Shown here piece after piece: positions 1 to 64,000 of a DNA stretch of 64,000 nt. Source of the stretch: an uncultured Selenomonadales bacterium (GTDB lineage Bacteria; Bacillota; Negativicutes; Acidaminococcales; Acidaminococcaceae); contig OMYP01000001.1 in NCBI GenBank assembly GCA_900315345.1, forward strand, positions 1-64,000, written 5' to 3'. The stretch's first letter is position 1. The number at the start of each line of letters is the position of its first letter. A model generated the notes under the pieces. It worked only from the letters and a program-made list of their open reading frames with translations. It made no database searches and was not told the origin of the DNA. A program made the translations under genes and the position numbers.

Positions 1-80
<80 letters not shown>

Positions 81-231
81 ACTTTATAGAAAGCCGATTT
101 GGCTCTTCTTATTTGTGTTTCAGAATTTCTTTGACTTTTTAGGTCCGTCCTTCTTACAAAGGACTGACCCGCACATTCATCTGGTTCGTTATTCAGTTTT
201 CAAGGTTCCGCCGTCAACCGACGACTTGATT
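81..231 (-). other. rrn leader region
   Basis: This is the transcribed leader between the rrn promoter and the 16S 5' end. It contains CTTGAAAACTGAATAA, which resembles sequences common in Firmicute rrn spacers and leaders, and a short inverted repeat around GTCCTTTGTAAGAAGGAC. A role in antitermination or RNase III processing is expected from other rrn operons and is not shown here. Confidence 0.5.
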
Positions 232-260
232 ATAATAGCACCCTTTTATAATTGTGTCAA
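232..260 (-). promoter_or_regulatory. rRNA operon promoter
   Basis: On the minus strand there is a perfect -35 TTGACA (255-260), a 17-nt spacer and a -10 TATTAT (232-237), with a second TATAAT-like hexamer 3 nt further on. The position, about 150 nt before the 16S 5' end, and the strength fit an rrn P promoter. No further promoter was recognised between 300 and 410. Confidence 0.85.
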
Positions 261-410
261 CCCCTCTTTTTAAATTTTTTCATAAAATTTTCCGGTACCG
301 ATTATATACCTTTTTCCTTCCTCTATTTATAATCTGATCTTTCAGACCGATACATGCTTTCGACACCTGAATGTTCTCCCTCAGAGACAGTCGCCGAAGC
401 CTTTAACCTC

Positions 411-440
411 ATAAAAAAAGAGAGGCAGAAGCCTCTCTTT
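411..440 (-). terminator. lysS terminator
   Basis: On the minus strand AAAGAGAGGC pairs with GCCTCTCTTT around a 4-nt loop and is followed by a T run. It lies 83 nt after the lysS stop and closes the greA-lysS unit before the rrn promoter. Confidence 0.85.
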
Positions 441-454
441 AAATTTTTAGTACA

Positions 455-490
455 CAATGAATTAAATAAGTCTGCGTGATTGTGTTGCAC
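455..490 (+). repeat. Partial copy of a short interspersed palindromic repeat
   Basis: ATTAAATAAGTCTGCGTGATTG resembles one arm of the element at 24412-24471 (18 of 22 positions by eye). The other arm is absent. It lies between the lysS stop and its terminator. Confidence 0.35.
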
Positions 491-522
491 ACAAAAAGCC
501 CGACCTTCAGTTGCCGCCCGTT

Positions 523-2067
523 TTATTCTTCAGCCCCGTCTGCTTCCGTCTTTTCCTGCGTCAGCGGTTTCATGGTGGGGAACAGCAGCACGTCACGAAT
601 AGAAACAGCCCCCGTCAGGAACATGATCAGGCGGTCGATACCGATGCCCAGCCCGCCGGTAGGAGGCAGCCCGTGCATCAAAGCGTTGATGAAATCTTCG
701 TCCATCATGCCGGCTTCTTCATCGCCGTTGGCCCGCTCTTCCATCTGCTTTACAAAACGTTCCCGCTGATCGATGGGATCATTTAATTCGGTGAAACCGT
801 TACACAGTTCACGGCCGTAAATAAAGCCCTCAAAGCGGTCTGTAATATCCGGATCCTCCACACTGCTCTTGGCCAGCGGGGAAATTTCCTTCGGATACTT
901 ATAAATAAATACAGGCTGGATCAGTTTATCTTCTACAAACTCATCAAAGAACGCATTGATGATCTTGCCCACGCCCCAGGATTCTTCATAAGCTACATGG
1001 GCTTCGTCGGCCATCTGCCGGGCCACGGCAATATCCTTCACACCGGTAAAATCCTTGCCGCTGTACTGTTTTACAGCATCAATCATGGTAATACGGGGCC
1101 AGGGACCAGCCAGATTGATTTCCTGTCCTTCGTAAACGATCTTCTGGGTACCCAGCACCTTCTGTGCCGTTTCCGTAACGATCTTCTCCGTAATATCCAT
1201 CATGGATTCCATATCGCCATAGGCCTGATACAGTTCCAGACTGGTAAATTCAGGATTATGTTTGATATCGATACCTTCATTACGGAAAATGCGCCCCATC
1301 TCGTAGACCCGCTCAAGCCCGCCTACGATCAGCCGCTTCAGATTCAGTTCCGTCGCAATACGCAGGTACATCTGGATATCCAGTGCATTGTGATACGTAA
1401 TGAAAGGACGGGCAGTCGCGCCGCCGGAAATGGTATTCAAAACCGGGGTATCCACTTCAAGGAACCCTTCATTATCCAGGATCTCACGAATACTCTTGAT
1501 AATCTGGCTGCGTTTGATGAAAACATCCTTCACATCCGGATTCACGATCAGGTCAACATAACGCTGACGGTAACGGAGATCCACATTCGTCAGACCGTGC
1601 CATTTTTCCGGCAGCGGTTTCAACGCCTTGGACAGGAACTCAAGTTTTTCCACACGGATGGACGGCTCTCCCATATGGGTTTTGAAGGCAGTACCCGTTA
1701 CACCTACGATATCGCCGATATCCATCAATTTAATGATGGAATAATCTTCTTCTCCCAGCACGTCTTTGCGGGTATACAGCTGGATCCTCCCTGTATTATC
1801 CTGCAGGTCCAGGAAGCTGGTCTTGCCGTGACCGCGGATAGCCATGACCCGACCGGCCACTTTCACTTCAATACCGCTGGCCTCCATCTCGTCCACATGA
1901 TCGTAAATTTCTTTCGTATGATGGGTCCAGTCAAAACGGTGCCCGAAAGGACGGATCCCCCGCTCTTCCAGCTTATGCATCTTATCGATGCGGTTCTGCA
2001 TCTGTTCGTTGATGTCCATCACTGCCGGAGCCTGCTTGCCCTGGGCATTCTTCTTTTCTTCTGCCAT
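523..2067 (-). CDS. lysS: Lysyl-tRNA synthetase, class II
   Basis: This enzyme charges tRNA-Lys with lysine in the cytoplasm. The 514-residue product has the usual class II layout: an N-terminal OB-fold anticodon-binding domain (about 60-160) and a class II catalytic domain. Motif 2 is visible around RIFRNEGID and motif 3 as the C-terminal GLGIGIDRLIMFLTG. Length is normal for the family (about 490-515). The ATG at 2067 is preceded by CAGGAGAA at good spacing. It follows greA by 14 nt and shares its promoter; the next gene downstream is 16S rRNA. The N-terminal 20 residues are charged and probably disordered. Confidence 0.98.
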   Translation of the reverse strand: MAEEKKNAQGKQAPAVMDINEQMQNRIDKMHKLEERGIRPFGHRFDWTHHTKEIYDHVDEMEASGIEVKVAGRVMAIRGHGKTSFLDLQDNTGRIQLYTRKDVLGEEDYSIIKLMDIGDIVGVTGTAFKTHMGEPSIRVEKLEFLSKALKPLPEKWHGLTNVDLRYRQRYVDLIVNPDVKDVFIKRSQIIKSIREILDNEGFLEVDTPVLNTISGGATARPFITYHNALDIQMYLRIATELNLKRLIVGGLERVYEMGRIFRNEGIDIKHNPEFTSLELYQAYGDMESMMDITEKIVTETAQKVLGTQKIVYEGQEINLAGPWPRITMIDAVKQYSGKDFTGVKDIAVARQMADEAHVAYEESWGVGKIINAFFDEFVEDKLIQPVFIYKYPKEISPLAKSSVEDPDITDRFEGFIYGRELCNGFTELNDPIDQRERFVKQMEERANGDEEAGMMDEDFINALMHGLPPTGGLGIGIDRLIMFLTGAVSIRDVLLFPTMKPLTQEKTEADGAEE

Positions 2068-2081
2068 GCCGATTCTCCTGA

Positions 2082-2567
2082 TTATTTAATCTTGGTAATT
2101 TTATACTGATGATCGCCTACGGGAGTACGTACCGTTACCACTGTCCCCACTTTTTTCCCCATAATTGCAGAGCCAATAGGGGATTCGTTGGAAATGCGTC
2201 CAGCAAAAGGATCTGCTTCCGTCGTTCCAACAACTGTGTAAGTCTGTACCCGATCCTCTTCAAATTCAGGATCCATATCCTCAATGGTGACGATTGCACC
2301 CAGTTCCACCTTGGTTTTGCGTTTCTTGGTATTATCAATAACCTTAGCGGTATTGACCATCTGCTCCAGTTCCAGAATGCGGCCTTCGATACGGGCCTGT
2401 TCATCCTTGGCGGAAACATATTCAGAGTTTTCGCTTAAATCACCGTGAGCGATGGCTTCGTGCAGCCGCTCTTCATTTTCCAACCGTTTGACAGTACGGA
2501 GTTCTTCCAGTTCTGCCTCCAGTTTTGCCAGGCCTTCCGCTGTCAGGATCGTTTCTTTTGTTGTCAT
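2082..2567 (-). CDS. greA: Transcription elongation factor GreA
   Basis: GreA binds the RNA polymerase secondary channel and stimulates cleavage of backtracked RNA. The product has an N-terminal coiled coil (about 10-75, with the typical GDLSENSEY motif whose acidic residues act at the polymerase active site) and a C-terminal FKBP-like domain ending in GTVVTVRTP. The ATG at 2573 lies one base from GGAGG (2575-2579), too close for initiation; the in-frame ATG at 2567 is 7 nt from it, giving 161 residues. It is the first gene of the greA-lysS unit. Confidence 0.97.
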   Translation of the reverse strand: MTTKETILTAEGLAKLEAELEELRTVKRLENEERLHEAIAHGDLSENSEYVSAKDEQARIEGRILELEQMVNTAKVIDNTKKRKTKVELGAIVTIEDMDPEFEEDRVQTYTVVGTTEADPFAGRISNESPIGSAIMGKKVGTVVTVRTPVGDHQYKITKIK

Positions 2568-2707
2568 TTCCATTCCTCCAGTTAAAGCATATATTAAAAA
2601 ATACCGTGTTGTCCGCTGATACAGGGATTATAACGGAAAAGCCCTGGTCAACATACCCGCATACAGAGGCAGTGAATAAAGCTCCCCGATAAATTCCTAA
2701 GGAAATT

Positions 2708-2723
2708 AATCGTAAAAACGATT
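2708..2723. repeat. Short inverted repeat at the greA transcription start
   Basis: AATCGT and ACGATT face each other across 4 nt. Relative to the greA promoter this covers about +1 to +16, so it could be a 5' hairpin or an operator. No function is demonstrated. Confidence 0.4.
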
Positions 2724-2730
2724 GCTATAT

Positions 2731-2759
2731 ATTATAAAATTTTCTATTATCCTTGTCAA
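2731..2759 (-). promoter_or_regulatory. greA-lysS promoter
   Basis: A perfect consensus promoter on the minus strand: TTGACA (2754-2759), 17-nt spacer, TATAAT (2731-2736). It starts 3 nt after the stop of the preceding AAR-like gene and gives a leader of about 155 nt before greA. Confidence 0.92.
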
Positions 2760-2762
2760 ATA

Positions 2763-3827
2763 CTATAAACGAGCATTTCGTTTTACCTGTTCTATAGTCT
2801 CCGGGGTAACTGCATGTTCAAAATTTCGGAAACCGGCCAAAGTAAAGCCGTGTTTATCCGCCAGAGCCGAAATCGTATCGATCTGGGAAGGCTTCAGATT
2901 CCTTCCGAGAGTAAAATTCTCGTATCGTTTTTCCAGAGCCAAAATCATAGTCTCCGCCATACAGGCAAAACATGTCTTTGGAGGAAAACCGAAATCAAAA
3001 TGAAAATCTACGTCACCGGGCACGTGTATGACGCCGCCTTCAATCACCAGTACGTCCTTCCGCCGGGCTGACACATTGCGGGATACATTCCGTGGACGGG
3101 CTACATCGCAGACCACGGCGCCTGATTTCAGGTCGGCAGGATCAATAATAAAATCCACCGCGCTGGTAACAGCAATGACCACGTCCGCTTTATGCAGGAT
3201 TTCCTTTATATCCGAACTTACTGAAAATGTGGCTGCTCCCTGCCCGTTCAGCTCCTGTGCCAGTTCTTCCAGAGGAGACAGCCTTCTTGCCACTAGGCTG
3301 ATATGCCGGACCTCCCGGGATAAAATACGGGCACAGGCAGAACCGATGGAACCGCTGGCACCGATAATGGCCACCTCTGCATCCCGCAGATCATGTCCCA
3401 GCAGACGGGCAGCTTCCCGTGTTCCCTGCAGGGCCGTGGCCACAGTGTAACTGTTTCCAGAAGTGACCGCTATATTAAGACGTTCTGCAATCGTAACACC
3501 GGCATCTCCGACAATTGAGGTAAAGGCCCCCAGTCCAAGGATCTTCGCCCCCAGTTCTTCCGCAATCTTTCCAGATTCCACGATCCGGTCAATGACAAAT
3601 TCCTCCGGCAGTTCCATCATCTGCTTCGCAGTCAGAGGACAGCCGATAAACCATCCTTCCGCTTCGGCATAGGGACTTTTTACACCCGTTATATGCGATA
3701 CCTTAAAGGGCTTTTTTTTTCGTAGCACATGCTCCAGCAAAGAATCCGGAATACATCTTATAAACGGCGAAACACGCCGCATATCCCCAATAGTCAGGGG
3801 ATGCAGAACAAACGCAAACTTTTCCAT
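2763..3827 (-). CDS. AAR-like NAD(P)-dependent reductase (predicted amino acid dehydrogenase family, COG5322)
   Basis: The 354-residue product resembles the family containing cyanobacterial acyl-ACP reductase. Shared features recognised by eye are GLGAFTSI near residue 97, a Rossmann glycine motif IIGASGSIGSACAR near 154-167, and the C-terminal FACMAETMILALE. In cyanobacteria the family reduces fatty acyl-ACP to aldehyde; in Firmicutes the substrate is not known to me, so no reaction is assigned. It follows the 3844-4776 gene by 16 nt and is probably co-transcribed with it. The ATG at 3827 has GGAG at 6 nt. No transmembrane segment is seen. A role in lipid or aldehyde metabolism is inference. 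Confidence 0.75.
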   Translation of the reverse strand: MEKFAFVLHPLTIGDMRRVSPFIRCIPDSLLEHVLRKKKPFKVSHITGVKSPYAEAEGWFIGCPLTAKQMMELPEEFVIDRIVESGKIAEELGAKILGLGAFTSIVGDAGVTIAERLNIAVTSGNSYTVATALQGTREAARLLGHDLRDAEVAIIGASGSIGSACARILSREVRHISLVARRLSPLEELAQELNGQGAATFSVSSDIKEILHKADVVIAVTSAVDFIIDPADLKSGAVVCDVARPRNVSRNVSARRKDVLVIEGGVIHVPGDVDFHFDFGFPPKTCFACMAETMILALEKRYENFTLGRNLKPSQIDTISALADKHGFTLAGFRNFEHAVTPETIEQVKRNARL

Positions 3828-3843
3828 CCTTTTCTCCGGCTCC

Positions 3844-4776
3844 TTACTGAAAATGGGTTACGGAAGGCACAATGCCATAGCGACGCACCAGCGCTTCGTA
3901 CTCTTCCGGGCGCAATGCCTCTCCTTTACCGGACGCAGCCACGATGGCCGCCTCCAGTACGTTGGTTCCAAAACTTCTCCCCTGCAGACAGGGGGTTGTG
4001 GTGACAAGGGTCTTTACACCGGCTTCCTGCAGTCTCTGCCTGTCAGCCGGGGTCACTGTATTCGTAATAATCGTCTTCCCGTCCATCCGGGCCGGCATGA
4101 AACGCTTAATGAACAAAAAATCGCCGGCGATAATATCGCTGTCCGCAAAATATTCGGGATGCCTGTCTATATGCTTTTCCTGTTTCTTTCCGGTGGGGTA
4201 CATCCATTTGATTGGAAGCTTTGTAATGACAGGGACAAGAACTGAAGCCCACCGATTCAGGGAAGACAGGCTGTAGATCGGAATATTGCAGCCCAGCCCG
4301 TAGATGATATCCCCGAAGACCGTCCGGCAATGTTGGGCATCCAGCGCTTCCGCCATGCCAAACCGGTCTACCGCACAGACAAGGAGCACTTTTTTCCCGT
4401 CGAACGTTACGATACGGTTATCTGCAAGATACTGCACTGCCATCCGTTCCAAGGTGTTTTTCAGGCCGCTTCCGTCCAGGACAGGCGTATGCCTGACCTG
4501 TTTCAGAAGCCTGGCGGATTCCGCAAACACATAACGGCGCTTTCCTGCAACCAGGTACAGGTCTGTCCCCCCTAACCCAATAGCATCTGCTTTTCCGTCA
4601 TAAAAGTGTAAAAGTTCCTCTGCCCTGCGGATATCCCCGTCAGTCCCTTTCCGGACCAGTTCGACAGTCGTATCCCCCAGCTCAAGGACGCCTTTGGCAT
4701 CGCGACTGGAAGAACCCAGGCTGATACTGATCACAGTTTTATTTTTCTTTGCTCCCTGCACATTATTTTTGTCCAT
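3844..4776 (-). CDS. Conserved Firmicute protein, annotated elsewhere as quinate 5-dehydrogenase-like
   Basis: This conserved protein of about 310 residues starts with VISISLGSSSRDAK and has a DAIGLGGTDLYL motif near residue 70. Homologues in anaerobic Firmicutes often carry the name quinate 5-dehydrogenase, from memory, but I see no clear Rossmann nucleotide-binding motif that would justify it. The partner gene downstream is the AAR-like reductase, 16 nt away, so the two probably act together. The start was moved from the ATG at 4782 to that at 4776 because GCAGGG lies directly against the first and 6 nt from the second. Function unknown. Confidence 0.65.
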   Translation of the reverse strand: MDKNNVQGAKKNKTVISISLGSSSRDAKGVLELGDTTVELVRKGTDGDIRRAEELLHFYDGKADAIGLGGTDLYLVAGKRRYVFAESARLLKQVRHTPVLDGSGLKNTLERMAVQYLADNRIVTFDGKKVLLVCAVDRFGMAEALDAQHCRTVFGDIIYGLGCNIPIYSLSSLNRWASVLVPVITKLPIKWMYPTGKKQEKHIDRHPEYFADSDIIAGDFLFIKRFMPARMDGKTIITNTVTPADRQRLQEAGVKTLVTTTPCLQGRSFGTNVLEAAIVAASGKGEALRPEEYEALVRRYGIVPSVTHFQ

Positions 4777-4818
4777 AAACATCCCTGCGATGAGATTTTT
4801 CCGAAATAATATTTTATC

Positions 4819-4847
4819 ATATTACTTTGAAATAAACAATCTGGCAA
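4819..4847 (-). promoter_or_regulatory. Promoter of the AAR-like gene pair
   Basis: Minus strand TTGCCA (4842-4847), 17-nt spacer, TAATAT (4819-4824). It sits between the dusB stop and the start at 4776, with a leader of about 35 nt. Confidence 0.65.
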
Positions 4848-4872
4848 ACGTGGCAACTGTACGAACTGCGAA

Positions 4873-5850
4873 TCATTGAACCTGCATTCCCTTAAGAAAT
4901 TCTCTGTAACGGTCAACTATTTCGCCCAGTTCTTCCAGCGTTTCCGCCTTATGGAATTTTTCCCTGTACCCGGAAGCACCGGGAAGACCTTTTATATAAG
5001 CTGAAGCGTGACTTCGCATCTCCCTGATGGCAACAGGTTCTCCTTTAAAATCCACTAACGCTCTTGCATGCTTCATAATTTGCAGCAGTTTTTCTTCCAC
5101 GGTGACTACAGGAATTTCCTTTCCCTCAAGGGCAGCCCGAAGCTGTGCAAACAGCCAGGGATTCCCGTAGGCCCCCCGGGCCAGCATCAGACCGTCGCAA
5201 CGCGTCTCTTCAAACATACGAAGACCGTCTTTCACAGAAAAAACATCACCGTTCCCAAAAACCGGAATCGAGACTGCTTCCTTAACCTGTCGAATGATAC
5301 TCCAATCCGCATTTCCCATGTAAAACTGATTGCGGGTACGCCCGTGTACTGCCACTGCCGCAACACCTGCATCCTCCGCTATCCTGGCAATTTCTTCCGC
5401 ATTCCGATGTTCTTCATCCCAGCCTGCCCGGAATTTCACCGTAACAGGTATTTTTACTGCTTTAACCATCGTTGCCAGAATCTTTCCTGACAGTTCCGGC
5501 GTTTTCATAAGGGCGGATCCTTCCCCGTTATTTACCACCTTAGGCACAGGGCACCCCATATTAAAGTCAATAATATCTGCACCGCGGTCTTCTACAATCT
5601 TAGCCGCTTCTGCCAATTCTTCCGGAACCGAGCCAAACAGCTGAATCGCCGTTGGCCGTTCCGCCGGATCGATCTGAAGCATGGCAAATGTTTTTTCATT
5701 GTTGTATAAAAGCCCTTTGGCGCTCACCATTTCTGAAACAGTAAGACCGCAGCCGAACTGCCTGCAGATGACCCTGTAGGGCAGATCGCTTATTCCTGCC
5801 ATTGGTGCAAGTACCAGGGGCGCATCCAGTTTTATATTTCCGATTCTCAT
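4873..5850 (-). CDS. dusB: tRNA-dihydrouridine synthase (DusB type)
   Basis: This is a flavoprotein that reduces uridines in the tRNA D-arm. The product begins with LDAPLVLAPMAGISDLPYR, the usual Dus N-terminus, and has the FMN-barrel motifs FNMGCPVPKVV, AVHGRTR and PVFGNGDV. The cysteine of NMGCPVPK is the expected active-site acid. The frame is open further upstream to 5964, but the ATG at 5850 has GGGG at 6 nt and matches family length (about 325 residues). The dusB-lysS neighbourhood is a Firmicute hallmark; here greA and the AAR-like pair lie between them. The 141 nt between dusB and coaX hold no gene or clear terminator. Confidence 0.95.
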   Translation of the reverse strand: MRIGNIKLDAPLVLAPMAGISDLPYRVICRQFGCGLTVSEMVSAKGLLYNNEKTFAMLQIDPAERPTAIQLFGSVPEELAEAAKIVEDRGADIIDFNMGCPVPKVVNNGEGSALMKTPELSGKILATMVKAVKIPVTVKFRAGWDEEHRNAEEIARIAEDAGVAAVAVHGRTRNQFYMGNADWSIIRQVKEAVSIPVFGNGDVFSVKDGLRMFEETRCDGLMLARGAYGNPWLFAQLRAALEGKEIPVVTVEEKLLQIMKHARALVDFKGEPVAIREMRSHASAYIKGLPGASGYREKFHKAETLEELGEIVDRYREFLKGMQVQ

Positions 5851-5991
5851 AATATCCCCGGGATAAAAACACGGACGGAAAGATTTTCTCCCCGCCCGCA
5901 TCAAATAAATTTTTACGAAAACACGGACTTCATAGCCCACATCCCCACAAAACGGTATACACACAACCGAACTTATAAAATCAGTTGGTCA

Positions 5992-6768
5992 TCACTTTTT
6001 GTTTTTTTCAAAAATAATGCGAAGGCCTTCCAGGGTCAGCATGGGATCTACTTCGTCAATGCAGTCGGTTCCCTGGGCCATAGTATTGCCAAAACCACCG
6101 GTTGCAATGACAAGTGCATCACCGCCCAACTCATCTTTCATCCTTGCTACGATTTCCTTAATGAGCCCGTAATATCCGAACATGATACCGGCACGCATTG
6201 CTTCCACCGTATTACCGCAGATGGATTTTTTCGGCGGGATCAGCTCGATACGGGGCAGTTTGGCTGTCCGCTGGAACAGAGCTTCGGAAGAAATACCGAT
6301 ACCGGGACAGATGGCGCCGCCCAGATATTCCCCGCCAGGAAGCAGGGCGCAGAAGGTAGTTGCCGTACCGAAATCGATGATGATCATGGGCTTTTTCAGA
6401 TGGGCATACTTGTCGTAAGCGGCAACTGCATTTACGATCCGGTCTGCACCGATCTCCTTCGGGTTTTCATACCGCAGCTGCAGTCCAATCTTCAGCCCCT
6501 GCCCTACAATCAGCGGCTTGATGTTGAAATAGCGTTCGCACATATGACAGAGCGGAACCAATACGGGAGGAACTACACTGGAAATGATAATATCCGTGAC
6601 CTGTTCCTTCTTCAGGCCGGCAAAGCCCAGCATGCTGGTCATGAACATGCCGAATTCATCTGCCGTCTTGGACCGGTCAGAAGAAAACCGCCAGTTGTCG
6701 ATCAGTTTTTTTCCGTCATAGATACCGGCTACCGTATTCGTATTGCCTACATCAATTACCAGTAACAT
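5992..6768 (-). CDS. coaX: Type III pantothenate kinase
   Basis: CoaX phosphorylates pantothenate in the first step of coenzyme A synthesis. It belongs to the ASKHA fold: DVGNTNTVAGIYDG at the N-terminus (phosphate 1), GADRIVNAVAAYDKY in the middle, and DFGTATTFCAL (phosphate 2). Length is 258 residues from the ATG at 6768, which has GAGGAGG at about 6 nt; the upstream ATG at 6783 would encode this ribosome binding site. The position after ftsH and birA matches other Firmicutes. Confidence 0.96.
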   Translation of the reverse strand: MLLVIDVGNTNTVAGIYDGKKLIDNWRFSSDRSKTADEFGMFMTSMLGFAGLKKEQVTDIIISSVVPPVLVPLCHMCERYFNIKPLIVGQGLKIGLQLRYENPKEIGADRIVNAVAAYDKYAHLKKPMIIIDFGTATTFCALLPGGEYLGGAICPGIGISSEALFQRTAKLPRIELIPPKKSICGNTVEAMRAGIMFGYYGLIKEIVARMKDELGGDALVIATGGFGNTMAQGTDCIDEVDPMLTLEGLRIIFEKNKK

Positions 6769-6864
6769 AAGCTGCCTCCTCAATAAGACATTTTTTTTGT
6801 CAAAATATAATACCTGATATAAAAAATCTTTTAACTCTCCATAATTTTATGTTTTCAGGACTTC

Positions 6865-6892
6865 AGTATATCAGAAATCTGTGTTTACGCAA
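6865..6892 (-). promoter_or_regulatory. coaX promoter
   Basis: Minus strand TTGCGT (6887-6892), 16-nt spacer, TATACT (6865-6870). It lies in the 141-nt space between birA and coaX, with a leader of about 90 nt rich in A and T. Confidence 0.65.
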
Positions 6893-6909
6893 GAAAAATT
6901 TTCACGGTA

Positions 6910-7908
6910 TCAGGAATACCGTTTTCCTACAGCTCCGGCCGGACGGATGGAAACATCTCCCGCAATCACCTTTTCCAGGGTGCCGTCCTCTTTTTTAACA
7001 ATGAGAAGACCCTCCTCATCAATGTCCACGGCAGTACCGAAATACGTTTTATCCGGTGCGATGACCTTCACTGCCTGTCCGATAGTGTCGGAATATTTTC
7101 TCCACTCCTCAAGGACCGGTCCGAAACCATTTTCTAAAACCGTTTCATACAAATCTTCAATATTCTTCAGGTAATCTGCCAGGATCTGCACACGCTGTAT
7201 AGGCTCTTCCGCCACATCCGCGACCGATATGGCCAGGTCCTTCAATTCATCCGGCACAATGGATTTAGGAACATTAGTATTGATACCGGTGCCGATGACA
7301 ATATAGTTGATCTTACCAAATTCAGCGCTCATCTCGGTCAGTATTCCAACCATCTTTTTGCCTTCCAGCAACACATCGTTGGGCCATTTGATTTTAGCGT
7401 TGACGCCTTTATATTTGTTAATGGCCTTGATGACCGCTACGGCAGCCAGTAAGGTACACTTAGACGCTTCCGAAGGCATGAAAGGCGGTCGCAGGATAAC
7501 GCTGCACCATACCCCGCATCCCATCGGGGAAAACCATCCCCGGGCCAGCCTGCCTTTCCCCCGGGTCTGTTCCTCAGCCACAACTACAAGGCCATCGGCG
7601 CATCCCTGGTCTGCCAGCCTTTTCCCCACTTCATTACTGGAGTTTGCTTCTTTTAAGTAGTGGATATGGTGCCCCACCCATTTCGTCTGCAGATGAGCCA
7701 CAATTTCTTCCGGCCTGAGCAGGTCCGGTGCTTTATGCAGTATATATCCTTTTTTGGGTACCGACTCAATATCATACCCTGCATTCTTTAAAGACTGGAT
7801 ATGCTTCCAAACCGCCGTACGGGAAACTCCCAGCCTGGCTGAGATATCTTCGCCGGAAACCGGTTCCGGCATATTCTCACGCAGCAATCCTAAAATTTTA
7901 GCACGCAT
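6910..7908 (-). CDS. birA: Biotin-[acetyl-CoA-carboxylase] ligase and biotin repressor BirA
   Basis: This enzyme activates biotin and attaches it to carboxylase carrier proteins. An N-terminal winged helix-turn-helix (about 1-60, with ISARLGVSRTAVWKHIQSL) suggests it also represses biotin genes. The ligase domain carries TRGKGRLARGWFSP (biotinyl-AMP loop), KWPNDVLL with the catalytic lysine, and a C-terminal SH3-like domain. The start at 7908 has GGAGG at 7 nt and gives 332 residues. The bifunctional form is typical of Firmicutes. It is 28 nt from ftsH, so probably co-transcribed. Confidence 0.96.
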   Translation of the reverse strand: MRAKILGLLRENMPEPVSGEDISARLGVSRTAVWKHIQSLKNAGYDIESVPKKGYILHKAPDLLRPEEIVAHLQTKWVGHHIHYLKEANSSNEVGKRLADQGCADGLVVVAEEQTRGKGRLARGWFSPMGCGVWCSVILRPPFMPSEASKCTLLAAVAVIKAINKYKGVNAKIKWPNDVLLEGKKMVGILTEMSAEFGKINYIVIGTGINTNVPKSIVPDELKDLAISVADVAEEPIQRVQILADYLKNIEDLYETVLENGFGPVLEEWRKYSDTIGQAVKVIAPDKTYFGTAVDIDEEGLLIVKKEDGTLEKVIAGDVSIRPAGAVGKRYS

Positions 7909-7936
7909 GCTGACGCCTCCGTATTGCAATGTAGGT

Positions 7937-9784
7937 TTAAACGATCCCGGAAACCGCGTCCTCAGGTTCGGCAGCCTGCAACGCAGGTCCGTCTTCCGTA
8001 AGATACCCCTGCTGCATCAGTTCTTTCAACTGTTTTCCGTCCAGGGTCTCCTTCTGCATTAGCGTTTCCGCAATCAGGACCAGCTTGTCCATATTATCCC
8101 GAAGGAGTTTTTCCGCCCCCTTGTAAGCTTCATCCATCAGGCGGTGCACTTCTTCATCAATAACAGCAGCCACTTCATTACTGTATTTTTCCCTGGCAAT
8201 GTCCCGGCCCAGGAACACTTCCTCTTCCGGATGACCGAAGGTCATGGAGCCCAGGCGGTCACTCATGCCATACTGGCAGACCATCTTACGCGCCAGCTGG
8301 GTAGCCCGCTGCAGGTCGCTGCTGGCCCCGCTGGAAATATCTTTCAACACAATGGCTTCAGCCACACGGCCTCCCAGCAGCATCTGGAGCTCATCCAGCA
8401 TTTCCGATTTGGTCTGATAGTTACGGTCTTCCTTGGGAAGGCTCATGGTATACCCACCGGCACGCCCCCGCGGAATAATGGTAACCTTGTGCACTACGCT
8501 CACATCGTTATGCAACAGTCCGATCAGGGTATGCCCTGTCTCGTGATACGCCGTAAGCTTTTTCTCCGGTTCGCTGACCAGATGGCTGCGACGTTCCGGT
8601 CCCATTACCACCCGCTCTGCCGCTTCGTTCATGGCCTTCATGTCAATCATGGGCGCATTCCGGCGGGCGGTCAGAAGCGCTGCTTCATTCACAAGATTTG
8701 CCAGATCCGCCCCGGTAAATCCGGTAGTCTGTTTGGCAATCGTATTCATGTCTACATCCGGCGCCATGGGCTTGCCTTTGGCATGGACATGGAGGATTGC
8801 TTCCCGCCCACGCATATCAGGACGGTCAACTACGATCTGCCGGTCAAAACGGCCCGGACGCAGAAGCGCGTGGTCCAGGATATCCGGACGGTTGGTAGCC
8901 GCAATCATGATAATTCCTTCGTTGATGCCAAAGCCGTCCATCTCCACCAGCAGCTGGTTCAGGGTCTGTTCCCTTTCGTCATGTCCGCCGCCCAGGCCTG
9001 CGCCACGTTGACGGCCCACTGCATCGATTTCATCGATAAACACGATGCATGGCGCATTTTTCTTGGCTTGATCAAACAGGTCGCGGACGCGGGAAGCACC
9101 TACGCCTACGAACATTTCCACAAAATCGGAACCGGAAATGGTAAAGAAAGGAACACCGGCTTCTCCGGCAACAGCCCGGGCCAGCAACGTTTTGCCGGTA
9201 CCGGGGGGGCCGTATAACAGGACTCCTTTGGGAATCTTTGCGCCCAGGGCATTATAACGCTGGGGGTGTTTTAAAAATTCCACAACCTCCTGAAGCTCCT
9301 GTTTTGCTTCATCCGCTCCGGCCACATCCTTAAACGTTATTTTATTTTTGCTCTCATCGTATCGTCTTGCATTGCTTTTGCCGAAATTCATCATCCGGCT
9401 TCCGCCGCTGCTTTGGTTCATCAGCATAAACCAGAGACCCACCACAAGCACCATGGGCAGAAGCGTGCTAAGGACGGAGGCCCACCAGGGCGTCTGGGGA
9501 GGCAGTTCCGCCTTGATCTCCACATCCCGCGAACGAAGTGTGGGAATCAGGGTCGCGTCATTCGGTGCGACAGTAGTAAACACCTTTCCGTCCTTTAACA
9601 GGCCGGTGATCCCGTTTTCGCTGATGGTAACAGATTTCACTTCATCCTGTTGCACATGCTTGATAAAAGCCGTATATGAAATATCCGTTTTATTCGTGTT
9701 TCCCGCTGAATAATGATCCATGGCCCAGATAGCTGCCACAACTATCAGCAGATAAAAGACTACGTTTTTAAAAAATTTAAACAA
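7937..9784 (-). CDS. ftsH: ATP-dependent zinc metalloprotease FtsH
   Basis: FtsH is a membrane-bound AAA+ protease for membrane and regulatory proteins. Two N-terminal transmembrane helices (about 5-24 and 101-122) flank an external domain. The AAA module has Walker A GPPGTGKT, Walker [12 protein letters not shown] and the second region of homology ATNRPDILD; the zinc site is HETGH, with the distal acidic ligand expected further on. Length 615 is usual. The start is TTG at 9784, with GGAGG at 8 nt and no nearby in-frame ATG. The order tilS-hpt-ftsH is conserved in Firmicutes. Confidence 0.98.
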
Positions 9785-9825
9785 AAACGTTTCCTCCTTC
9801 CTTGTTTATTAATACCCTCACCCCG

Positions 9826-10368
9826 TTATGTACGGGCATATACAGAAGGCTTCAGTACCCCGATATACGGCAGGTTACGGTAATCACCCGCATAATCAAG
9901 GCCATAGCCCACTACAAATTCGTCTGGAATAGTAAAACCGACATAATCTGCTTCCATGCCGTTCATGCGGCGCTCTTCCTTATCACACATTGCTACCGTT
10001 TTGATGGAAGCCGGATTTTTCGTTTGCAACAGATTTTTAACCCTTGCAAATGTCAGACCTGTATCAATGATATCATCCACCAGTAACACATGCAGGCCTG
10101 CAATATCGTCTTTTACATCAAGACGTACTGCCACGCTGCCGGATGTAGTCGTACTGTCACCATAAGATGATGCCACCATAAATTCCATGCGGACCGGAAT
10201 GGTCATGGCCCTGCTCAGGTCGCAGGCGAAATATGCCGCTCCTTTCAACAGGCAGATCATGATGACCTTTTTCCCTTCATACTCCTTGGATAACTGCTCT
10301 CCCAGTTCCTGCACACGCTTTTTGATCTGTTCTTCATTAATCAAAATATTTTTTATGTCTTCATGCAT
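9826..10368 (-). CDS. hpt: Hypoxanthine phosphoribosyltransferase
   Basis: This enzyme salvages hypoxanthine and guanine with PRPP. The PRPP-binding motif VLLVDDIIDTGLT is intact near residue 100, and the C-terminal DEFVVGYGLDYAGDYRNLPY is typical. The start is uncertain: ATG at 10380 abuts AAGG, ATG at 10368 fits family alignments (MHEDIKNIL) and has a GGTG sequence at 6 nt. It follows tilS by 14 nt in the conserved tilS-hpt-ftsH order. Confidence 0.96.
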   Translation of the reverse strand: MHEDIKNILINEEQIKKRVQELGEQLSKEYEGKKVIMICLLKGAAYFACDLSRAMTIPVRMEFMVASSYGDSTTTSGSVAVRLDVKDDIAGLHVLLVDDIIDTGLTFARVKNLLQTKNPASIKTVAMCDKEERRMNGMEADYVGFTIPDEFVVGYGLDYAGDYRNLPYIGVLKPSVYART

Positions 10369-10382
10369 AAAGAACACCATCC

Positions 10383-11810
10383 TTATTTAATATTAATAAA
10401 CAGCCAGCCCTGTTTCCGGCTGTTCTTTTCTTCTTCCGGCAGCCAACGGGCATTGGCAATGTCCGGTATCCAGACGATTTCACTGCCCACGGCCGCAACT
10501 ACCAGCCGATCCCTGTTTTCCACAGGAACCCTGCATTCTATCAGATATTTTTTCAGGCTTTTATGACCCGTGCCTTTTAACGGATATATCCGGTCGCCGG
10601 GTTTCCTGTACCGGAATTCCAGGCAGTTTCCCAGTTTTTTTAAATCGTCCAGCGGGTAAACCATCTGCGCACGGTATGTATACGCCGGCATCTCTTCCAT
10701 TATGCTTAACAAGGCCGTCCTGCCATCCGGAAATAGTACCTCCGTACAGTTCCGCCTTGCTTCATCAGATTTGAAAAGAATTTCCTCCCAATATATTACA
10801 TGAGACCATTCGTACTTATCCTGCAAATGTTGCCAATCCTCAGAAGAGAATAATAATAGTTTATCATAAGAACACAATGCTTGCCAACTGCCAGGCAGTA
10901 AAATTTTTTTCCCACTGCTGTGATTTTCAACAAGCTGTTCCATGTCCCCGAGATTTGCGCCGGACAACTCCCTGTTACCGCCAGCCTGCTGCCAGAACTG
11001 TTGAAGGATGCGGAAACGCAGCGCGGGAGGAACCGTTTCCCATCCGTCGGTCCGTATGGCCCAGCCGCCCCTTTTTTCCGCAAGCAGCCGTTTCTTCAGT
11101 TCATTGGCAGCCGCTTCTTCCAGAAAAAGCGAATCCTCCTGCAAATGCTCAGCCGTTCGGCATAGCACATCGGTGACAGCCGGGGAAAAATGTTCCTTCA
11201 GCAATGGCATCACTAACTTACGAATGCGATTGCGGGCATAACGGATATCCTCATTTGTACTGTCTTTCCGCCATGTGATTCCCCTTTTATCGCAATAAGA
11301 ACGCAGCTCTTCCGCGGAAAAAGGAAGAAGGGGGCGCAGTATCCGTCCCCTCTGGAAACGGATAGCCCCCAGCCCTCTTGTCCCCGATCCGCGCAGAAGC
11401 CGCAACAGAAATGTTTCTGCCTGATCGTCCTTCTGATGGGCCGTAAGGATAAAGTCCGCCCCGGTTTCCCCGGCGCACCTGTTAAGCGCCTGATACCTGA
11501 GTCGCCGGGCAGCATCTTCCATGGACAGTTTTTCCTTTTCCTTTAATTCAGGCACGCGGACCTGTTTGCAACAGAAAGGGATATCCCTCTGTTTGCAAAA
11601 AGCTTCTACAAACCTTGCGTCTTCCAGACTCTCTTCCCCGCGGATCCCATGCTCAACATGGCACACCGTAAAGTGAAATCCCGCCTGGTAAAGCCCATCT
11701 GCAAGAGCCAGGGAATCCGCACCGCCGCTGACCGCTGCAACATATTTTTTTGTTTTATCCAATGTGCTTCCCAAAATCCGGGGAAGTTTTTCCAGTATTG
11801 TTTCCTTCAT
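10383..11810 (-). CDS. tilS: tRNA(Ile)-lysidine synthetase
   Basis: TilS attaches lysine to C34 of the minor tRNA-Ile(CAU) so that it reads AUA. The N-terminal PP-loop motif is AAVSGGADSLAL (about 27-38), with HVEHGIRGEES and the downstream ARNRIRKLVMP region characteristic of TilS. A C-terminal domain with GDRIYPLKGTGHKSLKKYL completes the long form (475 residues). The ribosome binding site is weak. It is read from its own promoter or by readthrough of the terminator at 11839-11864. Confidence 0.95.
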   Translation of the reverse strand: MKETILEKLPRILGSTLDKTKKYVAAVSGGADSLALADGLYQAGFHFTVCHVEHGIRGEESLEDARFVEAFCKQRDIPFCCKQVRVPELKEKEKLSMEDAARRLRYQALNRCAGETGADFILTAHQKDDQAETFLLRLLRGSGTRGLGAIRFQRGRILRPLLPFSAEELRSYCDKRGITWRKDSTNEDIRYARNRIRKLVMPLLKEHFSPAVTDVLCRTAEHLQEDSLFLEEAAANELKKRLLAEKRGGWAIRTDGWETVPPALRFRILQQFWQQAGGNRELSGANLGDMEQLVENHSSGKKILLPGSWQALCSYDKLLLFSSEDWQHLQDKYEWSHVIYWEEILFKSDEARRNCTEVLFPDGRTALLSIMEEMPAYTYRAQMVYPLDDLKKLGNCLEFRYRKPGDRIYPLKGTGHKSLKKYLIECRVPVENRDRLVVAAVGSEIVWIPDIANARWLPEEEKNSRKQGWLFINIK

Positions 11811-11838
11811 GGTTATCCATTATCCACGATTATCGCAC

Positions 11839-11864
11839 AAAAAAAGGCACTCGTAACGAGTGCC
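11839..11864 (-). terminator. Terminator after the S1-domain gene
   Basis: Minus strand GGCACTCG-TTA-CGAGTGCC followed by seven T. It starts 6 nt after the 11870 stop. A possible promoter for tilS (TTACGA, 16 nt, GATAAT) begins inside its loop. Confidence 0.9.
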
Positions 11865-11869
11865 TGTCT

Positions 11870-12301
11870 TTAACGCTCACGGCTCGCGCCACGACCTCCG
11901 CGTTTGCATTCCGTATTTCTGCGCAGATCCAGCAGCCTGTCGTCACTGTCTTTCATAAATTTGGATAATTTATCTTCAAATGACATAGGTCCTGCCGGAC
12001 GTACCGCCTTTTTTTCCGGCATGGCAGCAATTTTTGGCTTTACAGGCTTTACCGGAGCTTCCGGTTTTTCTTCCATCTGTTTCAAGGACAGACCGATTTT
12101 TCCCCGGGCATCAATAGACAATACTTTCGCCTTTACCTTCTGATGCTCTTTCAAGAAATCATGAACATCTTTTACGTAGGTACTGGCCACTTCTGAAATA
12201 TGGATCAGCCCTACTTTCCCTTCGGGAAGCTGAAGAAATGCGCCAAAATTCGTAATACCGGTAACTTCACCTTCAACGACGGCTCCAACTTCGATTGCCA
12301 T
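11870..12301 (-). CDS. yabR: S1 RNA-binding domain protein (YabR-like)
   Basis: One S1 domain fills residues 1-75: EVGAVVEGEVTGITNFGAFLQL, GLIHISEVA and GKIGLSLKQM are the standard S1 strands. The remaining 70 residues are a charged, Pro- and Lys-rich tail ending in an Arg-rich stretch, a likely RNA-contacting extension. The position between divIC and tilS matches B. subtilis yabR. The start at 12301 is chosen although GGAGG is 12 nt away, a long spacing, because the S1 domain begins there; an upstream TTG at 12325 would encode the ribosome binding site. Confidence 0.85.
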   Translation of the reverse strand: MAIEVGAVVEGEVTGITNFGAFLQLPEGKVGLIHISEVASTYVKDVHDFLKEHQKVKAKVLSIDARGKIGLSLKQMEEKPEAPVKPVKPKIAAMPEKKAVRPAGPMSFEDKLSKFMKDSDDRLLDLRRNTECKRGGRGASRER

Positions 12302-12381
12302 AAAACCAAAAATCCTCCTGCGCAATTAATAATAGTTAAGGATATACTGATCTACCTAAATATATAAATGAGTACCTTTTA

Positions 12382-12411
12382 ATTTTACCATTTTAAAAGA
12401 AGCAGTGTCAA
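12382..12411 (-). promoter_or_regulatory. yabR promoter
   Basis: Minus strand TTGACA (12406-12411), 18-nt spacer, TAAAAT (12382-12387), starting 9 nt after the divIC stop. It gives a leader of about 75 nt. Confidence 0.8.
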
Positions 12412-12419
12412 TAATAATA

Positions 12420-12797
12420 CTACCGCTTTTCATTATCTTTTTCGGAATTTTTCTTTTCTTCTTTTTTGTTTTCCCCACTCGTCTCCGCTTGCTGCGTTTC
12501 CTTGTCTTTTACTATGAATATGGGAACCTCATCCTTTTTCACATAATTATGGTCCTCCCGGGCCAGTTTCTCAATATATTTAGGGTCGTAAAGGCGCTTG
12601 CGTTCTGCCTCCAGGTCCGCCTGCACCTTCTGCAGTTCCTCCACCCGTTTCTGCGTGGCTTCCGTTTCTTTTTGGATCTGGTGTATCTTATATTCCTGGC
12701 GGCCCAAAATAGCTATAAAAATAATGACCAGTACGATCAGCACCCGGCGAAAATCCCTGGCCACACGGTTTTTCTTTTCATTATCGTGAACTGCCAT
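12420..12797 (-). CDS. Septum formation initiator DivIC/FtsB family protein
   Basis: This is a small bitopic division protein that bridges early and late divisome parts. The product has a short basic cytoplasmic N-terminus, one transmembrane helix (VLIVLVIIFIAILG, about 19-34), an extracellular coiled coil (about 35-75) and YDPKYIEKLAREDHNYVKKDE, the typical end of the family. A 35-residue Lys/Glu-rich tail follows. The start at 12797 has GGAGG at 8 nt. The place between the MazG fusion and yabR is that of divIC in Bacillus. Confidence 0.9.
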   Translation of the reverse strand: MAVHDNEKKNRVARDFRRVLIVLVIIFIAILGRQEYKIHQIQKETEATQKRVEELQKVQADLEAERKRLYDPKYIEKLAREDHNYVKKDEVPIFIVKDKETQQAETSGENKKEEKKNSEKDNEKR

Positions 12798-12846
12798 GTC
12801 ATCCACCTCCCGCAAAAGAACTTACGTACTTCATCCATTTCATATC

Positions 12847-12875
12847 AGTATAACAAAAAAACAGAAGACAGGCAA
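12847..12875 (-). promoter_or_regulatory. divIC promoter overlapping the MazG terminator
   Basis: Minus strand TTGCCT (12870-12875), 17-nt spacer, TATACT (12847-12852). The -35 box lies in the loop side of the preceding terminator and the spacer contains its 3' stem and T run. Confidence 0.6.
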
Positions 12876-12889
12876 CGCCCATCTTCTGT
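12854..12889 (-). terminator. Terminator of the MazG-fusion gene
   Basis: Minus strand ACAGAAGA pairs with TCTTCTGT across a 13-nt loop and is followed by seven T. It starts 10 nt after the stop at 12899. Confidence 0.8.
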
Positions 12890-12898
12890 CTGACATAT

Positions 12899-14557
12899 TC
12901 ATTCTGTCTTTTTTGCCTCATCCCAGAATTCATCCAGTTCTTTCAGGGAATAATCCTTCCAGTCTTTCCCGGAACCTTCCACACGGTCCTCTACATGTTC
13001 AAACCGATTTGCGAAACGGTTATTGCACCGGTTCAGCGCTGTCTCGCTTTCCACACCCAGATGCCGGGCAAAATTTACCAGGGAAAAATACAGATCTCCC
13101 AGTTCTTTCTCCATTTCTTCCAAATTTTCCTGGGCCATTGCTTCGTTAAACTCTTTCCACTCTTCCAGCACTTTTTGCTTTACATCGTCCGCATCCGTCC
13201 AGTCGAAGCCAACTTTTGCCACCCGTTTCTGGATCTTATTGGCACGCAGAAGGGAAGGAAGTCCTTTGTATATGCCGTCCAGCACCCGTTTCCGTTCCGG
13301 TTTTTCCTGCAGCTTGATAGCATCCCAGTTAGTCAGCACTTCATCGCTGTTTTTTACTTTAACGGTACCGAACACATGAGGATGCCGCTCAATCAGTTTA
13401 TCTGTCACAATGTCGATTACATCCTGCAGGGTAAATAATCCTTTTTCTTCTGCCATCCGGGCATGGAAGACCACCTGCATCAGAATATCCCCCAGTTCCT
13501 CCGTCATGCCGTGGACATCCCGGTCGTCTACTGCCTCCAGGAATTCATAGCATTCTTCAATCAGATTGGCCCGGATAGTGGAAAAATCCTGTTCCCGATC
13601 CCAGGGACATCCTCCAGGCTCACGCAATACCTGCATCACATCCGCAAGGGGACGGATATCAAAATCTGTTTTGCGGGAAAGCAAAGGAAATTTTTTCCAG
13701 TGCCCGGTCTCATCCGCAACGACAGCTTCTGACAGAGATTCTTTCAAGATATCAGTTTTATCAACCCCGGCACCGGCAACCGCTGTGGGTCCCTGTTCTC
13801 CGTTTTCCTCATCGCCGTACTCCTGCAAAACGGAAAGCAGCACTTCCCGGGGCTGCCTGGGAATGAATACACTGGTAAGATGGTCGATGGACTGCTGCCT
13901 GTCAATTTCATAGAGGGGGATCTTCCTGCATTCTTCGTCCTCCATTCCCAAATTCCGGAGAAAATAAATTTCCAAATCGTCCGGCAACGCATCCATCAGG
14001 GACAGTTTCATATCGGAAGCCACCATCCGGTTATACACCTGGGTGACCATGATGGGATACCGGCCCGCATCTGCCAGGGCGCCAAAATCCTGTGCGTCTA
14101 TGATCCGCAGCCCATCAATAGGATCGATTCCCAGTGCCACATAGGCCAGGTCCAGAAAGCTCATGGCAGGCTTAACAGTCAGGGGAATTCCGGCCTGTTT
14201 CGCTTTTTCGCGCAGCAGTACCACTGTCCGCTCTGCCACAAGCGGGCTTCCGGGAACCCCATAGACCACATCTTTCTCCCGGGCCTGTTCAATGACAAAG
14301 GAAGCAATTTTGTCATACACTTCTTCAAACGTCGCTTCCCTTTCGTAAAAGGTATCGCAGGAAACATAGGAAATACCCCTGCGTTTTAATTCTGCTACCG
14401 TAGGATGGATTTCCGTCCGCAAAATGACAAAATGAGTTTCCAGCAGTCCCAATGTCTCCAAAGACAAATGCCCGGCTGCGCCAGGCCCCAGCCCGACGAT
14501 CGTCAGGGAGCCATTGCCCGTTTCCGTATCACGCTTTATCAAGCCGTCCGTTGTCAT
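12899..14557 (-). CDS. Tetrapyrrole methylase-like / MazG nucleotide pyrophosphohydrolase fusion (YabN type)
   Basis: The N-terminal half (about 17-240) is a TP-methylase domain with SLTIVGLGPGAAGHLSLET and GVPGSPLVAERT, the SAM-binding loops. The C-terminal half (about 300-552) is MazG: GGCPWDREQDFSTIRANLIEE with the EECYE metal site, TEELGDILMQVVFHA, and a second helical repeat with KELGDLYFSLVNFARH. MazG hydrolyses NTPs to NMP and PPi and helps clear aberrant nucleotides. The fused form is standard in Firmicutes (YabN). The ATG at 14557 has GGAGG at about 7 nt. The 123 nt upstream hold a small CCTGCC/GGCAGG inverted repeat but no clear promoter. Confidence 0.93.
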   Translation of the reverse strand: MTTDGLIKRDTETGNGSLTIVGLGPGAAGHLSLETLGLLETHFVILRTEIHPTVAELKRRGISYVSCDTFYEREATFEEVYDKIASFVIEQAREKDVVYGVPGSPLVAERTVVLLREKAKQAGIPLTVKPAMSFLDLAYVALGIDPIDGLRIIDAQDFGALADAGRYPIMVTQVYNRMVASDMKLSLMDALPDDLEIYFLRNLGMEDEECRKIPLYEIDRQQSIDHLTSVFIPRQPREVLLSVLQEYGDEENGEQGPTAVAGAGVDKTDILKESLSEAVVADETGHWKKFPLLSRKTDFDIRPLADVMQVLREPGGCPWDREQDFSTIRANLIEECYEFLEAVDDRDVHGMTEELGDILMQVVFHARMAEEKGLFTLQDVIDIVTDKLIERHPHVFGTVKVKNSDEVLTNWDAIKLQEKPERKRVLDGIYKGLPSLLRANKIQKRVAKVGFDWTDADDVKQKVLEEWKEFNEAMAQENLEEMEKELGDLYFSLVNFARHLGVESETALNRCNNRFANRFEHVEDRVEGSGKDWKDYSLKELDEFWDEAKKTE

Positions 14558-14680
14558 GATAATACCCTCCGTAAGCTCACGCCCCTGCCTGATGATGGCA
14601 GGTCATTCTTTACAAACACAGACAATCTATAAATTCAATTTACCCCGAGCACAGATGTTCTCCGGCTTCACAGGGTCAAA

Positions 14681-16264
14681 TCATTTTTCTTTGTCCGAAC
14701 AGCGCCGGATAAATTTTCCGATTAGCGGGATTTGTCCGGCTTCTTCCCGGTTAATACAACCCAAAACCATGACCGCTGCCCCATAGACCAGTACAGAAAC
14801 CGCCATACCGGCTGCCAGTCCCGCAACAATGCTGGCGTTTCCTGTTACAAAAGCCGCTGTCATCTTTCCCGCAGCGCCCATACAACCGGATGCGGCAAGA
14901 ATCTTCAGGCAGTCCTTTACCGGGAAAGATATCCCGTTCCGATACAGAAAAAATATATTTACAGCAGCTACGGCAGCAAAATTCAGATTGGAAGCCCAGG
15001 CCGCCCCCTGGATATGGAAAGACGCCATGGACGCAAGCTGCCACACAGCAAAAGCTTTCAATGCAACGCCGAACAGCATATTCCACATGGGAATCGAGGT
15101 TTTACCGATTCCCTGCAAAGCACCCGTGGTCACCTGGAAAATACCCAGAAATGCAATTGACGGAGCCAGGTTCGCAATCACTTCCGCAGCCTTCATAGTA
15201 CCGTACAGTGTTCCGGAAATTGGAGCCGCCAGCGACCACATACCCACAGAAGCAGGTACTACCACAAGCATGCAAATTTTAAAAGCAGAAGCCGTCTTTC
15301 GCAGGATATCTTCCGACCGATGCAGGGTAAAAGCTTCGGAGACAGCCGGAACCAGACTTGCTGCCAGTGACGTGGCGGGAATGATGGCCATCATCATAAG
15401 AGGCTGGGCCATTCCGGTCAGATAACCAAACAGTGTCGTAGCGGCTTCCACACCAAACCCGGCCCTGCCAAGGGCATTGGGCACCAGAAGCATATCAATG
15501 CTGCTGGTGACCGGTATCAGCAGATTGGCACAGGATACCGGAACAGCCAGTAAGAACAACCGTTTTGCAATCACCCTTATACTGTCTTCTTCCGTAGCAA
15601 CCTGCCTGTCAATTTTTTCCTTCCATTGTTTTCGCGCCCGGCCGTAAAACCAGGAAAGCACCAGCAACCCTGCCAGGCCCCCCGGTATGGCGCCGAAAGC
15701 CGCCCCGGCAGCAGCATATTCCAGACCGTAAGGCAACAGGAAATAAGCCAGGCCGATCATGGTCATAACACGGACCAGTTGTTCCAAAATCTGGGAAACC
15801 GCAGGAGCCGTCATCATCTGGTACCCCTGGAAATATCCCCGGAAGCTGGCCAGAATGCTGGAAAAGAACACCGCAGGCGTCAGCACAACCAGGGCATAAT
15901 AAGCCCGGCTGTCCCGGATCCACCCGCTGTTTACAAGGAGTCCGGCCGATCCGTACAATACCAGCGAAAAGACAAGGCCAAAGGCAGCCATCAGCCCCAG
16001 CGTCACCTTAAAGACCCGGTGGGCCTGAGCATAATCATCCTTTGCCACTTTCTCCGCCACAATGATGGAAACGGCTACAGGCACTCCCGCCGAACAGATG
16101 GACAGCATCAGCAGATAAAAAGGATACGCCATCTGATACAGACCAATACCTTCCCCTCCCAACAAACGGGAAAGAAGGATGCGGTTCACAGAACCGATGA
16201 CCTTCACCATCAGACCTGCGACAGTGAGGATCAGAGCTCCTCTCAGAAACTTATCCTTGCCCAT
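14681..16264 (-). CDS. MOP-superfamily polysaccharide flippase (SpoVB/YabM-like)
   Basis: This integral membrane protein has about 14 hydrophobic helices over 527 residues and resembles SpoVB/YabM/MurJ-type lipid-linked oligosaccharide exporters. N-terminal FLRGALILTVAGLMVKVIGSVNRILLSRLLG and GGEGIGLYQMAYP are characteristic. It sits between mfd and the MazG fusion, as yabM does in Bacillus, so a cell-wall precursor role is likely; the organism shows no sporulation genes here. The start is placed at 16264 because GGGAG is 9 nt upstream; a second ATG at 16288 has no such site. Confidence 0.85.
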   Translation of the reverse strand: MGKDKFLRGALILTVAGLMVKVIGSVNRILLSRLLGGEGIGLYQMAYPFYLLMLSICSAGVPVAVSIIVAEKVAKDDYAQAHRVFKVTLGLMAAFGLVFSLVLYGSAGLLVNSGWIRDSRAYYALVVLTPAVFFSSILASFRGYFQGYQMMTAPAVSQILEQLVRVMTMIGLAYFLLPYGLEYAAAGAAFGAIPGGLAGLLVLSWFYGRARKQWKEKIDRQVATEEDSIRVIAKRLFLLAVPVSCANLLIPVTSSIDMLLVPNALGRAGFGVEAATTLFGYLTGMAQPLMMMAIIPATSLAASLVPAVSEAFTLHRSEDILRKTASAFKICMLVVVPASVGMWSLAAPISGTLYGTMKAAEVIANLAPSIAFLGIFQVTTGALQGIGKTSIPMWNMLFGVALKAFAVWQLASMASFHIQGAAWASNLNFAAVAAVNIFFLYRNGISFPVKDCLKILAASGCMGAAGKMTAAFVTGNASIVAGLAAGMAVSVLVYGAAVMVLGCINREEAGQIPLIGKFIRRCSDKEK

Positions 16265-16291
16265 TCTGAACTGCTCCCATCTCAACATGAT

Positions 16292-16319
16292 CTGCAGACT
16301 TTGCCAGAGCCGTCTGCAG
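16292..16319. repeat. Inverted repeat in the flippase leader
   Basis: CTGCAGAC and GTCTGCAG are separated by 12 nt. The structure ends 28 nt before the flippase start, in the 115-nt space after mfd. It is followed by T on the plus strand only, so it is not an obvious terminator for mfd. Role unknown. Confidence 0.5.
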
Positions 16320-16379
16320 AGTTTTTCTACAATAATCTCTCGCTTTTAGCGTTTTTCTTTTAAAACGGTTCCTGCAAAA

Positions 16380-19300
16380 CTATTTTATCAGCTTCACAAG
16401 ATGCTTTTCAAGCCAGTCTAAAGGTTCGATCTCCAGGGAAGATGTCCGGAACATCAATACTGTTTCCTTTCCCGGAATCAACTTCATGTACCGGCTGTTC
16501 CGATCTACCATCTTCACCAGGGCATCCCCGTTCACATCCGAATGCTGCGCAAAAGCAATGCGAATCATTCCGGCCCGCACATTAATTCGAAGGATCTTCA
16601 GCTTACGGCAAAGAGCCCGCACCTTGGCAAGGCGCCATAACAGTTCCACTTCTTCCGGCGGCGTCCCGAAACGGTCGATGATCTCGTCCATCAGATCATC
16701 TTCCTCGCCCCAGGCCAGATCTACGAAACGCCGGTACAATTCCAGCTTATATCGTGGATTGGAGATATAGGAATCGGGTATATAGGCATTCAGCGGTATT
16801 TCCAAAATCGGATCCGGTTCCCGTTCCGTTGCCATGGAACCGCTCTGAAGGCGTTTGATCGTTTGCTCCAGCAGGTCGCAATAGGCGGCAAAGCCGATGC
16901 CTGCAATATAGCCGTGCTGCTGGGGTCCCAGCAGGTTCCCGGCTCCCCGTATCTCAAGATCCCGCATGGCGATTTTAAAGCCTGCACCCAGCTCCGTAAA
17001 ATCACGGATGGCCTGCAGCCGTTTGGAAGCCACCTCACTGAGGGCCTTGTTCCGTTTATACATGAAGTACGCATAGGCAAGCCGGGAGGAACGTCCAACG
17101 CGGCCACGCATCTGATACAGCTGGGATAAGCCGAAATTCTCGGCACCGTCAATGATGATCGTGTTGGCCAGGGGGACATCCAGACCGTTTTCCACAATGG
17201 TTGTACATAACAGAACGTCACAGCTGCCTTCATAGAAAGACATCATGGCATCTTCCAGCCGGTCTTCCGCCATCTGGCCATGCCCGACCCGTACGTTGAT
17301 ACCCGGTACCAGCTTCCGCAGCCGTTCCGCAATGGCCGGCAGCCCTGCCACCCGGTTATGGATATAATAGATCCGTCCGCCCCGGCGCAGTTCCCGCTCC
17401 AGGGCTTCCTTGATCATACCTTCGTTATATTCTGCCACATAAGTCTCTACCGGCAACCGGTCTTCCGGCGGCGATTCGATAAGACTCATGTCACGGCTGC
17501 TGACCAGGGCCATATGCAGCGTACGGGGAATCGGTGTGGCTGACAGAGCCAGCACGTCGATGCCCTGTTTCCACTGTTTGATCTTTTCCTTCTGGGCTAC
17601 GCCAAACCGCTGCTCCTCATCTATGATCAGCAGTCCCAGATCGTGGAACGTAACATCAGCCTGCAACAGCCGGTGGGTACCGATCACCATGTCGATATCC
17701 CCCTGCTCCAGCTTTTGCAGGTTCTTGGTAACTTCCTTGTTGGATACAAAACGGCTGATCATGGCGATCCGCACCCCGAAAGGTTCCAGCCGTTCCCGGC
17801 AGGTAAGCAGATGCTGCTGGGCCAGCACTGTTGTGGGCACCAGCAGGGCTACCTGTTTTCCGTCCATAATGGCCTTAAATGCCGCACGCAGGGCAACCTC
17901 GGTTTTCCCGTAGCCCACATCCCCGCAGAGCAGGCGGTCCATGGGGATGGGTTTTTCCATATCCGCTTTGATCTCTGCAATGGCTTTCATCTGGTCCGGT
18001 GTTTCCTCGAAGGGGAACCGTTCCTCAAACTCCCGTTGCAGATCCGTATCCGGAGAATAGGCATACCCATTGGTAATTTTCCGCAGGGCATACAGGCGGA
18101 TCAGTTCCTCCGCCAGTTGGGTGATGGCGGTGGAAGCCTTTGTCTTCATCCGCTTCCACTCAGCGCCTCCCATTTTGGAAAGCTTGGGGGTGACGCCTTC
18201 GCTGCCAACATATTTATGCAGCAGGCCCACCTGGTCCACCGGCACAAACAGCCGGTCGCTGCCTGCATACTGCAACAGCAGGTAGTCCCGGTGCATACCG
18301 TCCACCAGCATGTTTTCCACGCCAATATAACGGCCGATGCCGTGGATATCATGCACCACGTAATCGCCGCCCTTTATATCCGTAAAATACTGGAGCTGGG
18401 CACCCTTATGCTTCGATTTAAAACGGCGGCGGCGCTGCAGACCGTAAATATCATTTTCTGTTAACAGCAGCCAGGATTCACTCCAGAATCGGAAGCCGCT
18501 GAACAGTTCACCAAATCCTATATTGACCTTACCCGTATCTTCCGGCCCGTCGGCCAGACATACAGAGGGCACGCCCCGGAGATTAAGGCTTTCTGTAATG
18601 CCCCGGGCTTTCAGGGTCGTGCTCATCATAATGTAAGGCGTTATCCCCTCGTCCAGAAGATTCTGCAGATCCTCAATCAGGCGGTCAATGCTCCGGTTAT
18701 AGGAAGTTACTTTCCGAACCGGGACCTGCCGGTGGTAGACATCCGGAAAAGCAACCGTATCCAGCGCCGCAACCGCCACGACAGTGTCCTTTTCTTCTCT
18801 TGCCAGGATCTCATCCGGAGTCCATAAATCTTCCTTATATTCCTGTCCTTCTTTATACAGGCGGTCCAGCATCTCCTTAAACCGGGACGGCTCATCCATT
18901 ACAAACAGGGTATCAGACGCCCCGTATTCCCGGAGGAACGCGTCAAAGGCTTCCTCAGAACGGGTCTTCAGGGGGACGATCTTCAGCGTTTCCGTGTTTT
19001 CCAGGGATCGTTTCGTATTAACGTCGAAAAGACGGATACCGTCAATGTCCGCATCAAACCATTCTATGCGGGCAGGATTCAGGCTGTTTAGGGGAAATAC
19101 GTCAATGATTCCGCCCCGGACAGAAAACTGGCCGATCGTATCTACTTCATCGGTCCGTTCATAGCCCATCTCTGCCAAACGTTCCATGAACATCCCCTGT
19201 TCCAACGTCTCACCTGCAGTAATTTGCAGGCTGCTCCGGGATAACCCGGACGGCCGGGCCTGTTTTTGCAGCAGCGCTTCCGCCGTAACAAACACGATGC

Positions 19301-19670
19301 CCGTCTCTTCCCCTGCGATCATGCGAAGAGCAGCTGCCCGCCCCGCCTGTATCTCCAGATTCCGGCTGTCTGCGGTTACCCGGGGCAGGTTTGTAGGATA
19401 AAATTCCTGCACAGGCACATCCGGATACAGGTACGCCAGTGTCTGCCGGTATTCCCGGACTGCGTCACGGCCGGGGACCAGCAGTACCAGCGTACCGGCC
19501 GCAACAGCCTCCTTCAGGGCGCACAAATAGAGGGCTTTGATGGTTCCATCCAGCCCCGTAAGGACACATCCTTTTTTATTTTTGTACAACGCCGCCGTAT
19601 CCTGTAACTCTTTAATGTCGGCAATGCGTTCCAATAAACGGTTTTTCATTTGGTTCGGTTTAATTTTCAA
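16380..19670 (-). CDS. mfd: Transcription-repair coupling factor Mfd
   Basis: Mfd is a DNA translocase that removes RNA polymerase stalled at lesions and recruits UvrA. The 1096-residue product has the UvrB-like N-terminal modules, the CarD-like polymerase-interacting domain (about GDYVVHDIHGIGRYIG) and the RecG-like motor, with Walker A GDVGYGKTEVALRAAF, DEEQRFGV, ALSATPIPRTLHMAL and the TRCF domain QMRGRVGRSSRLAYAY. Two starts are possible: TTG at 19670 or ATG at 19649; neither has a convincing ribosome binding site. If the promoter-like TTGCCC-16-TATAGC upstream is used, the TTG would be almost leaderless. Confidence 0.97.
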   Translation of the reverse strand: MKIKPNQMKNRLLERIADIKELQDTAALYKNKKGCVLTGLDGTIKALYLCALKEAVAAGTLVLLVPGRDAVREYRQTLAYLYPDVPVQEFYPTNLPRVTADSRNLEIQAGRAAALRMIAGEETGIVFVTAEALLQKQARPSGLSRSSLQITAGETLEQGMFMERLAEMGYERTDEVDTIGQFSVRGGIIDVFPLNSLNPARIEWFDADIDGIRLFDVNTKRSLENTETLKIVPLKTRSEEAFDAFLREYGASDTLFVMDEPSRFKEMLDRLYKEGQEYKEDLWTPDEILAREEKDTVVAVAALDTVAFPDVYHRQVPVRKVTSYNRSIDRLIEDLQNLLDEGITPYIMMSTTLKARGITESLNLRGVPSVCLADGPEDTGKVNIGFGELFSGFRFWSESWLLLTENDIYGLQRRRRFKSKHKGAQLQYFTDIKGGDYVVHDIHGIGRYIGVENMLVDGMHRDYLLLQYAGSDRLFVPVDQVGLLHKYVGSEGVTPKLSKMGGAEWKRMKTKASTAITQLAEELIRLYALRKITNGYAYSPDTDLQREFEERFPFEETPDQMKAIAEIKADMEKPIPMDRLLCGDVGYGKTEVALRAAFKAIMDGKQVALLVPTTVLAQQHLLTCRERLEPFGVRIAMISRFVSNKEVTKNLQKLEQGDIDMVIGTHRLLQADVTFHDLGLLIIDEEQRFGVAQKEKIKQWKQGIDVLALSATPIPRTLHMALVSSRDMSLIESPPEDRLPVETYVAEYNEGMIKEALERELRRGGRIYYIHNRVAGLPAIAERLRKLVPGINVRVGHGQMAEDRLEDAMMSFYEGSCDVLLCTTIVENGLDVPLANTIIIDGAENFGLSQLYQMRGRVGRSSRLAYAYFMYKRNKALSEVASKRLQAIRDFTELGAGFKIAMRDLEIRGAGNLLGPQQHGYIAGIGFAAYCDLLEQTIKRLQSGSMATEREPDPILEIPLNAYIPDSYISNPRYKLELYRRFVDLAWGEEDDLMDEIIDRFGTPPEEVELLWRLAKVRALCRKLKILRINVRAGMIRIAFAQHSDVNGDALVKMVDRNSRYMKLIPGKETVLMFRTSSLEIEPLDWLEKHLVKLIK

Positions 19671-19689
19671 TAATTACCGGCTATAACTC

Positions 19690-19719
19690 AAAAAGAGGTC
19701 AGGGCAAGGCCATGACCTC
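19690..19719 (-). terminator. glpX terminator
   Basis: Minus strand GAGGTCA pairs with TGACCTC around an 11-nt loop and is followed by five T. It ends 20 nt before the mfd TTG, and its loop contains the -35-like TTGCCC of a possible mfd promoter. Confidence 0.8.
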
Positions 19720-19761
19720 ATACATATGGTATCACAAAAAAATATGAATTACAACGGTAAA

Positions 19762-20733
19762 TCAGAACAGCTTCACAGAAAATTGTTCATCGCTGTCTTC
19801 CAGTTTGTGTACGGCATCCACAAACCGTACAGTACCGGTTTTATAGCGCATGGAAATGCTGTGGGTACGGACGCCGCCGCCAAAATAGCGAATCCCTTTC
19901 AGAAGGGTGCTGTCCGTAATGGCCGTAGCAGTAAACATGCAGTCGTCCCCTTTGACCATATCATCAATAGTCAGCACCTGGTTGATTTCTTTGATTCCCA
20001 TTTTGTAGCAGCGCTGGATCTGTTCTTCGCTTTCCGGGCAGAGCCGGGCCTGCATATCGCCGCCCAAGCATTTCAGGGCCGCTGCCCCCAGCACTCCTTC
20101 CGGGGCGCCGCCCTTGCCGATATATATATGGACGCCGGTACCCTCAATGCCTGCATTTACAATGGGATTCACATCCCCATCCGTAATCAGTTCGATGCGT
20201 GCGCCGGTTTTCCGGATCCGCTCAATCAGATCCGCATGGCGGGGCCGGTCCATGACCACAACGGTAATATCGTCGATATCACGCTGCAACGCCTTCGCCA
20301 CCCGGTGCAGGTTATCTTCCACCGGCGCATTGATATCGATACATCCCTTGGCCCGGGGACCTACCGCAATTTTTTCCATATACATATCCGGCGCATGGAG
20401 CAGACAGCCCTTTGGCGCAATGGCAATGACAGCAATGGAGCCGGGCTGTCCTTTGGCAACCAGGTTCGTTCCTTCAACCGGATCCACCGCAATATCCACT
20501 TCATCTCCGCCGGCTCCAACCTTTTCCCCTATATACAGCATGGGGGCCTCGTCCAGTTCCCCTTCCCCGATGACCACCGTACCGGAAATGTTCACCGTAT
20601 CAAACATTTTACGCATGGCGTCCACCGCCAGCCCGTCCGTCAGGTTCTTATCGCCTCTTCCCACACTGCGGGCCGCCGCAATAGCCGCCCATTCCGTCAC
20701 ACGTACAAATTCCAGAGAAAGTTCCCGCTTCAT
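19762..20733 (-). CDS. glpX: Fructose-1,6-bisphosphatase, class II
   Basis: GlpX hydrolyses fructose-1,6-bisphosphate in gluconeogenesis. The 323 residues match the family throughout: RSVGRGDKNLTDGLAVDAMR, the metal-binding IGEGELDEAPMLYIGE, AVDPVEGTN and the C-terminal GGVRTHSISMR. The ATG at 20733 has GGTGG at about 7 nt. It lies downstream of pyrG, separated by that gene's terminator. Confidence 0.96.
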   Translation of the reverse strand: MKRELSLEFVRVTEWAAIAAARSVGRGDKNLTDGLAVDAMRKMFDTVNISGTVVIGEGELDEAPMLYIGEKVGAGGDEVDIAVDPVEGTNLVAKGQPGSIAVIAIAPKGCLLHAPDMYMEKIAVGPRAKGCIDINAPVEDNLHRVAKALQRDIDDITVVVMDRPRHADLIERIRKTGARIELITDGDVNPIVNAGIEGTGVHIYIGKGGAPEGVLGAAALKCLGGDMQARLCPESEEQIQRCYKMGIKEINQVLTIDDMVKGDDCMFTATAITDSTLLKGIRYFGGGVRTHSISMRYKTGTVRFVDAVHKLEDSDEQFSVKLF

Positions 20734-20824
20734 GCTGCTACCACCTTTCCTGCATTATTTTTTCAAAAATTGTTAATCTGCTTTCTTTAACATAATTATC
20801 CCATTTTTAACTGGAGGAAGCAAG

Positions 20825-20856
20825 TAAAAAAAGCAGACCGATTACACGATCTGCTT
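20825..20856 (-). terminator. pyrG terminator
   Basis: Minus strand AAGCAGA pairs with TCTGCTT around a 12-nt loop and is followed by a T run. It starts 9 nt after the pyrG stop. Confidence 0.85.
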
Positions 20857-20864
20857 ACTGTTTT

Positions 20865-22631
<1,767 letters not shown>

Positions 22632-22660
22632 ATTATAAAAATAAAACGAAGGAAACTCAA
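22632..22660 (-). promoter_or_regulatory. pyrG promoter
   Basis: Minus strand TTGAGT (22655-22660), 17-nt spacer, TATAAT (22632-22637), located 58 nt after the argS stop. Confidence 0.85.
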
Positions 22661-22686
22661 GCCCTAATTTACAGCCTTGCAAAATC

Positions 22687-22702
22687 TGCAAAATATTTTG
22701 CA
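22687..22702. repeat. 16-bp perfect palindrome between argS and pyrG
   Basis: TGCAAAATATTTTGCA is perfectly self-complementary. It lies 15 nt after the argS stop and 26 nt before the pyrG -35 box, a plausible operator or a weak argS transcript end. No regulator is assigned. Confidence 0.5.
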
Positions 22703-22717
22703 TTTCCCTTCAAACTG

Positions 22718-24376
22718 TTACATTTTTTCCGGCGCGGATACACCTAAAATAGACAATGCATGCCGCACTACATGGCCCACAGCCATAACCATGGCCAACC
22801 GGGCCTGCTGTAGTTCTTCGTTCACACCAAGGATGCGGCACTGGTTATAAGCGGAATGGAACAGTCCCGCCAGGTCGTACACATAATGGGCCACCTGCTG
22901 CACGGCCCGCTCTTTGGCGGCTGCAGACAGCATCTCCGGATACTCGCCTAATTTTTTGATCAGGTCGACCTCTACCGGCTCCGTCAGCAGACGGTAGTTG
23001 CCTTTTCCCTGTACCGTAATGCCGGCCTCGGCCACCTGCCGCATGATGCTGCAGATACGGGCGTGGGCATATTGTACATAGAATACCGGATTATCATTGG
23101 ATTTTTTCACCGCCAGATCCAGATCGAAGTCCAGCTGGCTGTCGATGGAACGCATCACAAAGAAGAAGCGGGCTGCATCCGTCCCTACTTCATCAATCAG
23201 TTCGTTCAGGGTCACGCTCTGGCCGGTCCGTTTGGACATCTTCACTTCCTGTCCGTCCCGGAGCAGGCGAACCATCTGCAGCACCAATATTTCCAGCTGT
23301 TCCGGCTTAAAGCCCATGCACTGCATGGCCGCCTTCATACGGGCAATATAGCCGTGGTGGTCTGCCCCCCACAGATTGATGACCCGGTCAAAGCCACGGT
23401 TGAATTTATTGGTATGATAGGCAATATCTGCAGCGAAATAGGTAGGAACGCCGTTGTCCCGGATCACCACCCGGTCCTTGTCGTCGCCGAATTCCGTAGA
23501 CTTGAGCCACAGGGCTCCGTCCCGCTTTTCCATGTAGCCTTTTTCCAGCAGATACTCGCAGGCCTCATTGATTTTGTTGGCCTCATGCAGTGTCTTTTCG
23601 CTGAACCATACGTCAAAACGCACATTGAAACGTTCCAGGTCTTCCTTCAGGGCCGCCAGTTTTTCCTGATAGGCAATGGTCTTGAACTGTTCCAGCCGTT
23701 CATCCTCCTCCATCTTCAGGAACCGATCGCCGTATTTATCGATAATTCGCTGGGCTGTATCAATGATATCATGACCGTGGTACCCGTCCTCCGGGAACTC
23801 ACAGGTCTGTCCAAGTAACTCCAGATACCGGGCGTTGACGGAACGGGCCAGGTTGTTCATCTGGTTGCCGGCGTCATTGATATAATATTCCTGTTCCACG
23901 TCATAACCTGCCGCTTTCAGCAGGTTAGACAAGGCGCTGCCTACAGCGGCACCCCGGCCGTGGCCTACATGCAGGGGGCCCGTAGGATTGGCGCTTACAT
24001 ATTCAACCTGTATTTTTTCATCCGAAGCTTTCGGCAGGTTACCGTAATTTTCCCCGGCTTCCACAATATGGGCCAGCATATCGTACACCCAGTCCGGATC
24101 CAGATAGAAATTCAGGAAACCGGGCCCGGCGATCTCCATCCTCTTAACATAAGCACAGTCCAGATGATCTACAATATACTGTGCCAGCACCCGGGGGTTA
24201 CACCGTAATGCCCGGGCAGACTGCATGGCAAAATTTGTGGCAAAGTCACCGAATTCCTTTTTCGGCGGCACTGTCAGCTGCACCTCCGGCAGCATCCCTT
24301 CTTTTACCACACCGGCCGCAATAGCCTGTTGCGCTGTTTTTACGATTGCGTCACTTAAAATCGCTTTTATATCCAC
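22718..24376 (-). CDS. argS: Arginyl-tRNA synthetase
   Basis: A class I synthetase charging tRNA-Arg. The N-terminal additional domain (about 1-115) is followed by VEYVSANPTGPLHVGHGRGAA (HIGH motif as HVGH), and KMSKRTGQSV (KMSKS motif). The DALR anticodon-binding domain ends the 552-residue protein. The start codon is GTG at 24376, with GGGAGG at 9 nt. It follows the DUF1934 gene, as argS and ywiB are neighbours in Bacillus; the 104 nt between them carry a palindromic repeat. Confidence 0.98.
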   Translation of the reverse strand: MDIKAILSDAIVKTAQQAIAAGVVKEGMLPEVQLTVPPKKEFGDFATNFAMQSARALRCNPRVLAQYIVDHLDCAYVKRMEIAGPGFLNFYLDPDWVYDMLAHIVEAGENYGNLPKASDEKIQVEYVSANPTGPLHVGHGRGAAVGSALSNLLKAAGYDVEQEYYINDAGNQMNNLARSVNARYLELLGQTCEFPEDGYHGHDIIDTAQRIIDKYGDRFLKMEEDERLEQFKTIAYQEKLAALKEDLERFNVRFDVWFSEKTLHEANKINEACEYLLEKGYMEKRDGALWLKSTEFGDDKDRVVIRDNGVPTYFAADIAYHTNKFNRGFDRVINLWGADHHGYIARMKAAMQCMGFKPEQLEILVLQMVRLLRDGQEVKMSKRTGQSVTLNELIDEVGTDAARFFFVMRSIDSQLDFDLDLAVKKSNDNPVFYVQYAHARICSIMRQVAEAGITVQGKGNYRLLTEPVEVDLIKKLGEYPEMLSAAAKERAVQQVAHYVYDLAGLFHSAYNQCRILGVNEELQQARLAMVMAVGHVVRHALSILGVSAPEKM

Positions 24377-24411
24377 AGTTAGGTTCCTCCCTGTTTGATT
24401 TCTCTTTTAAG

Positions 24412-24471
24412 CGCTGATTAAATGAGTTTGCGCGATTGCCGAGGGCAAGCGTGCGGACGAATTAATCAGCG
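24412..24471. repeat. Palindromic interspersed repeat, fullest copy
   Basis: Ten-base arms CGCTGATTAA and TTAATCAGCG enclose a GC-rich core with its own TTGCC/GGCAA hairpin. Related copies are seen at 30281-30329 and 39229-39254, and a half copy at 455-490. It occupies the argS 5' region. The element resembles a REP/MITE-like sequence rather than a simple terminator, as no T run follows. Confidence 0.6.
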
Positions 24472-24480
24472 GTTTCTTAA

Positions 24481-24897
24481 CTATCTCAGATCCACCGTGA
24501 TCGTCGTGGTGATCCGGTTCATATCCACAGCCCCATAGGCCAGATCGTAGTCCAGTTGGATCTTCCAGCCGTAAGGCAGCCTTTTGATCCGTACCTTTTT
24601 CGTCTTCGTCTCCAGCGGGATCATCATATATGGCGTCCGGTAATCTCCTGCATACGTCCCTCCCTCTGTAAATTCCTGCCGCATCTCATAGGTTCCGTGA
24701 CGGATCAGGGAAACCTGGGACGAATTCCACTTTACTGTGGTAGCAGTTCCCGCCATACCGGAAGCTTCCGTTTCTTCATACCGGGCGTAACAATATTCAT
24801 TTTTTTCCGTAAAGGTACCGGTGTTCACTGTCTCCAGCCGGGTCGTCCCCTCGCTGCTCCGGGAAACGCCTGACACCGTTATCTTCGCCTTTTGCAT
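24481..24897 (-). CDS. DUF1934 family protein (YwiB-like)
   Basis: The 138-residue protein has the alternating beta-strand pattern of DUF1934, a small beta-barrel family related to lipocalin-like folds: KAKITVSGVSRSSEG at the start, YARYEETE, LIRHGTYEMRQEF in the middle and a C-terminal KIQLDYDLAYGAVDMNRITTTI. Function is not established in any organism I know. Pairing with argS is conserved in Firmicutes. The ATG at 24897 has GGAGG at 4 nt. No signal peptide. Confidence 0.8.
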   Translation of the reverse strand: MQKAKITVSGVSRSSEGTTRLETVNTGTFTEKNEYCYARYEETEASGMAGTATTVKWNSSQVSLIRHGTYEMRQEFTEGGTYAGDYRTPYMMIPLETKTKKVRIKRLPYGWKIQLDYDLAYGAVDMNRITTTITVDLR

Positions 24898-24930
24898 GAA
24901 CCCTCCGGACTTTCCTCACAAACGATAACA

Positions 24931-24978
24931 TGAAAAACTGTCACGGTTCATACCGGACCGTATGAACCGATGACAGTT
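24931..24978 (-). terminator. putP terminator
   Basis: A stem of about 19 pairs runs from AACTGTCA and CGGTTCATAC to their complements, with one unpaired base and a very short loop; the minus strand then reads TTTTTC. It separates putP from the DUF1934-argS pair. Confidence 0.85.
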
Positions 24979-25034
24979 CTTAAAAACTCTTCAGGAACCA
25001 ATGACCGGGCAGCGGTTCCTTAAAATTTACTTCA

Positions 25035-26579
25035 TTACAACGACCGTTCCATCTCCTCAAATTCTCTCATGACCTCTTCGTCCGGCGTAGTCATCAGGCT
25101 CACCACAACCAGGACAATAAGACTGATCAGAAAAGCCGGCAACAGTTCGTAGATGCCAAACACACCGCCTATAGGAGCCACCAGGAATTTCCACACGAAA
25201 ATGGAAACGCCGCCCGCCACCATACCTGCCAGGGCACCTTCAAAGGTAGTCCGCTTCCAGAACAGGGACGCCAGTACCAGTGGCCCGAAAGAAGCACCAA
25301 AACCAGCCCAGGAAAAGGCAACGATTTTAAAAACGTAACTACCCGGATCCCGGGCAATAATAACCGCAAGGATCGCAATTACGATAACCGTGATTCGCGC
25401 CGCAAACATGCTCTGCCTCTTGGTCAGCGCCTTTTTATCCGAATTGGCGCGCATAGTGCCCTGCATAATATCCTGGCTCACGCTGGAAGCCGCCGCCAGA
25501 AGCTGGGAGTCCGCCGTGGACATGGTACTTGCCAGGATGCCCGCCAGCACCAGGCCGGCCCCGATAGCCATCAATGGGCCGTGGGACGAAATCGTATGGG
25601 CGATCTGTATAATGATCGTTTCCGTATTGGCATCCGTCAGATTCTTCACAAGCCCGGCCGAGGTCATGGTCTTGCCCACGATACCGATAGCAATCGCAAT
25701 GAACATGGCAATTACGACCCAGACGGAAGCGACCCGCCGAGAAATCGCCAGCTTGTCTTTATCTTCAATGGCCATAAACCGGAGCAAAATATGGGGCATG
25801 CCAAAATAGCCAAGCCCCCAGGCCATGGTAGAAGCAATCGTCAGCAACGAATAAGGCGCCGCACTTTGGGTCTTCACCGAATAAGTTTCCGTCAGGGATA
25901 AATAACCGGGAAGGGCTTTCGCATTCTCCATTACCACATCTACGCCGCCTACGGTCGCAGTGGAATAAACCAGCACAAACAGCAGGGCAAAGGTCATGAT
26001 GATGCTTTGGACAAAGTCTGTGGTAGACGCCGCCAGGAAGCCGCCGGCCGCCGTGTAGGCAACAATAACGATAGCCGACAGCACCATAGCCGTCATGTAA
26101 TCGGCCCCGAACAGCGCACTGAACAACTTGCCGCAGGCTGCAAAACCGGAAGCCGTATAAGGTATGAAGAAAATTACAATAATCGCCGCCGCAAAAGCGG
26201 TCAGGATATGACGTTCATCATGATACCGGGCCGAAAAGAACTGGGGCAGCGTAAAGGAATCGGTGATACGGGTATACACCCGCAGCCGTTTTGCCGTGAA
26301 CAGCCAGTTTACATAGGTTCCCAAAGCCAGGCCGATACTGGTCCAGGCCACATCCGCCGAACCGGACAGGTAAGCGACCCCAGGCAGGCCCATCAACAAC
26401 CAACTTGACATATCCGAAGCTTCGGCGCTCATGGCCGTCACCAACGGCCCTAACTGCCTGCCGCCAAGATAAAAATCAGAGGCCGTTTCGTTTTTCTTCG
26501 CGTAATAAAATCCGATCAACAATACAAAGATCAAATAAAACGCAATCGTCGCTACAATATAATAAATTTGTGAGCCCAT
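25035..26579 (-). CDS. putP: Sodium/proline symporter
   Basis: A member of the solute:sodium symporter family importing proline with Na+. About 13 transmembrane helices span 514 residues. Family signatures are SDFYLGGRQLGPLVTAMSAEASDMSSWLLMGLPG near residue 35 (sodium site and substrate helix), RMRFAM-like FGMPHILLRFMAI, and STADSQLLAAASSVSQDI. The in-frame TTG at 26585 is too close to GAGGGG; the ATG at 26579 is 8 nt away. A promoter is visible upstream. Proline specificity is inferred from overall similarity to PutP; other SSS substrates are possible. Confidence 0.9.
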   Translation of the reverse strand: MGSQIYYIVATIAFYLIFVLLIGFYYAKKNETASDFYLGGRQLGPLVTAMSAEASDMSSWLLMGLPGVAYLSGSADVAWTSIGLALGTYVNWLFTAKRLRVYTRITDSFTLPQFFSARYHDERHILTAFAAAIIVIFFIPYTASGFAACGKLFSALFGADYMTAMVLSAIVIVAYTAAGGFLAASTTDFVQSIIMTFALLFVLVYSTATVGGVDVVMENAKALPGYLSLTETYSVKTQSAAPYSLLTIASTMAWGLGYFGMPHILLRFMAIEDKDKLAISRRVASVWVVIAMFIAIAIGIVGKTMTSAGLVKNLTDANTETIIIQIAHTISSHGPLMAIGAGLVLAGILASTMSTADSQLLAAASSVSQDIMQGTMRANSDKKALTKRQSMFAARITVIVIAILAVIIARDPGSYVFKIVAFSWAGFGASFGPLVLASLFWKRTTFEGALAGMVAGGVSIFVWKFLVAPIGGVFGIYELLPAFLISLIVLVVVSLMTTPDEEVMREFEEMERSL

Positions 26580-26631
26580 AATCAAAACCCCTCACCAGTT
26601 AAATTTTGGAACCGGAAAATAATATATGGAT

Positions 26632-26660
26632 AGTTTACCACAAAATCAGAAAATCGCCAA
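26632..26660 (-). promoter_or_regulatory. putP promoter
   Basis: Minus strand TTGGCG (26655-26660), 17-nt spacer, TAAACT (26632-26637). Confidence 0.7.
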
Positions 26661-26783
26661 AAGAATTGTGAATTATTTATGAAACGGAAAGAAAAAAACG
26701 TTGAAATGATTCAAATGATACAGGATTTCGTAAAATATCCAGCCTTTCCGAAAAAATTCATATTAACAAAAAATGAAGGTTCC

Positions 26784-26821
26784 CCAAAAAATAAAGCGCA
26801 GCCTCTTTCGAAGCCGCGCTT
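26784..26821 (-). terminator. Terminator of the 26868-27305 gene
   Basis: Minus strand AAGCGCGGC pairs with GCTGCGCTT (one mismatch) around a 10-nt loop and is followed by TATTTTTT. Confidence 0.8.
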
Positions 26822-26867
26822 CCAGAAATATTTTTCTGCTAAAGAAAAATCCTGCCGGTTACCGTCC

Positions 26868-27305
26868 TTATCGCATGTTCTCAATAATATCTTCAAAATT
26901 ATTGATCAGCAGCGGATGGCCGGTTACGCTTAAATCGCGCAGCACATAGCCGTAGGAGTCGTACCAGGTGTCGGCCAGCTTCATTTCCAGGCCTTCTTTT
27001 TCAAATTCTTCCACCATCTTCAGGACGAAACGGTTTACCACCCCATCCTTGTCTGTGTTCAGCGGGATGATGCGGGTCTCCGGTTCAAATTCTTCCACCG
27101 TCAGGTCCCAGCCTCCCGGGATAGGCGGCCGGCGATCGGCCTTAATAAAATAATTTTTGGAAAAGCCCACATAGGTTCCCATGGCGTCAAACATTTTCGC
27201 CTTGGTCAGCGGGTAGCCGTTGGCATTACCCCATTTTACGATTGCCTCAGAACATTCATTATTATGGATCACGCTTGGTAACTCGCCTTTTTTTACAACT
27301 GCCAT
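26868..27305 (-). CDS. Conserved-looking cytoplasmic protein of unknown function
   Basis: I do not recognise this 145-residue acidic protein. It has no signal peptide or membrane segment. The sequence looks like a compact globular domain: an N-terminal helix (SEAIVKWGNANGYPLTKAKM), a central RRPPIPGGWDLTVEEF turn, a helix FVLKMVEEFEKEGLEMKLAD and a C-terminal strand region with DTWYDSYGYVLRDLSVTGHP. The ATG at 27305 has AGGAGG at 9 nt, and it has its own consensus promoter and terminator, so it is certainly expressed as a single gene. Confidence 0.8.
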   Translation of the reverse strand: MAVVKKGELPSVIHNNECSEAIVKWGNANGYPLTKAKMFDAMGTYVGFSKNYFIKADRRPPIPGGWDLTVEEFEPETRIIPLNTDKDGVVNRFVLKMVEEFEKEGLEMKLADTWYDSYGYVLRDLSVTGHPLLINNFEDIIENMR

Positions 27306-27348
27306 GAAAATTTTCCTCCTCTTATCTTATCAATTTATATGTATATCT

Positions 27349-27377
27349 ATTCTACATGATTTTCATAATTATTTCAA
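27349..27377 (-). promoter_or_regulatory. Promoter of the 26868-27305 gene
   Basis: Minus strand TTGAAA (27372-27377), 17-nt spacer, TAGAAT (27349-27354). The -35 box overlaps the last codons of the CHAD gene. Confidence 0.8.
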
Positions 27378-28645
27378 TTTTTCTTCAAATTTTCCTCCAG
27401 CATCTGCAGAAAACTTTCCCACATGCCGGACACCATGGCCAGGGCCGACTCGGAACGGGCACTCTGCCAGTTTCGGAAGGAATGGACCTGCTTCTGCAGC
27501 GTTTCATCTTCCGGATGTTTTAACGCAATCCCTCCGGCCCAGCTGGCGTTCACATAATCGTCGTGAAGCAGCCCCAGCACATCCTGCAGCTGCTTCAGTT
27601 GTCGCAGCAGGCTCAAGGGAAGCCTCGCCAGGTCAATAGTCTGGGTCACATACCGGAACCGTTTCACCTTGATGCGGATCTTGTGCAGATCATCCATGTT
27701 GGAAAAGTCCGGATACTTTTGCTTCAGGGCAAGCAAGCCGTCCGCCCATTCCCCCAGACGCCGGTCCACAAACTGCCGGGTCGGTTCCCCGGCGATTCCT
27801 TTCGGCACAATATCTTCCATGCCATCCATCCACAGCAAAAATTCCGCCAGCTTTTCCGTATGGTTGTTTAACGAATCCCCGGGCAGAACCTTTTTCTCTT
27901 CATCCTCCCGGAGCTGCAGAAAATAATCCAGCAGGGGCGAAGGAACATCGTTTGTTTCCCCTTCCGCATCCCGGCGGCGCTGGCACATCTGGGCCGCCAC
28001 ATCCAGCTCCCGCATGGTGGACAGCCGGTCCGCCTCTTCCCTGAACATATCCTGCCAGCGGGAGGTTTCCGTTTCCGGCAAACCTTCCCTGAAAAACACA
28101 AAACAGGAACGCAGCCGTCGGATCCGTACCCGCAACTGGCGCACCAGCAGCTTGTTGGCAGGATCCTTATACAGCAGATGCCAATGCTGTCCAATGGCAA
28201 ATACCTGCCAGGAAAGATACTGCCGCATGGCCCGGAACCTCCCTGCGTCGCCATCCATGGGAGGATACGGTTTTCCCTGCATGGCATTCAGGCGCAACAG
28301 GATATCCGGTTCAGCCACTACAAAGGAATCCGGTCCGGACAGCAATTTCCGCACTGCTGCCAGTACCGCTTTTTCACTGCCCCGTTTATAGCGGAACTCA
28401 ACATCCATAAGATCCGACAGGTGGGAATCCGCCAGCAAAATACCTTCCATGGTACGCACCTTATAAGGCAGGAATGTGTCCCGGACAAGCTTTCCCCGGC
28501 GATACCGCACCGTCAGGTTTTCCCCATATTCTTTTTCCTTCAGTTTCCCCTGCTTCAGCGTAAGCTTCAACCGCTTCGCCACATCGGCGGCAAAAGTTTC
28601 CGGATGGGCAATGCTCACCCCATGCAGGCATAGTTTCCGTGTCAA
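27374..28645 (-). CDS. CHAD domain protein
   Basis: CHAD domains are helical, positively charged modules that bind polyphosphate and often accompany CYTH phosphatases. Two copies of the basic helix signature are visible, VRQLRVRIRRLRSCFVFFR near 169 and LHKIRIKVKRFRYVTQT near 330, spaced as expected for the internally duplicated fold. The first about 140 residues do not show a convincing CYTH ExExK motif, so the N-terminus may be a divergent or lost CYTH domain. The start is a TTG at 28645, 3 nt after the preceding stop, with AGGTG about 8 nt before it; this tight spacing suggests translational coupling to the dehydrogenase. Confidence 0.82.
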   Translation of the reverse strand: MTRKLCLHGVSIAHPETFAADVAKRLKLTLKQGKLKEKEYGENLTVRYRRGKLVRDTFLPYKVRTMEGILLADSHLSDLMDVEFRYKRGSEKAVLAAVRKLLSGPDSFVVAEPDILLRLNAMQGKPYPPMDGDAGRFRAMRQYLSWQVFAIGQHWHLLYKDPANKLLVRQLRVRIRRLRSCFVFFREGLPETETSRWQDMFREEADRLSTMRELDVAAQMCQRRRDAEGETNDVPSPLLDYFLQLREDEEKKVLPGDSLNNHTEKLAEFLLWMDGMEDIVPKGIAGEPTRQFVDRRLGEWADGLLALKQKYPDFSNMDDLHKIRIKVKRFRYVTQTIDLARLPLSLLRQLKQLQDVLGLLHDDYVNASWAGGIALKHPEDETLQKQVHSFRNWQSARSESALAMVSGMWESFLQMLEENLKKN

Positions 28646-28647
28646 AA

Positions 28648-29610
28648 TTATTTCACCTGCGCCAACATAGGCTGTCCAGACAGGGCAGCAATAATATTCT
28701 GCGCCGTTACCAGTGCCATTCCATCTCTTGTTTCTTCCGTAGCGGAAGCCATGTGGGGAGTCACCGTAACGTTGGGCAGCGTAAAGAGAGGATGATCTCC
28801 CGGCAACGGTTCCGGCTCCGTCACGTCCAGTCCCGCCGCCGCCACCTTGCCGCTCTTTAAGGCATTATACAGAGCCTCCGTATCCACCACTTTGCCCCTG
28901 GATATATTTACAAAACGAACCCCGTCCTTCATAGCCGCAAAAGCCGCTTCATTAAACATTCCTTCCGTAGACGGGTTCAGGGTAACCGCTACCGCGATAA
29001 AGTCCGCCGTCCGCAGCAGTTCCTCCCAGGAAACGAAAGTTGCTCCCAGAGCGGCGTCATTTAACCGGCGGCGACGGTTGTGATATATCACCCGCATGCC
29101 GCTGGCCTGGGCCCTTTTTGCAATGGCGCTTCCGATATCGCCGAATCCTACGATGCCAAGAGTCTTGCCATACAGGTCCACCCCCAGCCCCAAAGCCTTC
29201 CGTTCACCCCACAGGCCGCTTTTTGCATGGAGATGGCCCCGGACGATGCCCCGGGCCGTATCGATCAGAAGTCCGTAAGCGATGTCCGCCACCGCATTTA
29301 CCAGCACCCCGGGAGTGTTCCCGATCTTCACATTCCGGCGATTACAGGCCGCCACATCAAAATTGTCGTAGCCCACGGATGCCTGGGCAATGACCTGGAG
29401 CTTTGGCGCTTTTTCCAGCAGCCCATCGTCAATACGGATGTTGCCCGAGGAATACATGGCGTCCGCTTCCTGCAGCCACTCTGTCCACTGGGGTTCCGGT
29501 ACCCGGCCCCGCTGCTGCCAGCTCTTCAATGTGACTTTATCCTGTAAATATTCTACTGCAACAGGGCGGATCTTCCCGCTGCAGATCACGATTTTATCTT
29601 TCAGGGTCAT
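28648..29610 (-). CDS. D-isomer-specific 2-hydroxyacid dehydrogenase
   Basis: An NAD(P)-dependent dehydrogenase of the glyoxylate/hydroxypyruvate/2-ketogluconate reductase type. The Rossmann motif is LGIVGFGDIGSAIAKRA. The catalytic Arg is in NISRGKVVD, the Glu in LDVTEPEPLP and the His in TPHMASAT. Length is 320 residues from the ATG at 29610, which has GGGAGG at 7 nt. The substrate cannot be told from the sequence. It is followed at once by the CHAD gene. Confidence 0.92.
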   Translation of the reverse strand: MTLKDKIVICSGKIRPVAVEYLQDKVTLKSWQQRGRVPEPQWTEWLQEADAMYSSGNIRIDDGLLEKAPKLQVIAQASVGYDNFDVAACNRRNVKIGNTPGVLVNAVADIAYGLLIDTARGIVRGHLHAKSGLWGERKALGLGVDLYGKTLGIVGFGDIGSAIAKRAQASGMRVIYHNRRRRLNDAALGATFVSWEELLRTADFIAVAVTLNPSTEGMFNEAAFAAMKDGVRFVNISRGKVVDTEALYNALKSGKVAAAGLDVTEPEPLPGDHPLFTLPNVTVTPHMASATEETRDGMALVTAQNIIAALSGQPMLAQVK

Positions 29611-29653
29611 GATGCAACCTCCCGTGTACATAAAATAATTTTACTTCATAAAC

Positions 29654-29680
29654 AAAAAACGGGACAGCATAACCTGTCCC
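29654..29680 (-). terminator. Terminator of the DUF456 gene
   Basis: Minus strand GGGACAGG-TTAT-GCTGTCCC type hairpin (29661-29680) followed by GTTTTTTG. Confidence 0.88.
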
Positions 29681-29697
29681 ATTTATTTTATCACATA

Positions 29698-30252
29698 TTA
29701 TGCGTAAAAGAAAATCTGTTTTGCCAGTAAAATCGCCAGCACAAAAGTGGCAACCAGCTTTCCCAGCATGGCCACGAACTGCATTTTGGCCGCCTGCCAG
29801 GCCAGCGCTCCCGCATGCTGCATATTATGGGAGCGGGAATATTCATACAGGTACGCCATGGCAAAGGCGCCGATGGCGCCGCCGATGACACTGCCCGCAA
29901 CAGGAAACGCCGTTGTCCCCATCACCGTGCCAACAAAGGTTCCGCAGCCGATAAGGAACACGCCCCACCAGGAAATGCTCCGGACCTGCCGCTTGATGCC
30001 GAAGAACGAGAGGACGAACTCCCATATCTCCCCCAGCGCATAAATCAAAATCACTGCGGAGATGATGCGTATATCAAAATATTTGGCCGGATCATAAAAG
30101 GCAAAGCCCAGGCAACAGCCAACCATCAGCGTATTGCCCGGCAAATCGAACAGGGACATGGCCACAGCAATTAGAATCAGAACCACTGCTGCCAGCCATT
30201 CTAACATAAAGGTATCCGCCATACCGGCAATGCCCGCCAACATCTGTTCCAT
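29698..30252 (-). CDS. DUF456 family membrane protein
   Basis: A 184-residue integral membrane protein with about five hydrophobic segments. The C-terminal half has the glycine-rich hairpin typical of DUF456, WWGVFLIGCGTFVGTVMG followed by GSVIGGAIGAFAMAYLYEY. Function unknown in general. The open frame extends to 30345, but that part is encoded by a palindromic repeat; the ATG at 30252 has AAAGGAG at 5 nt. Confidence 0.82.
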   Translation of the reverse strand: MEQMLAGIAGMADTFMLEWLAAVVLILIAVAMSLFDLPGNTLMVGCCLGFAFYDPAKYFDIRIISAVILIYALGEIWEFVLSFFGIKRQVRSISWWGVFLIGCGTFVGTVMGTTAFPVAGSVIGGAIGAFAMAYLYEYSRSHNMQHAGALAWQAAKMQFVAMLGKLVATFVLAILLAKQIFFYA

Positions 30253-30280
30253 GGAAGCTCCTTTCCCAAAACTTTCCCTT

Positions 30281-30329
30281 AAAGAACCACTGACCAATTC
30301 CTCTGCAACACAAACCCATTTAATCAGCG
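30281..30329. repeat. Palindromic interspersed repeat, second copy
   Basis: Read on the minus strand it starts CGCTGATTAAATGGGTTTG and ends GAATTGGTCAGTGGTTCTTT, matching both ends of the element at 24412-24471 with a shorter core. It lies between the promoter and the start of the DUF456 gene, so it is transcribed into that leader. Confidence 0.55.
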
Positions 30330-30360
30330 ATTCTATAAAATTCAACTTCCGGCGAAACTC

Positions 30361-30369
30361 ATTATAGCA
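30361..30369 (-). promoter_or_regulatory. Extended -10 promoter of the DUF456 gene
   Basis: Minus strand TGCTATAAT, an extended -10 element. No good -35 hexamer is present at 16-18 nt. Confidence 0.5.
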
Positions 30370-30465
30370 CAGGCAAATAGGAAAAAAATGAAACTTATGT
30401 GAACTCGGGGTCAGGTCACAAATTATTTACAATTGCAATCTTATACAGTCTCATAAAATACGAAT

Positions 30466-30518
30466 GTCAGGAAAAGACATCGAAAACACGTCAATGTTTT
30501 CTCCTGTCTTTTCCTGAC
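30466..30518. repeat. Long nested inverted repeat
   Basis: Fourteen-base perfect arms GTCAGGAAAAGACA and TGTCTTTTCCTGAC enclose a second perfect 7-base pair GAAAACA/TGTTTTC with a 6-nt loop. It lies between two minus-strand genes, 28 nt after the stop at 30546. No T run follows on either strand, so it may be a protective 3' structure or a regulator site rather than a standard terminator. The rest of 30370-30465 holds nothing recognisable. Confidence 0.7.
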
Positions 30519-30545
30519 GCATTACTAATATGAGCAAACCAAACG

Positions 30546-30986
30546 TTACAGCCTTACGCTGACATGTACGCCCAGCCCTCCGTAATAGCCCCAGCCATAA
30601 TAGGGATAGTAGTATCCTGCCGGGTACGCAACCACAACGGACCCGCCATAGGGCCTCCAGTAATGGCCGCTGTAGTAACCGCTGTAACGCCAGCGGGGCG
30701 GCATGACCGGACGATGATAGTGATGGACCCGGTAGGATGGACGTACATATACACGACCGGGCGGCGGTCCAACATGGCGATGCGGCGCAACGGAAGACAT
30801 CCTTCCTCCTATATGCCCGCCGGGATGGGCCGGCGTCATGTGCACCCGGTTACGGACAGGCGCGTGCATACGATGGGAGGGAGACACGTGGATTCGATGG
30901 CTTGATGCATAAGCGGGAGGCGGCGCCGCAAAGGCAGAGGCGCATATAGTCAGCAACGCTGCAGCAACAGCAAAAGTTTTCTTCAT
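30546..30986 (-). CDS. Exported His-, Tyr-, Arg- and Gly-rich protein
   Basis: The 146-residue product has a clear signal peptide (MKKTFAVAAALLTICASAFA, cleavage after about 20-22). The mature part is low in acidic residues: a His/Arg/Pro-rich half with repeated HRxHVxPxH elements (about 30-90), then an aromatic Tyr/Gly half (GYYSGHYWRPYGG, GYYYPYYGWGYYGG). Such composition suggests a surface or periplasmic protein that could bind metals or polyanions; this is inference and I know no named family. The ATG at 30986 has GGAGG at 9 nt; the frame is open to 31013. Confidence 0.72.
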   Translation of the reverse strand: MKKTFAVAAALLTICASAFAAPPPAYASSHRIHVSPSHRMHAPVRNRVHMTPAHPGGHIGGRMSSVAPHRHVGPPPGRVYVRPSYRVHHYHRPVMPPRWRYSGYYSGHYWRPYGGSVVVAYPAGYYYPYYGWGYYGGLGVHVSVRL

Positions 30987-31082
30987 CGGGCTTACCCTCC
31001 TTCCAAACAGCAATTAATATGAGCGGCCGGTTCACCGACAACAGCCCATCTATAAAATTGCAAAAGCTCCTGAGACGATGCG

Positions 31083-31130
31083 AAAATAAAATATTCTTTT
31101 ATATTTGTTTTTATTGTAGCAGGTAATTGT
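31083..31130 (-). promoter_or_regulatory. Promoter candidates of the exported His/Tyr-rich protein
   Basis: On the minus strand TTACCT, 17 nt, TATAAA and an overlapping extended -10 TGCTACAAT are both present. Either would give a leader of roughly 90-120 nt. The choice cannot be made by eye. Confidence 0.4.
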
Positions 31131-31170
31131 GACTTTCCCGTGGCAGAATACAAAAGAATAAATTACACAT

Positions 31171-31208
31171 AAAAAGACAGCGCACGAAATATTATTTTCG
31201 ATACGCTG
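31171..31208 (-). terminator. Terminator of the YdjM-like gene
   Basis: Minus strand CAGCG and CGAAA pair with TTTCG and CGCTG, with a few unpaired bases, followed by TCTTTTT. Confidence 0.7.
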
Positions 31209-31245
31209 CCGTAAAAATCCAAAACAACTGACTATGGAACTCCCT

Positions 31246-31698
31246 TCATCCTCTTCCCGCGATCAAATACAAAACCGCGCAATACGCGATGACAAAAAGG
31301 ATTTCTCCCACCGATCCAACCTTGAACAGGCGGGGCAAAACCGTGGCCCGTTTCGTAGGATGCAGGAACGGGACCGGCCCGCATATGGCATCTTCCACTA
31401 CATGGAGCAGCGCCCCGGCAAAGAACCAAAATAAAAAGGTTCGCATAATCTGTAAAACGCCTGCCTGCCACACCGCAAGACCCGTTACGGAAAGTACTTC
31501 CGGCGTCCATAAAAAGGCCAGCGCCGCCACATACAGCACGAACCAGTGAAAGTAAGACCGGTGCCGGAGCCGCAGGACCGCATCTTCCGCTTTGTCCGGC
31601 AACGTGCTGCCCAACATGGCACTGCCGGCAATAAATACGTTATGGGTCGCTGCAAATAGCGTGGCGAACGTAACAACGCTATGGGATACCCAGGTCAT
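31246..31698 (-). CDS. YdjM-like (DUF457) membrane-bound metal-dependent hydrolase
   Basis: The 150-residue membrane protein has the family's spaced polar motifs embedded in hydrophobic helices: THNVFIAGSAMLGSTLPDKAED, RHRSYFHWF and GALLHVVEDAICGPVPFLHPTKR. These His and Asp residues form the presumed metal site. Physiological substrate unknown. The ATG at 31698 has GGGGAGG about 5 nt upstream. The 108 nt before it hold no clear promoter, so it may be transcribed with the phosphoesterase gene upstream. Confidence 0.75.
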   Translation of the reverse strand: MTWVSHSVVTFATLFAATHNVFIAGSAMLGSTLPDKAEDAVLRLRHRSYFHWFVLYVAALAFLWTPEVLSVTGLAVWQAGVLQIMRTFLFWFFAGALLHVVEDAICGPVPFLHPTKRATVLPRLFKVGSVGEILFVIAYCAVLYLIAGRG

Positions 31699-31806
31699 GT
31701 CCCCTCCCCTTTCCGCATGGAAACGCCGATGAAATCGTCTGAACGCATTCCGGCAATTTTATAAATCTTCCCGTTAACTGCAGAAAAACCTTTAGTCTGC
31801 AAATTC

Positions 31807-32514
31807 CTATGCCTGCCATACCTTCCGGCTCAATACATCCACACAGCTGAGACGGCCGCCGTTCATATATACGCCGGTATCGCACAAGATAATATTATTT
31901 GCCAAAAACTGCGGCTTGGGCGCCCGCCTTCCTGTCCAGTCTGGCAACTTCTGCACAGGGGTATGACCCACTACAATGGTATCAGCGCCTTTATAAAATT
32001 CCCGCCATCCATGCCGTTTCCAAAGCAAATCAAAATCCGTCTGCCGGTCCAGGGCCATGTCCGCATCAATCCCTGCGTGGCAGAAAAAGAATTCCTGGTA
32101 CCGGTACTGCACCGGCAGGTCGGTAGCCCAGTTGACCAGCGCCGCCCTTGCGCCCGGCTCCAGCTCTTTTAACTGCCGCAAAGTTTCCAGACCGCCATTT
32201 TCCAGCCAGGAAGCGGCAAAATCTTTCATCAGATCCGTATGGATGCCTTTCTTCTGCAAAAAATAGGAAGACAGCATCACCTCATGGTTTCCCATTAAAC
32301 AGACCACCGAATCCGGATACTGACGCTGCAGATCGTAAACATACTGCAGGCATTTAACAGACTCCGGCCCCCGGTCAATGTAATCCCCAAGGAAAATCAG
32401 CAGGTCATCCCCGGGCGCAAATTGGAGCTGTTCCATCAGCTTTATTAACTTTTCATACATCCCGTGAATATCGCCTACGGCCAACACACGGGAACAGCCG
32501 AATAAATTGCTCAT
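31807..32514 (-). CDS. PPP-family metallophosphoesterase
   Basis: All signature motifs of the Ser/Thr phosphatase and symmetric diadenosine tetraphosphatase superfamily are present: GDIHGMYEKL (14-23), GDYIDRGPES, GNHEVMLSSYF, the His in FFCHAGID and the His in VVGHTPVQKLP. The 235-residue length fits bacterial PrpA/ApaH-like enzymes acting on phosphoproteins or dinucleotides. The ribosome binding site is weak (AAAGAG). In the 89 nt before it a short open frame overlapping the fpg end was seen and not called. Confidence 0.87.
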   Translation of the reverse strand: MSNLFGCSRVLAVGDIHGMYEKLIKLMEQLQFAPGDDLLIFLGDYIDRGPESVKCLQYVYDLQRQYPDSVVCLMGNHEVMLSSYFLQKKGIHTDLMKDFAASWLENGGLETLRQLKELEPGARAALVNWATDLPVQYRYQEFFFCHAGIDADMALDRQTDFDLLWKRHGWREFYKGADTIVVGHTPVQKLPDWTGRRAPKPQFLANNIILCDTGVYMNGGRLSCVDVLSRKVWQA

Positions 32515-32603
32515 TTTGTTACTCTTTATTGTCTTTAAATACGTGGTCCTTTAAAGATTCAGGCAAGGTAACATACAACTTCCAGTTTATACTTAACTCG
32601 CCG

Positions 32604-33428
32604 TTATTTCTGGCAATGGGGACAATACACGCTGCCCCTCCCCGCGACCTTGATTTGCTTCAGTGCCGTGCCGCATGTTTTACAGGGCATTCCCTTCCTT
32701 CCATAAACCATAAGGAAGTCTTTGTTGTTTCCCATATGCCCATCCGCATCCTGATAATTGCGGAACGTGGTTCCATGATTTTTGAGCCCCTGAGCGATTA
32801 CCAGATTAACGGCTTCGTGCAATGCGCGCATTTGCATCCGGGTCAGTTTGTCTGTGAAACGGGTGGGCCGGATGCCGGCCATTGCAAGGGCCTCATCTGC
32901 ATAAATATTGCCTAAACCTGCAATTTTGTGCTGATCTAAAAGAAAACTCTTAATCATCTGATGACTATTTTTCAGTTTTTCTTTCAGATATTCCTCTGTA
33001 AATTCCTGAGACAAAGGCTCCGGTCCCAGCCCCGCATATCCCTTGTCCTGCCACGGATCGTTGCCGCCACACAGGCTCAGAGTTCCAAATGTACGGATGT
33101 CGGTAAACCACAGATCCAGCCCGCCTGTCAGGGAAAAACGTATTTTCGCAAAAGGTGGTTCCTGGAAATCCCGGGGCAAGATTAAAAGTGCCCCCGTCAT
33201 CCGCAAATGAACCATGATGTAACGGCCGTCGTCCAGCATCAACGTAAGATATTTTCCTTTACGTGTAATGTCCGTAACTCTTTTTCCCTCCACGCCTGCC
33301 ATAAATTCCGGCACGGAAGGATGTTTTATCATACGCGGCAACCGGACTTCCGTTTTGCAAATCGTTTTGCCTTTTATATGAGGAAGCAGGGAAATCCTTA
33401 CCTGCTCCACTTCCGGTAATTCCGGCAT
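32604..33428 (-). CDS. mutM: Formamidopyrimidine-DNA glycosylase
   Basis: This repair enzyme (Fpg) excises 8-oxoguanine and ring-opened purines. The N-terminal PELPEVE with catalytic Pro and Glu, the H2TH region around QHKIAGLGNIYADEAL, and the C-terminal zinc finger CKTCGTALKQIKVAGRGSVYCPHC are all intact. Length 274 is normal. The ATG at 33428 has AAAGGAGG at 8 nt. It is read with the DUF2939 gene 33 nt upstream. Confidence 0.96.
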   Translation of the reverse strand: MPELPEVEQVRISLLPHIKGKTICKTEVRLPRMIKHPSVPEFMAGVEGKRVTDITRKGKYLTLMLDDGRYIMVHLRMTGALLILPRDFQEPPFAKIRFSLTGGLDLWFTDIRTFGTLSLCGGNDPWQDKGYAGLGPEPLSQEFTEEYLKEKLKNSHQMIKSFLLDQHKIAGLGNIYADEALAMAGIRPTRFTDKLTRMQMRALHEAVNLVIAQGLKNHGTTFRNYQDADGHMGNNKDFLMVYGRKGMPCKTCGTALKQIKVAGRGSVYCPHCQK

Positions 33429-33461
33429 GGCTGGCGCCTCCTTTGTTTTTCATTGAGACTT

Positions 33462-34175
33462 TCACTTCCTGCTCTCGTCAACGGTATCCTTTACAGCCTT
33501 TCTTGCAGTCGCTTCCACTTCCGCCAGAAGACCCACGAAATTGGTAATCTCTTTGATCTGCCACTCACCGTTGTTCATCTGTTCCATGCGCATATTGGCG
33601 TTGAAATTTTTATCCAGCTTAATATCATGCAGCAAAACATCCAGTTCCGCCACTTTATCGCCTTTCCGGGTAACCGAGGCGTCCTTGATCTTCAGGTTGG
33701 AAACATCCAGCCGTTCCTTCAGCTTCTTTAACAGAGGGATCTGGTTCTCCCATTTATTTTTCTTTTTGGAAGCCTTATCGTTTTTAGTTTTGTCCGGCGT
33801 GTCGTTTTTTGTCTGAACGTTCTGCCTGTTTTCTTTTCCCGCAGGGTTAGCCTTTTCTTTACGGATGGATTCCAGAGTGGCGTCCTTCATGGCCTGTAAC
33901 ACCGTCGGTTTCACCAGCTTCATAATGCCCGCCACAAAAGGATCCATGCCTATTGTTTTCTCCCGTTTCATCCCTGATGAGATCAGATCATCCAAGCCGT
34001 TCCCATACACGCTGTCCAGATCCACATGGCGTTGGAACAGCGCCGTATCGTGGGTCTGCACCGCTTTATGAATCTGGTACAGGGAATAATGAGGCGTCTT
34101 CACAACATAAAAAAAGAAAAAGGCGACTGCCAGCACAAGCAGCGTTACCAGGCCCAGTCCGATTTTTTTCAGCAT
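33462..34175 (-). CDS. DUF2939-like membrane-anchored protein
   Basis: The 237-residue protein has an N-terminal signal anchor (KIGLGLVTLLVLAVAFFFFYVV, about 4-25) and then a soluble domain that begins TPHYSLYQIHKAVQTHDTALFQRHVDLDSV, the typical opening of DUF2939 proteins (a short peptide followed by a stress- or lipid-related domain of unknown role). A Lys/Asn-rich linker (about 115-150) separates it from a C-terminal beta-rich part. The start at 34175 has GGAGG at 8 nt. No transport or enzymatic motif seen. Confidence 0.7.
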   Translation of the reverse strand: MLKKIGLGLVTLLVLAVAFFFFYVVKTPHYSLYQIHKAVQTHDTALFQRHVDLDSVYGNGLDDLISSGMKREKTIGMDPFVAGIMKLVKPTVLQAMKDATLESIRKEKANPAGKENRQNVQTKNDTPDKTKNDKASKKKNKWENQIPLLKKLKERLDVSNLKIKDASVTRKGDKVAELDVLLHDIKLDKNFNANMRMEQMNNGEWQIKEITNFVGLLAEVEATARKAVKDTVDESRK

Positions 34176-34265
34176 ATACTTCTCCTCCGTTCCCAAATTG
34201 AAGTATTACAATTATTGTAAGCGACACAAAAAGTCATAAAAAACATGCACGCAGGATCAAAAAAT

Positions 34266-35222
34266 CTACAATTGTCCGCCGAAATGGATATAGAAAAAGA
34301 AAAGCGGAAAAACCAGCAGCACAAAGACCACCGTAGTGAGCAAAAAGGACGCGATGGTGATATCCACGTTCAGTTTGTACAGCTGGGCGGTGATGACGGA
34401 ATTAATGGCCGCGGGGGTCGCCGCCAAGAGCAGCATGGAACCCAGCAGCACCTGACTGGTGAACAGCAGCTTAAACAGCATGTAAAACAGTCCCGGCACA
34501 ATAACAAAGCGCAGCCATAACATGCTGGTAACTTTCCGGTAATAAAACCGGGCCCGGCTGAAATCGATCAGGTAACCTACGGGCAGCAGGGATATCCAGG
34601 CCAGCACATGTACCAGATTATGGAACAGTACCCCCAGAGGCTCCGGCCGTTCCACCCCGAAGACCTGCAGCAAAATGCCGGCCACCATGCCCAAAATCCC
34701 AATCTGGTTCCAGGTGATAAACATCTCCCGGAAGCTGAGCTGCAGCTTCGCCTGCTTCGACGTTGCCTGATGCTTTTCGTAATAATATTTCGCCATAGGA
34801 AATGCCGCCGCCACCATTAAAATATTCTGGGGCGCAGCCACCAGCTGCACGTAGGCAAAGCCTTCCTCACCGTACAGTATAAAAGCGCACAAACCGCCGA
34901 TAGTACCGATGTTGGACAGCATGGCAGAAATGACGAATGCCCCCCGGTCCAGTTCATTGTCAAACTGGCCAGCAAACCATCTGGCTCCAATGAAACCCGG
35001 CACCGCGGTAATGAGCACGCCGATCACCGGCAGCCACAGCAGCTGGGGCGAGAGGGGCAGCACCCAGAAGCTCATCAGGGTCATCACCGTCACCATGACA
35101 ATGACATTAAACTTAATCAACCAGTTACAGGCCTTTGGGGACATAATCCCATGGATCCTGAAAAAATAACCCAATGCCAGAGGCAGTAAAATATCCGTAA
35201 AAACAAATACGATTCGTTCCAT
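34266..35222 (-). CDS. AEC family permease (auxin efflux carrier type)
   Basis: A 318-residue integral membrane protein with ten hydrophobic helices in the 5+5 arrangement of the AEC/MleP family, which carries malonate, malate and similar anions in bacteria. The conserved SAMLSNIGTIGGLCAF near residue 100 and ATPAAINSVITAQLY near residue 265 are the expected crossover motifs. The substrate cannot be told. The ribosome binding site is weak. The AT-rich space toward feoAB contains a 16-bp palindrome, TTTTATTATAATAAAA. Confidence 0.82.
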   Translation of the reverse strand: MERIVFVFTDILLPLALGYFFRIHGIMSPKACNWLIKFNVIVMVTVMTLMSFWVLPLSPQLLWLPVIGVLITAVPGFIGARWFAGQFDNELDRGAFVISAMLSNIGTIGGLCAFILYGEEGFAYVQLVAAPQNILMVAAAFPMAKYYYEKHQATSKQAKLQLSFREMFITWNQIGILGMVAGILLQVFGVERPEPLGVLFHNLVHVLAWISLLPVGYLIDFSRARFYYRKVTSMLWLRFVIVPGLFYMLFKLLFTSQVLLGSMLLLAATPAAINSVITAQLYKLNVDITIASFLLTTVVFVLLVFPLFFFYIHFGGQL

Positions 35223-35439
35223 CAGACTTCTCTTTTCAACAAATGCATGCGAAAAATATATGCAAATTTAATTTTTATTATAATAAAATTATATCAAAAC
35301 AGCCGCAGAAATTCTACGACCATCAATTAAATCAGAAATTCCGGCCCATCTTCTCAGCAGGGCTTGCGTCACAGGATTGACTTTTTCAAGAAGTTAGAGT
35401 ATGTTAACAACCATAGAAACCAGTAAGGATGATTACAGC
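35223..35439. other. Divergent intergenic region between the AEC permease and feoAB
   Basis: It contains the AT palindrome TTTTATTATAATAAAA near 35273-35288, close to the AEC start, and the feoAB promoter near the right end. The palindrome could be a Fur-like or other operator, but it is not a match I can assign. Confidence 0.4.
35377..35405 (+). promoter_or_regulatory. feoAB promoter
   Basis: Plus strand TTGACT (35377-35382), 17-nt spacer, TATGTT (35400-35405). The -10 box contains the first in-frame ATG at 35401, which supports the later start at 35440. Confidence 0.6.
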
Positions 35440-37797
35440 ATGACATTAAAAGATCTTGAAATCGGACGGACCGCCGTAATTACAGCGGTAGGCGGTGATG
35501 GCGCATTACGCCAGCATTTTCTGGATATGGGCGTAATTCCCGGCACCGAAGTGACAATAAAAAAATATGCGCCCATGGGTGACCCCATGGAACTGATGAT
35601 ACACGGATACGAACTGACCATGCGCCTGGCAGATGCCGAACAGGTCATGGTGGAACCGGTAACAAAAAGAAAAGAAGTCCCCGCCCTGGAACTACCTCCG
35701 GAGGATTCCCTGCAGAAGACGGTCCATCCGGGACTTGGCGAAGGCGGCCGTTTCCACCCCAAAGGCAGCGGTAATCCCCTTCCCGAAGGAACCCTGCTGA
35801 CCTTTGCGCTGGTGGGGAACCAGAACAGCGGTAAAACGACCCTGTTCAATCAGCTGACAGGATCAAACCAGCATGTGGGAAATTTCCCCGGCGTTACGGT
35901 AAGCCGGAAAGACGGCGTGATCAAAGGTTATCCGAACACCCGGATTACAGACCTGCCCGGTATTTATTCCATGTCGCCCTACACCAGCGAAGAACTGGTG
36001 TCCCGAAGTTTTGTGCTGAACGAAAAGCCACAGGCCATCATCAACATCGTAGACGCCATGAATATTGAGCGCAACCTGTACCTGACCATGCAGATACTGG
36101 AGATGGGAATCCCCACCGTAATTGCGCTGAACATGATGGACGAAGTGGCGTCTAACGGCGGCACCATCGACGTCAACCGGATGGAAGAACTGTTAGGCGT
36201 GCCGGTCATCCCAATTTCCGCCGCAAAAAATTTCGGTATAGAAGAACTGGTCCGGCACGCTGTCCACATCGCCCACTATCAGGAAAAGCCCCTCCGCCAG
36301 GACTTCTGTGACGAAAACGATCATAACGGAGCAGTGCATCGCTGCATCCACGGCATCATCCATCTGATTGAAGACCACGCCCAACGGTCGGGGCTTCCGG
36401 TCCGCTTTGCGGCCGCAAAAGTAATTGAAGAAGATTCCCTTGTACTGGAGCAGCTGGACCTGGACGAAAACGAACGGGGCATGCTGGAACATATCATCAT
36501 CCAGATGGAAACGGAGCGGGGCCTGGACCACAGCGCCGCCATTGCCGACATGCGGTTTTCTTTTATCCAGAAAGTCTGCGCCCAAACGGTAAAAAAGCCC
36601 GTTCAAAGCAAAGAACGGATCCGCAGCGAAAAAATTGATCGTATCCTCACAGGAAAATACACAGCCATTCCTGTCTTTATCGGCATCATGGGACTCATGT
36701 TCTGGCTCACTTTTAATGTAATCGGAGCCTTTTTGCAGGAACTGCTGGAATCAGGCATCGATGCCCTGTCTGCCCAGGCAGATGCCGCCCTGTCCGCAGC
36801 CCACGTAAACCAGGTGATTCACGGACTGATCATCGACGGAATCTTCACCGGCGTGGGCAGCGTACTGAGTTTCCTTCCAATCATCGTCACGCTGTTCCTG
36901 TTTCTGTCGCTGCTGGAAGACAGCGGATACATTGCACGAGTCGCATTTTTTATGGATAAGCTTCTGCGGAAAATCGGCCTGTCGGGCCGCAGCATCGTGC
37001 CGCTTCTTATCGGCTTCGGCTGTACGGTCCCCGCCGTCATGTCGACCCGCACCCTGCCCAGCGAACGGGACCGGATCATGACCATTTTACTGACGCCTTT
37101 TATGAGCTGCACAGCCAAGCTTCCGATTTACGGATTTTTTGTACAGACATTTTTCCCGGAAAAAAGCGGGATCATTATGGTTGGACTATACCTGCTGGGC
37201 ATCACGGCAGGAATCCTTGCTGCCTTTTTGTATCGCGGCACTCTTTTCAAAGGAGAAGCCGCCCCCTTCGTAATGGAACTGCCTAACTACCGGCTGCCGG
37301 GTGCGCGAAATGTATTCCAGCTTCTCTGGGAAAAGGCCAAGGACTTTTTACAGCGGGCCTTCTCTATTATCCTGATCGCCACAATTCTTGTATGGTTCCT
37401 CCAAAGCTTTGACCTGCATTTCAATCCGGTTCAGGATTCGGGAAGCAGTATGCTGGCCCTGTTAGCCGGTTGCATCGCTCCGGTCCTGCAGCCGCTGGGG
37501 CTGGGGGACTGGCGCATCGCCACATCCCTTATCACCGGCTTCATCGCTAAGGAAAGCGTGGTGTCCACCATGGAGATCCTGTTTGGCAGCAATGTTTCCG
37601 CGTTTCTGGTTCCGGCTGCGGCAGCCTCCATGCTTGTATTCTCCCTGCTGTACACGCCCTGCGTAGCGGCCATCGCTTCTGTCCGTCGGGAACTGGGAAC
37701 AAAATACGCAGCCGGTATGGTTATCTGGCAATGCGCCGTAGCCTGGGTGGCAGCGCTGATTGTGAAAGCGGTTTTCACGTTTTGGGGAGGTGTCTGA
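35440..37797 (+). CDS. feoB: FeoA-FeoB fusion, ferrous iron transporter
   Basis: Feo imports Fe2+ across the cytoplasmic membrane. Here the SH3-like FeoA domain (about 1-75) is fused to the N-terminus of FeoB. The G domain follows: G1 LVGNQNSGKTTLFNQL, the switch region NFPGVTVSRK, G3 DLPGIYS, G4 ALNMMDE and G5 ISAAK. The membrane half has eight to ten helices with Gate domains, including FGCTVPAVMSTRTL and YTPCVAAIASVRREL with the conserved cysteines. The start at 35440 has AAGGA about 10 nt upstream and removes 13 residues of the longest frame. Total length is 785. Confidence 0.96.
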   Translation: MTLKDLEIGRTAVITAVGGDGALRQHFLDMGVIPGTEVTIKKYAPMGDPMELMIHGYELTMRLADAEQVMVEPVTKRKEVPALELPPEDSLQKTVHPGLGEGGRFHPKGSGNPLPEGTLLTFALVGNQNSGKTTLFNQLTGSNQHVGNFPGVTVSRKDGVIKGYPNTRITDLPGIYSMSPYTSEELVSRSFVLNEKPQAIINIVDAMNIERNLYLTMQILEMGIPTVIALNMMDEVASNGGTIDVNRMEELLGVPVIPISAAKNFGIEELVRHAVHIAHYQEKPLRQDFCDENDHNGAVHRCIHGIIHLIEDHAQRSGLPVRFAAAKVIEEDSLVLEQLDLDENERGMLEHIIIQMETERGLDHSAAIADMRFSFIQKVCAQTVKKPVQSKERIRSEKIDRILTGKYTAIPVFIGIMGLMFWLTFNVIGAFLQELLESGIDALSAQADAALSAAHVNQVIHGLIIDGIFTGVGSVLSFLPIIVTLFLFLSLLEDSGYIARVAFFMDKLLRKIGLSGRSIVPLLIGFGCTVPAVMSTRTLPSERDRIMTILLTPFMSCTAKLPIYGFFVQTFFPEKSGIIMVGLYLLGITAGILAAFLYRGTLFKGEAAPFVMELPNYRLPGARNVFQLLWEKAKDFLQRAFSIILIATILVWFLQSFDLHFNPVQDSGSSMLALLAGCIAPVLQPLGLGDWRIATSLITGFIAKESVVSTMEILFGSNVSAFLVPAAAASMLVFSLLYTPCVAAIASVRRELGTKYAAGMVIWQCAVAWVAALIVKAVFTFWGGV

Positions 37798-37798
37798 T

Positions 37799-37945
37799 AT
37801 GAACACATGGGATATTTTACTGACCCTGCTGCTAACAGCCATAATCTTGGCAGCGCTGCGTTCCTGCTTTCACCGCCACAGCCAGGGCGGCTGTAACTGC
37901 GGATGCGACGGCTGCCACAGACAATGTGGCAAGTATAAGACATAA
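37799..37945 (+). CDS. FeoB-associated Cys-rich membrane protein
   Basis: This 48-residue gene begins one base after the feoB stop, with GGGGAGG at 8 nt. The product has one transmembrane helix (WDILLTLLLTAIILAALRSC) and a cytosolic tail with six or seven cysteines in the pattern GGCNCGCDGCHRQC. This is the layout of the small FeoB-associated Cys-rich family found after feoB in many Firmicutes, thought to assist iron transfer; that role is not proven. Confidence 0.88.
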   Translation: MNTWDILLTLLLTAIILAALRSCFHRHSQGGCNCGCDGCHRQCGKYKT

Positions 37946-37972
37946 TGAAACCTATACAGTGCTCCTACGCCT

Positions 37973-38449
37973 CTAAAAAGTATTTATCAGCTTCTCAAGC
38001 AGTTCAGAAGAAACATCTTTCTCCGAAATCACCTTGACCCCGTTTTCCATTAGCAGCGAAGCCGTGATGCCCTGTCCGACAATTTTTCTTCCGGTAAAAG
38101 TTCCGTTGTAAACAGTAGAAGAACCGCAGGATGGACTGCTTTCTTTTAAAACCGCCGCAGTAATATGATGCTCCTTCACCAGCGCCAATACTTTTTCCGC
38201 GCCCAGCCGGAACTGTGCCGTCACATCTTCACCGACTTTGTTCACCACGCAACAGTCTTCCGGATTCGTTCCATGCCTTTGGATCTCCGCAGGCAATCGA
38301 GGCACAGGCAAACCTCCCATCAATTCCGGGCAAACCAGCAACACATTATCCCTGTGTTTCTCTATCCATTGGCACAACAAAGGAACCGCGTTGTTTCCCC
38401 CGCTGTATTTTACATTCTCGCCTGCCAGGCAGGCACTGATTAGGATCAT
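37973..38449 (-). CDS. DUF523 family protein
   Basis: The 158-residue protein matches DUF523 throughout: ISACLAGENVKYSGGNN, CPELMGGLPVPRLPAEI, VLKESSPSCGSSTVYNG and a C-terminal GQGITASLLMENGVKVISE. Three conserved cysteines suggest metal or cluster binding. Function unknown. The ATG at 38449 has AAGGG at 7 nt. It is convergent with the feo genes, with 27 nt between the stops and no clear hairpin. Confidence 0.85.
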   Translation of the reverse strand: MILISACLAGENVKYSGGNNAVPLLCQWIEKHRDNVLLVCPELMGGLPVPRLPAEIQRHGTNPEDCCVVNKVGEDVTAQFRLGAEKVLALVKEHHITAAVLKESSPSCGSSTVYNGTFTGRKIVGQGITASLLMENGVKVISEKDVSSELLEKLINTF

Positions 38450-38522
38450 AGTATTTCCCTTTTCTATCTAAAACTCACAAATATTTCTTCCTTATTTTGT
38501 CCGGCATTTTCTTTATTGAAAT

Positions 38523-38546
38523 AGCACTTACCTTTCAGTAAGTGCT
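38523..38546. promoter_or_regulatory. Inverted repeat upstream of DUF523, possible operator
   Basis: AGCACTTAC and GTAAGTGCT are perfect 9-base arms across 6 nt, 74 nt upstream of the DUF523 start. No T run follows on either strand, so an operator (TetR-type spacing) is more likely than a terminator. The rest of 38450-38677 is AT-rich and holds a TTTCTGC/GCAGAAA pair that could end the 38678 transcript. Confidence 0.4.
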
Positions 38547-38677
38547 AAAATATGAATTAATTTTTTATAAAAAGTTTTATGACAAAATACAAATCCTGCA
38601 GATTCACATATTTTCTGCAGCAACAGGCTACAGCAGAAATTTTTGTTTTTGCCCGGCAAACCTGCGGAGCCTGACTT

Positions 38678-39193
38678 CTACCTTCCTTCTGCCCCGTACA
38701 ACAGGTCAAGCAATTTGTGATAGTACTCGCTCTGCTTGTCATTCAGTTCGTCATCGGACTTCATGGTAAGGGTCCAGCCCGCCCCGTTTGAGGGATCCTT
38801 ATAGGAAACAGAAAGACTTACATGGGCCGCGTCCAGGGCGAACAGTGCGCTTTTGCGAAACACTTTCCATTTGAAAATTTTGTATTCCCGTCCCAGGGCT
38901 TCCATCTCTTTTAACACATCTGCCGAAATTTTCTTCTCTGTTACATGTTCCGGCGAACTATGCCATTCTTTGTAACTGTTCTTATAAGTAGCTTCGGTAT
39001 CGCTGACCCGTATAACCTCAATGCGTTCATGGCCGCCTGTAGAACTGCCGGAACTAACGTAACTGCACCTTGTCACATAAGCGGTTTTTTCTTTTACCAT
39101 ATCATTGGCGCCTTTGGCTTCTGCCATGCCAAAAAATCCGGACAGGCACATACTCAAACAAAAAAACATTGCAACAACTTTCCAGGCTCTCAT
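38678..39193 (-). CDS. Exported protein of unknown function
   Basis: The 171-residue product has a signal peptide (MRAWKVVAMFFCLSMCLSGFFGMAEA, cleavage after about 26). The mature part alternates strands and helices: AYVTRCSYVSSGSSTGGHERIEVIRV, then a helix TEKKISADVLKEMEALGREY, and HVSLSVSYKDPSNGAGWTLTM. I do not recognise the family. The frame is open to 39286, but the extra part is encoded by a palindromic repeat copy; AGGAGG lies 7 nt before the ATG at 39193. Confidence 0.7.
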   Translation of the reverse strand: MRAWKVVAMFFCLSMCLSGFFGMAEAKGANDMVKEKTAYVTRCSYVSSGSSTGGHERIEVIRVSDTEATYKNSYKEWHSSPEHVTEKKISADVLKEMEALGREYKIFKWKVFRKSALFALDAAHVSLSVSYKDPSNGAGWTLTMKSDDELNDKQSEYYHKLLDLLYGAEGR

Positions 39194-39228
39194 CTGGCAA
39201 CCTCCTGCTACTAAAAAAATCAGTTCAT

Positions 39229-39254
39229 TTACTAAAGAACCACTGACTAATTTT
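39229..39254. repeat. Palindromic interspersed repeat, third (half) copy
   Basis: On the minus strand AATTAGTCAGTGGTTCTTTA matches the 3' end of the copy at 30281-30329 almost exactly. It lies 36 nt upstream of the gene starting at 39193, the same relative position as in the DUF456 leader. Confidence 0.5.
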
Positions 39255-39264
39255 AACACGTTTT

Positions 39265-39298
39265 CAAAAAAGAATACAGCCTGCAATTAAGCAGGCTG
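39265..39298 (-). terminator. Terminator after the 39441-39686 gene
   Basis: Minus strand CAGCCTGC-TTAATT-GCAGGCTG (39277-39298) followed by TATTCTTTTTTG. The 142 nt between the gene stop and this hairpin contain no coding signal. Confidence 0.82.
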
Positions 39299-39440
39299 CT
39301 GTTGTGTAAAATACTAAATTTTAAACAATGCAGTTCCGCGTTTTTTACTTTTTTCCCCAGGCAGCCTTTTTTATTTTGTACCGCACTTCTCGTGCATTAC
39401 CCACTTTCTGCCATTTTCTTCATGGCGCACATAGGTTTTG

Positions 39441-39686
39441 TCAAAGGACTAGCGGTTTTCCCTGAGTGATTGTTTCAAATTCTTTCGTGGAAGGAATAGC
39501 TGAAAGGATTTTTAACGCGCCCGAATTTTTGTCGATCCAGAAGGACGCATTATCCGTCAGCAGTTTCCCCATGGTGTGCTTCCGCAGAAATACGAAATGG
39601 GTTTCCGTTTCATAACCGCAGGTAATTTTCCCATAAGGTCCCACCGCATTCTTTGCGATTTCATAGGCTTCTTTTGAAGTAATCAT
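39441..39686 (-). CDS. Small protein, weakly resembling YrhB/Imm35 immunity-type domains
   Basis: The 81-residue product starts with ITSKEAYEIAKNAVG, has a central strand HFVFLRKHTMGKLL and then ASFWIDKNSGALKILS and TKEFETITQG. This helix-strand-strand order and the closing pattern recall the small YrhB/Imm35 fold found in polymorphic toxin immunity proteins, but similarity is weak and no toxin gene is adjacent. The ATG at 39686 has AAAGGAGG at 8 nt, and a promoter with an internal palindrome lies upstream, so the gene is probably real and regulated. Confidence 0.65.
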   Translation of the reverse strand: MITSKEAYEIAKNAVGPYGKITCGYETETHFVFLRKHTMGKLLTDNASFWIDKNSGALKILSAIPSTKEFETITQGKPLVL

Positions 39687-39751
39687 GAGTTTCCCTCCTT
39701 TGTTCCGCGTTTTTGATTTAATAAAAAAATCCTGCCATAGATGTAAATTAA

Positions 39752-39780
39752 ATTCTAACTGACCGTTAGTCTAAATCCAA
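39752..39780 (-). promoter_or_regulatory. Promoter with palindromic operator for the 39441-39686 gene
   Basis: Minus strand TTGGAT (39775-39780), 17-nt spacer, TAGAAT (39752-39757). The spacer and -10 overlap the inverted repeat CTAAC-TGACC-GTTAG (39755-39769), a typical place for a repressor to bind. Confidence 0.55.
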
Positions 39781-39781
39781 T

Positions 39782-39811
39782 TTACACTTAATTTTTCTTC
39801 TCTCATATAGT
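39782..39811 (+). promoter_or_regulatory. Promoter of the MscS gene
   Basis: Plus strand TTACAC (39782-39787), 18-nt spacer, TATAGT (39806-39811), with an overlapping TATAAT 4 nt further on. Confidence 0.5.
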
Positions 39812-39859
39812 ATAATAACATATTATAACGTTAACAACAACATATAAGGAGCCTCGCCT

Positions 39860-40981
39860 ATGCCTGCCTTTCTTTCGTCTTTTTCTGCAGCGGCTTCGGC
39901 CTTGATGACGCCGGAATACTGGATCGCCCTCTGGCCCCTGTGGAAAACATCCATTCTTACCTGCGCGGCCATTCTTTTATTCCGCATCCTGTACCGTTCT
40001 TTCATCCTGATTGTGACGGAACATCTGAAAAACAAATACCACTACGATTTTATCGATGATTTCTTCAAGGCATTTAACCATCCGATTCAGACCTACCTGT
40101 GGATCTTTGCCCTGTACATGTTCATCGTCCTCAGTCCGGTGGATCCTTTTTCCCAGCACCCGGCCTTTGACAGAATTTTACGGACCAGCCTTATTATCTG
40201 CATCATCTGGGGCGTGTACAACTTATGCGACGCAAGTCACGGGCTGATCATGCAGATTCTGAAACGGTCCAACCTGAATGTGGATGAAACCATCGCGGGA
40301 CTTTTTTCCGCGCTGGGCCATTTCCTCTGCATCATGCTGGGCATCGCCATGGTGGCCCGGGAATGGAATTACGACATTACCGCCTTTGTGGCCTCCCTGG
40401 GCATCGGCGCCATGGCCATCGCCCTGGCGGCAAAGGATTCTCTGGCTAATATTTTCGGAAGCGTCATCATTATTATGGAACGGCCTTTTAAAGTAGGCGA
40501 CTGGATTTCCGCCAACAATGTGGAAGGCTATGTGGAAAAAATTTCTTTCCGCAGTACCTGCATCCGCACCTTTTACCAGGAACTGGTTTACGTTCCCAAC
40601 TCTCTTTTAAGCAACACCCCCATCATTAACTACACCCAGCGGGAAAAATACCGTATCCAGTATGTATTAGGCGTCACCTACAGCACCACCCGAGAACAGC
40701 TGCAGACGGTCTGCTCCCAAATACGCCAGCTTTGCGTAAAGCTGGATGAGATCCACAACGATGGCATTGACGTGAATTTTTTTGAATTTGGCGACAGCTC
40801 CCTGAACATCCGCATCGTGTGTTACGCCAAAGCCCCCAACATGTCGGTCTACCTGAAGACCCGGGAAAAATTCAACCTGGGCGTCATGAAAATTCTGGAA
40901 GAAAACGGTGTAAGCTGCGCCTTCCCAAGCCGAAGCGTGTATTTCGAAACGCCGATACAGAAGGGAAACACAAAACAATAA
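39860..40981 (+). CDS. MscS family mechanosensitive channel
   Basis: A small-conductance mechanosensitive channel that releases solutes on osmotic downshock. The 373-residue protein has about five N-terminal hydrophobic helices, including the Gly/Ala-rich pore helix (FVASLGIGAMAIALAAKDSLANIFGS, about 180-205), followed by the beta domain IMERPFKVGDWISANNVEGYVEKI and the alpha/beta vestibule domain. It has two helices more than E. coli MscS. The ATG at 39860 has AAGGAG at about 8 nt. Confidence 0.92.
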   Translation: MPAFLSSFSAAASALMTPEYWIALWPLWKTSILTCAAILLFRILYRSFILIVTEHLKNKYHYDFIDDFFKAFNHPIQTYLWIFALYMFIVLSPVDPFSQHPAFDRILRTSLIICIIWGVYNLCDASHGLIMQILKRSNLNVDETIAGLFSALGHFLCIMLGIAMVAREWNYDITAFVASLGIGAMAIALAAKDSLANIFGSVIIIMERPFKVGDWISANNVEGYVEKISFRSTCIRTFYQELVYVPNSLLSNTPIINYTQREKYRIQYVLGVTYSTTREQLQTVCSQIRQLCVKLDEIHNDGIDVNFFEFGDSSLNIRIVCYAKAPNMSVYLKTREKFNLGVMKILEENGVSCAFPSRSVYFETPIQKGNTKQ

Positions 40982-40995
40982 CATGAATAAAACAA

Positions 40996-41036
40996 AACGC
41001 CGGAATTCAAACTCAAATGAATTCCAGCGTTTTTTT
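40996..41036. terminator. Bidirectional terminator between mscS and ade
   Basis: AACGCCGGAATTC pairs with GAATTCCAGCGTT around about 10 nt, followed by seven T on the plus strand; A residues on the other side serve the convergent ade gene. Confidence 0.88.
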
Positions 41037-41046
41037 ATGCAACTTT

Positions 41047-42780
41047 TTACTCACACCACAGATCCACGTGTTCGAAATGAACCACGTCCACCAGGCCCCG
41101 GTCAGTAAGCCGCAGCTCCGGAATTACCGGAAGGGATGTAAAGGCCAAAATCATAAAGGTGCTGTATTCTTCCGGAACCCCCAGCTCTTTCAGCCAGAAG
41201 TTCAGCTGCTTGATTTGGGAATTGACCGCCATGGCATCCCGGTCGCTCATAAGACCGGCAATAGCCAGGGGAACCGTAGCCCGGACTTCCCCATCGGAAA
41301 CCACGATAAGGCCGCCCCCGATTTCCCGCAGCCGGTTCACCGCCACAGCCATATCTTCATCGTTTGTTCCTACCACCGATAAGTTGTGGGAATCGTGGCC
41401 TACTGTAGTGGCAATGGCTCCTTTTTTCAGGCCGAAACCAAAAGCAAAGCCAAGCCCAATGTTCCCCGTGTTGTGATGGCGTTCGAACACAGCCATCTTT
41501 AGAATATCGCGGCCAATATCGCTTACCGCTTCCCCGTTTTGAACCGTAGGCGTCAGATGCAGTTCGCTTGTCAGCAGCTGGGTCTGGCTGATACCGATGA
41601 CCCGCAGCTTTTTATTTTTCTTGGCGGGTATCCTGAAATCTTCTACCGTGGCAGGCCGCATGTTCATGGATTGTCCCGGCGGTTCCAGCACCGGATCGCT
41701 TTTCCATAACAGCTTTCGGTTTTTCACTACCTGAACGCCGCCTTTAATTACATGTACCGGCTGGAAGGACTGCAGGTTTTCAAACACGGCGATGTCCGCT
41801 ACATAGCCCGGCGCAAGAGCGCCAACATGTTTCAGGCCGTAACATTCCGCAATGTTCAGAGTAGCCATAGGGATCAGGTCTTCCGGATCGTAACCCTGGG
41901 CCACCCCAATCTCCAGCAGGTAGTTGATGCTGCCCTGCTCAATCAGATCGTCTGCATGACGGTCGTCAGTACACAGGCAAAGACGCCGGTTTCCCGGCTT
42001 TTTCAGCAGGGGCAGCAGGTCTACCAGATTGTGAGCTGCGCTGCCTTCCCGCATAAACACATACATGCCACGCCGCACTTTTTCCCAGGCTTCTGCGGGA
42101 GTCACGCATTCGTGCTCCGTAGTGATGCCCGCAGCTACGTATGCATTCAGTTCTTTTCCGGAAAGCCCCGGTGCATGGCCGTCTACTTTCTGGTTGTAGA
42201 ACAGCTTCATCTTATTCATTTCATTCTGCTGTTTGCCTAAAATGCCCGGGAAATTCATCATCTCTGCCAGCCCCAAGATACGGGGACTCAGCTTGCGGAT
42301 GTGTTCCATATCTTCCGGCGTAATGCGGGCCCCGGAAGTATCCATATCTGTAGCCGGCACGCAGGAAGGAATCATAAGGTAGGCGGAAAAAGGAATGTTG
42401 GCCGTTTCATCCAGCATGAACCGCAGGCCTTTTTCCCCCAGCACGTTGGTAATTTCATGAGGATCGGTAATAGCCCCGGTAACGCCGTTCAGCAACAATA
42501 CCTTTACCATTTCCCGGGGAGACAGCATGGAGCTTTCAAAGTGCACATGGGCATCCATGAGCCCGGGGGTCAGGTAGAGGCCCTTCACATCGATTTCCTG
42601 CCGGCCCTTATACTGGCCGATCCCTACAATTTTGCTGCCGCTGATGGCTACATCCGCCACTTCCCATGTTTTTAAAAATACATTAAACACATTCCCGCCT
42701 TTTAACACAAGGTCGGCTTCCTGCCGCCCCATGGCGGTGTCGATTTGTTCTTCCAAAGTTGTTGCGCGCCAGAAATCCAT
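41047..42780 (-). CDS. ade: Adenine deaminase
   Basis: This enzyme converts adenine to hypoxanthine and ammonia in purine salvage. The amidohydrolase core shows the metal-site motifs GLMDAHVHFESSMLSP near residue 75 and the VDGHAPGLSG and TEHECVTP segments with the further His residues, then CTDDRHADDL with the catalytic Asp. The C-terminal half has VGHDSHNLSVVG and the FEHVDLWCE end typical of Ade. Length 577 is usual. The ribosome binding site is modest. It follows the binding-protein gene by 53 nt and may share its transcript. Confidence 0.93.
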   Translation of the reverse strand: MDFWRATTLEEQIDTAMGRQEADLVLKGGNVFNVFLKTWEVADVAISGSKIVGIGQYKGRQEIDVKGLYLTPGLMDAHVHFESSMLSPREMVKVLLLNGVTGAITDPHEITNVLGEKGLRFMLDETANIPFSAYLMIPSCVPATDMDTSGARITPEDMEHIRKLSPRILGLAEMMNFPGILGKQQNEMNKMKLFYNQKVDGHAPGLSGKELNAYVAAGITTEHECVTPAEAWEKVRRGMYVFMREGSAAHNLVDLLPLLKKPGNRRLCLCTDDRHADDLIEQGSINYLLEIGVAQGYDPEDLIPMATLNIAECYGLKHVGALAPGYVADIAVFENLQSFQPVHVIKGGVQVVKNRKLLWKSDPVLEPPGQSMNMRPATVEDFRIPAKKNKKLRVIGISQTQLLTSELHLTPTVQNGEAVSDIGRDILKMAVFERHHNTGNIGLGFAFGFGLKKGAIATTVGHDSHNLSVVGTNDEDMAVAVNRLREIGGGLIVVSDGEVRATVPLAIAGLMSDRDAMAVNSQIKQLNFWLKELGVPEEYSTFMILAFTSLPVIPELRLTDRGLVDVVHFEHVDLWCE

Positions 42781-42833
42781 GTTCTGTACCTGCTTTCCAA
42801 TGATAATGAACTACAGCTGAAACATTTTTTCCA

Positions 42834-43601
42834 TTATTTCTTTGCCGGTTCTTTCCCGAACCATTTTTCATAAATCTTATCGTATTCCCCGCTTTGTTTC
42901 AGTTCAGCCAGGGCTTTATTGATTTTCGGAGTCAGCTCCCCGTGGCGCCGGGTCACGATACCGTAAGATTCTTTTGCAAAGGTATCGCCAACAATAACAG
43001 CGTCCGGGTGATGTTTGTTAATGTAATACTGAGCCACCGGTTTATCAAGGATGATGGCGTCCACGGCCTTTTCCTTCAGGGCCTGAAAAACTTCTTCATT
43101 GGTCTTAAAGCTGCGGACTTTATCCCCGGCCAGCTGTTTGGCCTTTTCCTCCCCGGTGGTCCCAAGCTGTACAGCCACAGCCCGTCCTTTCAGGTCTTCC
43201 GGTTTCTGCAGGCTGGTGTTTTCTTTTCTTACTACAAGAGAAAGGCCCGATTCGTAATAGGGCTCGCTCATATCCACAATTTTCTGCCGGTCCGGCGTGA
43301 TCGTCATACCGGCGATGACCAGATTCAGGTTACCCCGTTTTACCGCAGGAATCAGCGCCTCAAAATCCATATCCAGTATCTCTACCTGCATATCCAGTTT
43401 TTTCCCTACAGCACGGATCAGATCCATATCAAAACCGGAAATCTCCTTACTTCCCTTTTCCCTGAATTCAAAGGGCGGGAAGGTGACTTCAGTCCCCACC
43501 TTCAATACTTTGGGACCATCAGCTTTCTTTTCCCCACCGCAGCCGGTAACAATACAAAGTAACGTCAGCAAACTAAATAGAAACAATACGTATTTTTTCA
43601 T
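42834..43601 (-). CDS. Amino-acid-type ABC transporter substrate-binding lipoprotein
   Basis: The 255-residue product starts with a lipoprotein signal ending LCIVTGC and continues as a family 3 solute-binding protein: LKVGTEVTFPPFEFRE, GFDMDLIRAVGKKL, MTITPDRQKIVDMSEPYY and GTTGEEKAKQL. It is expected to bind a polar amino acid at the outer face of the membrane. No permease or ATPase gene is adjacent, so it is an orphan here and must pair with a distant transporter. The ATG at 43601 has AAGG and GGAGG upstream. Confidence 0.88.
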   Translation of the reverse strand: MKKYVLFLFSLLTLLCIVTGCGGEKKADGPKVLKVGTEVTFPPFEFREKGSKEISGFDMDLIRAVGKKLDMQVEILDMDFEALIPAVKRGNLNLVIAGMTITPDRQKIVDMSEPYYESGLSLVVRKENTSLQKPEDLKGRAVAVQLGTTGEEKAKQLAGDKVRSFKTNEEVFQALKEKAVDAIILDKPVAQYYINKHHPDAVIVGDTFAKESYGIVTRRHGELTPKINKALAELKQSGEYDKIYEKWFGKEPAKK

Positions 43602-43616
43602 AATCCTTATTCCTCC

Positions 43617-43711
43617 AAAAGGCTCAGCTATGCCAGATTGTTATCAGAGCCTTTTTGATTTTTCCTGTTTTAATAAACAAGGATGTTTAATAGACAAGGA
43701 TAAATTTATCC
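43617..43711 (-). promoter_or_regulatory. Repeat-rich control region of the binding-protein gene
   Basis: From the gene outward it contains a hairpin AAAAGGCTC/GAGCCTTTT (43617-43656) directly before the ribosome binding site, two 17-bp direct repeats with two mismatches (43669-43685 and 43686-43702), and the 14-bp perfect palindrome GGATAAATTTATCC (43698-43711). A clear -35/-10 pair was not fixed. The arrangement suggests repressor binding plus a leader structure. Confidence 0.5.
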
Positions 43712-43848
43712 ACTTAAAATTTATCACAGTTTTTGTGGAAACACAATAATAATCAAACCGAAAGAAAACTGTTTTTACTTAAAGAAACTGCATTAAGCAA
43801 AGAACTCCCTGCATAATAAAAAATCTTTTCTTTTTTACTGATTTTTAT
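43712..43848. other. AT-rich intergenic stretch
   Basis: No gene, repeat or clear promoter was recognised here beyond runs of A and T between the binding-protein control region and the promoter at 43849. Confidence 0.5.
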
Positions 43849-43876
43849 TTCAACTTTTTTAATTTAGTGATATAGT
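43849..43876 (+). promoter_or_regulatory. Promoter of the YjiH-like gene
   Basis: Plus strand TTCAAC (43849-43854), 16-nt spacer, TATAGT (43871-43876). It would give a leader of about 190 nt. Confidence 0.5.
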
Positions 43877-43979
43877 TAATTATACGATATTTTCAAATCA
43901 TTTATTTTTTATACACTGAGAAAGACTGCCAACCCAATATTCTTTTTTTAAACGAATACAGACTGTCAAATGGTCATAT

Positions 43980-44072
43980 CATGCAAAAAGCATGCATAAT
44001 AACCCAATTAACCCGGAAAACCGGGAGAGAGGAAAAGCCGTCTGCATACGCAGGCGGCCACATCACCATATT
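43980..44072 (+). promoter_or_regulatory. Triple-hairpin leader of the YjiH-like gene
   Basis: Three hairpins follow each other: CATGC-AAAAA-GCATG (43980-43994), CCCGG-AAAA-CCGGG (about 44011-44024), and GCCGTCTGC-ATAC-GCAGGCGGC (44038-44059). The only Shine-Dalgarno-like sequence, GAGAGAGG, lies between hairpins 2 and 3, about 40 nt before the ATG. This looks like a translationally controlled leader; no known riboswitch class was recognised. Confidence 0.45.
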
Positions 44073-45440
44073 ATGAAAACAAGAAACGGAAAACTCATGG
44101 CAGGGTTCCTGGTTCCTTCCCTGTTAGGCATAGTTTTATTCATGGTTCCCATCAAATACAACGATAACTGGACCATTGTGGTGAAGATACTGGCGGATAT
44201 GATCGGCGCTGCCCTGGGGGACTACCTGCCCCTGCTGTGCGTAGCCATCGTAACCCTGTCGGCGATTCTCGGGGTACTGTCTTTAAAGCGTCCCAGCTTT
44301 ATCACCACCTACCCCATCGTAGACAAAACCTTTTCCGCTACTCCCGTCTGGGCCCTGATCCGGGTCATCGGCGCCGTCTTTATCTGGCTCACCTACCTGA
44401 AGATTGATGCCGGCGAAGAGGCTACGGGCGTCATCCACATGATCACCATGGCGGACGCGGGAGGTTTCGTCCTTACAGAACTGCTGTCAGTACTGGTTAT
44501 TATCTTCCTGCTGGCAGGGTTGCTATTGCCTTTCCTGTTAGACTTCGGACTACTGGAATTTATCGGTGCCTTACTGACCAAGGTCATGCGTCCTCTGTTC
44601 ACCATCCCGGGCCGGGCTGCGGTAGACTGCATCACCTCATGGATCGGCGACGGCACTTTGGGAGTCATGCTCACTGCCAACCAGTATGAAGATGGTTACT
44701 ATTCCGAACGTGAAGCGGCCATTGTGGCCACCACCTTCTCCGCCGTTTCCATCACTTTCAGCATCGTAGTACTGGCACAGGTAAAGCTGATGGATTACTT
44801 TGGCATTTACTACCTGGTGGTCTGCGTCATCGGCATCGTCTGCGCTTTAATACTGCCCCGAATCCCGCCTCTGTCACTGAAAAAAGATACCTTCCTGGTT
44901 CCCGGGAAAGCCATGGGGGAAGAGCTGCCGGAAGGTTATACTTCTTCCTGGGATTACGGTCTGGACCTGGCCTGCAAGCGGGTTGCCGAATATAAAGGAG
45001 CAGAACAGTTCCTGGAAAGCAGCCTGAAGAACGCTGCGGGCATGTGGTTCGGGGTACTGCCGGTGGTCATGTGCATCGGCACCCTGGCTCTGGTACTGGC
45101 ATTGAACATTACGGTGTTTGAAACATTAGGCCTACCCTTCATGCCCCTGCTGAACCTGTTGGATATCCCGGAAGCCGCAGCTGCCTCCAAGACCATGGTG
45201 GTAGGGTTCACAGATATGTTCACCCCCTCCATACTGGCTGCAAGCACCATTACCAGCAACATGACCCGGTTCATCGTGGCAGTGGTCTCGGTGACCCAGC
45301 TTATTTACCTGTCGGAAGTAGGCGGCCTGATCTTAGGTTCCAAGATTCCGGTGAACCTGGTAGAACTGTTCATCCTGTTCCTGGAACGCACTGTAATCAG
45401 CCTGGTAATCGCTTCCGCTTTCGCCCATATGATTTTTTAG
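44073..45440 (+). CDS. YjiH family membrane protein (nucleoside-recognition/Gate domains)
   Basis: The 455-residue protein has about 11 transmembrane helices and two Gate-type segments, including IPGRAAVDCITSWIGDGTLGVMLTANQYEDGYYSEREAAIVATTFSAVS-type sequence around residues 175-225 (read by eye) and the C-terminal VVGFTDMFTPSILAAS. Homologues such as E. coli YjiH lie beside peptidase or amidohydrolase genes; here hydrolases follow on the other strand. A transport role is likely, substrate unknown. The frame is open back to 43992, but the upstream part is the structured leader; hydrophobic sequence starts only after the Met at 44073. Confidence 0.8.
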   Translation: MKTRNGKLMAGFLVPSLLGIVLFMVPIKYNDNWTIVVKILADMIGAALGDYLPLLCVAIVTLSAILGVLSLKRPSFITTYPIVDKTFSATPVWALIRVIGAVFIWLTYLKIDAGEEATGVIHMITMADAGGFVLTELLSVLVIIFLLAGLLLPFLLDFGLLEFIGALLTKVMRPLFTIPGRAAVDCITSWIGDGTLGVMLTANQYEDGYYSEREAAIVATTFSAVSITFSIVVLAQVKLMDYFGIYYLVVCVIGIVCALILPRIPPLSLKKDTFLVPGKAMGEELPEGYTSSWDYGLDLACKRVAEYKGAEQFLESSLKNAAGMWFGVLPVVMCIGTLALVLALNITVFETLGLPFMPLLNLLDIPEAAAASKTMVVGFTDMFTPSILAASTITSNMTRFIVAVVSVTQLIYLSEVGGLILGSKIPVNLVELFILFLERTVISLVIASAFAHMIF

Positions 45441-45499
45441 TCAACAACAATAAACTTGCGGCTCTCTGCTTATGCCGCTTCTTTCCAGCCAGTTCTCAT

Positions 45500-45533
45500 A
45501 TCGCCGTTGCTGATTCAGCACGGCGATTTTTTT
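45500..45533 (+). terminator. Terminator of the YjiH-like gene
   Basis: Plus strand ATCGCCGT pairs with ACGGCGAT (one bulge) and is followed by seven T, ending at the stop of the convergent gene. Confidence 0.88.
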
Positions 45534-47542
45534 CATTTCTTACGGCGAAAGTTCAATACACTCGTAACCTCTGTCAGCTTATCTTCAACCTGTCCGCATC
45601 GAATTTTTTTATCCGAAACAATGAGCGCTTTGGGAAACTTCTTCCAGTCTATGGCATCGACGCCTCTGATCTCGTTATTGAAAATCTGCATCCCTTCTCC
45701 GCACACAAATTTTTTCAAAAAGTTCCGAAGTATTTCAGATATATCCGCGTCCACCGCATTACCATACGCGCGTGCGGTTTCTTTGTTCCCAAACAATGCC
45801 GTCGCCACTTCCACCGTACCTGATCCAAGGTTCTCGATCAGCGGTTTCTCATCCCAGTAAAAAAGATGTACTTTACTACCGCTTTCGGCCAGCCTTTTTC
45901 CGCAGAGATACATGCTCAACACATACCCCATTTCATACAGCTTCATTTTTAATTCCAGCTCAGACTCCGTCGCTGACAGTTCTTTAACATAGTCATTCAG
46001 CGTTTGCATATCAGGAGCATAAGAATCATCAAAATCATGCAACAGGTCGGTAATCACTTTGGCTGTGAAATCCCAGTAAGTTACCAGTATCTCTTCAACT
46101 TTTTCCCTGCCGATAAACGACTGGAAAACCTGTCTTTCATTATTGGGAATCCCGATGATAAATTCGATACCGGAAGCAGCTCCCTTTTGAAAAGCCGTAA
46201 ACACATCGGCCGGAATCAGTTTTCCATCGCAGGTGGGTACAGACAAATCCTTCCAGAGCTTCTGGGAAACTTTTTTCAATTGTTCTGTGGAAAGCTGCTG
46301 CAGCTCCTCCATGTTCTTCGCCGACGTTTCCTGTAAAAGCTTCGCTGCCAAGAAGCGGGACGCATCCGGCGTATCATACGCACCTTTGGGACTGCCAAAA
46401 AACACAAATGCTTTCCGGAACAGGCCTTTTGCCTGCTCACAGGCGGCAAGAAGGCTGATGGACGTGGCCCCGGATTCAAACCCCATCACGGTAATCCTGT
46501 CAGGATCACCTCCAAAGGCAGCTATGTTTTCTTTGATCCAGTGCAAAGCCGCAATCTGGTCAAGGAGGCCAAGATTTAAGGCGTCCGGATAGGCCTCCCC
46601 GCCGGGGACTTTCGAAAAATCGATAAAGCCAAAGAGGCCCAGCCGGTAATTAAAGCTGACACCCACAACGTCCGGGAAGGCGTGGATAAAATCACTGGCA
46701 TCCATTAAAGGATCGGCAGCCCCGCCGTATGTAAAATCACCGTGGTGGAACAGCACCAGGACGGGCTTTTTCCGATCCGTTTTTTTCCTGCCAGTACAAA
46801 TATTCAGCGTCAGGCAATCTTCGCTTTGCCTGTGATGTTTTAAAATCGAGCCTTCGAGCTCTACCTGTATGGCAGAAGCGCCCAGGTATTTTGCCTCGAA
46901 TACGGCATCCGATTCAGGCAGCGGCTCAGGCGCTTTCCATCTGTGCTCGCCCACAGGAGGCTTTGCATAGGGAATTCCCAAATAATAAATGACGTTTTTT
47001 TCTTCGACGCCAACATAGATGCCTGTTTTTGTCCTTACGGCACAATCAGTGTCATATGCGCCGCGGATTGGCCGGTTCTGCCGGTTCACTTCGTCCAGAT
47101 CGGCGTCTTTCAGCACGTGGTCAAACACAAATCCGTTGCTTCCATCTCCGTAGCTTTCGCGGATTTTCCGGATGCGGTACCAGCGTACAGCCATACTGAA
47201 TGCAAACCCTAATATGGGAGCAAGAATTACATAAGCATACTGTCCGACTAACGCCTCCAGCATGGATATTTCCATCCATGACATGGCCACATACTGAGCC
47301 GCAAGAAAGCTGAAGATAAGCGCGGCAAAAACCAGATACCGGTACGCCGGGTTTTTCTGTATGGCCTTGCTGAAGACGATCTTGTTTCCTATCTCCTGCA
47401 ATACATATCCGGCAGCAGAGCAGATCAACATGCACTGCCAGAGCGGCCAGCCAAGCATCTTTGGAACCTCAAAACCTAATCCGTACCCGACCGCCGAAAT
47501 GCAGGCAACCATTAAGTCATCAATCGTAAATAATTTTTTCAT
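45533..47542 (-). CDS. Membrane-anchored carboxylesterase homologue, catalytic residues lost
   Basis: Residues 1-125 form four hydrophobic helices; residues about 165-640 are a type B carboxylesterase (alpha/beta hydrolase) domain, clear from YYLGIPYAKPPVGEHRWKAPEP, EDCLTLNI and FNYRLGLFGF. Aligned by eye with the paralogue at 49581-51167, the nucleophile motif GESAG is replaced by GFESG (354-358), putting Glu356 in the Ser position. The catalytic His in EHGVEL becomes Gly575 in SGTVEV, and the oxyanion HGG becomes HHG (266-268). The acidic residue (Glu469) remains. A binding or scaffold role is inferred. AAAAAGG lies 6 nt before the ATG. It follows the amidohydrolase by 36 nt. Confidence 0.85.
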   Translation of the reverse strand: MKKLFTIDDLMVACISAVGYGLGFEVPKMLGWPLWQCMLICSAAGYVLQEIGNKIVFSKAIQKNPAYRYLVFAALIFSFLAAQYVAMSWMEISMLEALVGQYAYVILAPILGFAFSMAVRWYRIRKIRESYGDGSNGFVFDHVLKDADLDEVNRQNRPIRGAYDTDCAVRTKTGIYVGVEEKNVIYYLGIPYAKPPVGEHRWKAPEPLPESDAVFEAKYLGASAIQVELEGSILKHHRQSEDCLTLNICTGRKKTDRKKPVLVLFHHGDFTYGGAADPLMDASDFIHAFPDVVGVSFNYRLGLFGFIDFSKVPGGEAYPDALNLGLLDQIAALHWIKENIAAFGGDPDRITVMGFESGATSISLLAACEQAKGLFRKAFVFFGSPKGAYDTPDASRFLAAKLLQETSAKNMEELQQLSTEQLKKVSQKLWKDLSVPTCDGKLIPADVFTAFQKGAASGIEFIIGIPNNERQVFQSFIGREKVEEILVTYWDFTAKVITDLLHDFDDSYAPDMQTLNDYVKELSATESELELKMKLYEMGYVLSMYLCGKRLAESGSKVHLFYWDEKPLIENLGSGTVEVATALFGNKETARAYGNAVDADISEILRNFLKKFVCGEGMQIFNNEIRGVDAIDWKKFPKALIVSDKKIRCGQVEDKLTEVTSVLNFRRKK

Positions 47543-47578
47543 TATTAGCCTTTTTTTCTTTCCAGAGAATTTACAGCC

Positions 47579-49246
47579 TTACGCTTTGAACACTTCTTCA
47601 CCGTCTACGATGGTAGCAATGATATTTGCCTGGGCGACCTTCTCCAGATCGTCGTGCAGGAAATCGCAGTCAAACACCGTCATATTGGCAATCTTGCCGA
47701 ATTCGATGGATCCCATGCGATGCTCCTGGTGCCACTGACGGGCTACGTTAATGGTCATGGCGCGCAGGGACTGTTCCCGGGTGATGGCTTCCTTGAGATT
47801 GTGCGGTTTATCAATTCCCCCGAGGACTTCTTCCGGATACGAGCGTTTTTCCGCTGTATAAAAGCTGTATTTGACATTCATCAGCGGAGAAACCGGATAG
47901 TCGGAATGGAACACCACGTTTGCGCCTGCATCATAGAACGATTTGATGGGATACGAATTCTCTGCCAGCTCCTTACCGACATATGAAACCTCGATTTCAT
48001 AATTTCCCGGAATTTCGGCGGTCCACAACGGCGGAACAGCCGGAATGGATCCTGTTGCTCCCATGCGCCGGATATCCTCTTCGGTCACAAAGTGCAGATG
48101 CGCCAGCACGTTGCGCTGATCCAGGTTGCCGGTAATCTTTTCCGCATCCTCGATGCAGTCCAGCATGAAATGCACCGCGCCGCCGCCTTCGGAATGGACA
48201 TGGACTGCCATACCTTCCTTGTCTGCCTCTGTAATCAGCTCCACCATCTTGTCATGGTCGTTGAATCGTTCCACACCGTGATAGCCCGGCTGATCCAGGT
48301 AATCCTGATTCTGCCAGCCTGTATGGGCCTCGGTCACACCATCCAGGAAGGCCTTGGCGCCGATAATATGGAAATATTCGCCGCTTAACTGGGCACGTTC
48401 TGCGGCAATTCGGGCAATTTCTGCCTTCGGGCTTTCAATATTGTCAAGAACATACATATAGGCGTAAGTCCGCAGTTTCAGCCGGCCTTCCTCTTCCAGC
48501 TCATGGTAGGCTTGGGGAGCATCCCGGTGGACAACTTCCACACCGGCATCTCCGACAGCGGTAAAGCCGCTGCTGAGAGCGTAATCCTGCCACGCCAGCA
48601 GATACTCTTTTATATCTTCTACTGTCGTGGGAAGTTTGGGTACGATCTCGAACACGGGATTTTCACAGATGTAACCGTCCGGTTCCCCATTGGCATCCAC
48701 ATGTACCATGTCATAGCCGATCTTCTTCGCATATGCCGCATCTATGCCGGCCCATTCCAGTGCCTTGGTATTAAGCAACATGGAATGTCCGCCGCCTGTA
48801 TGCAGGAGCAGCGGCTTATCGGCGCAGATTTCGTCCAGATACGCCTTGCTGACGTATTCCTCATTCTCCACCCACCCGGAGGCTACATAGAAGTTGCGCT
48901 GAGGATTCTTCGCGATAAATTCCCGGATAATTTCACGGTATTTGGCATAGTCTGTCAGCCCCGCCTCCATCAGGTTTGCCTGCCCGATAAGGCGCAAGCC
49001 GGCCAAATGACCATGGCAGTGAGACTCAAGGAAACCGGGATAGATGTAGTTGTCGCCGTAGTCCAGTACCTGCGCGCCGGGTCCGGCAAGACGTTTCGCT
49101 TCCTCCGCTTCGCCGATATAGGCAAACACACCGTTCTTGACCAATGCCGCCCTGGCAAAAGGTCTCTTTTCATCCATAGTAATAATATTGCCGAAAATAA
49201 TCGTTTGTTTCATAACATCGATAGCGTTATCTGCAACGTTTTCCAT
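47579..49246 (-). CDS. YtcJ-type amidohydrolase (amidohydrolase family 3)
   Basis: A metal-dependent hydrolase of the AdeC/YtcJ group. Motifs are YIYPGFLESHCHGHLAGL with the HxH metal pair (the variant is HCH), GKAFLDG-like AKAFLDGVTEAHTG, VHVHSEGGGAVHFMLD, HLHFVTEEDI and NVVFHSDYPVSPL with the catalytic Asp. Substrates in this group are often N-acyl amino acids, amides or cyclic imides; none can be named here. GGAGG is 5 nt from the ATG at 49249 and 8 nt from that at 49246. Neighbours are two esterase-family genes on the same strand, so ester or amide degradation is a reasonable guess. Confidence 0.85.
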   Translation of the reverse strand: MENVADNAIDVMKQTIIFGNIITMDEKRPFARAALVKNGVFAYIGEAEEAKRLAGPGAQVLDYGDNYIYPGFLESHCHGHLAGLRLIGQANLMEAGLTDYAKYREIIREFIAKNPQRNFYVASGWVENEEYVSKAYLDEICADKPLLLHTGGGHSMLLNTKALEWAGIDAAYAKKIGYDMVHVDANGEPDGYICENPVFEIVPKLPTTVEDIKEYLLAWQDYALSSGFTAVGDAGVEVVHRDAPQAYHELEEEGRLKLRTYAYMYVLDNIESPKAEIARIAAERAQLSGEYFHIIGAKAFLDGVTEAHTGWQNQDYLDQPGYHGVERFNDHDKMVELITEADKEGMAVHVHSEGGGAVHFMLDCIEDAEKITGNLDQRNVLAHLHFVTEEDIRRMGATGSIPAVPPLWTAEIPGNYEIEVSYVGKELAENSYPIKSFYDAGANVVFHSDYPVSPLMNVKYSFYTAEKRSYPEEVLGGIDKPHNLKEAITREQSLRAMTINVARQWHQEHRMGSIEFGKIANMTVFDCDFLHDDLEKVAQANIIATIVDGEEVFKA

Positions 49247-49266
49247 CATTATCCCCTCCTTTGGTC

Positions 49267-49580
49267 TCAAAATACTTTTATAATTATAGCAGACGGTCCG
49301 TCACTGCCTTCATCGGCCATAAAATACTGTCCGTCATCTTCAATTAATGAAGCAATTAGTATAACAGGGCCTCCTTAACATTGATTTACTCAATTATAGC
49401 AAAATGGATAATGAAATTCCATCGCCCATAAGCAACACCTTTTTCTGAAATAAACAGGAGTTTAAGCGGCTGGTTTATACTATAGCTTAATTTGCTGATG
49501 ACATCGGTGAACCCCGCCAATTTGTTTTCAGACGGACCAGCAGTAATCAGATTATTAGTGAAAGTCCGACCCCTTCTGTC
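49267..49580 (-). other. Intergenic region with two extended -10 promoters and a short open frame
   Basis: Two TGCTATAAT elements occur on the minus strand (about 49282-49290 and 49392-49400), the nearer one next to a GACGG-A-CCGTC palindrome. A 35-codon open frame (49267-49374) lies between GGAGG and the amidohydrolase ribosome binding site. It has protein-like composition (ILIASLIEDDGQYFMADEG) but no standard start codon near the GGAGG. The part from 49401 to 49580 shows nothing recognisable. Confidence 0.4.
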
Positions 49581-51167
49581 TTAAAAATAACATTTTGCCA
49601 GGAAATAGGACCTGTCCCAATCCACGATCTTTCTTTCGGATTCCTTTTCCGGATGGATATCAAACTCGTCAAAGATCATTACCTTCCGGTCCGCTGTGTC
49701 GTAGATCGGCCACTCCTTCGCCTTCCCGTCCGGAGAAATGTCTGCGCTGAGCGAGGGATTGCCGGTCTTTGCGAACTGGACCCACATTTTACGCATAGTT
49801 TTTGCAAAGGTTTCATCAAATACTTTTTCCGTAGCGTCGGTCATCTCCGGATGATTGAATACAAGTGTAAGCTCTACCCCATGTTCAGGTGCAGCCGTGA
49901 AAAAATAGGTGTACGATCTGCCTCCGGCTTTAGTCTGGCTCTCCGACAATCGCATGAGCGGCGCATTAAACCAGATCTGATTGAACAACTGTCTGTTACG
50001 TTCATCGTTTCCGCCCTTCACATCCTTGCAGAAGCTTTCTGCCAACGCTTTTTCTTCCTCCGTCAGCCGGGCAAACTTCTTTGTCTTGCGGTCAGCGGCC
50101 CACAGTTCGAAGCCATCTTCTCCCATGACCGATGCGAAATAATCAAATTCACCTTTGTTGCAGCCAAGAAGAAACTCAATGTCCTTCGCTGCGCCGTTTG
50201 CATAGGCCTCCCACGGATCCGGCGGCAGATAGTTTCCGTCTCTTTCCGGCGCGGTGCGCATTGAAAGCACAGTGGATGCGTCCACGAACTTTCGGGCATC
50301 TATCTGCTGCAGATCAGCAACGGTTTTGCAGCCGAACAGATCCATCATTTCATTGGTGCACCCGATGGCTTCTTCCGCAGATCTCGTAAGAGCGGGCGAA
50401 CCGCTTTGGGCAATGACCCGCTTAAAATAAGCATGGGAGCCTTTCACCAGCGGAAGCAGCGACACGCTTCCGGCACCGGCAGATTCGCCCCAGATCGTCA
50501 CGTTATCGGGATCGCCGCCGAAGCCGGCAATATTCTCATGGACCCACTTCAAAGCCATTATCTGGTCCATGAGCCCCAGATTCTGGGCATCCGGATACTC
50601 CTTGCCATCCGCCAGATGGGACAGATGGAAAAACCCGAATACGCCGAGCCTGTATGCCACGGTAACGACAATAACATCCGGATTCTCTTTTATAAAATTG
50701 CAGCAATCAAACACCGGATAGGCCGTCCCTCCTGCTTCATAAGCGCCGCCGTGGATCCATACTATGACCGGCTTTTTTTCCGCAGGTGCTTCATCCGCCT
50801 TCCAGATGTCCAGATACAGACAGTCTTCTCCCTGACAGTAAAGGAGATCCAATCCGTCCAAGTCCTTAGTCTGAAAGGGGCTTTTCCCATTGTAGTACGC
50901 CTCGTACACGCCGTCATCAGCAGCAAAATTCACTGGCGCTTTCCAGCGAAGATCCCCCACAGGCTGCCTGCCCACAAAGGGAATGCCCTTGTACGCAATA
51001 ATATTCTCCGTCTTTTTGCCGACAAAGATGCCGTTGATGCACCTGACCGCCAGCTCCTTGTCATAATGACCGTCTGTAATCCGTTTGTTCTCGCCGTACT
51101 GTATCATCGCTTTCAGCTGCTCTAACATGATATTCCCAGCGTTCTGTTCCCTACTTATTTCGCTCAT
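49581..51167 (-). CDS. Carboxylesterase, type B, intact triad
   Basis: A cytoplasmic alpha/beta hydrolase of the carboxylesterase/para-nitrobenzyl esterase family (528 residues, no signal peptide). The oxyanion motif HGGAYEAGG starts at residue 139, the nucleophile is Ser229 in GESAG, the acid Glu340 in GCNKGEFDYF, and the base His429 in PEHGVEL. YPDAQNLGLMDQIMALKWVHENIAGFGGDP is the typical helix before the nucleophile elbow. The ATG at 51167 has AAGGAG at 9 nt. It precedes the amidohydrolase and the dead esterase paralogue on the same strand and may work in one degradative pathway with them. Confidence 0.92.
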   Translation of the reverse strand: MSEISREQNAGNIMLEQLKAMIQYGENKRITDGHYDKELAVRCINGIFVGKKTENIIAYKGIPFVGRQPVGDLRWKAPVNFAADDGVYEAYYNGKSPFQTKDLDGLDLLYCQGEDCLYLDIWKADEAPAEKKPVIVWIHGGAYEAGGTAYPVFDCCNFIKENPDVIVVTVAYRLGVFGFFHLSHLADGKEYPDAQNLGLMDQIMALKWVHENIAGFGGDPDNVTIWGESAGAGSVSLLPLVKGSHAYFKRVIAQSGSPALTRSAEEAIGCTNEMMDLFGCKTVADLQQIDARKFVDASTVLSMRTAPERDGNYLPPDPWEAYANGAAKDIEFLLGCNKGEFDYFASVMGEDGFELWAADRKTKKFARLTEEEKALAESFCKDVKGGNDERNRQLFNQIWFNAPLMRLSESQTKAGGRSYTYFFTAAPEHGVELTLVFNHPEMTDATEKVFDETFAKTMRKMWVQFAKTGNPSLSADISPDGKAKEWPIYDTADRKVMIFDEFDIHPEKESERKIVDWDRSYFLAKCYF

Positions 51168-51235
51168 TGGTTTTTTCTCCTTTTAAAGCGCAAGTCAAAT
51201 TCTCTGCCTGATTTCCTTTGGCATAACCTACCGGC

Positions 51236-51832
51236 TTAAAGATTGTTTTGAGATAAATATTGCTTTACTTCTTCTATCAGTTTGTCGCCGTCATAATTTT
51301 TGAAAATTTTAATCATGCAACCGCTTATCATCGGATTCAGTTCAAGACCTAACTCTATAGCACGGGTATCGGTTTTGAATCCATAGCACCGTTTACCGAA
51401 GCCGTATGCGATACCGAGCTCAACGCAAGCCCCTTCATCCGGCACCCGGCCATCTAAATTCATAAAAACAACATCTGCCTTTTTTACTTCACCGGCATCC
51501 AATGCAAAAATCATCTTAATGAGTTCTTCTTCCGACTTTCCCTGTAACTGGGCGGCTTCAATACCATCTCGTTGTGGTAAAAAGACCTGATAGCCACAAT
51601 CTTCAAGCAGTTTCGTAAATTTCAGATTGAAATCCTTTTCGCCCTGATTAAACATCGGACCAGCAAGATAAACTTTCTTTCCGGTACCGGTGCTTTTGTT
51701 TATCTTTGTTTCAGCAGCATTTTTGACGGTAGTATTGCTTACATCACCATTGCTGTTTGCGCACGCAGCAAAGGAAAACATTACCCCGGCACACAGTATT
51801 ATAGTTCCTGCCAGCTTTGAAATTTTTTTCAT
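51236..51832 (-). CDS. Nucleoside 2-deoxyribosyltransferase-like lipoprotein
   Basis: The first 24 residues are a lipoprotein signal (KLAGTIILCAGVMFSFAAC, lipobox FAAC with Cys24), followed by a 25-residue Asn/Thr-rich linker. Residues 52-198 are a nucleoside 2-deoxyribosyltransferase domain: KKVYLAGPMFNQGEKDFN, YQVFLPQRDG, AGEVKKADVVFMNLDGRVPDEGACVELG with Glu138 at the place of the catalytic nucleophile. Known members of this family are cytoplasmic and exchange bases on deoxynucleosides, so an exported, lipid-anchored version is unusual. AAGGAG lies 11 nt before the ATG. Activity is inferred only. Confidence 0.78.
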   Translation of the reverse strand: MKKISKLAGTIILCAGVMFSFAACANSNGDVSNTTVKNAAETKINKSTGTGKKVYLAGPMFNQGEKDFNLKFTKLLEDCGYQVFLPQRDGIEAAQLQGKSEEELIKMIFALDAGEVKKADVVFMNLDGRVPDEGACVELGIAYGFGKRCYGFKTDTRAIELGLELNPMISGCMIKIFKNYDGDKLIEEVKQYLSQNNL

Positions 51833-51900
51833 AATATTGAAATCTCCTTGTCTACATCTTTTGTATTTGAATTATCAGCGTCACGTCAGTACATATTGTA

Positions 51901-52164
51901 TTAATCCTGAAAATTTATTTTTTCAAACCTCCATTTTTGCTGCACATCCGGATATTTTTCATGATCCACTTCGCTCATAAACATATCCAACGGACGCACA
52001 CAATCGGAATAATCGCCATAAAGGTGCTTATAAACCACATGGGGTTCGCCAGTTTCCGAATGTGAGGCTATGGTAATAATCAAATAAAGTTTTCCCTTAA
52101 AATGACGGTATACTTCATTTGGTTTTGGCAATGGTCTTGTCATTACATCCAATTTTTTAAACAC
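51901..52164 (-). CDS. DUF1653 protein, copy 1
   Basis: The conserved part (about residues 10-87) is a DUF1653 domain: [36 protein letters not shown] and [17 protein letters not shown]. It differs from the copy at 60122-60364 at only 4 of about 78 residues. Two starts are possible: GTG at 52164 with GAGGT at 6 nt, which adds MFKKLDV, or ATG at 52143 with a poor site. The GTG and its ribosome binding site lie in sequence produced by a rearrangement. Function of the domain is unknown. Confidence 0.75.
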
Positions 52165-52250
52165 GTCTGTACCTCATTCCCATTCTGCCGGTATATCTTT
52201 TTTATACATTTAAGGACTTCATCACACTGTATCTTACGGCTTCCAGACAT
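52143..52250 (-). pseudogene. Remnant of an MmcQ-like gene N-terminus
   Basis: A 35-codon frame begins SGSRKIQCDEVLKCIKK, matching the first residues of the intact gene at 62421-63182 (FESHKIQRDEIFKYVKK) at protein and DNA level. After AAAAAAG the match stops, and the sequence continues with about 24 bases that match the 3' end of the thioesterase fragment (55581-55604). It then runs into DUF1653 copy 1. This is a recombination scar. Confidence 0.75.
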
Positions 52251-52623
52251 ACAACCCTTCCCCCCGGGAAATGATTTTTATCAAATCCAGCAGTTTTTCA
52301 TCCGGGTTAAACACTGTCATATGCGTATCATCCGGCTCAGAAAGTATCATGGAATCTCCCATCATTATAAAGATATACCGCTGGTTGATTATGTTTCTGA
52401 TTTGCTCAGGCGATGGATTGACCTCTTCATCAATCGAGATATCCATATAGCAATTCAGCTTCAGGATTACATTGACATGTTTCTGCTTAATATCCGCAAG
52501 CTGTTCTGTCAGGAAAAGTTTTTCAATTTTAAAATACTGCCCTGGACAGTCTTTGGGAACCTGCATCGGCAGAATATCTATAATCCAATACGGTGTGTTC
52601 AAAAGATCATCTATCCGGCTCAT
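52234..52623 (-). CDS. Hypothetical protein, partner of the MmcQ-like gene
   Basis: A 129-residue soluble protein not recognised. It starts SRIDDLLNTPYWIIDILPMQVP, has a central LADIKQKHVNVILKLNCYMDISID strand-helix region and ends NPDEKLLDLIKIISRGEGLYVWKP. A broken copy of its 3' end lies before the intact MmcQ-EVE gene at 63.2 kb, so the two genes are ancestral neighbours. The ATG at 52623 has a weak GGGCGG site. Confidence 0.65.
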   Translation of the reverse strand: MSRIDDLLNTPYWIIDILPMQVPKDCPGQYFKIEKLFLTEQLADIKQKHVNVILKLNCYMDISIDEEVNPSPEQIRNIINQRYIFIMMGDSMILSEPDDTHMTVFNPDEKLLDLIKIISRGEGLYVWKP

Positions 52624-52652
52624 CTGACTTACCGCCCCATACAATACTTATA

Positions 52653-53264
52653 TCAATTATTCTGCTTTTTCCCGGAGTTGGTTTCCGCACCAGAATCAAC
52701 ATGACTACCCTGGCTGTACCATAAAGAGGCGGCTGCAATCCATAACATTGTCGCTGCCTCTATATATCCTCTGCTGGCTGCATCTTCCCCGGCGAATTCC
52801 TTGTAAAAGAACCAACCGCCACCCACTATCATGAATACAATAATCATCCGACAAAACTTGCGCAGGAGATTATTCTGCGACGGATCACTACTGTCTTCTG
52901 TGCCGCTTAGTCCACATATAACCATGCTCTCTATCAGGCATAACGTAGCTATGGCAATGCTCTTTTCACTGCCGTCATTACTGTAAACATAATAAATCCC
53001 GCCAATAAAAAGACTGAGGCCTGTCGTTATAAGAACCAGCTGCCGGGCAATCGCTCCTGCGGATGACTTTGGTTCCGGCAATGCCATCAGCAATTTAAAA
53101 TATCCTATACAAAACATAAAAACGGATGTACCAAATATAATCCAGGTTTTCCAGGAAAATTCTTCCGGCAAATAAAAGAGAAGCATATAAGATAAAATCA
53201 AAGCCCCGCATGGCATCAGATAATTCCAAAAGCCGGACGTCTCTGCAGTATTTTGTTTCTCCAT
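52653..53264 (-). CDS. Membrane protein of unknown function
   Basis: The 203-residue product has five to six hydrophobic segments: about 14-32, 41-60, 73-92, 104-118, 134-152 and a weak one near 170. No family is recognised. The C-terminus is polar and Asn/Ser-rich. GGAGG lies about 5 nt before the ATG at 53264. The gene downstream (52623) starts 29 nt after its stop, so the two are probably co-transcribed. The 141 nt upstream to 53405 are AT-rich with no clear element. Confidence 0.7.
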   Translation of the reverse strand: MEKQNTAETSGFWNYLMPCGALILSYMLLFYLPEEFSWKTWIIFGTSVFMFCIGYFKLLMALPEPKSSAGAIARQLVLITTGLSLFIGGIYYVYSNDGSEKSIAIATLCLIESMVICGLSGTEDSSDPSQNNLLRKFCRMIIVFMIVGGGWFFYKEFAGEDAASRGYIEAATMLWIAAASLWYSQGSHVDSGAETNSGKKQNN

Positions 53265-53405
53265 ATTACCTCCGCTAATCCGATATAGCCGGTTTTGCTA
53301 TTAAAATCCAGAAAGAAACTATCATTTTAAAGATTAAACACCATTTATTAAATTATAACATGGTTGCCACAGAAAAAATCTTCGGCTGTTGAAGTAAATG
53401 TGAAT

Positions 53406-53588
53406 TTATTCTCTTACCTCTGTCTTCACAATTTCTGCTTTACACGCAGCAGCCCCCTCCTGATATTTGCCTGTTGGCAAAAAATCATGTACGTAAGCTT
53501 CCGCTCCCTGCCTGGTAGCAAATGCGGTCACAACAGGCAACAACCTACCTGTTGAATCATATATTTTCACCAAATAAACAAATTCCAT
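53406..53588 (-). CDS. Small hypothetical protein
   Basis: The 60-residue product (MEFVYLVKIYDSTGRLLPVV...) looks like one small beta-alpha-beta domain, with a helix RQGAEAYVHDFLP and a C-terminal strand AEIVKTEVRE. No family recognised. GAAGGG lies about 8 nt before the ATG at 53588; the frame is open to 53615. Confidence 0.6.
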   Translation of the reverse strand: MEFVYLVKIYDSTGRLLPVVTAFATRQGAEAYVHDFLPTGKYQEGAAACKAEIVKTEVRE

Positions 53589-53605
53589 TTTTCCGTCCCT
53601 TCTCC

Positions 53606-53727
53606 TACCGCACATGCTGGCTCGCCAGCATCAACGTTTCCACTTTCAGCGTTTCCTTAATTTTACGGCAGGCTACCTCCATAAATATTACTTATATTCA
53701 TCAGCAGAACAACGTTTTCCTTGATTA
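53606..53727. other. Intergenic, with a 25-codon open frame
   Basis: A minus-strand frame of 25 codons (53606-53683) has protein-like composition (EVACRKIKETLKVETLMLASQ) but no ribosome binding site, and is probably a remnant. Nothing else is seen. Confidence 0.35.
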
Positions 53728-53985
53728 TTACTTTTTTCTGTTTTCAATCATTCCTTCTTGGATCAAAACGTCTATCACTTCCTTCAGCGCCTTACGTTGC
53801 AAAAAGTGACCATATTTTAATTTTGCATCATAAAAAGCGCTCTCTAATCTCATTTCTTCTTCGGATTCCTCTTCCTCTTCAATCCCAAGCCCTTTCCAAA
53901 CTTCTTTTGCCGGTATTCCAACAAAATTGCCTGACTCGATTTCCTCATTCCGTCGATCCAGTTCTTCTTTTTCCGCCGCAAGGCC
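53728..53985 (-). pseudogene. 5'-truncated gene remnant
   Basis: About 84 codons read without a start: LDRRNEEIESGNFVGIPAKEV, then a Glu-rich stretch and a helical C-terminus KALKEVIDVLIQEGMIENRKK. An in-frame stop at 53986 lies just before the readable part. It looks like the C-terminal part of a small helical or antitoxin-like protein, family not certain. It abuts, head to head, the truncated ClpX-like gene on the other strand. Confidence 0.65.
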
Positions 53986-54339
53986 TCACCTGCAGAACAG
54001 GCCAGGTTGATGATGAGCGACACCTATAACGACCTACATTTTACAGACGGCGCACTTCGGGCAATCGCTGCAAAAGCTGCAAGAGAAAACACTGGTGTCA
54101 GAGGTCTTAAGACCATCGTCGAAAAAATTACCGGTAATATATATTACGAATTCGCTGGCAATCCAAACCACACGATCACTATAACCATAGACACCGTACT
54201 CAAAAAAGCACCCCCGGAAGTGACCGATTTTCCTGACGTACCTAAAATCCCAAACAGCGAGGCAAAATGGCCAAAGTGGATCGACAATTGGGAAGAAGAT
54301 TTGCTAAACCTCCCCACCATAAAATTCAAGCCGGAATGA
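53977..54339 (+). pseudogene. ClpX-like AAA+ protease subunit, C-terminal fragment
   Basis: The readable part starts KASPAEQARLMM and contains LHFTDGALRAIAAKAAREN and TGVRGLKTIVEKI, which match the small C-terminal domain of ClpX-type ATPases. The Walker motifs and the whole N-terminal two thirds are absent. A Pro/Trp-rich tail follows. The first ATG at 54007 has no good ribosome binding site. It is truncated at a breakpoint near 53975 and is presumably nonfunctional. Confidence 0.75.
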
Positions 54340-54490
54340 ACACATTAAAAAGAGAACAGTATACCACTAAACGCAGCAAAAGAATTACCTGGTCAGCGAA
54401 AGAGAATACCAGCAGATCTGGGAGTATCCTGATACAGGTTTTTTTATCCGCCGCGCCCTTTCAGAATCAAAAATCCATCGTTTCCATTAA
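54336..54490 (+). pseudogene. Frameshifted small gene coupled to the ClpX-like fragment
   Basis: An ATG at 54336 overlaps the preceding stop (ATGA). Twelve residues (MNTLKREQYTTK) are followed, in another frame, by a protein-like stretch NYLVSEREYQQIWEYPDTG and FFIRRALSESKIHRFH ending at 54490. The composition suggests one gene of about 50 codons broken by a single-base change near 54370. No family recognised. The interval 54491-54567 holds nothing clear. Confidence 0.4.
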
Positions 54491-54567
54491 GCCAATTGCG
54501 CTGTACTCCTGCCTACATAAAACTCTTCGTCCGGCCCAAGACCTGTTTATACTTCGGTATCATTGCC

Positions 54568-54966
54568 TTACTTTGGCGCAGTTCCCATAGAAGACTCCCA
54601 GGCCATGAATTCATTTTTGTTCAGCTCCAGGGCAAAGTTCCAACCGTTATTTAGCTCGCACAGGAGAACATGCTTTTCCTCTCCGGATGTACTTCCGGCT
54701 AAAACAGCTCCCAGCACGCCGCCTAAAAGCCCACCTGCGTTAAATCCCGCCAGAGCGCCGGTCATGCGATGGTCAGAAGCAGCCAGTTTTTCCACCGTTA
54801 CTTCTTCGTATTGCACAATGTGTTTTTTAATATCAAGCTTACGCACTGCAATCGTATCCCGATTATAATCGTAATACTCCACATCAAAACCGTTGTCGAA
54901 AAAATGCTGGGAAATTCCTGTTACTTCAATATTCTGATCCTTTATACCGCCTAAATATTTCGCCAT
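54568..54966 (-). CDS. Hypothetical protein with a glycine-zipper segment
   Basis: The 132-residue protein has an N-terminal strand-rich part (YLGGIKDQNIEVTGISQHFFD), a charged middle and a glycine-rich hydrophobic segment GALAGFNAGGLLGGVLGAVLAG (about 78-99), then ELNNGWNFALELNKNEFMAW. The glycine-zipper stretch could insert in or associate with membranes. No family recognised. The ATG at 54966 has AAAGGA about 8 nt upstream. Confidence 0.65.
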   Translation of the reverse strand: MAKYLGGIKDQNIEVTGISQHFFDNGFDVEYYDYNRDTIAVRKLDIKKHIVQYEEVTVEKLAASDHRMTGALAGFNAGGLLGGVLGAVLAGSTSGEEKHVLLCELNNGWNFALELNKNEFMAWESSMGTAPK

Positions 54967-55010
54967 GATACATCCTTTCATTATCTATGACTAAATCCGG
55001 CCTTTCCTTC

Positions 55011-55409
55011 TCAGTACAACGGCGGCGAAATTTTCTCCGGCCGCAGTCCGGTATGCGGGCTTAGATAATATTCTATTGCAATATTCGGATTTGATTTACA
55101 AACCAGTTCAAGCAGTTCTTCCACTTTTTCTTCCTGCTCAATCACCAGGACCACCGGTTTCTCCGCTCCGTATTCCACTCTGATTTTAAAAACAGGAATA
55201 CCAATGCCGCAACAACCGTGGGGGCGATAGGCCGACGGCTGGCTCCGCATACTTCTTATCTGCGAAACCGGAAGATACTTGCCCTCAAAGTAAATCGCCT
55301 TTTCTGATACTTCATAACGCTCAATCCGCTTACTGTGTTTACGGTCTTGTTTCACGTTTTCAATCTCGCTTCCAGGGACAATGCATTTCCATTCCAAAAT
55401 ACCAAACAT
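55011..55409 (-). CDS. Hypothetical PH-like small protein
   Basis: The 132-residue product has no signal peptide. The pattern ERYEVSEKAIYFEGKYLPVSQIRSMRS, then GIGIPVFKIRVEYGAEKPVVLVIE and EEKVEELLELVCKSNP recalls the seven-strand plus helix order of bacterial PH-like domains, but I cannot assign it. GAAGGG lies 7 nt before the ATG. The space 55410-55586 upstream holds no clear element. Confidence 0.6.
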   Translation of the reverse strand: MFGILEWKCIVPGSEIENVKQDRKHSKRIERYEVSEKAIYFEGKYLPVSQIRSMRSQPSAYRPHGCCGIGIPVFKIRVEYGAEKPVVLVIEQEEKVEELLELVCKSNPNIAIEYYLSPHTGLRPEKISPPLY

Positions 55410-55586
55410 GGTTTTTCCCTTCCTATTCTGTCAGACCCGTATCATCGAAAACCAAAACCTCAATTCACTTTATGGTCACCCCGTATAGGCTTCATCAGCC
55501 GTATTAGTAAATTTCTTATCGTTAACGTAATATTCATTCTTCTATTTGTTTGTTCGGTATCGCTTCCAGTAATATAATGCTCATTC

Positions 55587-55829
55587 CTATTCTGCCGGTA
55601 TATCCGCCAACACCTTTGTCATATGCAGATTTCCGATTCCCTGACGTAGCAACCTTCCCTTTTCATCAAGTATATCTACCGTCGCGGATCCCACAGTACG
55701 GCCCAGATGGCCTGCCTTGACAACCGCTGTCGCCGTTTCTCCCGGCTTGATATTTCCAACCACATTTCCTTGATGTCGCTCTCCCGATATTCTCTCACTT
55801 GAATATCCATACCCTTGATTTCCTCTCAA
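55587..55829 (-). pseudogene. Hotdog-fold thioesterase, C-terminal fragment
   Basis: From about residue 27 the sequence matches the end of PaaI-type thioesterases: PGETATAVVKAGHLGRTVGSA followed by VDILDEKGRLLRQGIGN. The N-terminal half with the catalytic region is missing; the first 25 codons look like unrelated DNA. The last 24 bases, encoding ADIPAE and the stop, recur at 52173-52196 in the DUF1653 copy 1 leader. Confidence 0.7.
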
Positions 55830-55847
55830 TCCTAGCTCGAATACGCC

Positions 55848-56957
55848 TTACATCTGTCGCTCCCAAAACGCCACGGCATGGTCGATCCATCCTTCTGCGA
55901 CCGTTCCCTCCCCCAAGCCAAAGCCATGGGGCAATCCGGGGAACACGTCTATCTCGGCATCCGTGCCGTTCTCTCTGATGCGCTGGATACGCCGCTCCAT
56001 GGTGCGCCAAGAAGCAATGCTGTCACTCGTTCCCACGCAGTTATAGGTTGGAGGCTCGTTTCCGTAGACTTCGGAAAGCCCCGTGTACTCCATGATGACC
56101 GCCGCTCCCCGGGGATAGTCTTTCTCCCCGAAACGTTCCGTCCCGAAGGAGCCAAGCCATGCCGCCATGCGCGCCCCTGCTGATCCGCCCCAGAGGGAAT
56201 AGCCTCTCACGTCCACCTCCAACTCCCGGCTATGCTCATGGATAAAAGCAATCGCCCGCGCCAAGTCCTCGCAGGCTTTTTCGGCATCAGGACGGTAGAT
56301 CAGCGCAAAGGCATGATAGCCTCGTTTGGAAAGCTCTAAAGCATGGGGAAAACTGTCGTGCATGGCTCCCACATAGGAAAAGCCGCCACCTGCGGAAAGA
56401 ACAGCAAATTTTGCTCCTGACTGACCACGAAAGAAGAACAGTCCCGTATTTCTTTTCCACGGGTCAGCCTTCTTTTCCTCCTCGGTATAGATGTCAAAGA
56501 AAATCTTCCGTCCCGTTTCAGCCTCGGCTTTCAGGTAGTTGACGATCTCCACGGTTCGCATGGGGTTCACATAGCTGTACCAAACAAGAATGTCGCCCAT
56601 GTCAGCCAAAGTCAGGTCACCGCTGATGTGCCGATCCACGGGAAAAATCAGATGTCCAAAACCTTGAAAGTCGCTGTCCTTTATGACATCCACCACTTTG
56701 GTGTTCTTGTTGAACGATTGTTCCTTTTCCATTTCCCCATCATCTCCTGCCTTCGCCTTCACGGTGAATGTATTTTCCTGCGACACCCACGGACGAGCTA
56801 GCGCGGGGGAAGGAGCATGATGCGACTGCTTTGCCCCCGTTGGATGCCAGACGCAAGAAGATGGAAAATGCTCTCTCGCTCCGGCTGCAATCCCACAGGC
56901 AAAAAGCAGCGTGAGCAGAACGATGGACGTTTTCTGCACCAAATCCCTCCTAGGCAT
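55848..56957 (-). CDS. Exported alpha/beta hydrolase (esterase)
   Basis: The 369-residue product has an N-terminal hydrophobic signal (TSIVLLTLLFACGIAAGA, about 10-27) and, after a long linker, a hydrolase domain from about 100. The nucleophile elbow is LWGGSAGARMAAW (Ser in GGSAG), with FAVLSAGGGFSYVG as the oxyanion loop and His in FPGLPHGFGLGEGT. This resembles BD-FAE/Aes-type esterases and fits acetylxylan-type or other small-ester hydrolysis outside the cell. AAGGAGG lies 9 nt before the ATG at 56957, inside the end of a broken gene. Confidence 0.85.
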   Translation of the reverse strand: MPRRDLVQKTSIVLLTLLFACGIAAGAREHFPSSCVWHPTGAKQSHHAPSPALARPWVSQENTFTVKAKAGDDGEMEKEQSFNKNTKVVDVIKDSDFQGFGHLIFPVDRHISGDLTLADMGDILVWYSYVNPMRTVEIVNYLKAEAETGRKIFFDIYTEEEKKADPWKRNTGLFFFRGQSGAKFAVLSAGGGFSYVGAMHDSFPHALELSKRGYHAFALIYRPDAEKACEDLARAIAFIHEHSRELEVDVRGYSLWGGSAGARMAAWLGSFGTERFGEKDYPRGAAVIMEYTGLSEVYGNEPPTYNCVGTSDSIASWRTMERRIQRIRENGTDAEIDVFPGLPHGFGLGEGTVAEGWIDHAVAFWERQM

Positions 56958-57158
56958 CCGATAACACCTCCTTGAGTTTTTCCCAATTCAGCACACCGAT
57001 GGCCTGTCGGAGCTTGTCCTTTGCTTCGCAAACATTTGTCGCACCCTCCTTGATGTTTCCTCGCCTTACCGCGACTTGACCAAAGAACCGCCAAAGACCT
57101 CAGACATCTCCATGCTAAGCGCCTTGTCGATGGCATCATATCGTCCTTCTGAAAGCAT
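56950..57158 (-). pseudogene. Frameshifted gene upstream of the esterase
   Basis: Frame 1 from the ATG at 57158 reads MLSEGRYDAIDKALSMEMSE and VFGGSLVKSR to a stop at 57066. Another frame continues as RGNIKEGATNVCEAKDKLRQ and AIGVLNWEKLKEVLSDA to the stop at 56950. Together they look like one helical protein of about 65 residues, perhaps a DUF3887-like domain, broken by a frameshift near 57070. Its end overlaps the esterase ribosome binding site. Confidence 0.6.
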
Positions 57159-57183
57159 TTGTGGGTATTGCGATAAGCATAGC

Positions 57184-57249
57184 AAAGCCCATGCATGCCT
57201 GTCACTCGCTTTTACTATTAATACTGATAACATTATACCATAAAAACAA
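57184..57249 (-). repeat. 66-bp promoter-bearing repeat, copy 1
   Basis: It differs at 4 of 66 positions from 63636-63701. On the minus strand it carries an extended -10 promoter TGGTATAAT (57232-57240) and ends near GGCATGCATGGGCTTT. Directly downstream is a broken gene, as for copy 2. Confidence 0.8.
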
Positions 57250-57272
57250 TTCTCACCTTAATACCGATTGTG

Positions 57273-58070
57273 TTATCCCAACGCTACGTCCAACGCCATC
57301 ATCAATGAAAAACCTACTGCAAACATGATCGTCCCGATATTCGAATGTTTCCCCTGGCTCATTTCCGGAATGAGCTCTTCCACTACCACATACAGCATGG
57401 CACCCGCCGCAAAGCTCAGAAAATACGGAAGGAAGGGAATTACATAGCTGACCGCAAGAATAGTCATATACCCGCCAACCGGTTCTACAATGCCAGAGAG
57501 GACGCCATATAAAAATGCATTCCTTCCACTTACTCCTTCTGCCCTTAAAGGCAAGGAAATAATAGCGCCTTCCGGAAAATTCTGGATGGCAATACCCAAA
57601 GACAATGCCAATGCCGCCGCACCTGTAATACCTCCACATCCTTGCAATGAATCCGGGGAAAGAAGGCCGGCGTAAACTACCCCGACCGCCATCCCTTCCG
57701 GAATATTATGAAGCGTAACAGCCAGAACAAGCTTCGCAGTGCGGGATAACGAACTGTCAGGCCCTTCCGACTGGTTACTTTCCCTGTGGATGTGAGGGAT
57801 GATGTGATCTAAGAACAGCAGAAACAACACGCCTATCCAAAACCCTACAACCGCCGGTAGAAAGGAAAACTTGTCCAAATGGCCAGACTGTTCCATAGCC
57901 GGGATCAAGAGGCTCCAAACCGAGGCGGCCACCATTACACCCGCTGCAAATCCTGTAAAAGCCCGTTCAACTTTCCAATGCAGATTTCCGCGGACAAAAA
58001 ACACGCATGCCGAACCCAGAGCCGTTCCAACAAACGGAAGCATAAGCCCCTGAAGTATTTCCGTTTCCAT
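57273..58070 (-). CDS. ZIP family metal transporter
   Basis: ZIP proteins import divalent metals such as zinc or iron. The 265-residue product has eight hydrophobic helices; helix 4 contains AVTLHNIPEGMAVGVVYAG and helix 5 SLGIAIQNFPEGAIISLPL, the paired metal-binding motifs with His, Asn and Glu. A His/Glu-containing cytoplasmic loop (HIIPHIHRESNQSEG) lies between helices 3 and 4. The ATG at 58070 has AGGG at about 8 nt. The leader carries unusual hairpins, listed separately. Confidence 0.92.
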   Translation of the reverse strand: METEILQGLMLPFVGTALGSACVFFVRGNLHWKVERAFTGFAAGVMVAASVWSLLIPAMEQSGHLDKFSFLPAVVGFWIGVLFLLFLDHIIPHIHRESNQSEGPDSSLSRTAKLVLAVTLHNIPEGMAVGVVYAGLLSPDSLQGCGGITGAAALALSLGIAIQNFPEGAIISLPLRAEGVSGRNAFLYGVLSGIVEPVGGYMTILAVSYVIPFLPYFLSFAAGAMLYVVVEELIPEMSQGKHSNIGTIMFAVGFSLMMALDVALG

Positions 58071-58106
58071 AGTTTATTCCCTAAACAACCCCATAATGCC
58101 AAAGTC

Positions 58107-58178
58107 ATCCGCTCGAAAGCCTTTAGTTAGCATTCGCTAACCAAAGGCTTTAAAAAAAGAGATTATCTCAAATCTCTT
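58107..58178 (-). promoter_or_regulatory. ZIP transporter leader with terminator-like and second hairpin
   Basis: On the minus strand AGAGATT-TGAGAT-AATCTCT followed by seven T (58152-58178) begins at the predicted transcription start and looks like an intrinsic terminator. It is followed by a longer hairpin, AAAGCCTTTGGTTAGC with its complement around a 4-nt loop (about 58107-58151). This could be an attenuator responding to metal, or the terminator may belong to a transcript from upstream. Confidence 0.5.
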
Positions 58179-58183
58179 GGACA

Positions 58184-58212
58184 ATAATACCATGCGATGT
58201 ACCGCAAGTCAA
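58184..58212 (-). promoter_or_regulatory. ZIP transporter promoter
   Basis: Minus strand TTGACT (58207-58212), 17-nt spacer, TATTAT (58184-58189). Confidence 0.85.
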
Positions 58213-58264
58213 TAAATTACACCTGCCCCATACAATCCATTGCGCTGACCATAGTACGGCTTCT

Positions 58265-58300
58265 AAAAAGAATGCGCCCACCTTGTTGACAAGGCGGGCG
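58265..58300 (-). terminator. hup terminator
   Basis: Minus strand CGCCCGCCTTG-TCAA-CAAGGTGGGCG (58275-58300, one G-T pair) followed by CATTCTTTTT. Confidence 0.9.
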
Positions 58301-58312
58301 TGTCATTAACTA

Positions 58313-58624
58313 TTATTTTTTCGCTTTTTTAGCGGCTTTCTTTTTGGGTTTTACATTGACTGCTTCTTTGAAAGCTTTGCCGGGTTTAAAAGCAGGAACG
58401 GTAGCAGCGGCAATTTTGATAGGCTTGCCGGTCTGCGGGTTCTTTCCGGTACGGGCTGCGCGTTCACGGGCTTCAAAGGTGCCAAAGCCGATCAGCTGTA
58501 CCTTGCCTTTTGCGGCAACTGTAGCGATTGTAGCCCCGATCAGGCCTTTCAATACGGCTTCAACGTCTTTCTGGGACATTTCGGCAGCGGCAGCTGCTGC
58601 AGCAACGAGTTCTTTCTTGTTCAT
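58313..58624 (-). CDS. hup: DNA-binding protein HU
   Basis: HU bends and compacts DNA. The 103-residue protein has the full fold: MNKKELVAAAAAAAEMSQKDVEAVLKG, the saddle strand GFGTFEARERAARTGKNPQTG and IKIAAATVPAFKPGKAFKEAV. An extra Lys/Ala tail (KPKKKAAKKAKK) is present, as in some Firmicute and actinobacterial HU. The start at 58624 (third codon of the longest frame) has AAGGAG at 8 nt. Confidence 0.97.
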   Translation of the reverse strand: MNKKELVAAAAAAAEMSQKDVEAVLKGLIGATIATVAAKGKVQLIGFGTFEARERAARTGKNPQTGKPIKIAAATVPAFKPGKAFKEAVNVKPKKKAAKKAKK

Positions 58625-58682
58625 AATCATTACTCCTTTTCATAAAATTTTGTGAGAGTGCATGACTACTGGGTTCATGAAT

Positions 58683-58711
58683 ATCATATCAATGTTTATC
58701 GGCATTTGCAA
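58683..58711 (-). promoter_or_regulatory. hup promoter
   Basis: Minus strand TTGCAA (58706-58711), 17-nt spacer, TATGAT (58683-58688). Confidence 0.8.
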
Positions 58712-58780
58712 GGATAAAGTTTCATGTTTGGCGAGAAAAACAGGAATTGTCAATTTCTTTTCATAGATACAATTTCAATT

Positions 58781-59197
58781 TTACTCAACGTCGATTCTTT
58801 CAATCTTAAAAATGACTGGTCTTGTACCATCATTACAGCATGCAATCATAACACGATCATCATTTGTCCATCCATGCATTATTGCGCCACCCTGAAGTGC
58901 TGTGTAGATATATCTGCTAATTGCATCCCAAGCTTCTGAACAAAACGGAACTCCCTCTACACCGCAATGCATTGTACCGGGCGACTGCAAACAACCTTCA
59001 TCAGGTTCTCCTGATTTAATTAAAGTACCTGTGCCCATATGCCAGTAGTCATCCCGTTCATTATTTCGATAGAAGATAAATTCATCTCCTACATTAAAAC
59101 ATGGACATTTACCACTATCTGGCACTGCACAATACTGCGCCTGCAATTCAGGAAATAATTTTTTATCAATAACTGTTACCTTGCATCTGTATTCCAT
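58781..59197 (-). CDS. TIGR04076 family protein
   Basis: The 138-residue product shows the family's conserved elements: CKVTVIDKKLFPEL at the start, CPCFNVGDEFIF, PFCSEAWDAISRYIYTALQGG and the end CCNDGTRPVIFKIERI. Conserved cysteines and the compact length suggest a small metal or ligand binding domain; function unknown. The start at 59197 has GGAGG at 8 nt. The 139 nt upstream to 59336 hold no clear promoter. Confidence 0.8.
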   Translation of the reverse strand: MEYRCKVTVIDKKLFPELQAQYCAVPDSGKCPCFNVGDEFIFYRNNERDDYWHMGTGTLIKSGEPDEGCLQSPGTMHCGVEGVPFCSEAWDAISRYIYTALQGGAIMHGWTNDDRVMIACCNDGTRPVIFKIERIDVE

Positions 59198-59336
59198 TCT
59201 TATATCCTCCAATCATAAAATAAGAATTTACTATTTCGATAAATCCCGAGTTAGTGTCTTCCAAAAATACTGTTTCTCCATTCTTTATCCGTATCTATCC
59301 AATGTTGCGTGATACTTACCAAAAGATGTTTTAACT

Positions 59337-60020
59337 TTATGACAGCCACTTCAGTGCCCTACATGTCTCCATGATATTTTCATTATGCACCCGTGTAACA
59401 TCAAATTTAGCCATACTGAACACGAACTGGATCGAAATCCCAATTCCCACCGTGGCAATGACCGTGCCGATCCCGATTTTTGCGCCTAATGCCCAGCCGG
59501 TCAGTAAAGCAGCGCCTTCCAGAAATACACGGATAACGCCTACCGGTACCTGCGGGAAGCGTCGGCAGAGCGCCACCATCAAGGCGTCCCTGGGGCCGCA
59601 GCCAAATCCGGCATCCATGTAGTAATACAATCCGACGCCGCACAAGAGCAGCCCCGCTATGATACAGGCCACACCTTCGGGCAGGGTTTGGAATAACGGC
59701 ACCGCCTGGAATTGGTTGAAGATCACTACAAAAGTGCCTATCAGGAGGGCATCCGCAACCATACCCCAGCCGATTTTTTCTTTCAACAGGATATCCAGCA
59801 AAAGGACTGCCAGCGCCACCACGTTATGCACCGTTCCGTAATCAATGCCGGTAAGATTGGCAAGCCCTATATCCAGCGCCCACCAGGAAGAAAGCCCTAT
59901 GTTTGCCTGCACCATCAGGTATGCGCCTGCCGCGAAGAGAAACAGCCCGAAGACCAGTTCCATCGCCTTGACCGCGTATTCAGTTAATCGTGTTTTGGGG
60001 TAATAACTCTTATGTTCCAT
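59337..60020 (-). CDS. YczE family membrane protein (COG2364)
   Basis: The 227-residue protein has five hydrophobic helices and the family motifs FLFAAGAYLMVQANIGLSSWWALDIGLA near residue 30 and YYMDAGFGCGPRDALMVALCRR near residue 140. In Bacillus YczE acts beside a phosphopantetheinyl transferase in lipopeptide production; no such neighbour exists here. The ribosome binding site is weak (CTGGAAA). The 101 nt upstream show no firm promoter. Confidence 0.85.
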   Translation of the reverse strand: MEHKSYYPKTRLTEYAVKAMELVFGLFLFAAGAYLMVQANIGLSSWWALDIGLANLTGIDYGTVHNVVALAVLLLDILLKEKIGWGMVADALLIGTFVVIFNQFQAVPLFQTLPEGVACIIAGLLLCGVGLYYYMDAGFGCGPRDALMVALCRRFPQVPVGVIRVFLEGAALLTGWALGAKIGIGTVIATVGIGISIQFVFSMAKFDVTRVHNENIMETCRALKWLS

Positions 60021-60121
60021 CCGTTTCCAGAAGCCCCGGCTTATTCCCTTCTGCCCTCATGTCACTTATCTATCCGGCATTTTCGCAAAATCTCGGTTCA
60101 GTCAGATTCGAGTATATTTTA

Positions 60122-60364
60122 TTAATCCTGCAAATCCAGTTTTTCAAACCGCCATTTCTGCTGTACATCCGGATATTTTTCATGATCCACTTCGCTCATG
60201 AACATATCCAGCGGACGCACACAATCTGAATAATCACCGTAAAGATGTTTATAAACCACATGGGGTTCACCAGTTTCCGAATGTGCAGCTATGGTAATAA
60301 TCAGATAAAGCTTTCCCTTAAAATGACGGTATACCTCATTTGGTTTTGGCAACGGTCTTTCCAT
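60122..60364 (-). CDS. DUF1653 protein, copy 2
   Basis: This 80-residue DUF1653 protein is nearly identical to copy 1 at 51901-52164 and is probably the form with the native start: the ATG at 60364 has GGGGAAG about 6 nt upstream. It follows the nitroreductase gene by 14 nt and is probably co-transcribed with it. Function unknown. Confidence 0.85.
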
Positions 60365-60378
60365 TTATCTTCCCCGCT

Positions 60379-60891
60379 TTACATAAAACTTACAGTCTGT
60401 TCTATCGCTTTCCGATTTATATGGTTGGGAAGAGGTCCGGTGCCTTCCGCAGCATACCCGAGGTCCATTACCATCAGGACTTCTTCGTTCTCCGGAAGCT
60501 CAAGGACTGCAGCCATCTTCTCCGGGTCAAAAAAGTTGATCCAGCAGCTGTCCACCCCTTCGTCTGCCGCCGCAAGGATCATATGAGTTGCCACTATGGT
60601 CGCGTCCTCCACGCCGGAATCCCTTTTCCCGCCCGGATACGTGAACACGTTGTTCTTGTCATAGGCAACGACAAGGACGGTGGGTGCGCCGTACCGACAC
60701 GGGGTAACTGCATCGACCTTGGCAAGCATCTCGTTGGCCTGCACCACATATATATGCTGTTCCTGCAGGTTTTTGGCGGTCGGGGCCAGTCTCCCCGCTT
60801 CCAGTATGGCTTTCAGCTTTTCCCCTTCCACCTGCCTGCCGCTGAATTTTTTGCAGGAATAGCGGTTCTTTACCACTTCTTTGAATTCCAT
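60379..60891 (-). CDS. Nitroreductase family protein
   Basis: An FMN-dependent oxidoreductase of the NfsB/FRP fold, 170 residues. Family features are NRYSCKKFSGRQVEGEKLKAILEAGRLAPTAKN-type N-terminus (FMN phosphate binding Arg and Ser) and VMDLGYAAEGTGPLPNHINRKAIE near the C-terminus; DEGVDSCWINFFDPEKMAAVL matches the central helix. The substrate cannot be named. GGGAGG lies 8 nt before the ATG. Confidence 0.9.
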   Translation of the reverse strand: MEFKEVVKNRYSCKKFSGRQVEGEKLKAILEAGRLAPTAKNLQEQHIYVVQANEMLAKVDAVTPCRYGAPTVLVVAYDKNNVFTYPGGKRDSGVEDATIVATHMILAAADEGVDSCWINFFDPEKMAAVLELPENEEVLMVMDLGYAAEGTGPLPNHINRKAIEQTVSFM

Positions 60892-61021
60892 TATTTTTAC
60901 CTCCCACAGCTACAATATTTTATTTATATCACTATCATCAATGCTGTTTTTCCCCGGGCTCCTTCCGTTTCCCGGTTCAACTGATTTCTCCCTACATCCG
61001 GAAATAGCAACGCTATTTCTT

Positions 61022-61738
61022 TTAGTCCAATATTCTTCCATCTATGGATATCGTTACCACCTGCCATGGGATAAACTTTCCACTGGCACGGAGCGCATTT
61101 TCCGCAGCATACTGAAGCCCTCCGCAACACGGAACTTCCATACGGACGATTGTTACGCTTTTGATGTCGTTGTCACGGATAATCCCGGTCAGTTTTTCGG
61201 AATAATCTACGACGTCCAGTTTGGGACAGCCGATGATTGTAACTTTTCCCCGCATGAATTCCCTATGCATATTGGCATAGGCATATGCGGTACAGTCTGC
61301 CGCAACCAACAGTTTAGCCCCTTCAAAAAACGGTGCTTTAACAGGCACAAGTTTTATCTGGCACGGCCATTGATTCAATTGAGAAACCAAGCTGACATCT
61401 GCTTCAAGCCCTGTCTCCAACTTTTTTTGTCCAAGCCGGATCACGTTAGAACCAGGACATCCGCCAACGGGTTTCTTGCCAATGCCCTCTGCTTTCTCCC
61501 GCATTCTTTTGCTTTTTTCCACAGCGGCCTCATCATAGGCTGGTGCTTCCCGTTCCTCAAAAGATATAGCACCTGCAGGGCAATTTGGCAAGCAATCGCC
61601 CAACCCGTCACAGAAATGCTCACGCACAAGTTTTGCCTTTCCGCCAAGAATATCTATCGCCCCTTCATGACAGGCTTTTGCGCAGAGGCCACAGCCATTG
61701 CATTTTTCTTCATCTATGCGGATAATTTTTCGAATCAT
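61022..61738 (-). CDS. 4Fe-4S ferredoxin-domain protein
   Basis: The N-terminal 60 residues form a two-cluster ferredoxin: CNGCGLCAKACHEGAI and CDGLGDCLPNCPAGAI. The remaining 180 residues contain four more conserved cysteines (GGCPGSNVI, VAADCTAYAYANMHREF, IIGCPKLDVVDYSEKL and EVPCCGGLQ) and match a family of uncharacterised ferredoxin-like proteins found in anaerobes. It probably moves electrons to an unknown partner, perhaps the nitroreductase 130 nt downstream. AAGGAG lies 8 nt before the ATG. Confidence 0.85.
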   Translation of the reverse strand: MIRKIIRIDEEKCNGCGLCAKACHEGAIDILGGKAKLVREHFCDGLGDCLPNCPAGAISFEEREAPAYDEAAVEKSKRMREKAEGIGKKPVGGCPGSNVIRLGQKKLETGLEADVSLVSQLNQWPCQIKLVPVKAPFFEGAKLLVAADCTAYAYANMHREFMRGKVTIIGCPKLDVVDYSEKLTGIIRDNDIKSVTIVRMEVPCCGGLQYAAENALRASGKFIPWQVVTISIDGRILD

Positions 61739-61764
61739 GTCATCTGCTCCTTATGCCGGTTTCA

Positions 61765-62322
61765 CTACCCTGAGTTTTTTGTAACAACATCCCTTACCAT
61801 TAAAAGTTCGGGCATCTCTATACAATGGGGAAACGAATTTTCTTTCACATTAAGAATACACTGATCCAAATCTATCCAGCGTACACTGTCAACTTCTTCC
61901 GGTTGCAGGCAGAAGTCTTTTTCTTCTATGTCCTTCCACAACACAAAGACCCGTGTGTATTGTCGGTCATGGTATTCTTTCCCGAAGAACACGTCATCCC
62001 AGATAATCGTCCGGTCACCGCAGCAGATCAGTTCTTCAGGCTTTGCGCTGACCCCCAGTTCTTCTTTTAGTTCCCGCAAAGCTGAGGGAAGGAAATCCTC
62101 CCCTGCCGGGATGTGTCCCGCGCTTGATATATCATAGCAGCCGGGAAAAGACTTGACCGCAGTCCGTTTCTGCAATAACACCTGCACAGCCTCTTCCTTC
62201 CTGCGTACCAGCCAGACATGGGATGTCCTGTGCCAAATCCCCTCCATATGGGCGACAGACCGTTCAACAATACGCCCGGTGGGCAGTCCGTTTTCATTTA
62301 CAATATCCAAAAATTCTGACAT
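61765..62322 (-). CDS. NUDIX hydrolase (IPP isomerase-like subgroup)
   Basis: The 185-residue protein has a full Nudix box, GHIPAGEDFLPSALRELKEELG (shown to position 20 as GHIPAG...RELKEELG), near residue 70, and opens with FLDIVNENGLPTGRIVERS followed by WHRTSHVWLV, the arrangement of the YfcD/IDI-like subgroup. Members hydrolyse nucleoside diphosphate derivatives or act on isoprenoid diphosphates; the missing isomerase Cys motif favours hydrolase. The ribosome binding site is weak. The next gene, the ferredoxin-like one, starts 26 nt downstream. Confidence 0.85.
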   Translation of the reverse strand: MSEFLDIVNENGLPTGRIVERSVAHMEGIWHRTSHVWLVRRKEEAVQVLLQKRTAVKSFPGCYDISSAGHIPAGEDFLPSALRELKEELGVSAKPEELICCGDRTIIWDDVFFGKEYHDRQYTRVFVLWKDIEEKDFCLQPEEVDSVRWIDLDQCILNVKENSFPHCIEMPELLMVRDVVTKNSG

Positions 62323-62420
62323 AACTATCTATATTCCCATCACAAACATACTCTCTATTGATGAAACAGCTATTAATCAGCCGGGCTGCTTTCATCCGTA
62401 TCTACCCATCACAATGATTC

Positions 62421-63182
62421 CTATTGTTTCAGCGATTCGCTCAAGCTGTGCGGCACACTTCTCGGCCCCCGGATAGCAAAAATACCATATTTTTCCTTCA
62501 GTACATCAAATGTAAAATCTCCGGGATCGTACCGCTTTACCAGCTTTATCTTCATCAATGCTTTAATCGTGAGGTTCTTATCCGCGTAGTCATACGGGAT
62601 ATCCGTTTCGGTTACTTTGCATTTATACAGAATCGCCGATACAGGTGCCGCCACATAGATGAATGCCGTGTCCCCTGTCCTGATTCCCGCTCCCTGTTTC
62701 CAGTCGATTTCGTTTTCTGTATCAAAAGCGTGTTCTATGTCGTAATATTTAGGGTTTGCCGGGACGATCCATTCCTTGGGTGGGCGGTACTTTTGCTTTT
62801 TTATCCTGGATGCGGTCACGATAAAACTCTCATCGACCATTTTGCATATTTCACTGAGAGGAACCGTTCCATCAAGAAGGATGGATACCCAGTTCCCGCC
62901 CCGGATATGGTAACCCCTTAAATACCCCTGTTGCCGGACGACCATATCCACATAATATGGATCGCCTAGCTTTACATTGATGATATCAACCCACCCCGTG
63001 CCATCAAGTCCCAGCGTTTTTCTTCGTCCATTCATGATGATAGCAAACAATTTGCGGTTGTCCGGATGTCTCATGACCGGAATAGAGGGTGCGTTCGGGA
63101 ACGGATAGTCTTCTGCAATACCATATTTCTTTTTTACGTATTTAAAGATTTCATCTCGCTGTATCTTATGGCTTTCAAACAT
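62421..63182 (-). CDS. MmcQ/YjbR-like domain fused to an EVE-like domain
   Basis: Residues 1-115 match MmcQ/YjbR proteins (RDEIFKYVKKKYGIAEDYPF, KLFAIIMNG, VKLGDPYYVDMV, GYHIRGGNWVSILLDG), a small fold with DNA-binding topology. Residues about 135-250 resemble an EVE/PUA-like domain (EWIVPANPKYYDIEHAF, GDTAFIYVAAPVSAILYKCKV), a module that reads modified nucleotides. GGAGG lies 9 nt before the ATG at 63182, inside the end of a broken copy of the 52234-52623 gene. A role in reading modified nucleic acid is inference. Confidence 0.78.
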   Translation of the reverse strand: MFESHKIQRDEIFKYVKKKYGIAEDYPFPNAPSIPVMRHPDNRKLFAIIMNGRRKTLGLDGTGWVDIINVKLGDPYYVDMVVRQQGYLRGYHIRGGNWVSILLDGTVPLSEICKMVDESFIVTASRIKKQKYRPPKEWIVPANPKYYDIEHAFDTENEIDWKQGAGIRTGDTAFIYVAAPVSAILYKCKVTETDIPYDYADKNLTIKALMKIKLVKRYDPGDFTFDVLKEKYGIFAIRGPRSVPHSLSESLKQ

Positions 63183-63285
63183 ACAGCCCTTCCTCCCGGG
63201 AAATAGTTTTTATAAATCCAGCAGTTTTTCATCCGGGTTAAACACTGTCATACACGTATCATCCGGTTCATCGGGATTACCGCCT
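63183..63285 (-). pseudogene. 3' remnant of a 52234-52623-type gene
   Basis: On the minus strand it reads EPDDTCMTVFNPDEKLLDL then a stop, matching the end of the gene at 52234-52623 (EPDDTHMTVFNPDEKLLDL). Small deletions break the last 15 codons. It contains the ribosome binding site of the MmcQ-EVE gene. Confidence 0.78.
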
Positions 63286-63323
63286 CATGCGACACAAATG
63301 CCTCCACTAATTTGTGAAGTGGA

Positions 63324-63644
63324 TCATATCCCCGCCACTGCTGCTGATAGAACCTTACCAATAGAATCCCGTATGACAATCTCTGCCCGTGCATCAGCTT
63401 TGGTTTCAGTTTTGTTAATCAGGACAAGATGACGGCCTCGGAAATAATCGATCAGCCCAGCTGCCGGATAGACCACCAGTGATGTTCCGCCGACAATCAA
63501 AGTATCTGCAACGCGGATAGCCTGGACCGCATTCCCAATCACTTCGGAATCAAGCCCTTCTTCATAAAGTACAACGCCCGGCCTCACAATGCCCCCGCAA
63601 TCCTCGCAGTACGGTATTCCCGCTGTAGCAATGCCAAAGCCCAT
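63324..63644 (-). pseudogene. Sir2-family deacetylase, C-terminal fragment
   Basis: The 106-codon frame contains the second zinc pair of sirtuins (IPYCEDCGGIVRPGVVLYEE) and the NAD-binding end GTSLVVYPAAGLIDYFR and LVLINKTET. The N-terminal 120 or more residues, including the catalytic His, are missing. The readable part starts at the edge of the 66-bp repeat, whose promoter points into it, so it may still be transcribed. Confidence 0.82.
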
Positions 63645-63701
63645 GCATGCCTGTCACCCGCTTTTACCATTAATACTAATAATATTATACCATAAAAACA
63701 A
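63636..63701 (-). repeat. 66-bp promoter-bearing repeat, copy 2
   Basis: It differs at 4 of 66 positions from 57184-57249. It carries TGGTATAAT on the minus strand (63684-63692). Its outer end overlaps the T run of the tRNA terminator. Confidence 0.8.
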
Positions 63702-63727
63702 CCCCAGCTTCCATTCAGAAGCCGGGG
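63694..63727 (-). terminator. tRNA-Arg terminator
   Basis: Minus strand CCCCGGCTTC pairs with GAAGCTGGGG around a short loop (63702-63727), followed by TTGTTTTT. Confidence 0.85.
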
Positions 63728-63735
63728 CTTATTTT

Positions 63736-63812
63736 TGGTGATCCCGGGCAGATTTGAACTGCCGACCTACCGCTTAGGAGGCGGTTGCTCTATCCAGCTG
63801 AGCTACGGAACC
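63736..63812 (-). tRNA. tRNA-Arg (anticodon CCU)
   Basis: The minus strand folds as a complete cloverleaf. The acceptor arm is GGTTCCG/CGGGATC with two wobble pairs. The D-arm is GCTC/GAGC. The anticodon stem ACCGC/GCGGT holds the loop CTCCTAA, with CCT as anticodon. The T-arm is GGCAG-TTCAAAT-CTGCC. CCA is encoded. It decodes AGG. Confidence 0.96.
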
Positions 63813-63885
63813 GTGTAAACTGATATTAATTATATTGTTTTTTGTAAAAACTTTTTTACATACGCCGAACAATCCGTAAAGAGAG
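63813..63885 (-). promoter_or_regulatory. tRNA-Arg upstream region
   Basis: It contains TATAAT about 20 nt before the tRNA and the 18-bp near-palindrome TGTAAAAAAGTTTTTACA further upstream. A -35 hexamer is not obvious. Confidence 0.4.
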
Positions 63886-63912
63886 AAAATGCCGGTCATA
63901 CACCGGCATTTT
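63886..63912. terminator. Terminator hairpin at the right edge
   Basis: AAAATGCCGGT and ACCGGCATTTT are perfect 11-base arms around 5 nt. It lies 10 nt after the stop of the partial gene at 63923. Confidence 0.8.
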
Positions 63913-63922
63913 AATTTGCCTC

Positions 63923-64000
63923 TTATAAATTTTCAGCCATTCCGGGAGGCATGCTCCACTCTACCCGCACGTCAATGGCAACCCACATCCGTGTCAGGCA
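63923..64000 (-). CDS. Partial gene, C-terminal 25 residues
   Basis: The last 25 codons (LTRMWVAIDVRVEWSMPPGM and AENL) read into the right edge and are followed by a terminator. Too short to identify. Confidence 0.55.
   Translation of the reverse strand, partial: CLTRMWVAIDVRVEWSMPPGMAENL

Follow-up and report, generated by a model that had tools for sequence, protein, structure and literature searches.

The question raised by this locus is whether a carboxylesterase homologue whose catalytic residues are missing is a decaying gene, an enzyme of another kind, or a protein that binds rather than cuts. In the window, i.e. the whole stretch of 64,000 nucleotides analysed here, an open reading frame runs on the reverse strand from an ATG at 47542 to a stop at 45533 without any internal stop codon (Table 1). 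Pfam COesterase (PF00135) covers residues 169–613 of its product with an E-value of 1.4e-69 and a score of 235.8 bits against a cut-off of 27, so that both the frame and the match bear out the carboxylesterase homologue that a preliminary description had placed here. As in the PF00135 enzymes, the whole alpha/beta-hydrolase domain is present, and the fold signatures said to be retained are found as SEDCL and GDP..IT. An AlphaFold2 model built from 45 sequences (mean pLDDT 85.9, pTM 0.87) has the esterase fold, and VIA-align relates it to Est55 (2ogs), the p-nitrobenzyl esterase (1qe3) and a Thermaerobacter esterase (8wdm) with Z of 38.5–43.4 and 27–30% identity over 445–468 residues, the esterase domain giving Z 43.4 with 8wdm_D (468 aligned, rmsd 2.9) and Z 43.1 with 2ogs (455 aligned, rmsd 2.8). 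The intact paralogue, which the preliminary description had put about 2 kb away, lies at a distance of 2,039 bp and carries GESAG and PEHGVEL.

Table 1. Positions of the pseudoesterase, its parts and the associated genes (window coordinates unless a locus is named)
Feature	Position	Strand	Evidence
Membrane-anchored pseudo-carboxylesterase, 669 aa	45533..47542	(-)	stop-free ORF, PF00135 match, 44 full-length relatives
N-terminal four-helix membrane domain and linker, residues 1-165	47048..47542	(-)	AlphaFold2 helices, hydropathy, charge
Esterase-fold domain, residues 166-669, predicted cytoplasmic	45536..47047	(-)	VIA-align structure matches, charge bias
Altered oxyanion loop H266-H267-G268-D269-F270 (HGGAF in active relatives)	46733..46747	(-)	alignment
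Glu356 replacing Ser at nucleophile elbow	46475..46477	(-)	74-sequence alignment
Glu469, kept equivalent of triad acid	46136..46138	(-)	E in 38/45 family, 28/29 active esterases
Gly575-Thr576, site of catalytic His in active relatives (column of 576)	45815..45820	(-)	alignment
Amidohydro_3 (YtcJ-type) metal-dependent amidohydrolase, directly upstream	47579..49270	(-)	PF07969 E 2.7e-57; HxH, HSD metal motifs
Intact carboxylesterase paralogue	49581..51167	(-)	PF00135 E 1.5e-88; GESAG, HGG, EHGVEL
c2	L083:10018-10665; L010:7261-8004; L038:3778-4485; others	(-); (+); (-)	

The catalytic positions were compared in an alignment of 74 sequences, comprising 45 family members and 29 other esterases that these genomes encode. 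Position 356, which is Ser in all 29 other esterases, is Glu in 37 family members, Asp in three, Gly in two, and Ala, Asn and Ser in one each, and in the model Glu356 lies exactly at the nucleophile elbow, between strand 345–355 and helix 357–366; alignment and model thus agree with the replacement of the nucleophile Ser by Glu356 proposed earlier. The proposed loss of the base His also holds, but its exact column was misplaced: the position occupied by His in 29/29 other esterases corresponds to Thr576 and not to the adjoining Gly575, and the family has Thr (40), Ser (2), Met, Gly and Ala (one each) there. The change of the oxyanion motif from HGG to HHG was read correctly, the full change being HGGA to HHGD, with His266 in 45/45, His267 in 40/45 and Asp269 in 43/45 members, where the 29 active esterases have G at column 267 and A, G or S at column 269. 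Asp269 is a further departure, since in the alignment it substitutes the small oxyanion-hole residue that is Ala107 in Bacillus subtilis p-nitrobenzyl esterase, a residue given as the homologue of human butyrylcholinesterase G117 (PMC4100338). Measured against active carboxylesterases (EC 3.1.1.-), the family member in the window therefore has GFESG for G-x-S-x-G, Thr576 for the catalytic His and, like most of the family, HHGD for HGG[AG], and keeps the Glu/Asp of the triad as Glu469. These losses are not a matter of chance, because His is gone in 45/45 and Ser in 44/45 members, whereas none of the 29 other esterases has lost either. The idea that the adjoining Ser357 (in GFESG) serves as nucleophile was rejected, since seven members have Ala, Asp or Met there. 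Judged from the sequence, the old active site lacks the means of ester cleavage, the Ser/His pair being gone and acidic Glu/Asp356 and Asp269 standing in place of the nucleophile and in the oxyanion hole.

The 44 full-length relatives share 35–75% identity and come from Negativicutes, Lachnospiraceae and Coriobacteriia-like genomes. A single scan of genome contigs recovered 26 loci, almost all of them encoding the N-terminal helices, in Succiniclasticum, Selenomonadaceae, Oribacterium and other Lachnospiraceae, and in metagenome-assembled genomes labelled Coriobacteriaceae, Eggerthellaceae and Chloroflexi. In whole-genome searches, the window's class gave strong matches in 32 of 380 genomes, the Oribacterium family in 4 of 397, and the order to which the Eggerthellaceae assembly belongs in 3 of 199; 6 of the 14 genomes of the window's genus carry the gene, and a sample of 398 genomes of its phylum contained no further member beyond the window. 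In a quick tree, which includes three long-branched deep members, the 45 family members form one clade on one side of a fully supported branch. In these deep members (L070, L071 and L074, 35–40% identity) the N-terminal helices are present and the His is missing, which places the loss of His at the base of the sampled family. L071 is the only member with Ser at the elbow, again without His, and no orthologue has an intact triad. In the cultured Selenomonas ruminantium TAM6421, plasmid pSRC1 carries an orthologue (WP_014431236.1, 58% identity over the full length), which is nevertheless labelled as an ordinary esterase ('carboxylesterase family protein'), and whose gene neighbourhood contains a HAD hydrolase and a two-partner secretion system instead of amidohydrolases.

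Pairwise dN/dS is 0.13–0.28 throughout a set formed by the window gene and four copies from its genus. Between the window and L038, pN/pS is 0.16 in the core (residues 126–400), 0.26 in residues 1–125 and 0.39 in residues 401–669, i.e. the core is the most and the C-terminal part the least constrained, and the loops HHGDF, NYRLG and NLGLLDQ are almost invariant across the family. The relatives thus share the same losses while the remainder is under purifying selection, as expected of a pseudoenzyme, and the pseudoesterase is an old, conserved pseudoenzyme family and not a decaying gene.

Besides the missing Ser and His and the Asp in the oxyanion hole, four extra membrane helices distinguish the protein from PF00135 enzymes. 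These added N-terminal helices, already noticed in the preliminary description, occupy residues 7–29, 34–56, 65–90 and 95–131 in the model, and the family-average hydropathy has four peaks before residue 120, a pattern that is family-wide. Residues 1–165 have no sequence match in Pfam or the PDB, and no copy of this domain joined to an intact esterase occurs in the 380 Negativicutes genomes searched. The net charge is +3.8 in loop 2-3, −2.3 in loop 3-4 and +4.1 after helix 4, from which, by the positive-inside rule and the modelled helices, both ends of the membrane domain are predicted to be inside and the esterase domain cytoplasmic. On the neighbouring enzymes, read by eye, no evident signal peptide was seen.

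This topology bears on the suggested likeness to neuroligins, whose esterase-like domain is extracellular and held by one C-terminal helix. The likeness stands insofar as both are non-catalytic members of the same fold, but it does not extend to the architecture, which here consists of four N-terminal helices and a domain predicted to be cytoplasmic. With the domain placed in the cytoplasm by charge bias, it would not be an adhesion ectodomain, and a role in extracellular adhesion was rejected on this ground. The non-catalytic relatives of cholinesterases in animals comprise neuroligins, gliotactin, glutactin, neurotactin and the C-terminal domain of thyroglobulin (PMC5943944). The pseudoesterase resembles them in its fold, lost triad, long conservation and, for most animal members, membrane attachment, and differs in being bacterial, in its four N-terminal helices and predicted cytoplasmic domain, and in having hydrolase genes as neighbours. 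It is likely to have arisen independently of them, as far as a tree without animal sequences indicates. In the open-licence literature nothing was found on bacterial carboxylesterase pseudoenzymes.

The neighbours of the gene were counted within 6 kb at 48 loci, a few of which are near-copies of one another: an Amidohydro_3 gene is present at 26, an intact esterase at 19, c2 at 16, a LytS-type kinase and a response regulator at nine each, and a DUF3089 hydrolase at six; adjoining genes are often −3 to 64 bp apart. The constancy of the pseudoesterase across these loci is partly by construction, because the loci were chosen by it. The neighbouring amidohydrolases, which all carry the HxH metal motif, fall into six groups with less than 45% identity, and the adjacent intact esterases belong to several distant clades with branches near one change per site. 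The membrane protein c2, about 215 aa long with two helices, has no Pfam or NCBIfam match; a fold search of the PDB gave no match with E below 0.96, the model being moderate (pLDDT 75.6, pTM 0.60). Of the genomes that carry the pseudoesterase, 17 of 24 also have c2, against 1 of 56 of those that lack it (Fisher p 5e-11, which ignores relatedness). In the window, a frame at 51236–51832 (-) encodes a nucleoside 2-deoxyribosyltransferase-like domain after a lipoprotein-like signal sequence, an odd place for this enzyme. In addition, six tandem PF00135-like esterase matches lie on bases 5–8916 of contig C51 in the genome (G773) of locus L005, an unusual expansion in a rumen Selenomonadales.

These data suggest that the pseudoesterase binds or organises rather than cuts. 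As a tentative but plausible reading, we propose a cytosol-facing, membrane-bound hub that docks, or senses for, changing hydrolases. The four N-terminal helices would hold the protein in the inner membrane with the esterase-fold domain directed, as predicted, toward the cytoplasm. Since the pocket loops are strongly conserved, binding most likely persists, and the old pocket would then most likely accept a small molecule, perhaps positively charged or a metal, or a partner protein. Together with c2, where present, the pseudoesterase could form a fixed membrane hub for changing cytosolic esterases and amidohydrolases; the six amidohydrolase groups and the several esterase clades are easier to reconcile with a hub than with a subunit of one particular enzyme. 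Against it, about 40% of the 48 loci show no amidohydrolase and no esterase within 6 kb (the flanks are short at some), and c2 is absent from the window's genome and from four of the five gene-carrying relatives of its genus. More specifically, it is possible, if rather doubtful, that the dead esterase and c2 make up a constant cytosol-facing platform that assembles or controls changing hydrolases in degrading an ester or amide compound of the rumen.

A sensor of a two-component system is the main rival to the hub. In this view the pathway's substrate or product would occupy the dead pocket, and the signal would pass to the divergent LytS-type histidine kinase and its regulator, or to c2. His_kinase/HATPase and response regulator genes adjoin the pseudoesterase at the nine loci each counted above, and at L081, L085, L090, L091, L094 and L095 the kinase is transcribed divergently, the pseudoesterase being the first gene in the other direction; however, most loci, the window included, are without such a kinase within 6 kb, and the kinase has a membrane sensor part of its own, and we regard a sensor as rather unlikely. 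A LytS-type sensor kinase with a response regulator is also seen near the operon at L016:2301–4497 (+), and a regulator-like frame at L010 (1275–1949, -) has an HTH followed by a receiver domain.

Another alternative is an enzyme with a new active site, in which Glu/Asp356, His267 and Asp269, perhaps with a metal, would catalyse a different reaction in the old pocket. Haloalkane dehalogenases and epoxide hydrolases are alpha/beta hydrolases with an Asp nucleophile, and the residues in question are well kept (356 is acidic in 40/45 members, besides the frequencies given above for His266, His267 and Asp269). Nevertheless, five members have Ala, Gly, Asn or Ser at 356, and Ser357 varies to A, D or M, so that neither is needed, and the catalytic His is gone in all; such an enzyme is unlikely. 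The pseudoesterase could instead regulate the neighbouring active esterase by pairing with it in a fixed heterodimer, an arrangement known from other enzyme/pseudoenzyme pairs. Both have the same fold, an esterase gene is nearby in the window and at 19 of the 48 loci, and relatives of this fold dimerise via a four-helix bundle (PMC5943944); but the esterases next to it are spread over several distant clades, many loci have none, and the C-terminal part is the least constrained, which makes a fixed pair quite improbable.

Least credible of all is a non-functional gene on its way out, as signs of free decay are absent for the family as a whole and decay is contradicted by its dN/dS and by motifs invariant across phyla, although among the 36 Negativicutes genomes with the N-terminal domain about eight, which are metagenome-assembled, have copies broken by stops or frameshifts, one of them with three stops and a shift. 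An unbroken gene is present in the window and in near-complete genomes including S. ruminantium TAM6421, several breaks fall at A-rich runs typical of assembly error, and neighbouring esterases in draft loci are sometimes broken too (L018 and L084). Frame breaks are seen in the drafts of L114, L115, L116, L117, L099 and L119, some at A-rich runs, and such breaks may reflect assembly error, phase variation or loss.

In animals, cholinesterase relatives without catalytic activity are known as adhesion proteins; a cytoplasm-facing bacterial family, without the triad but with the fold maintained by selection across phyla, would represent a separate re-use of that fold. Because the family is annotated as 'carboxylesterase', functional predictions from rumen genomes wrongly count it as an enzyme. 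With an orthologue in the cultured S. ruminantium TAM6421, the operon is a testable system.
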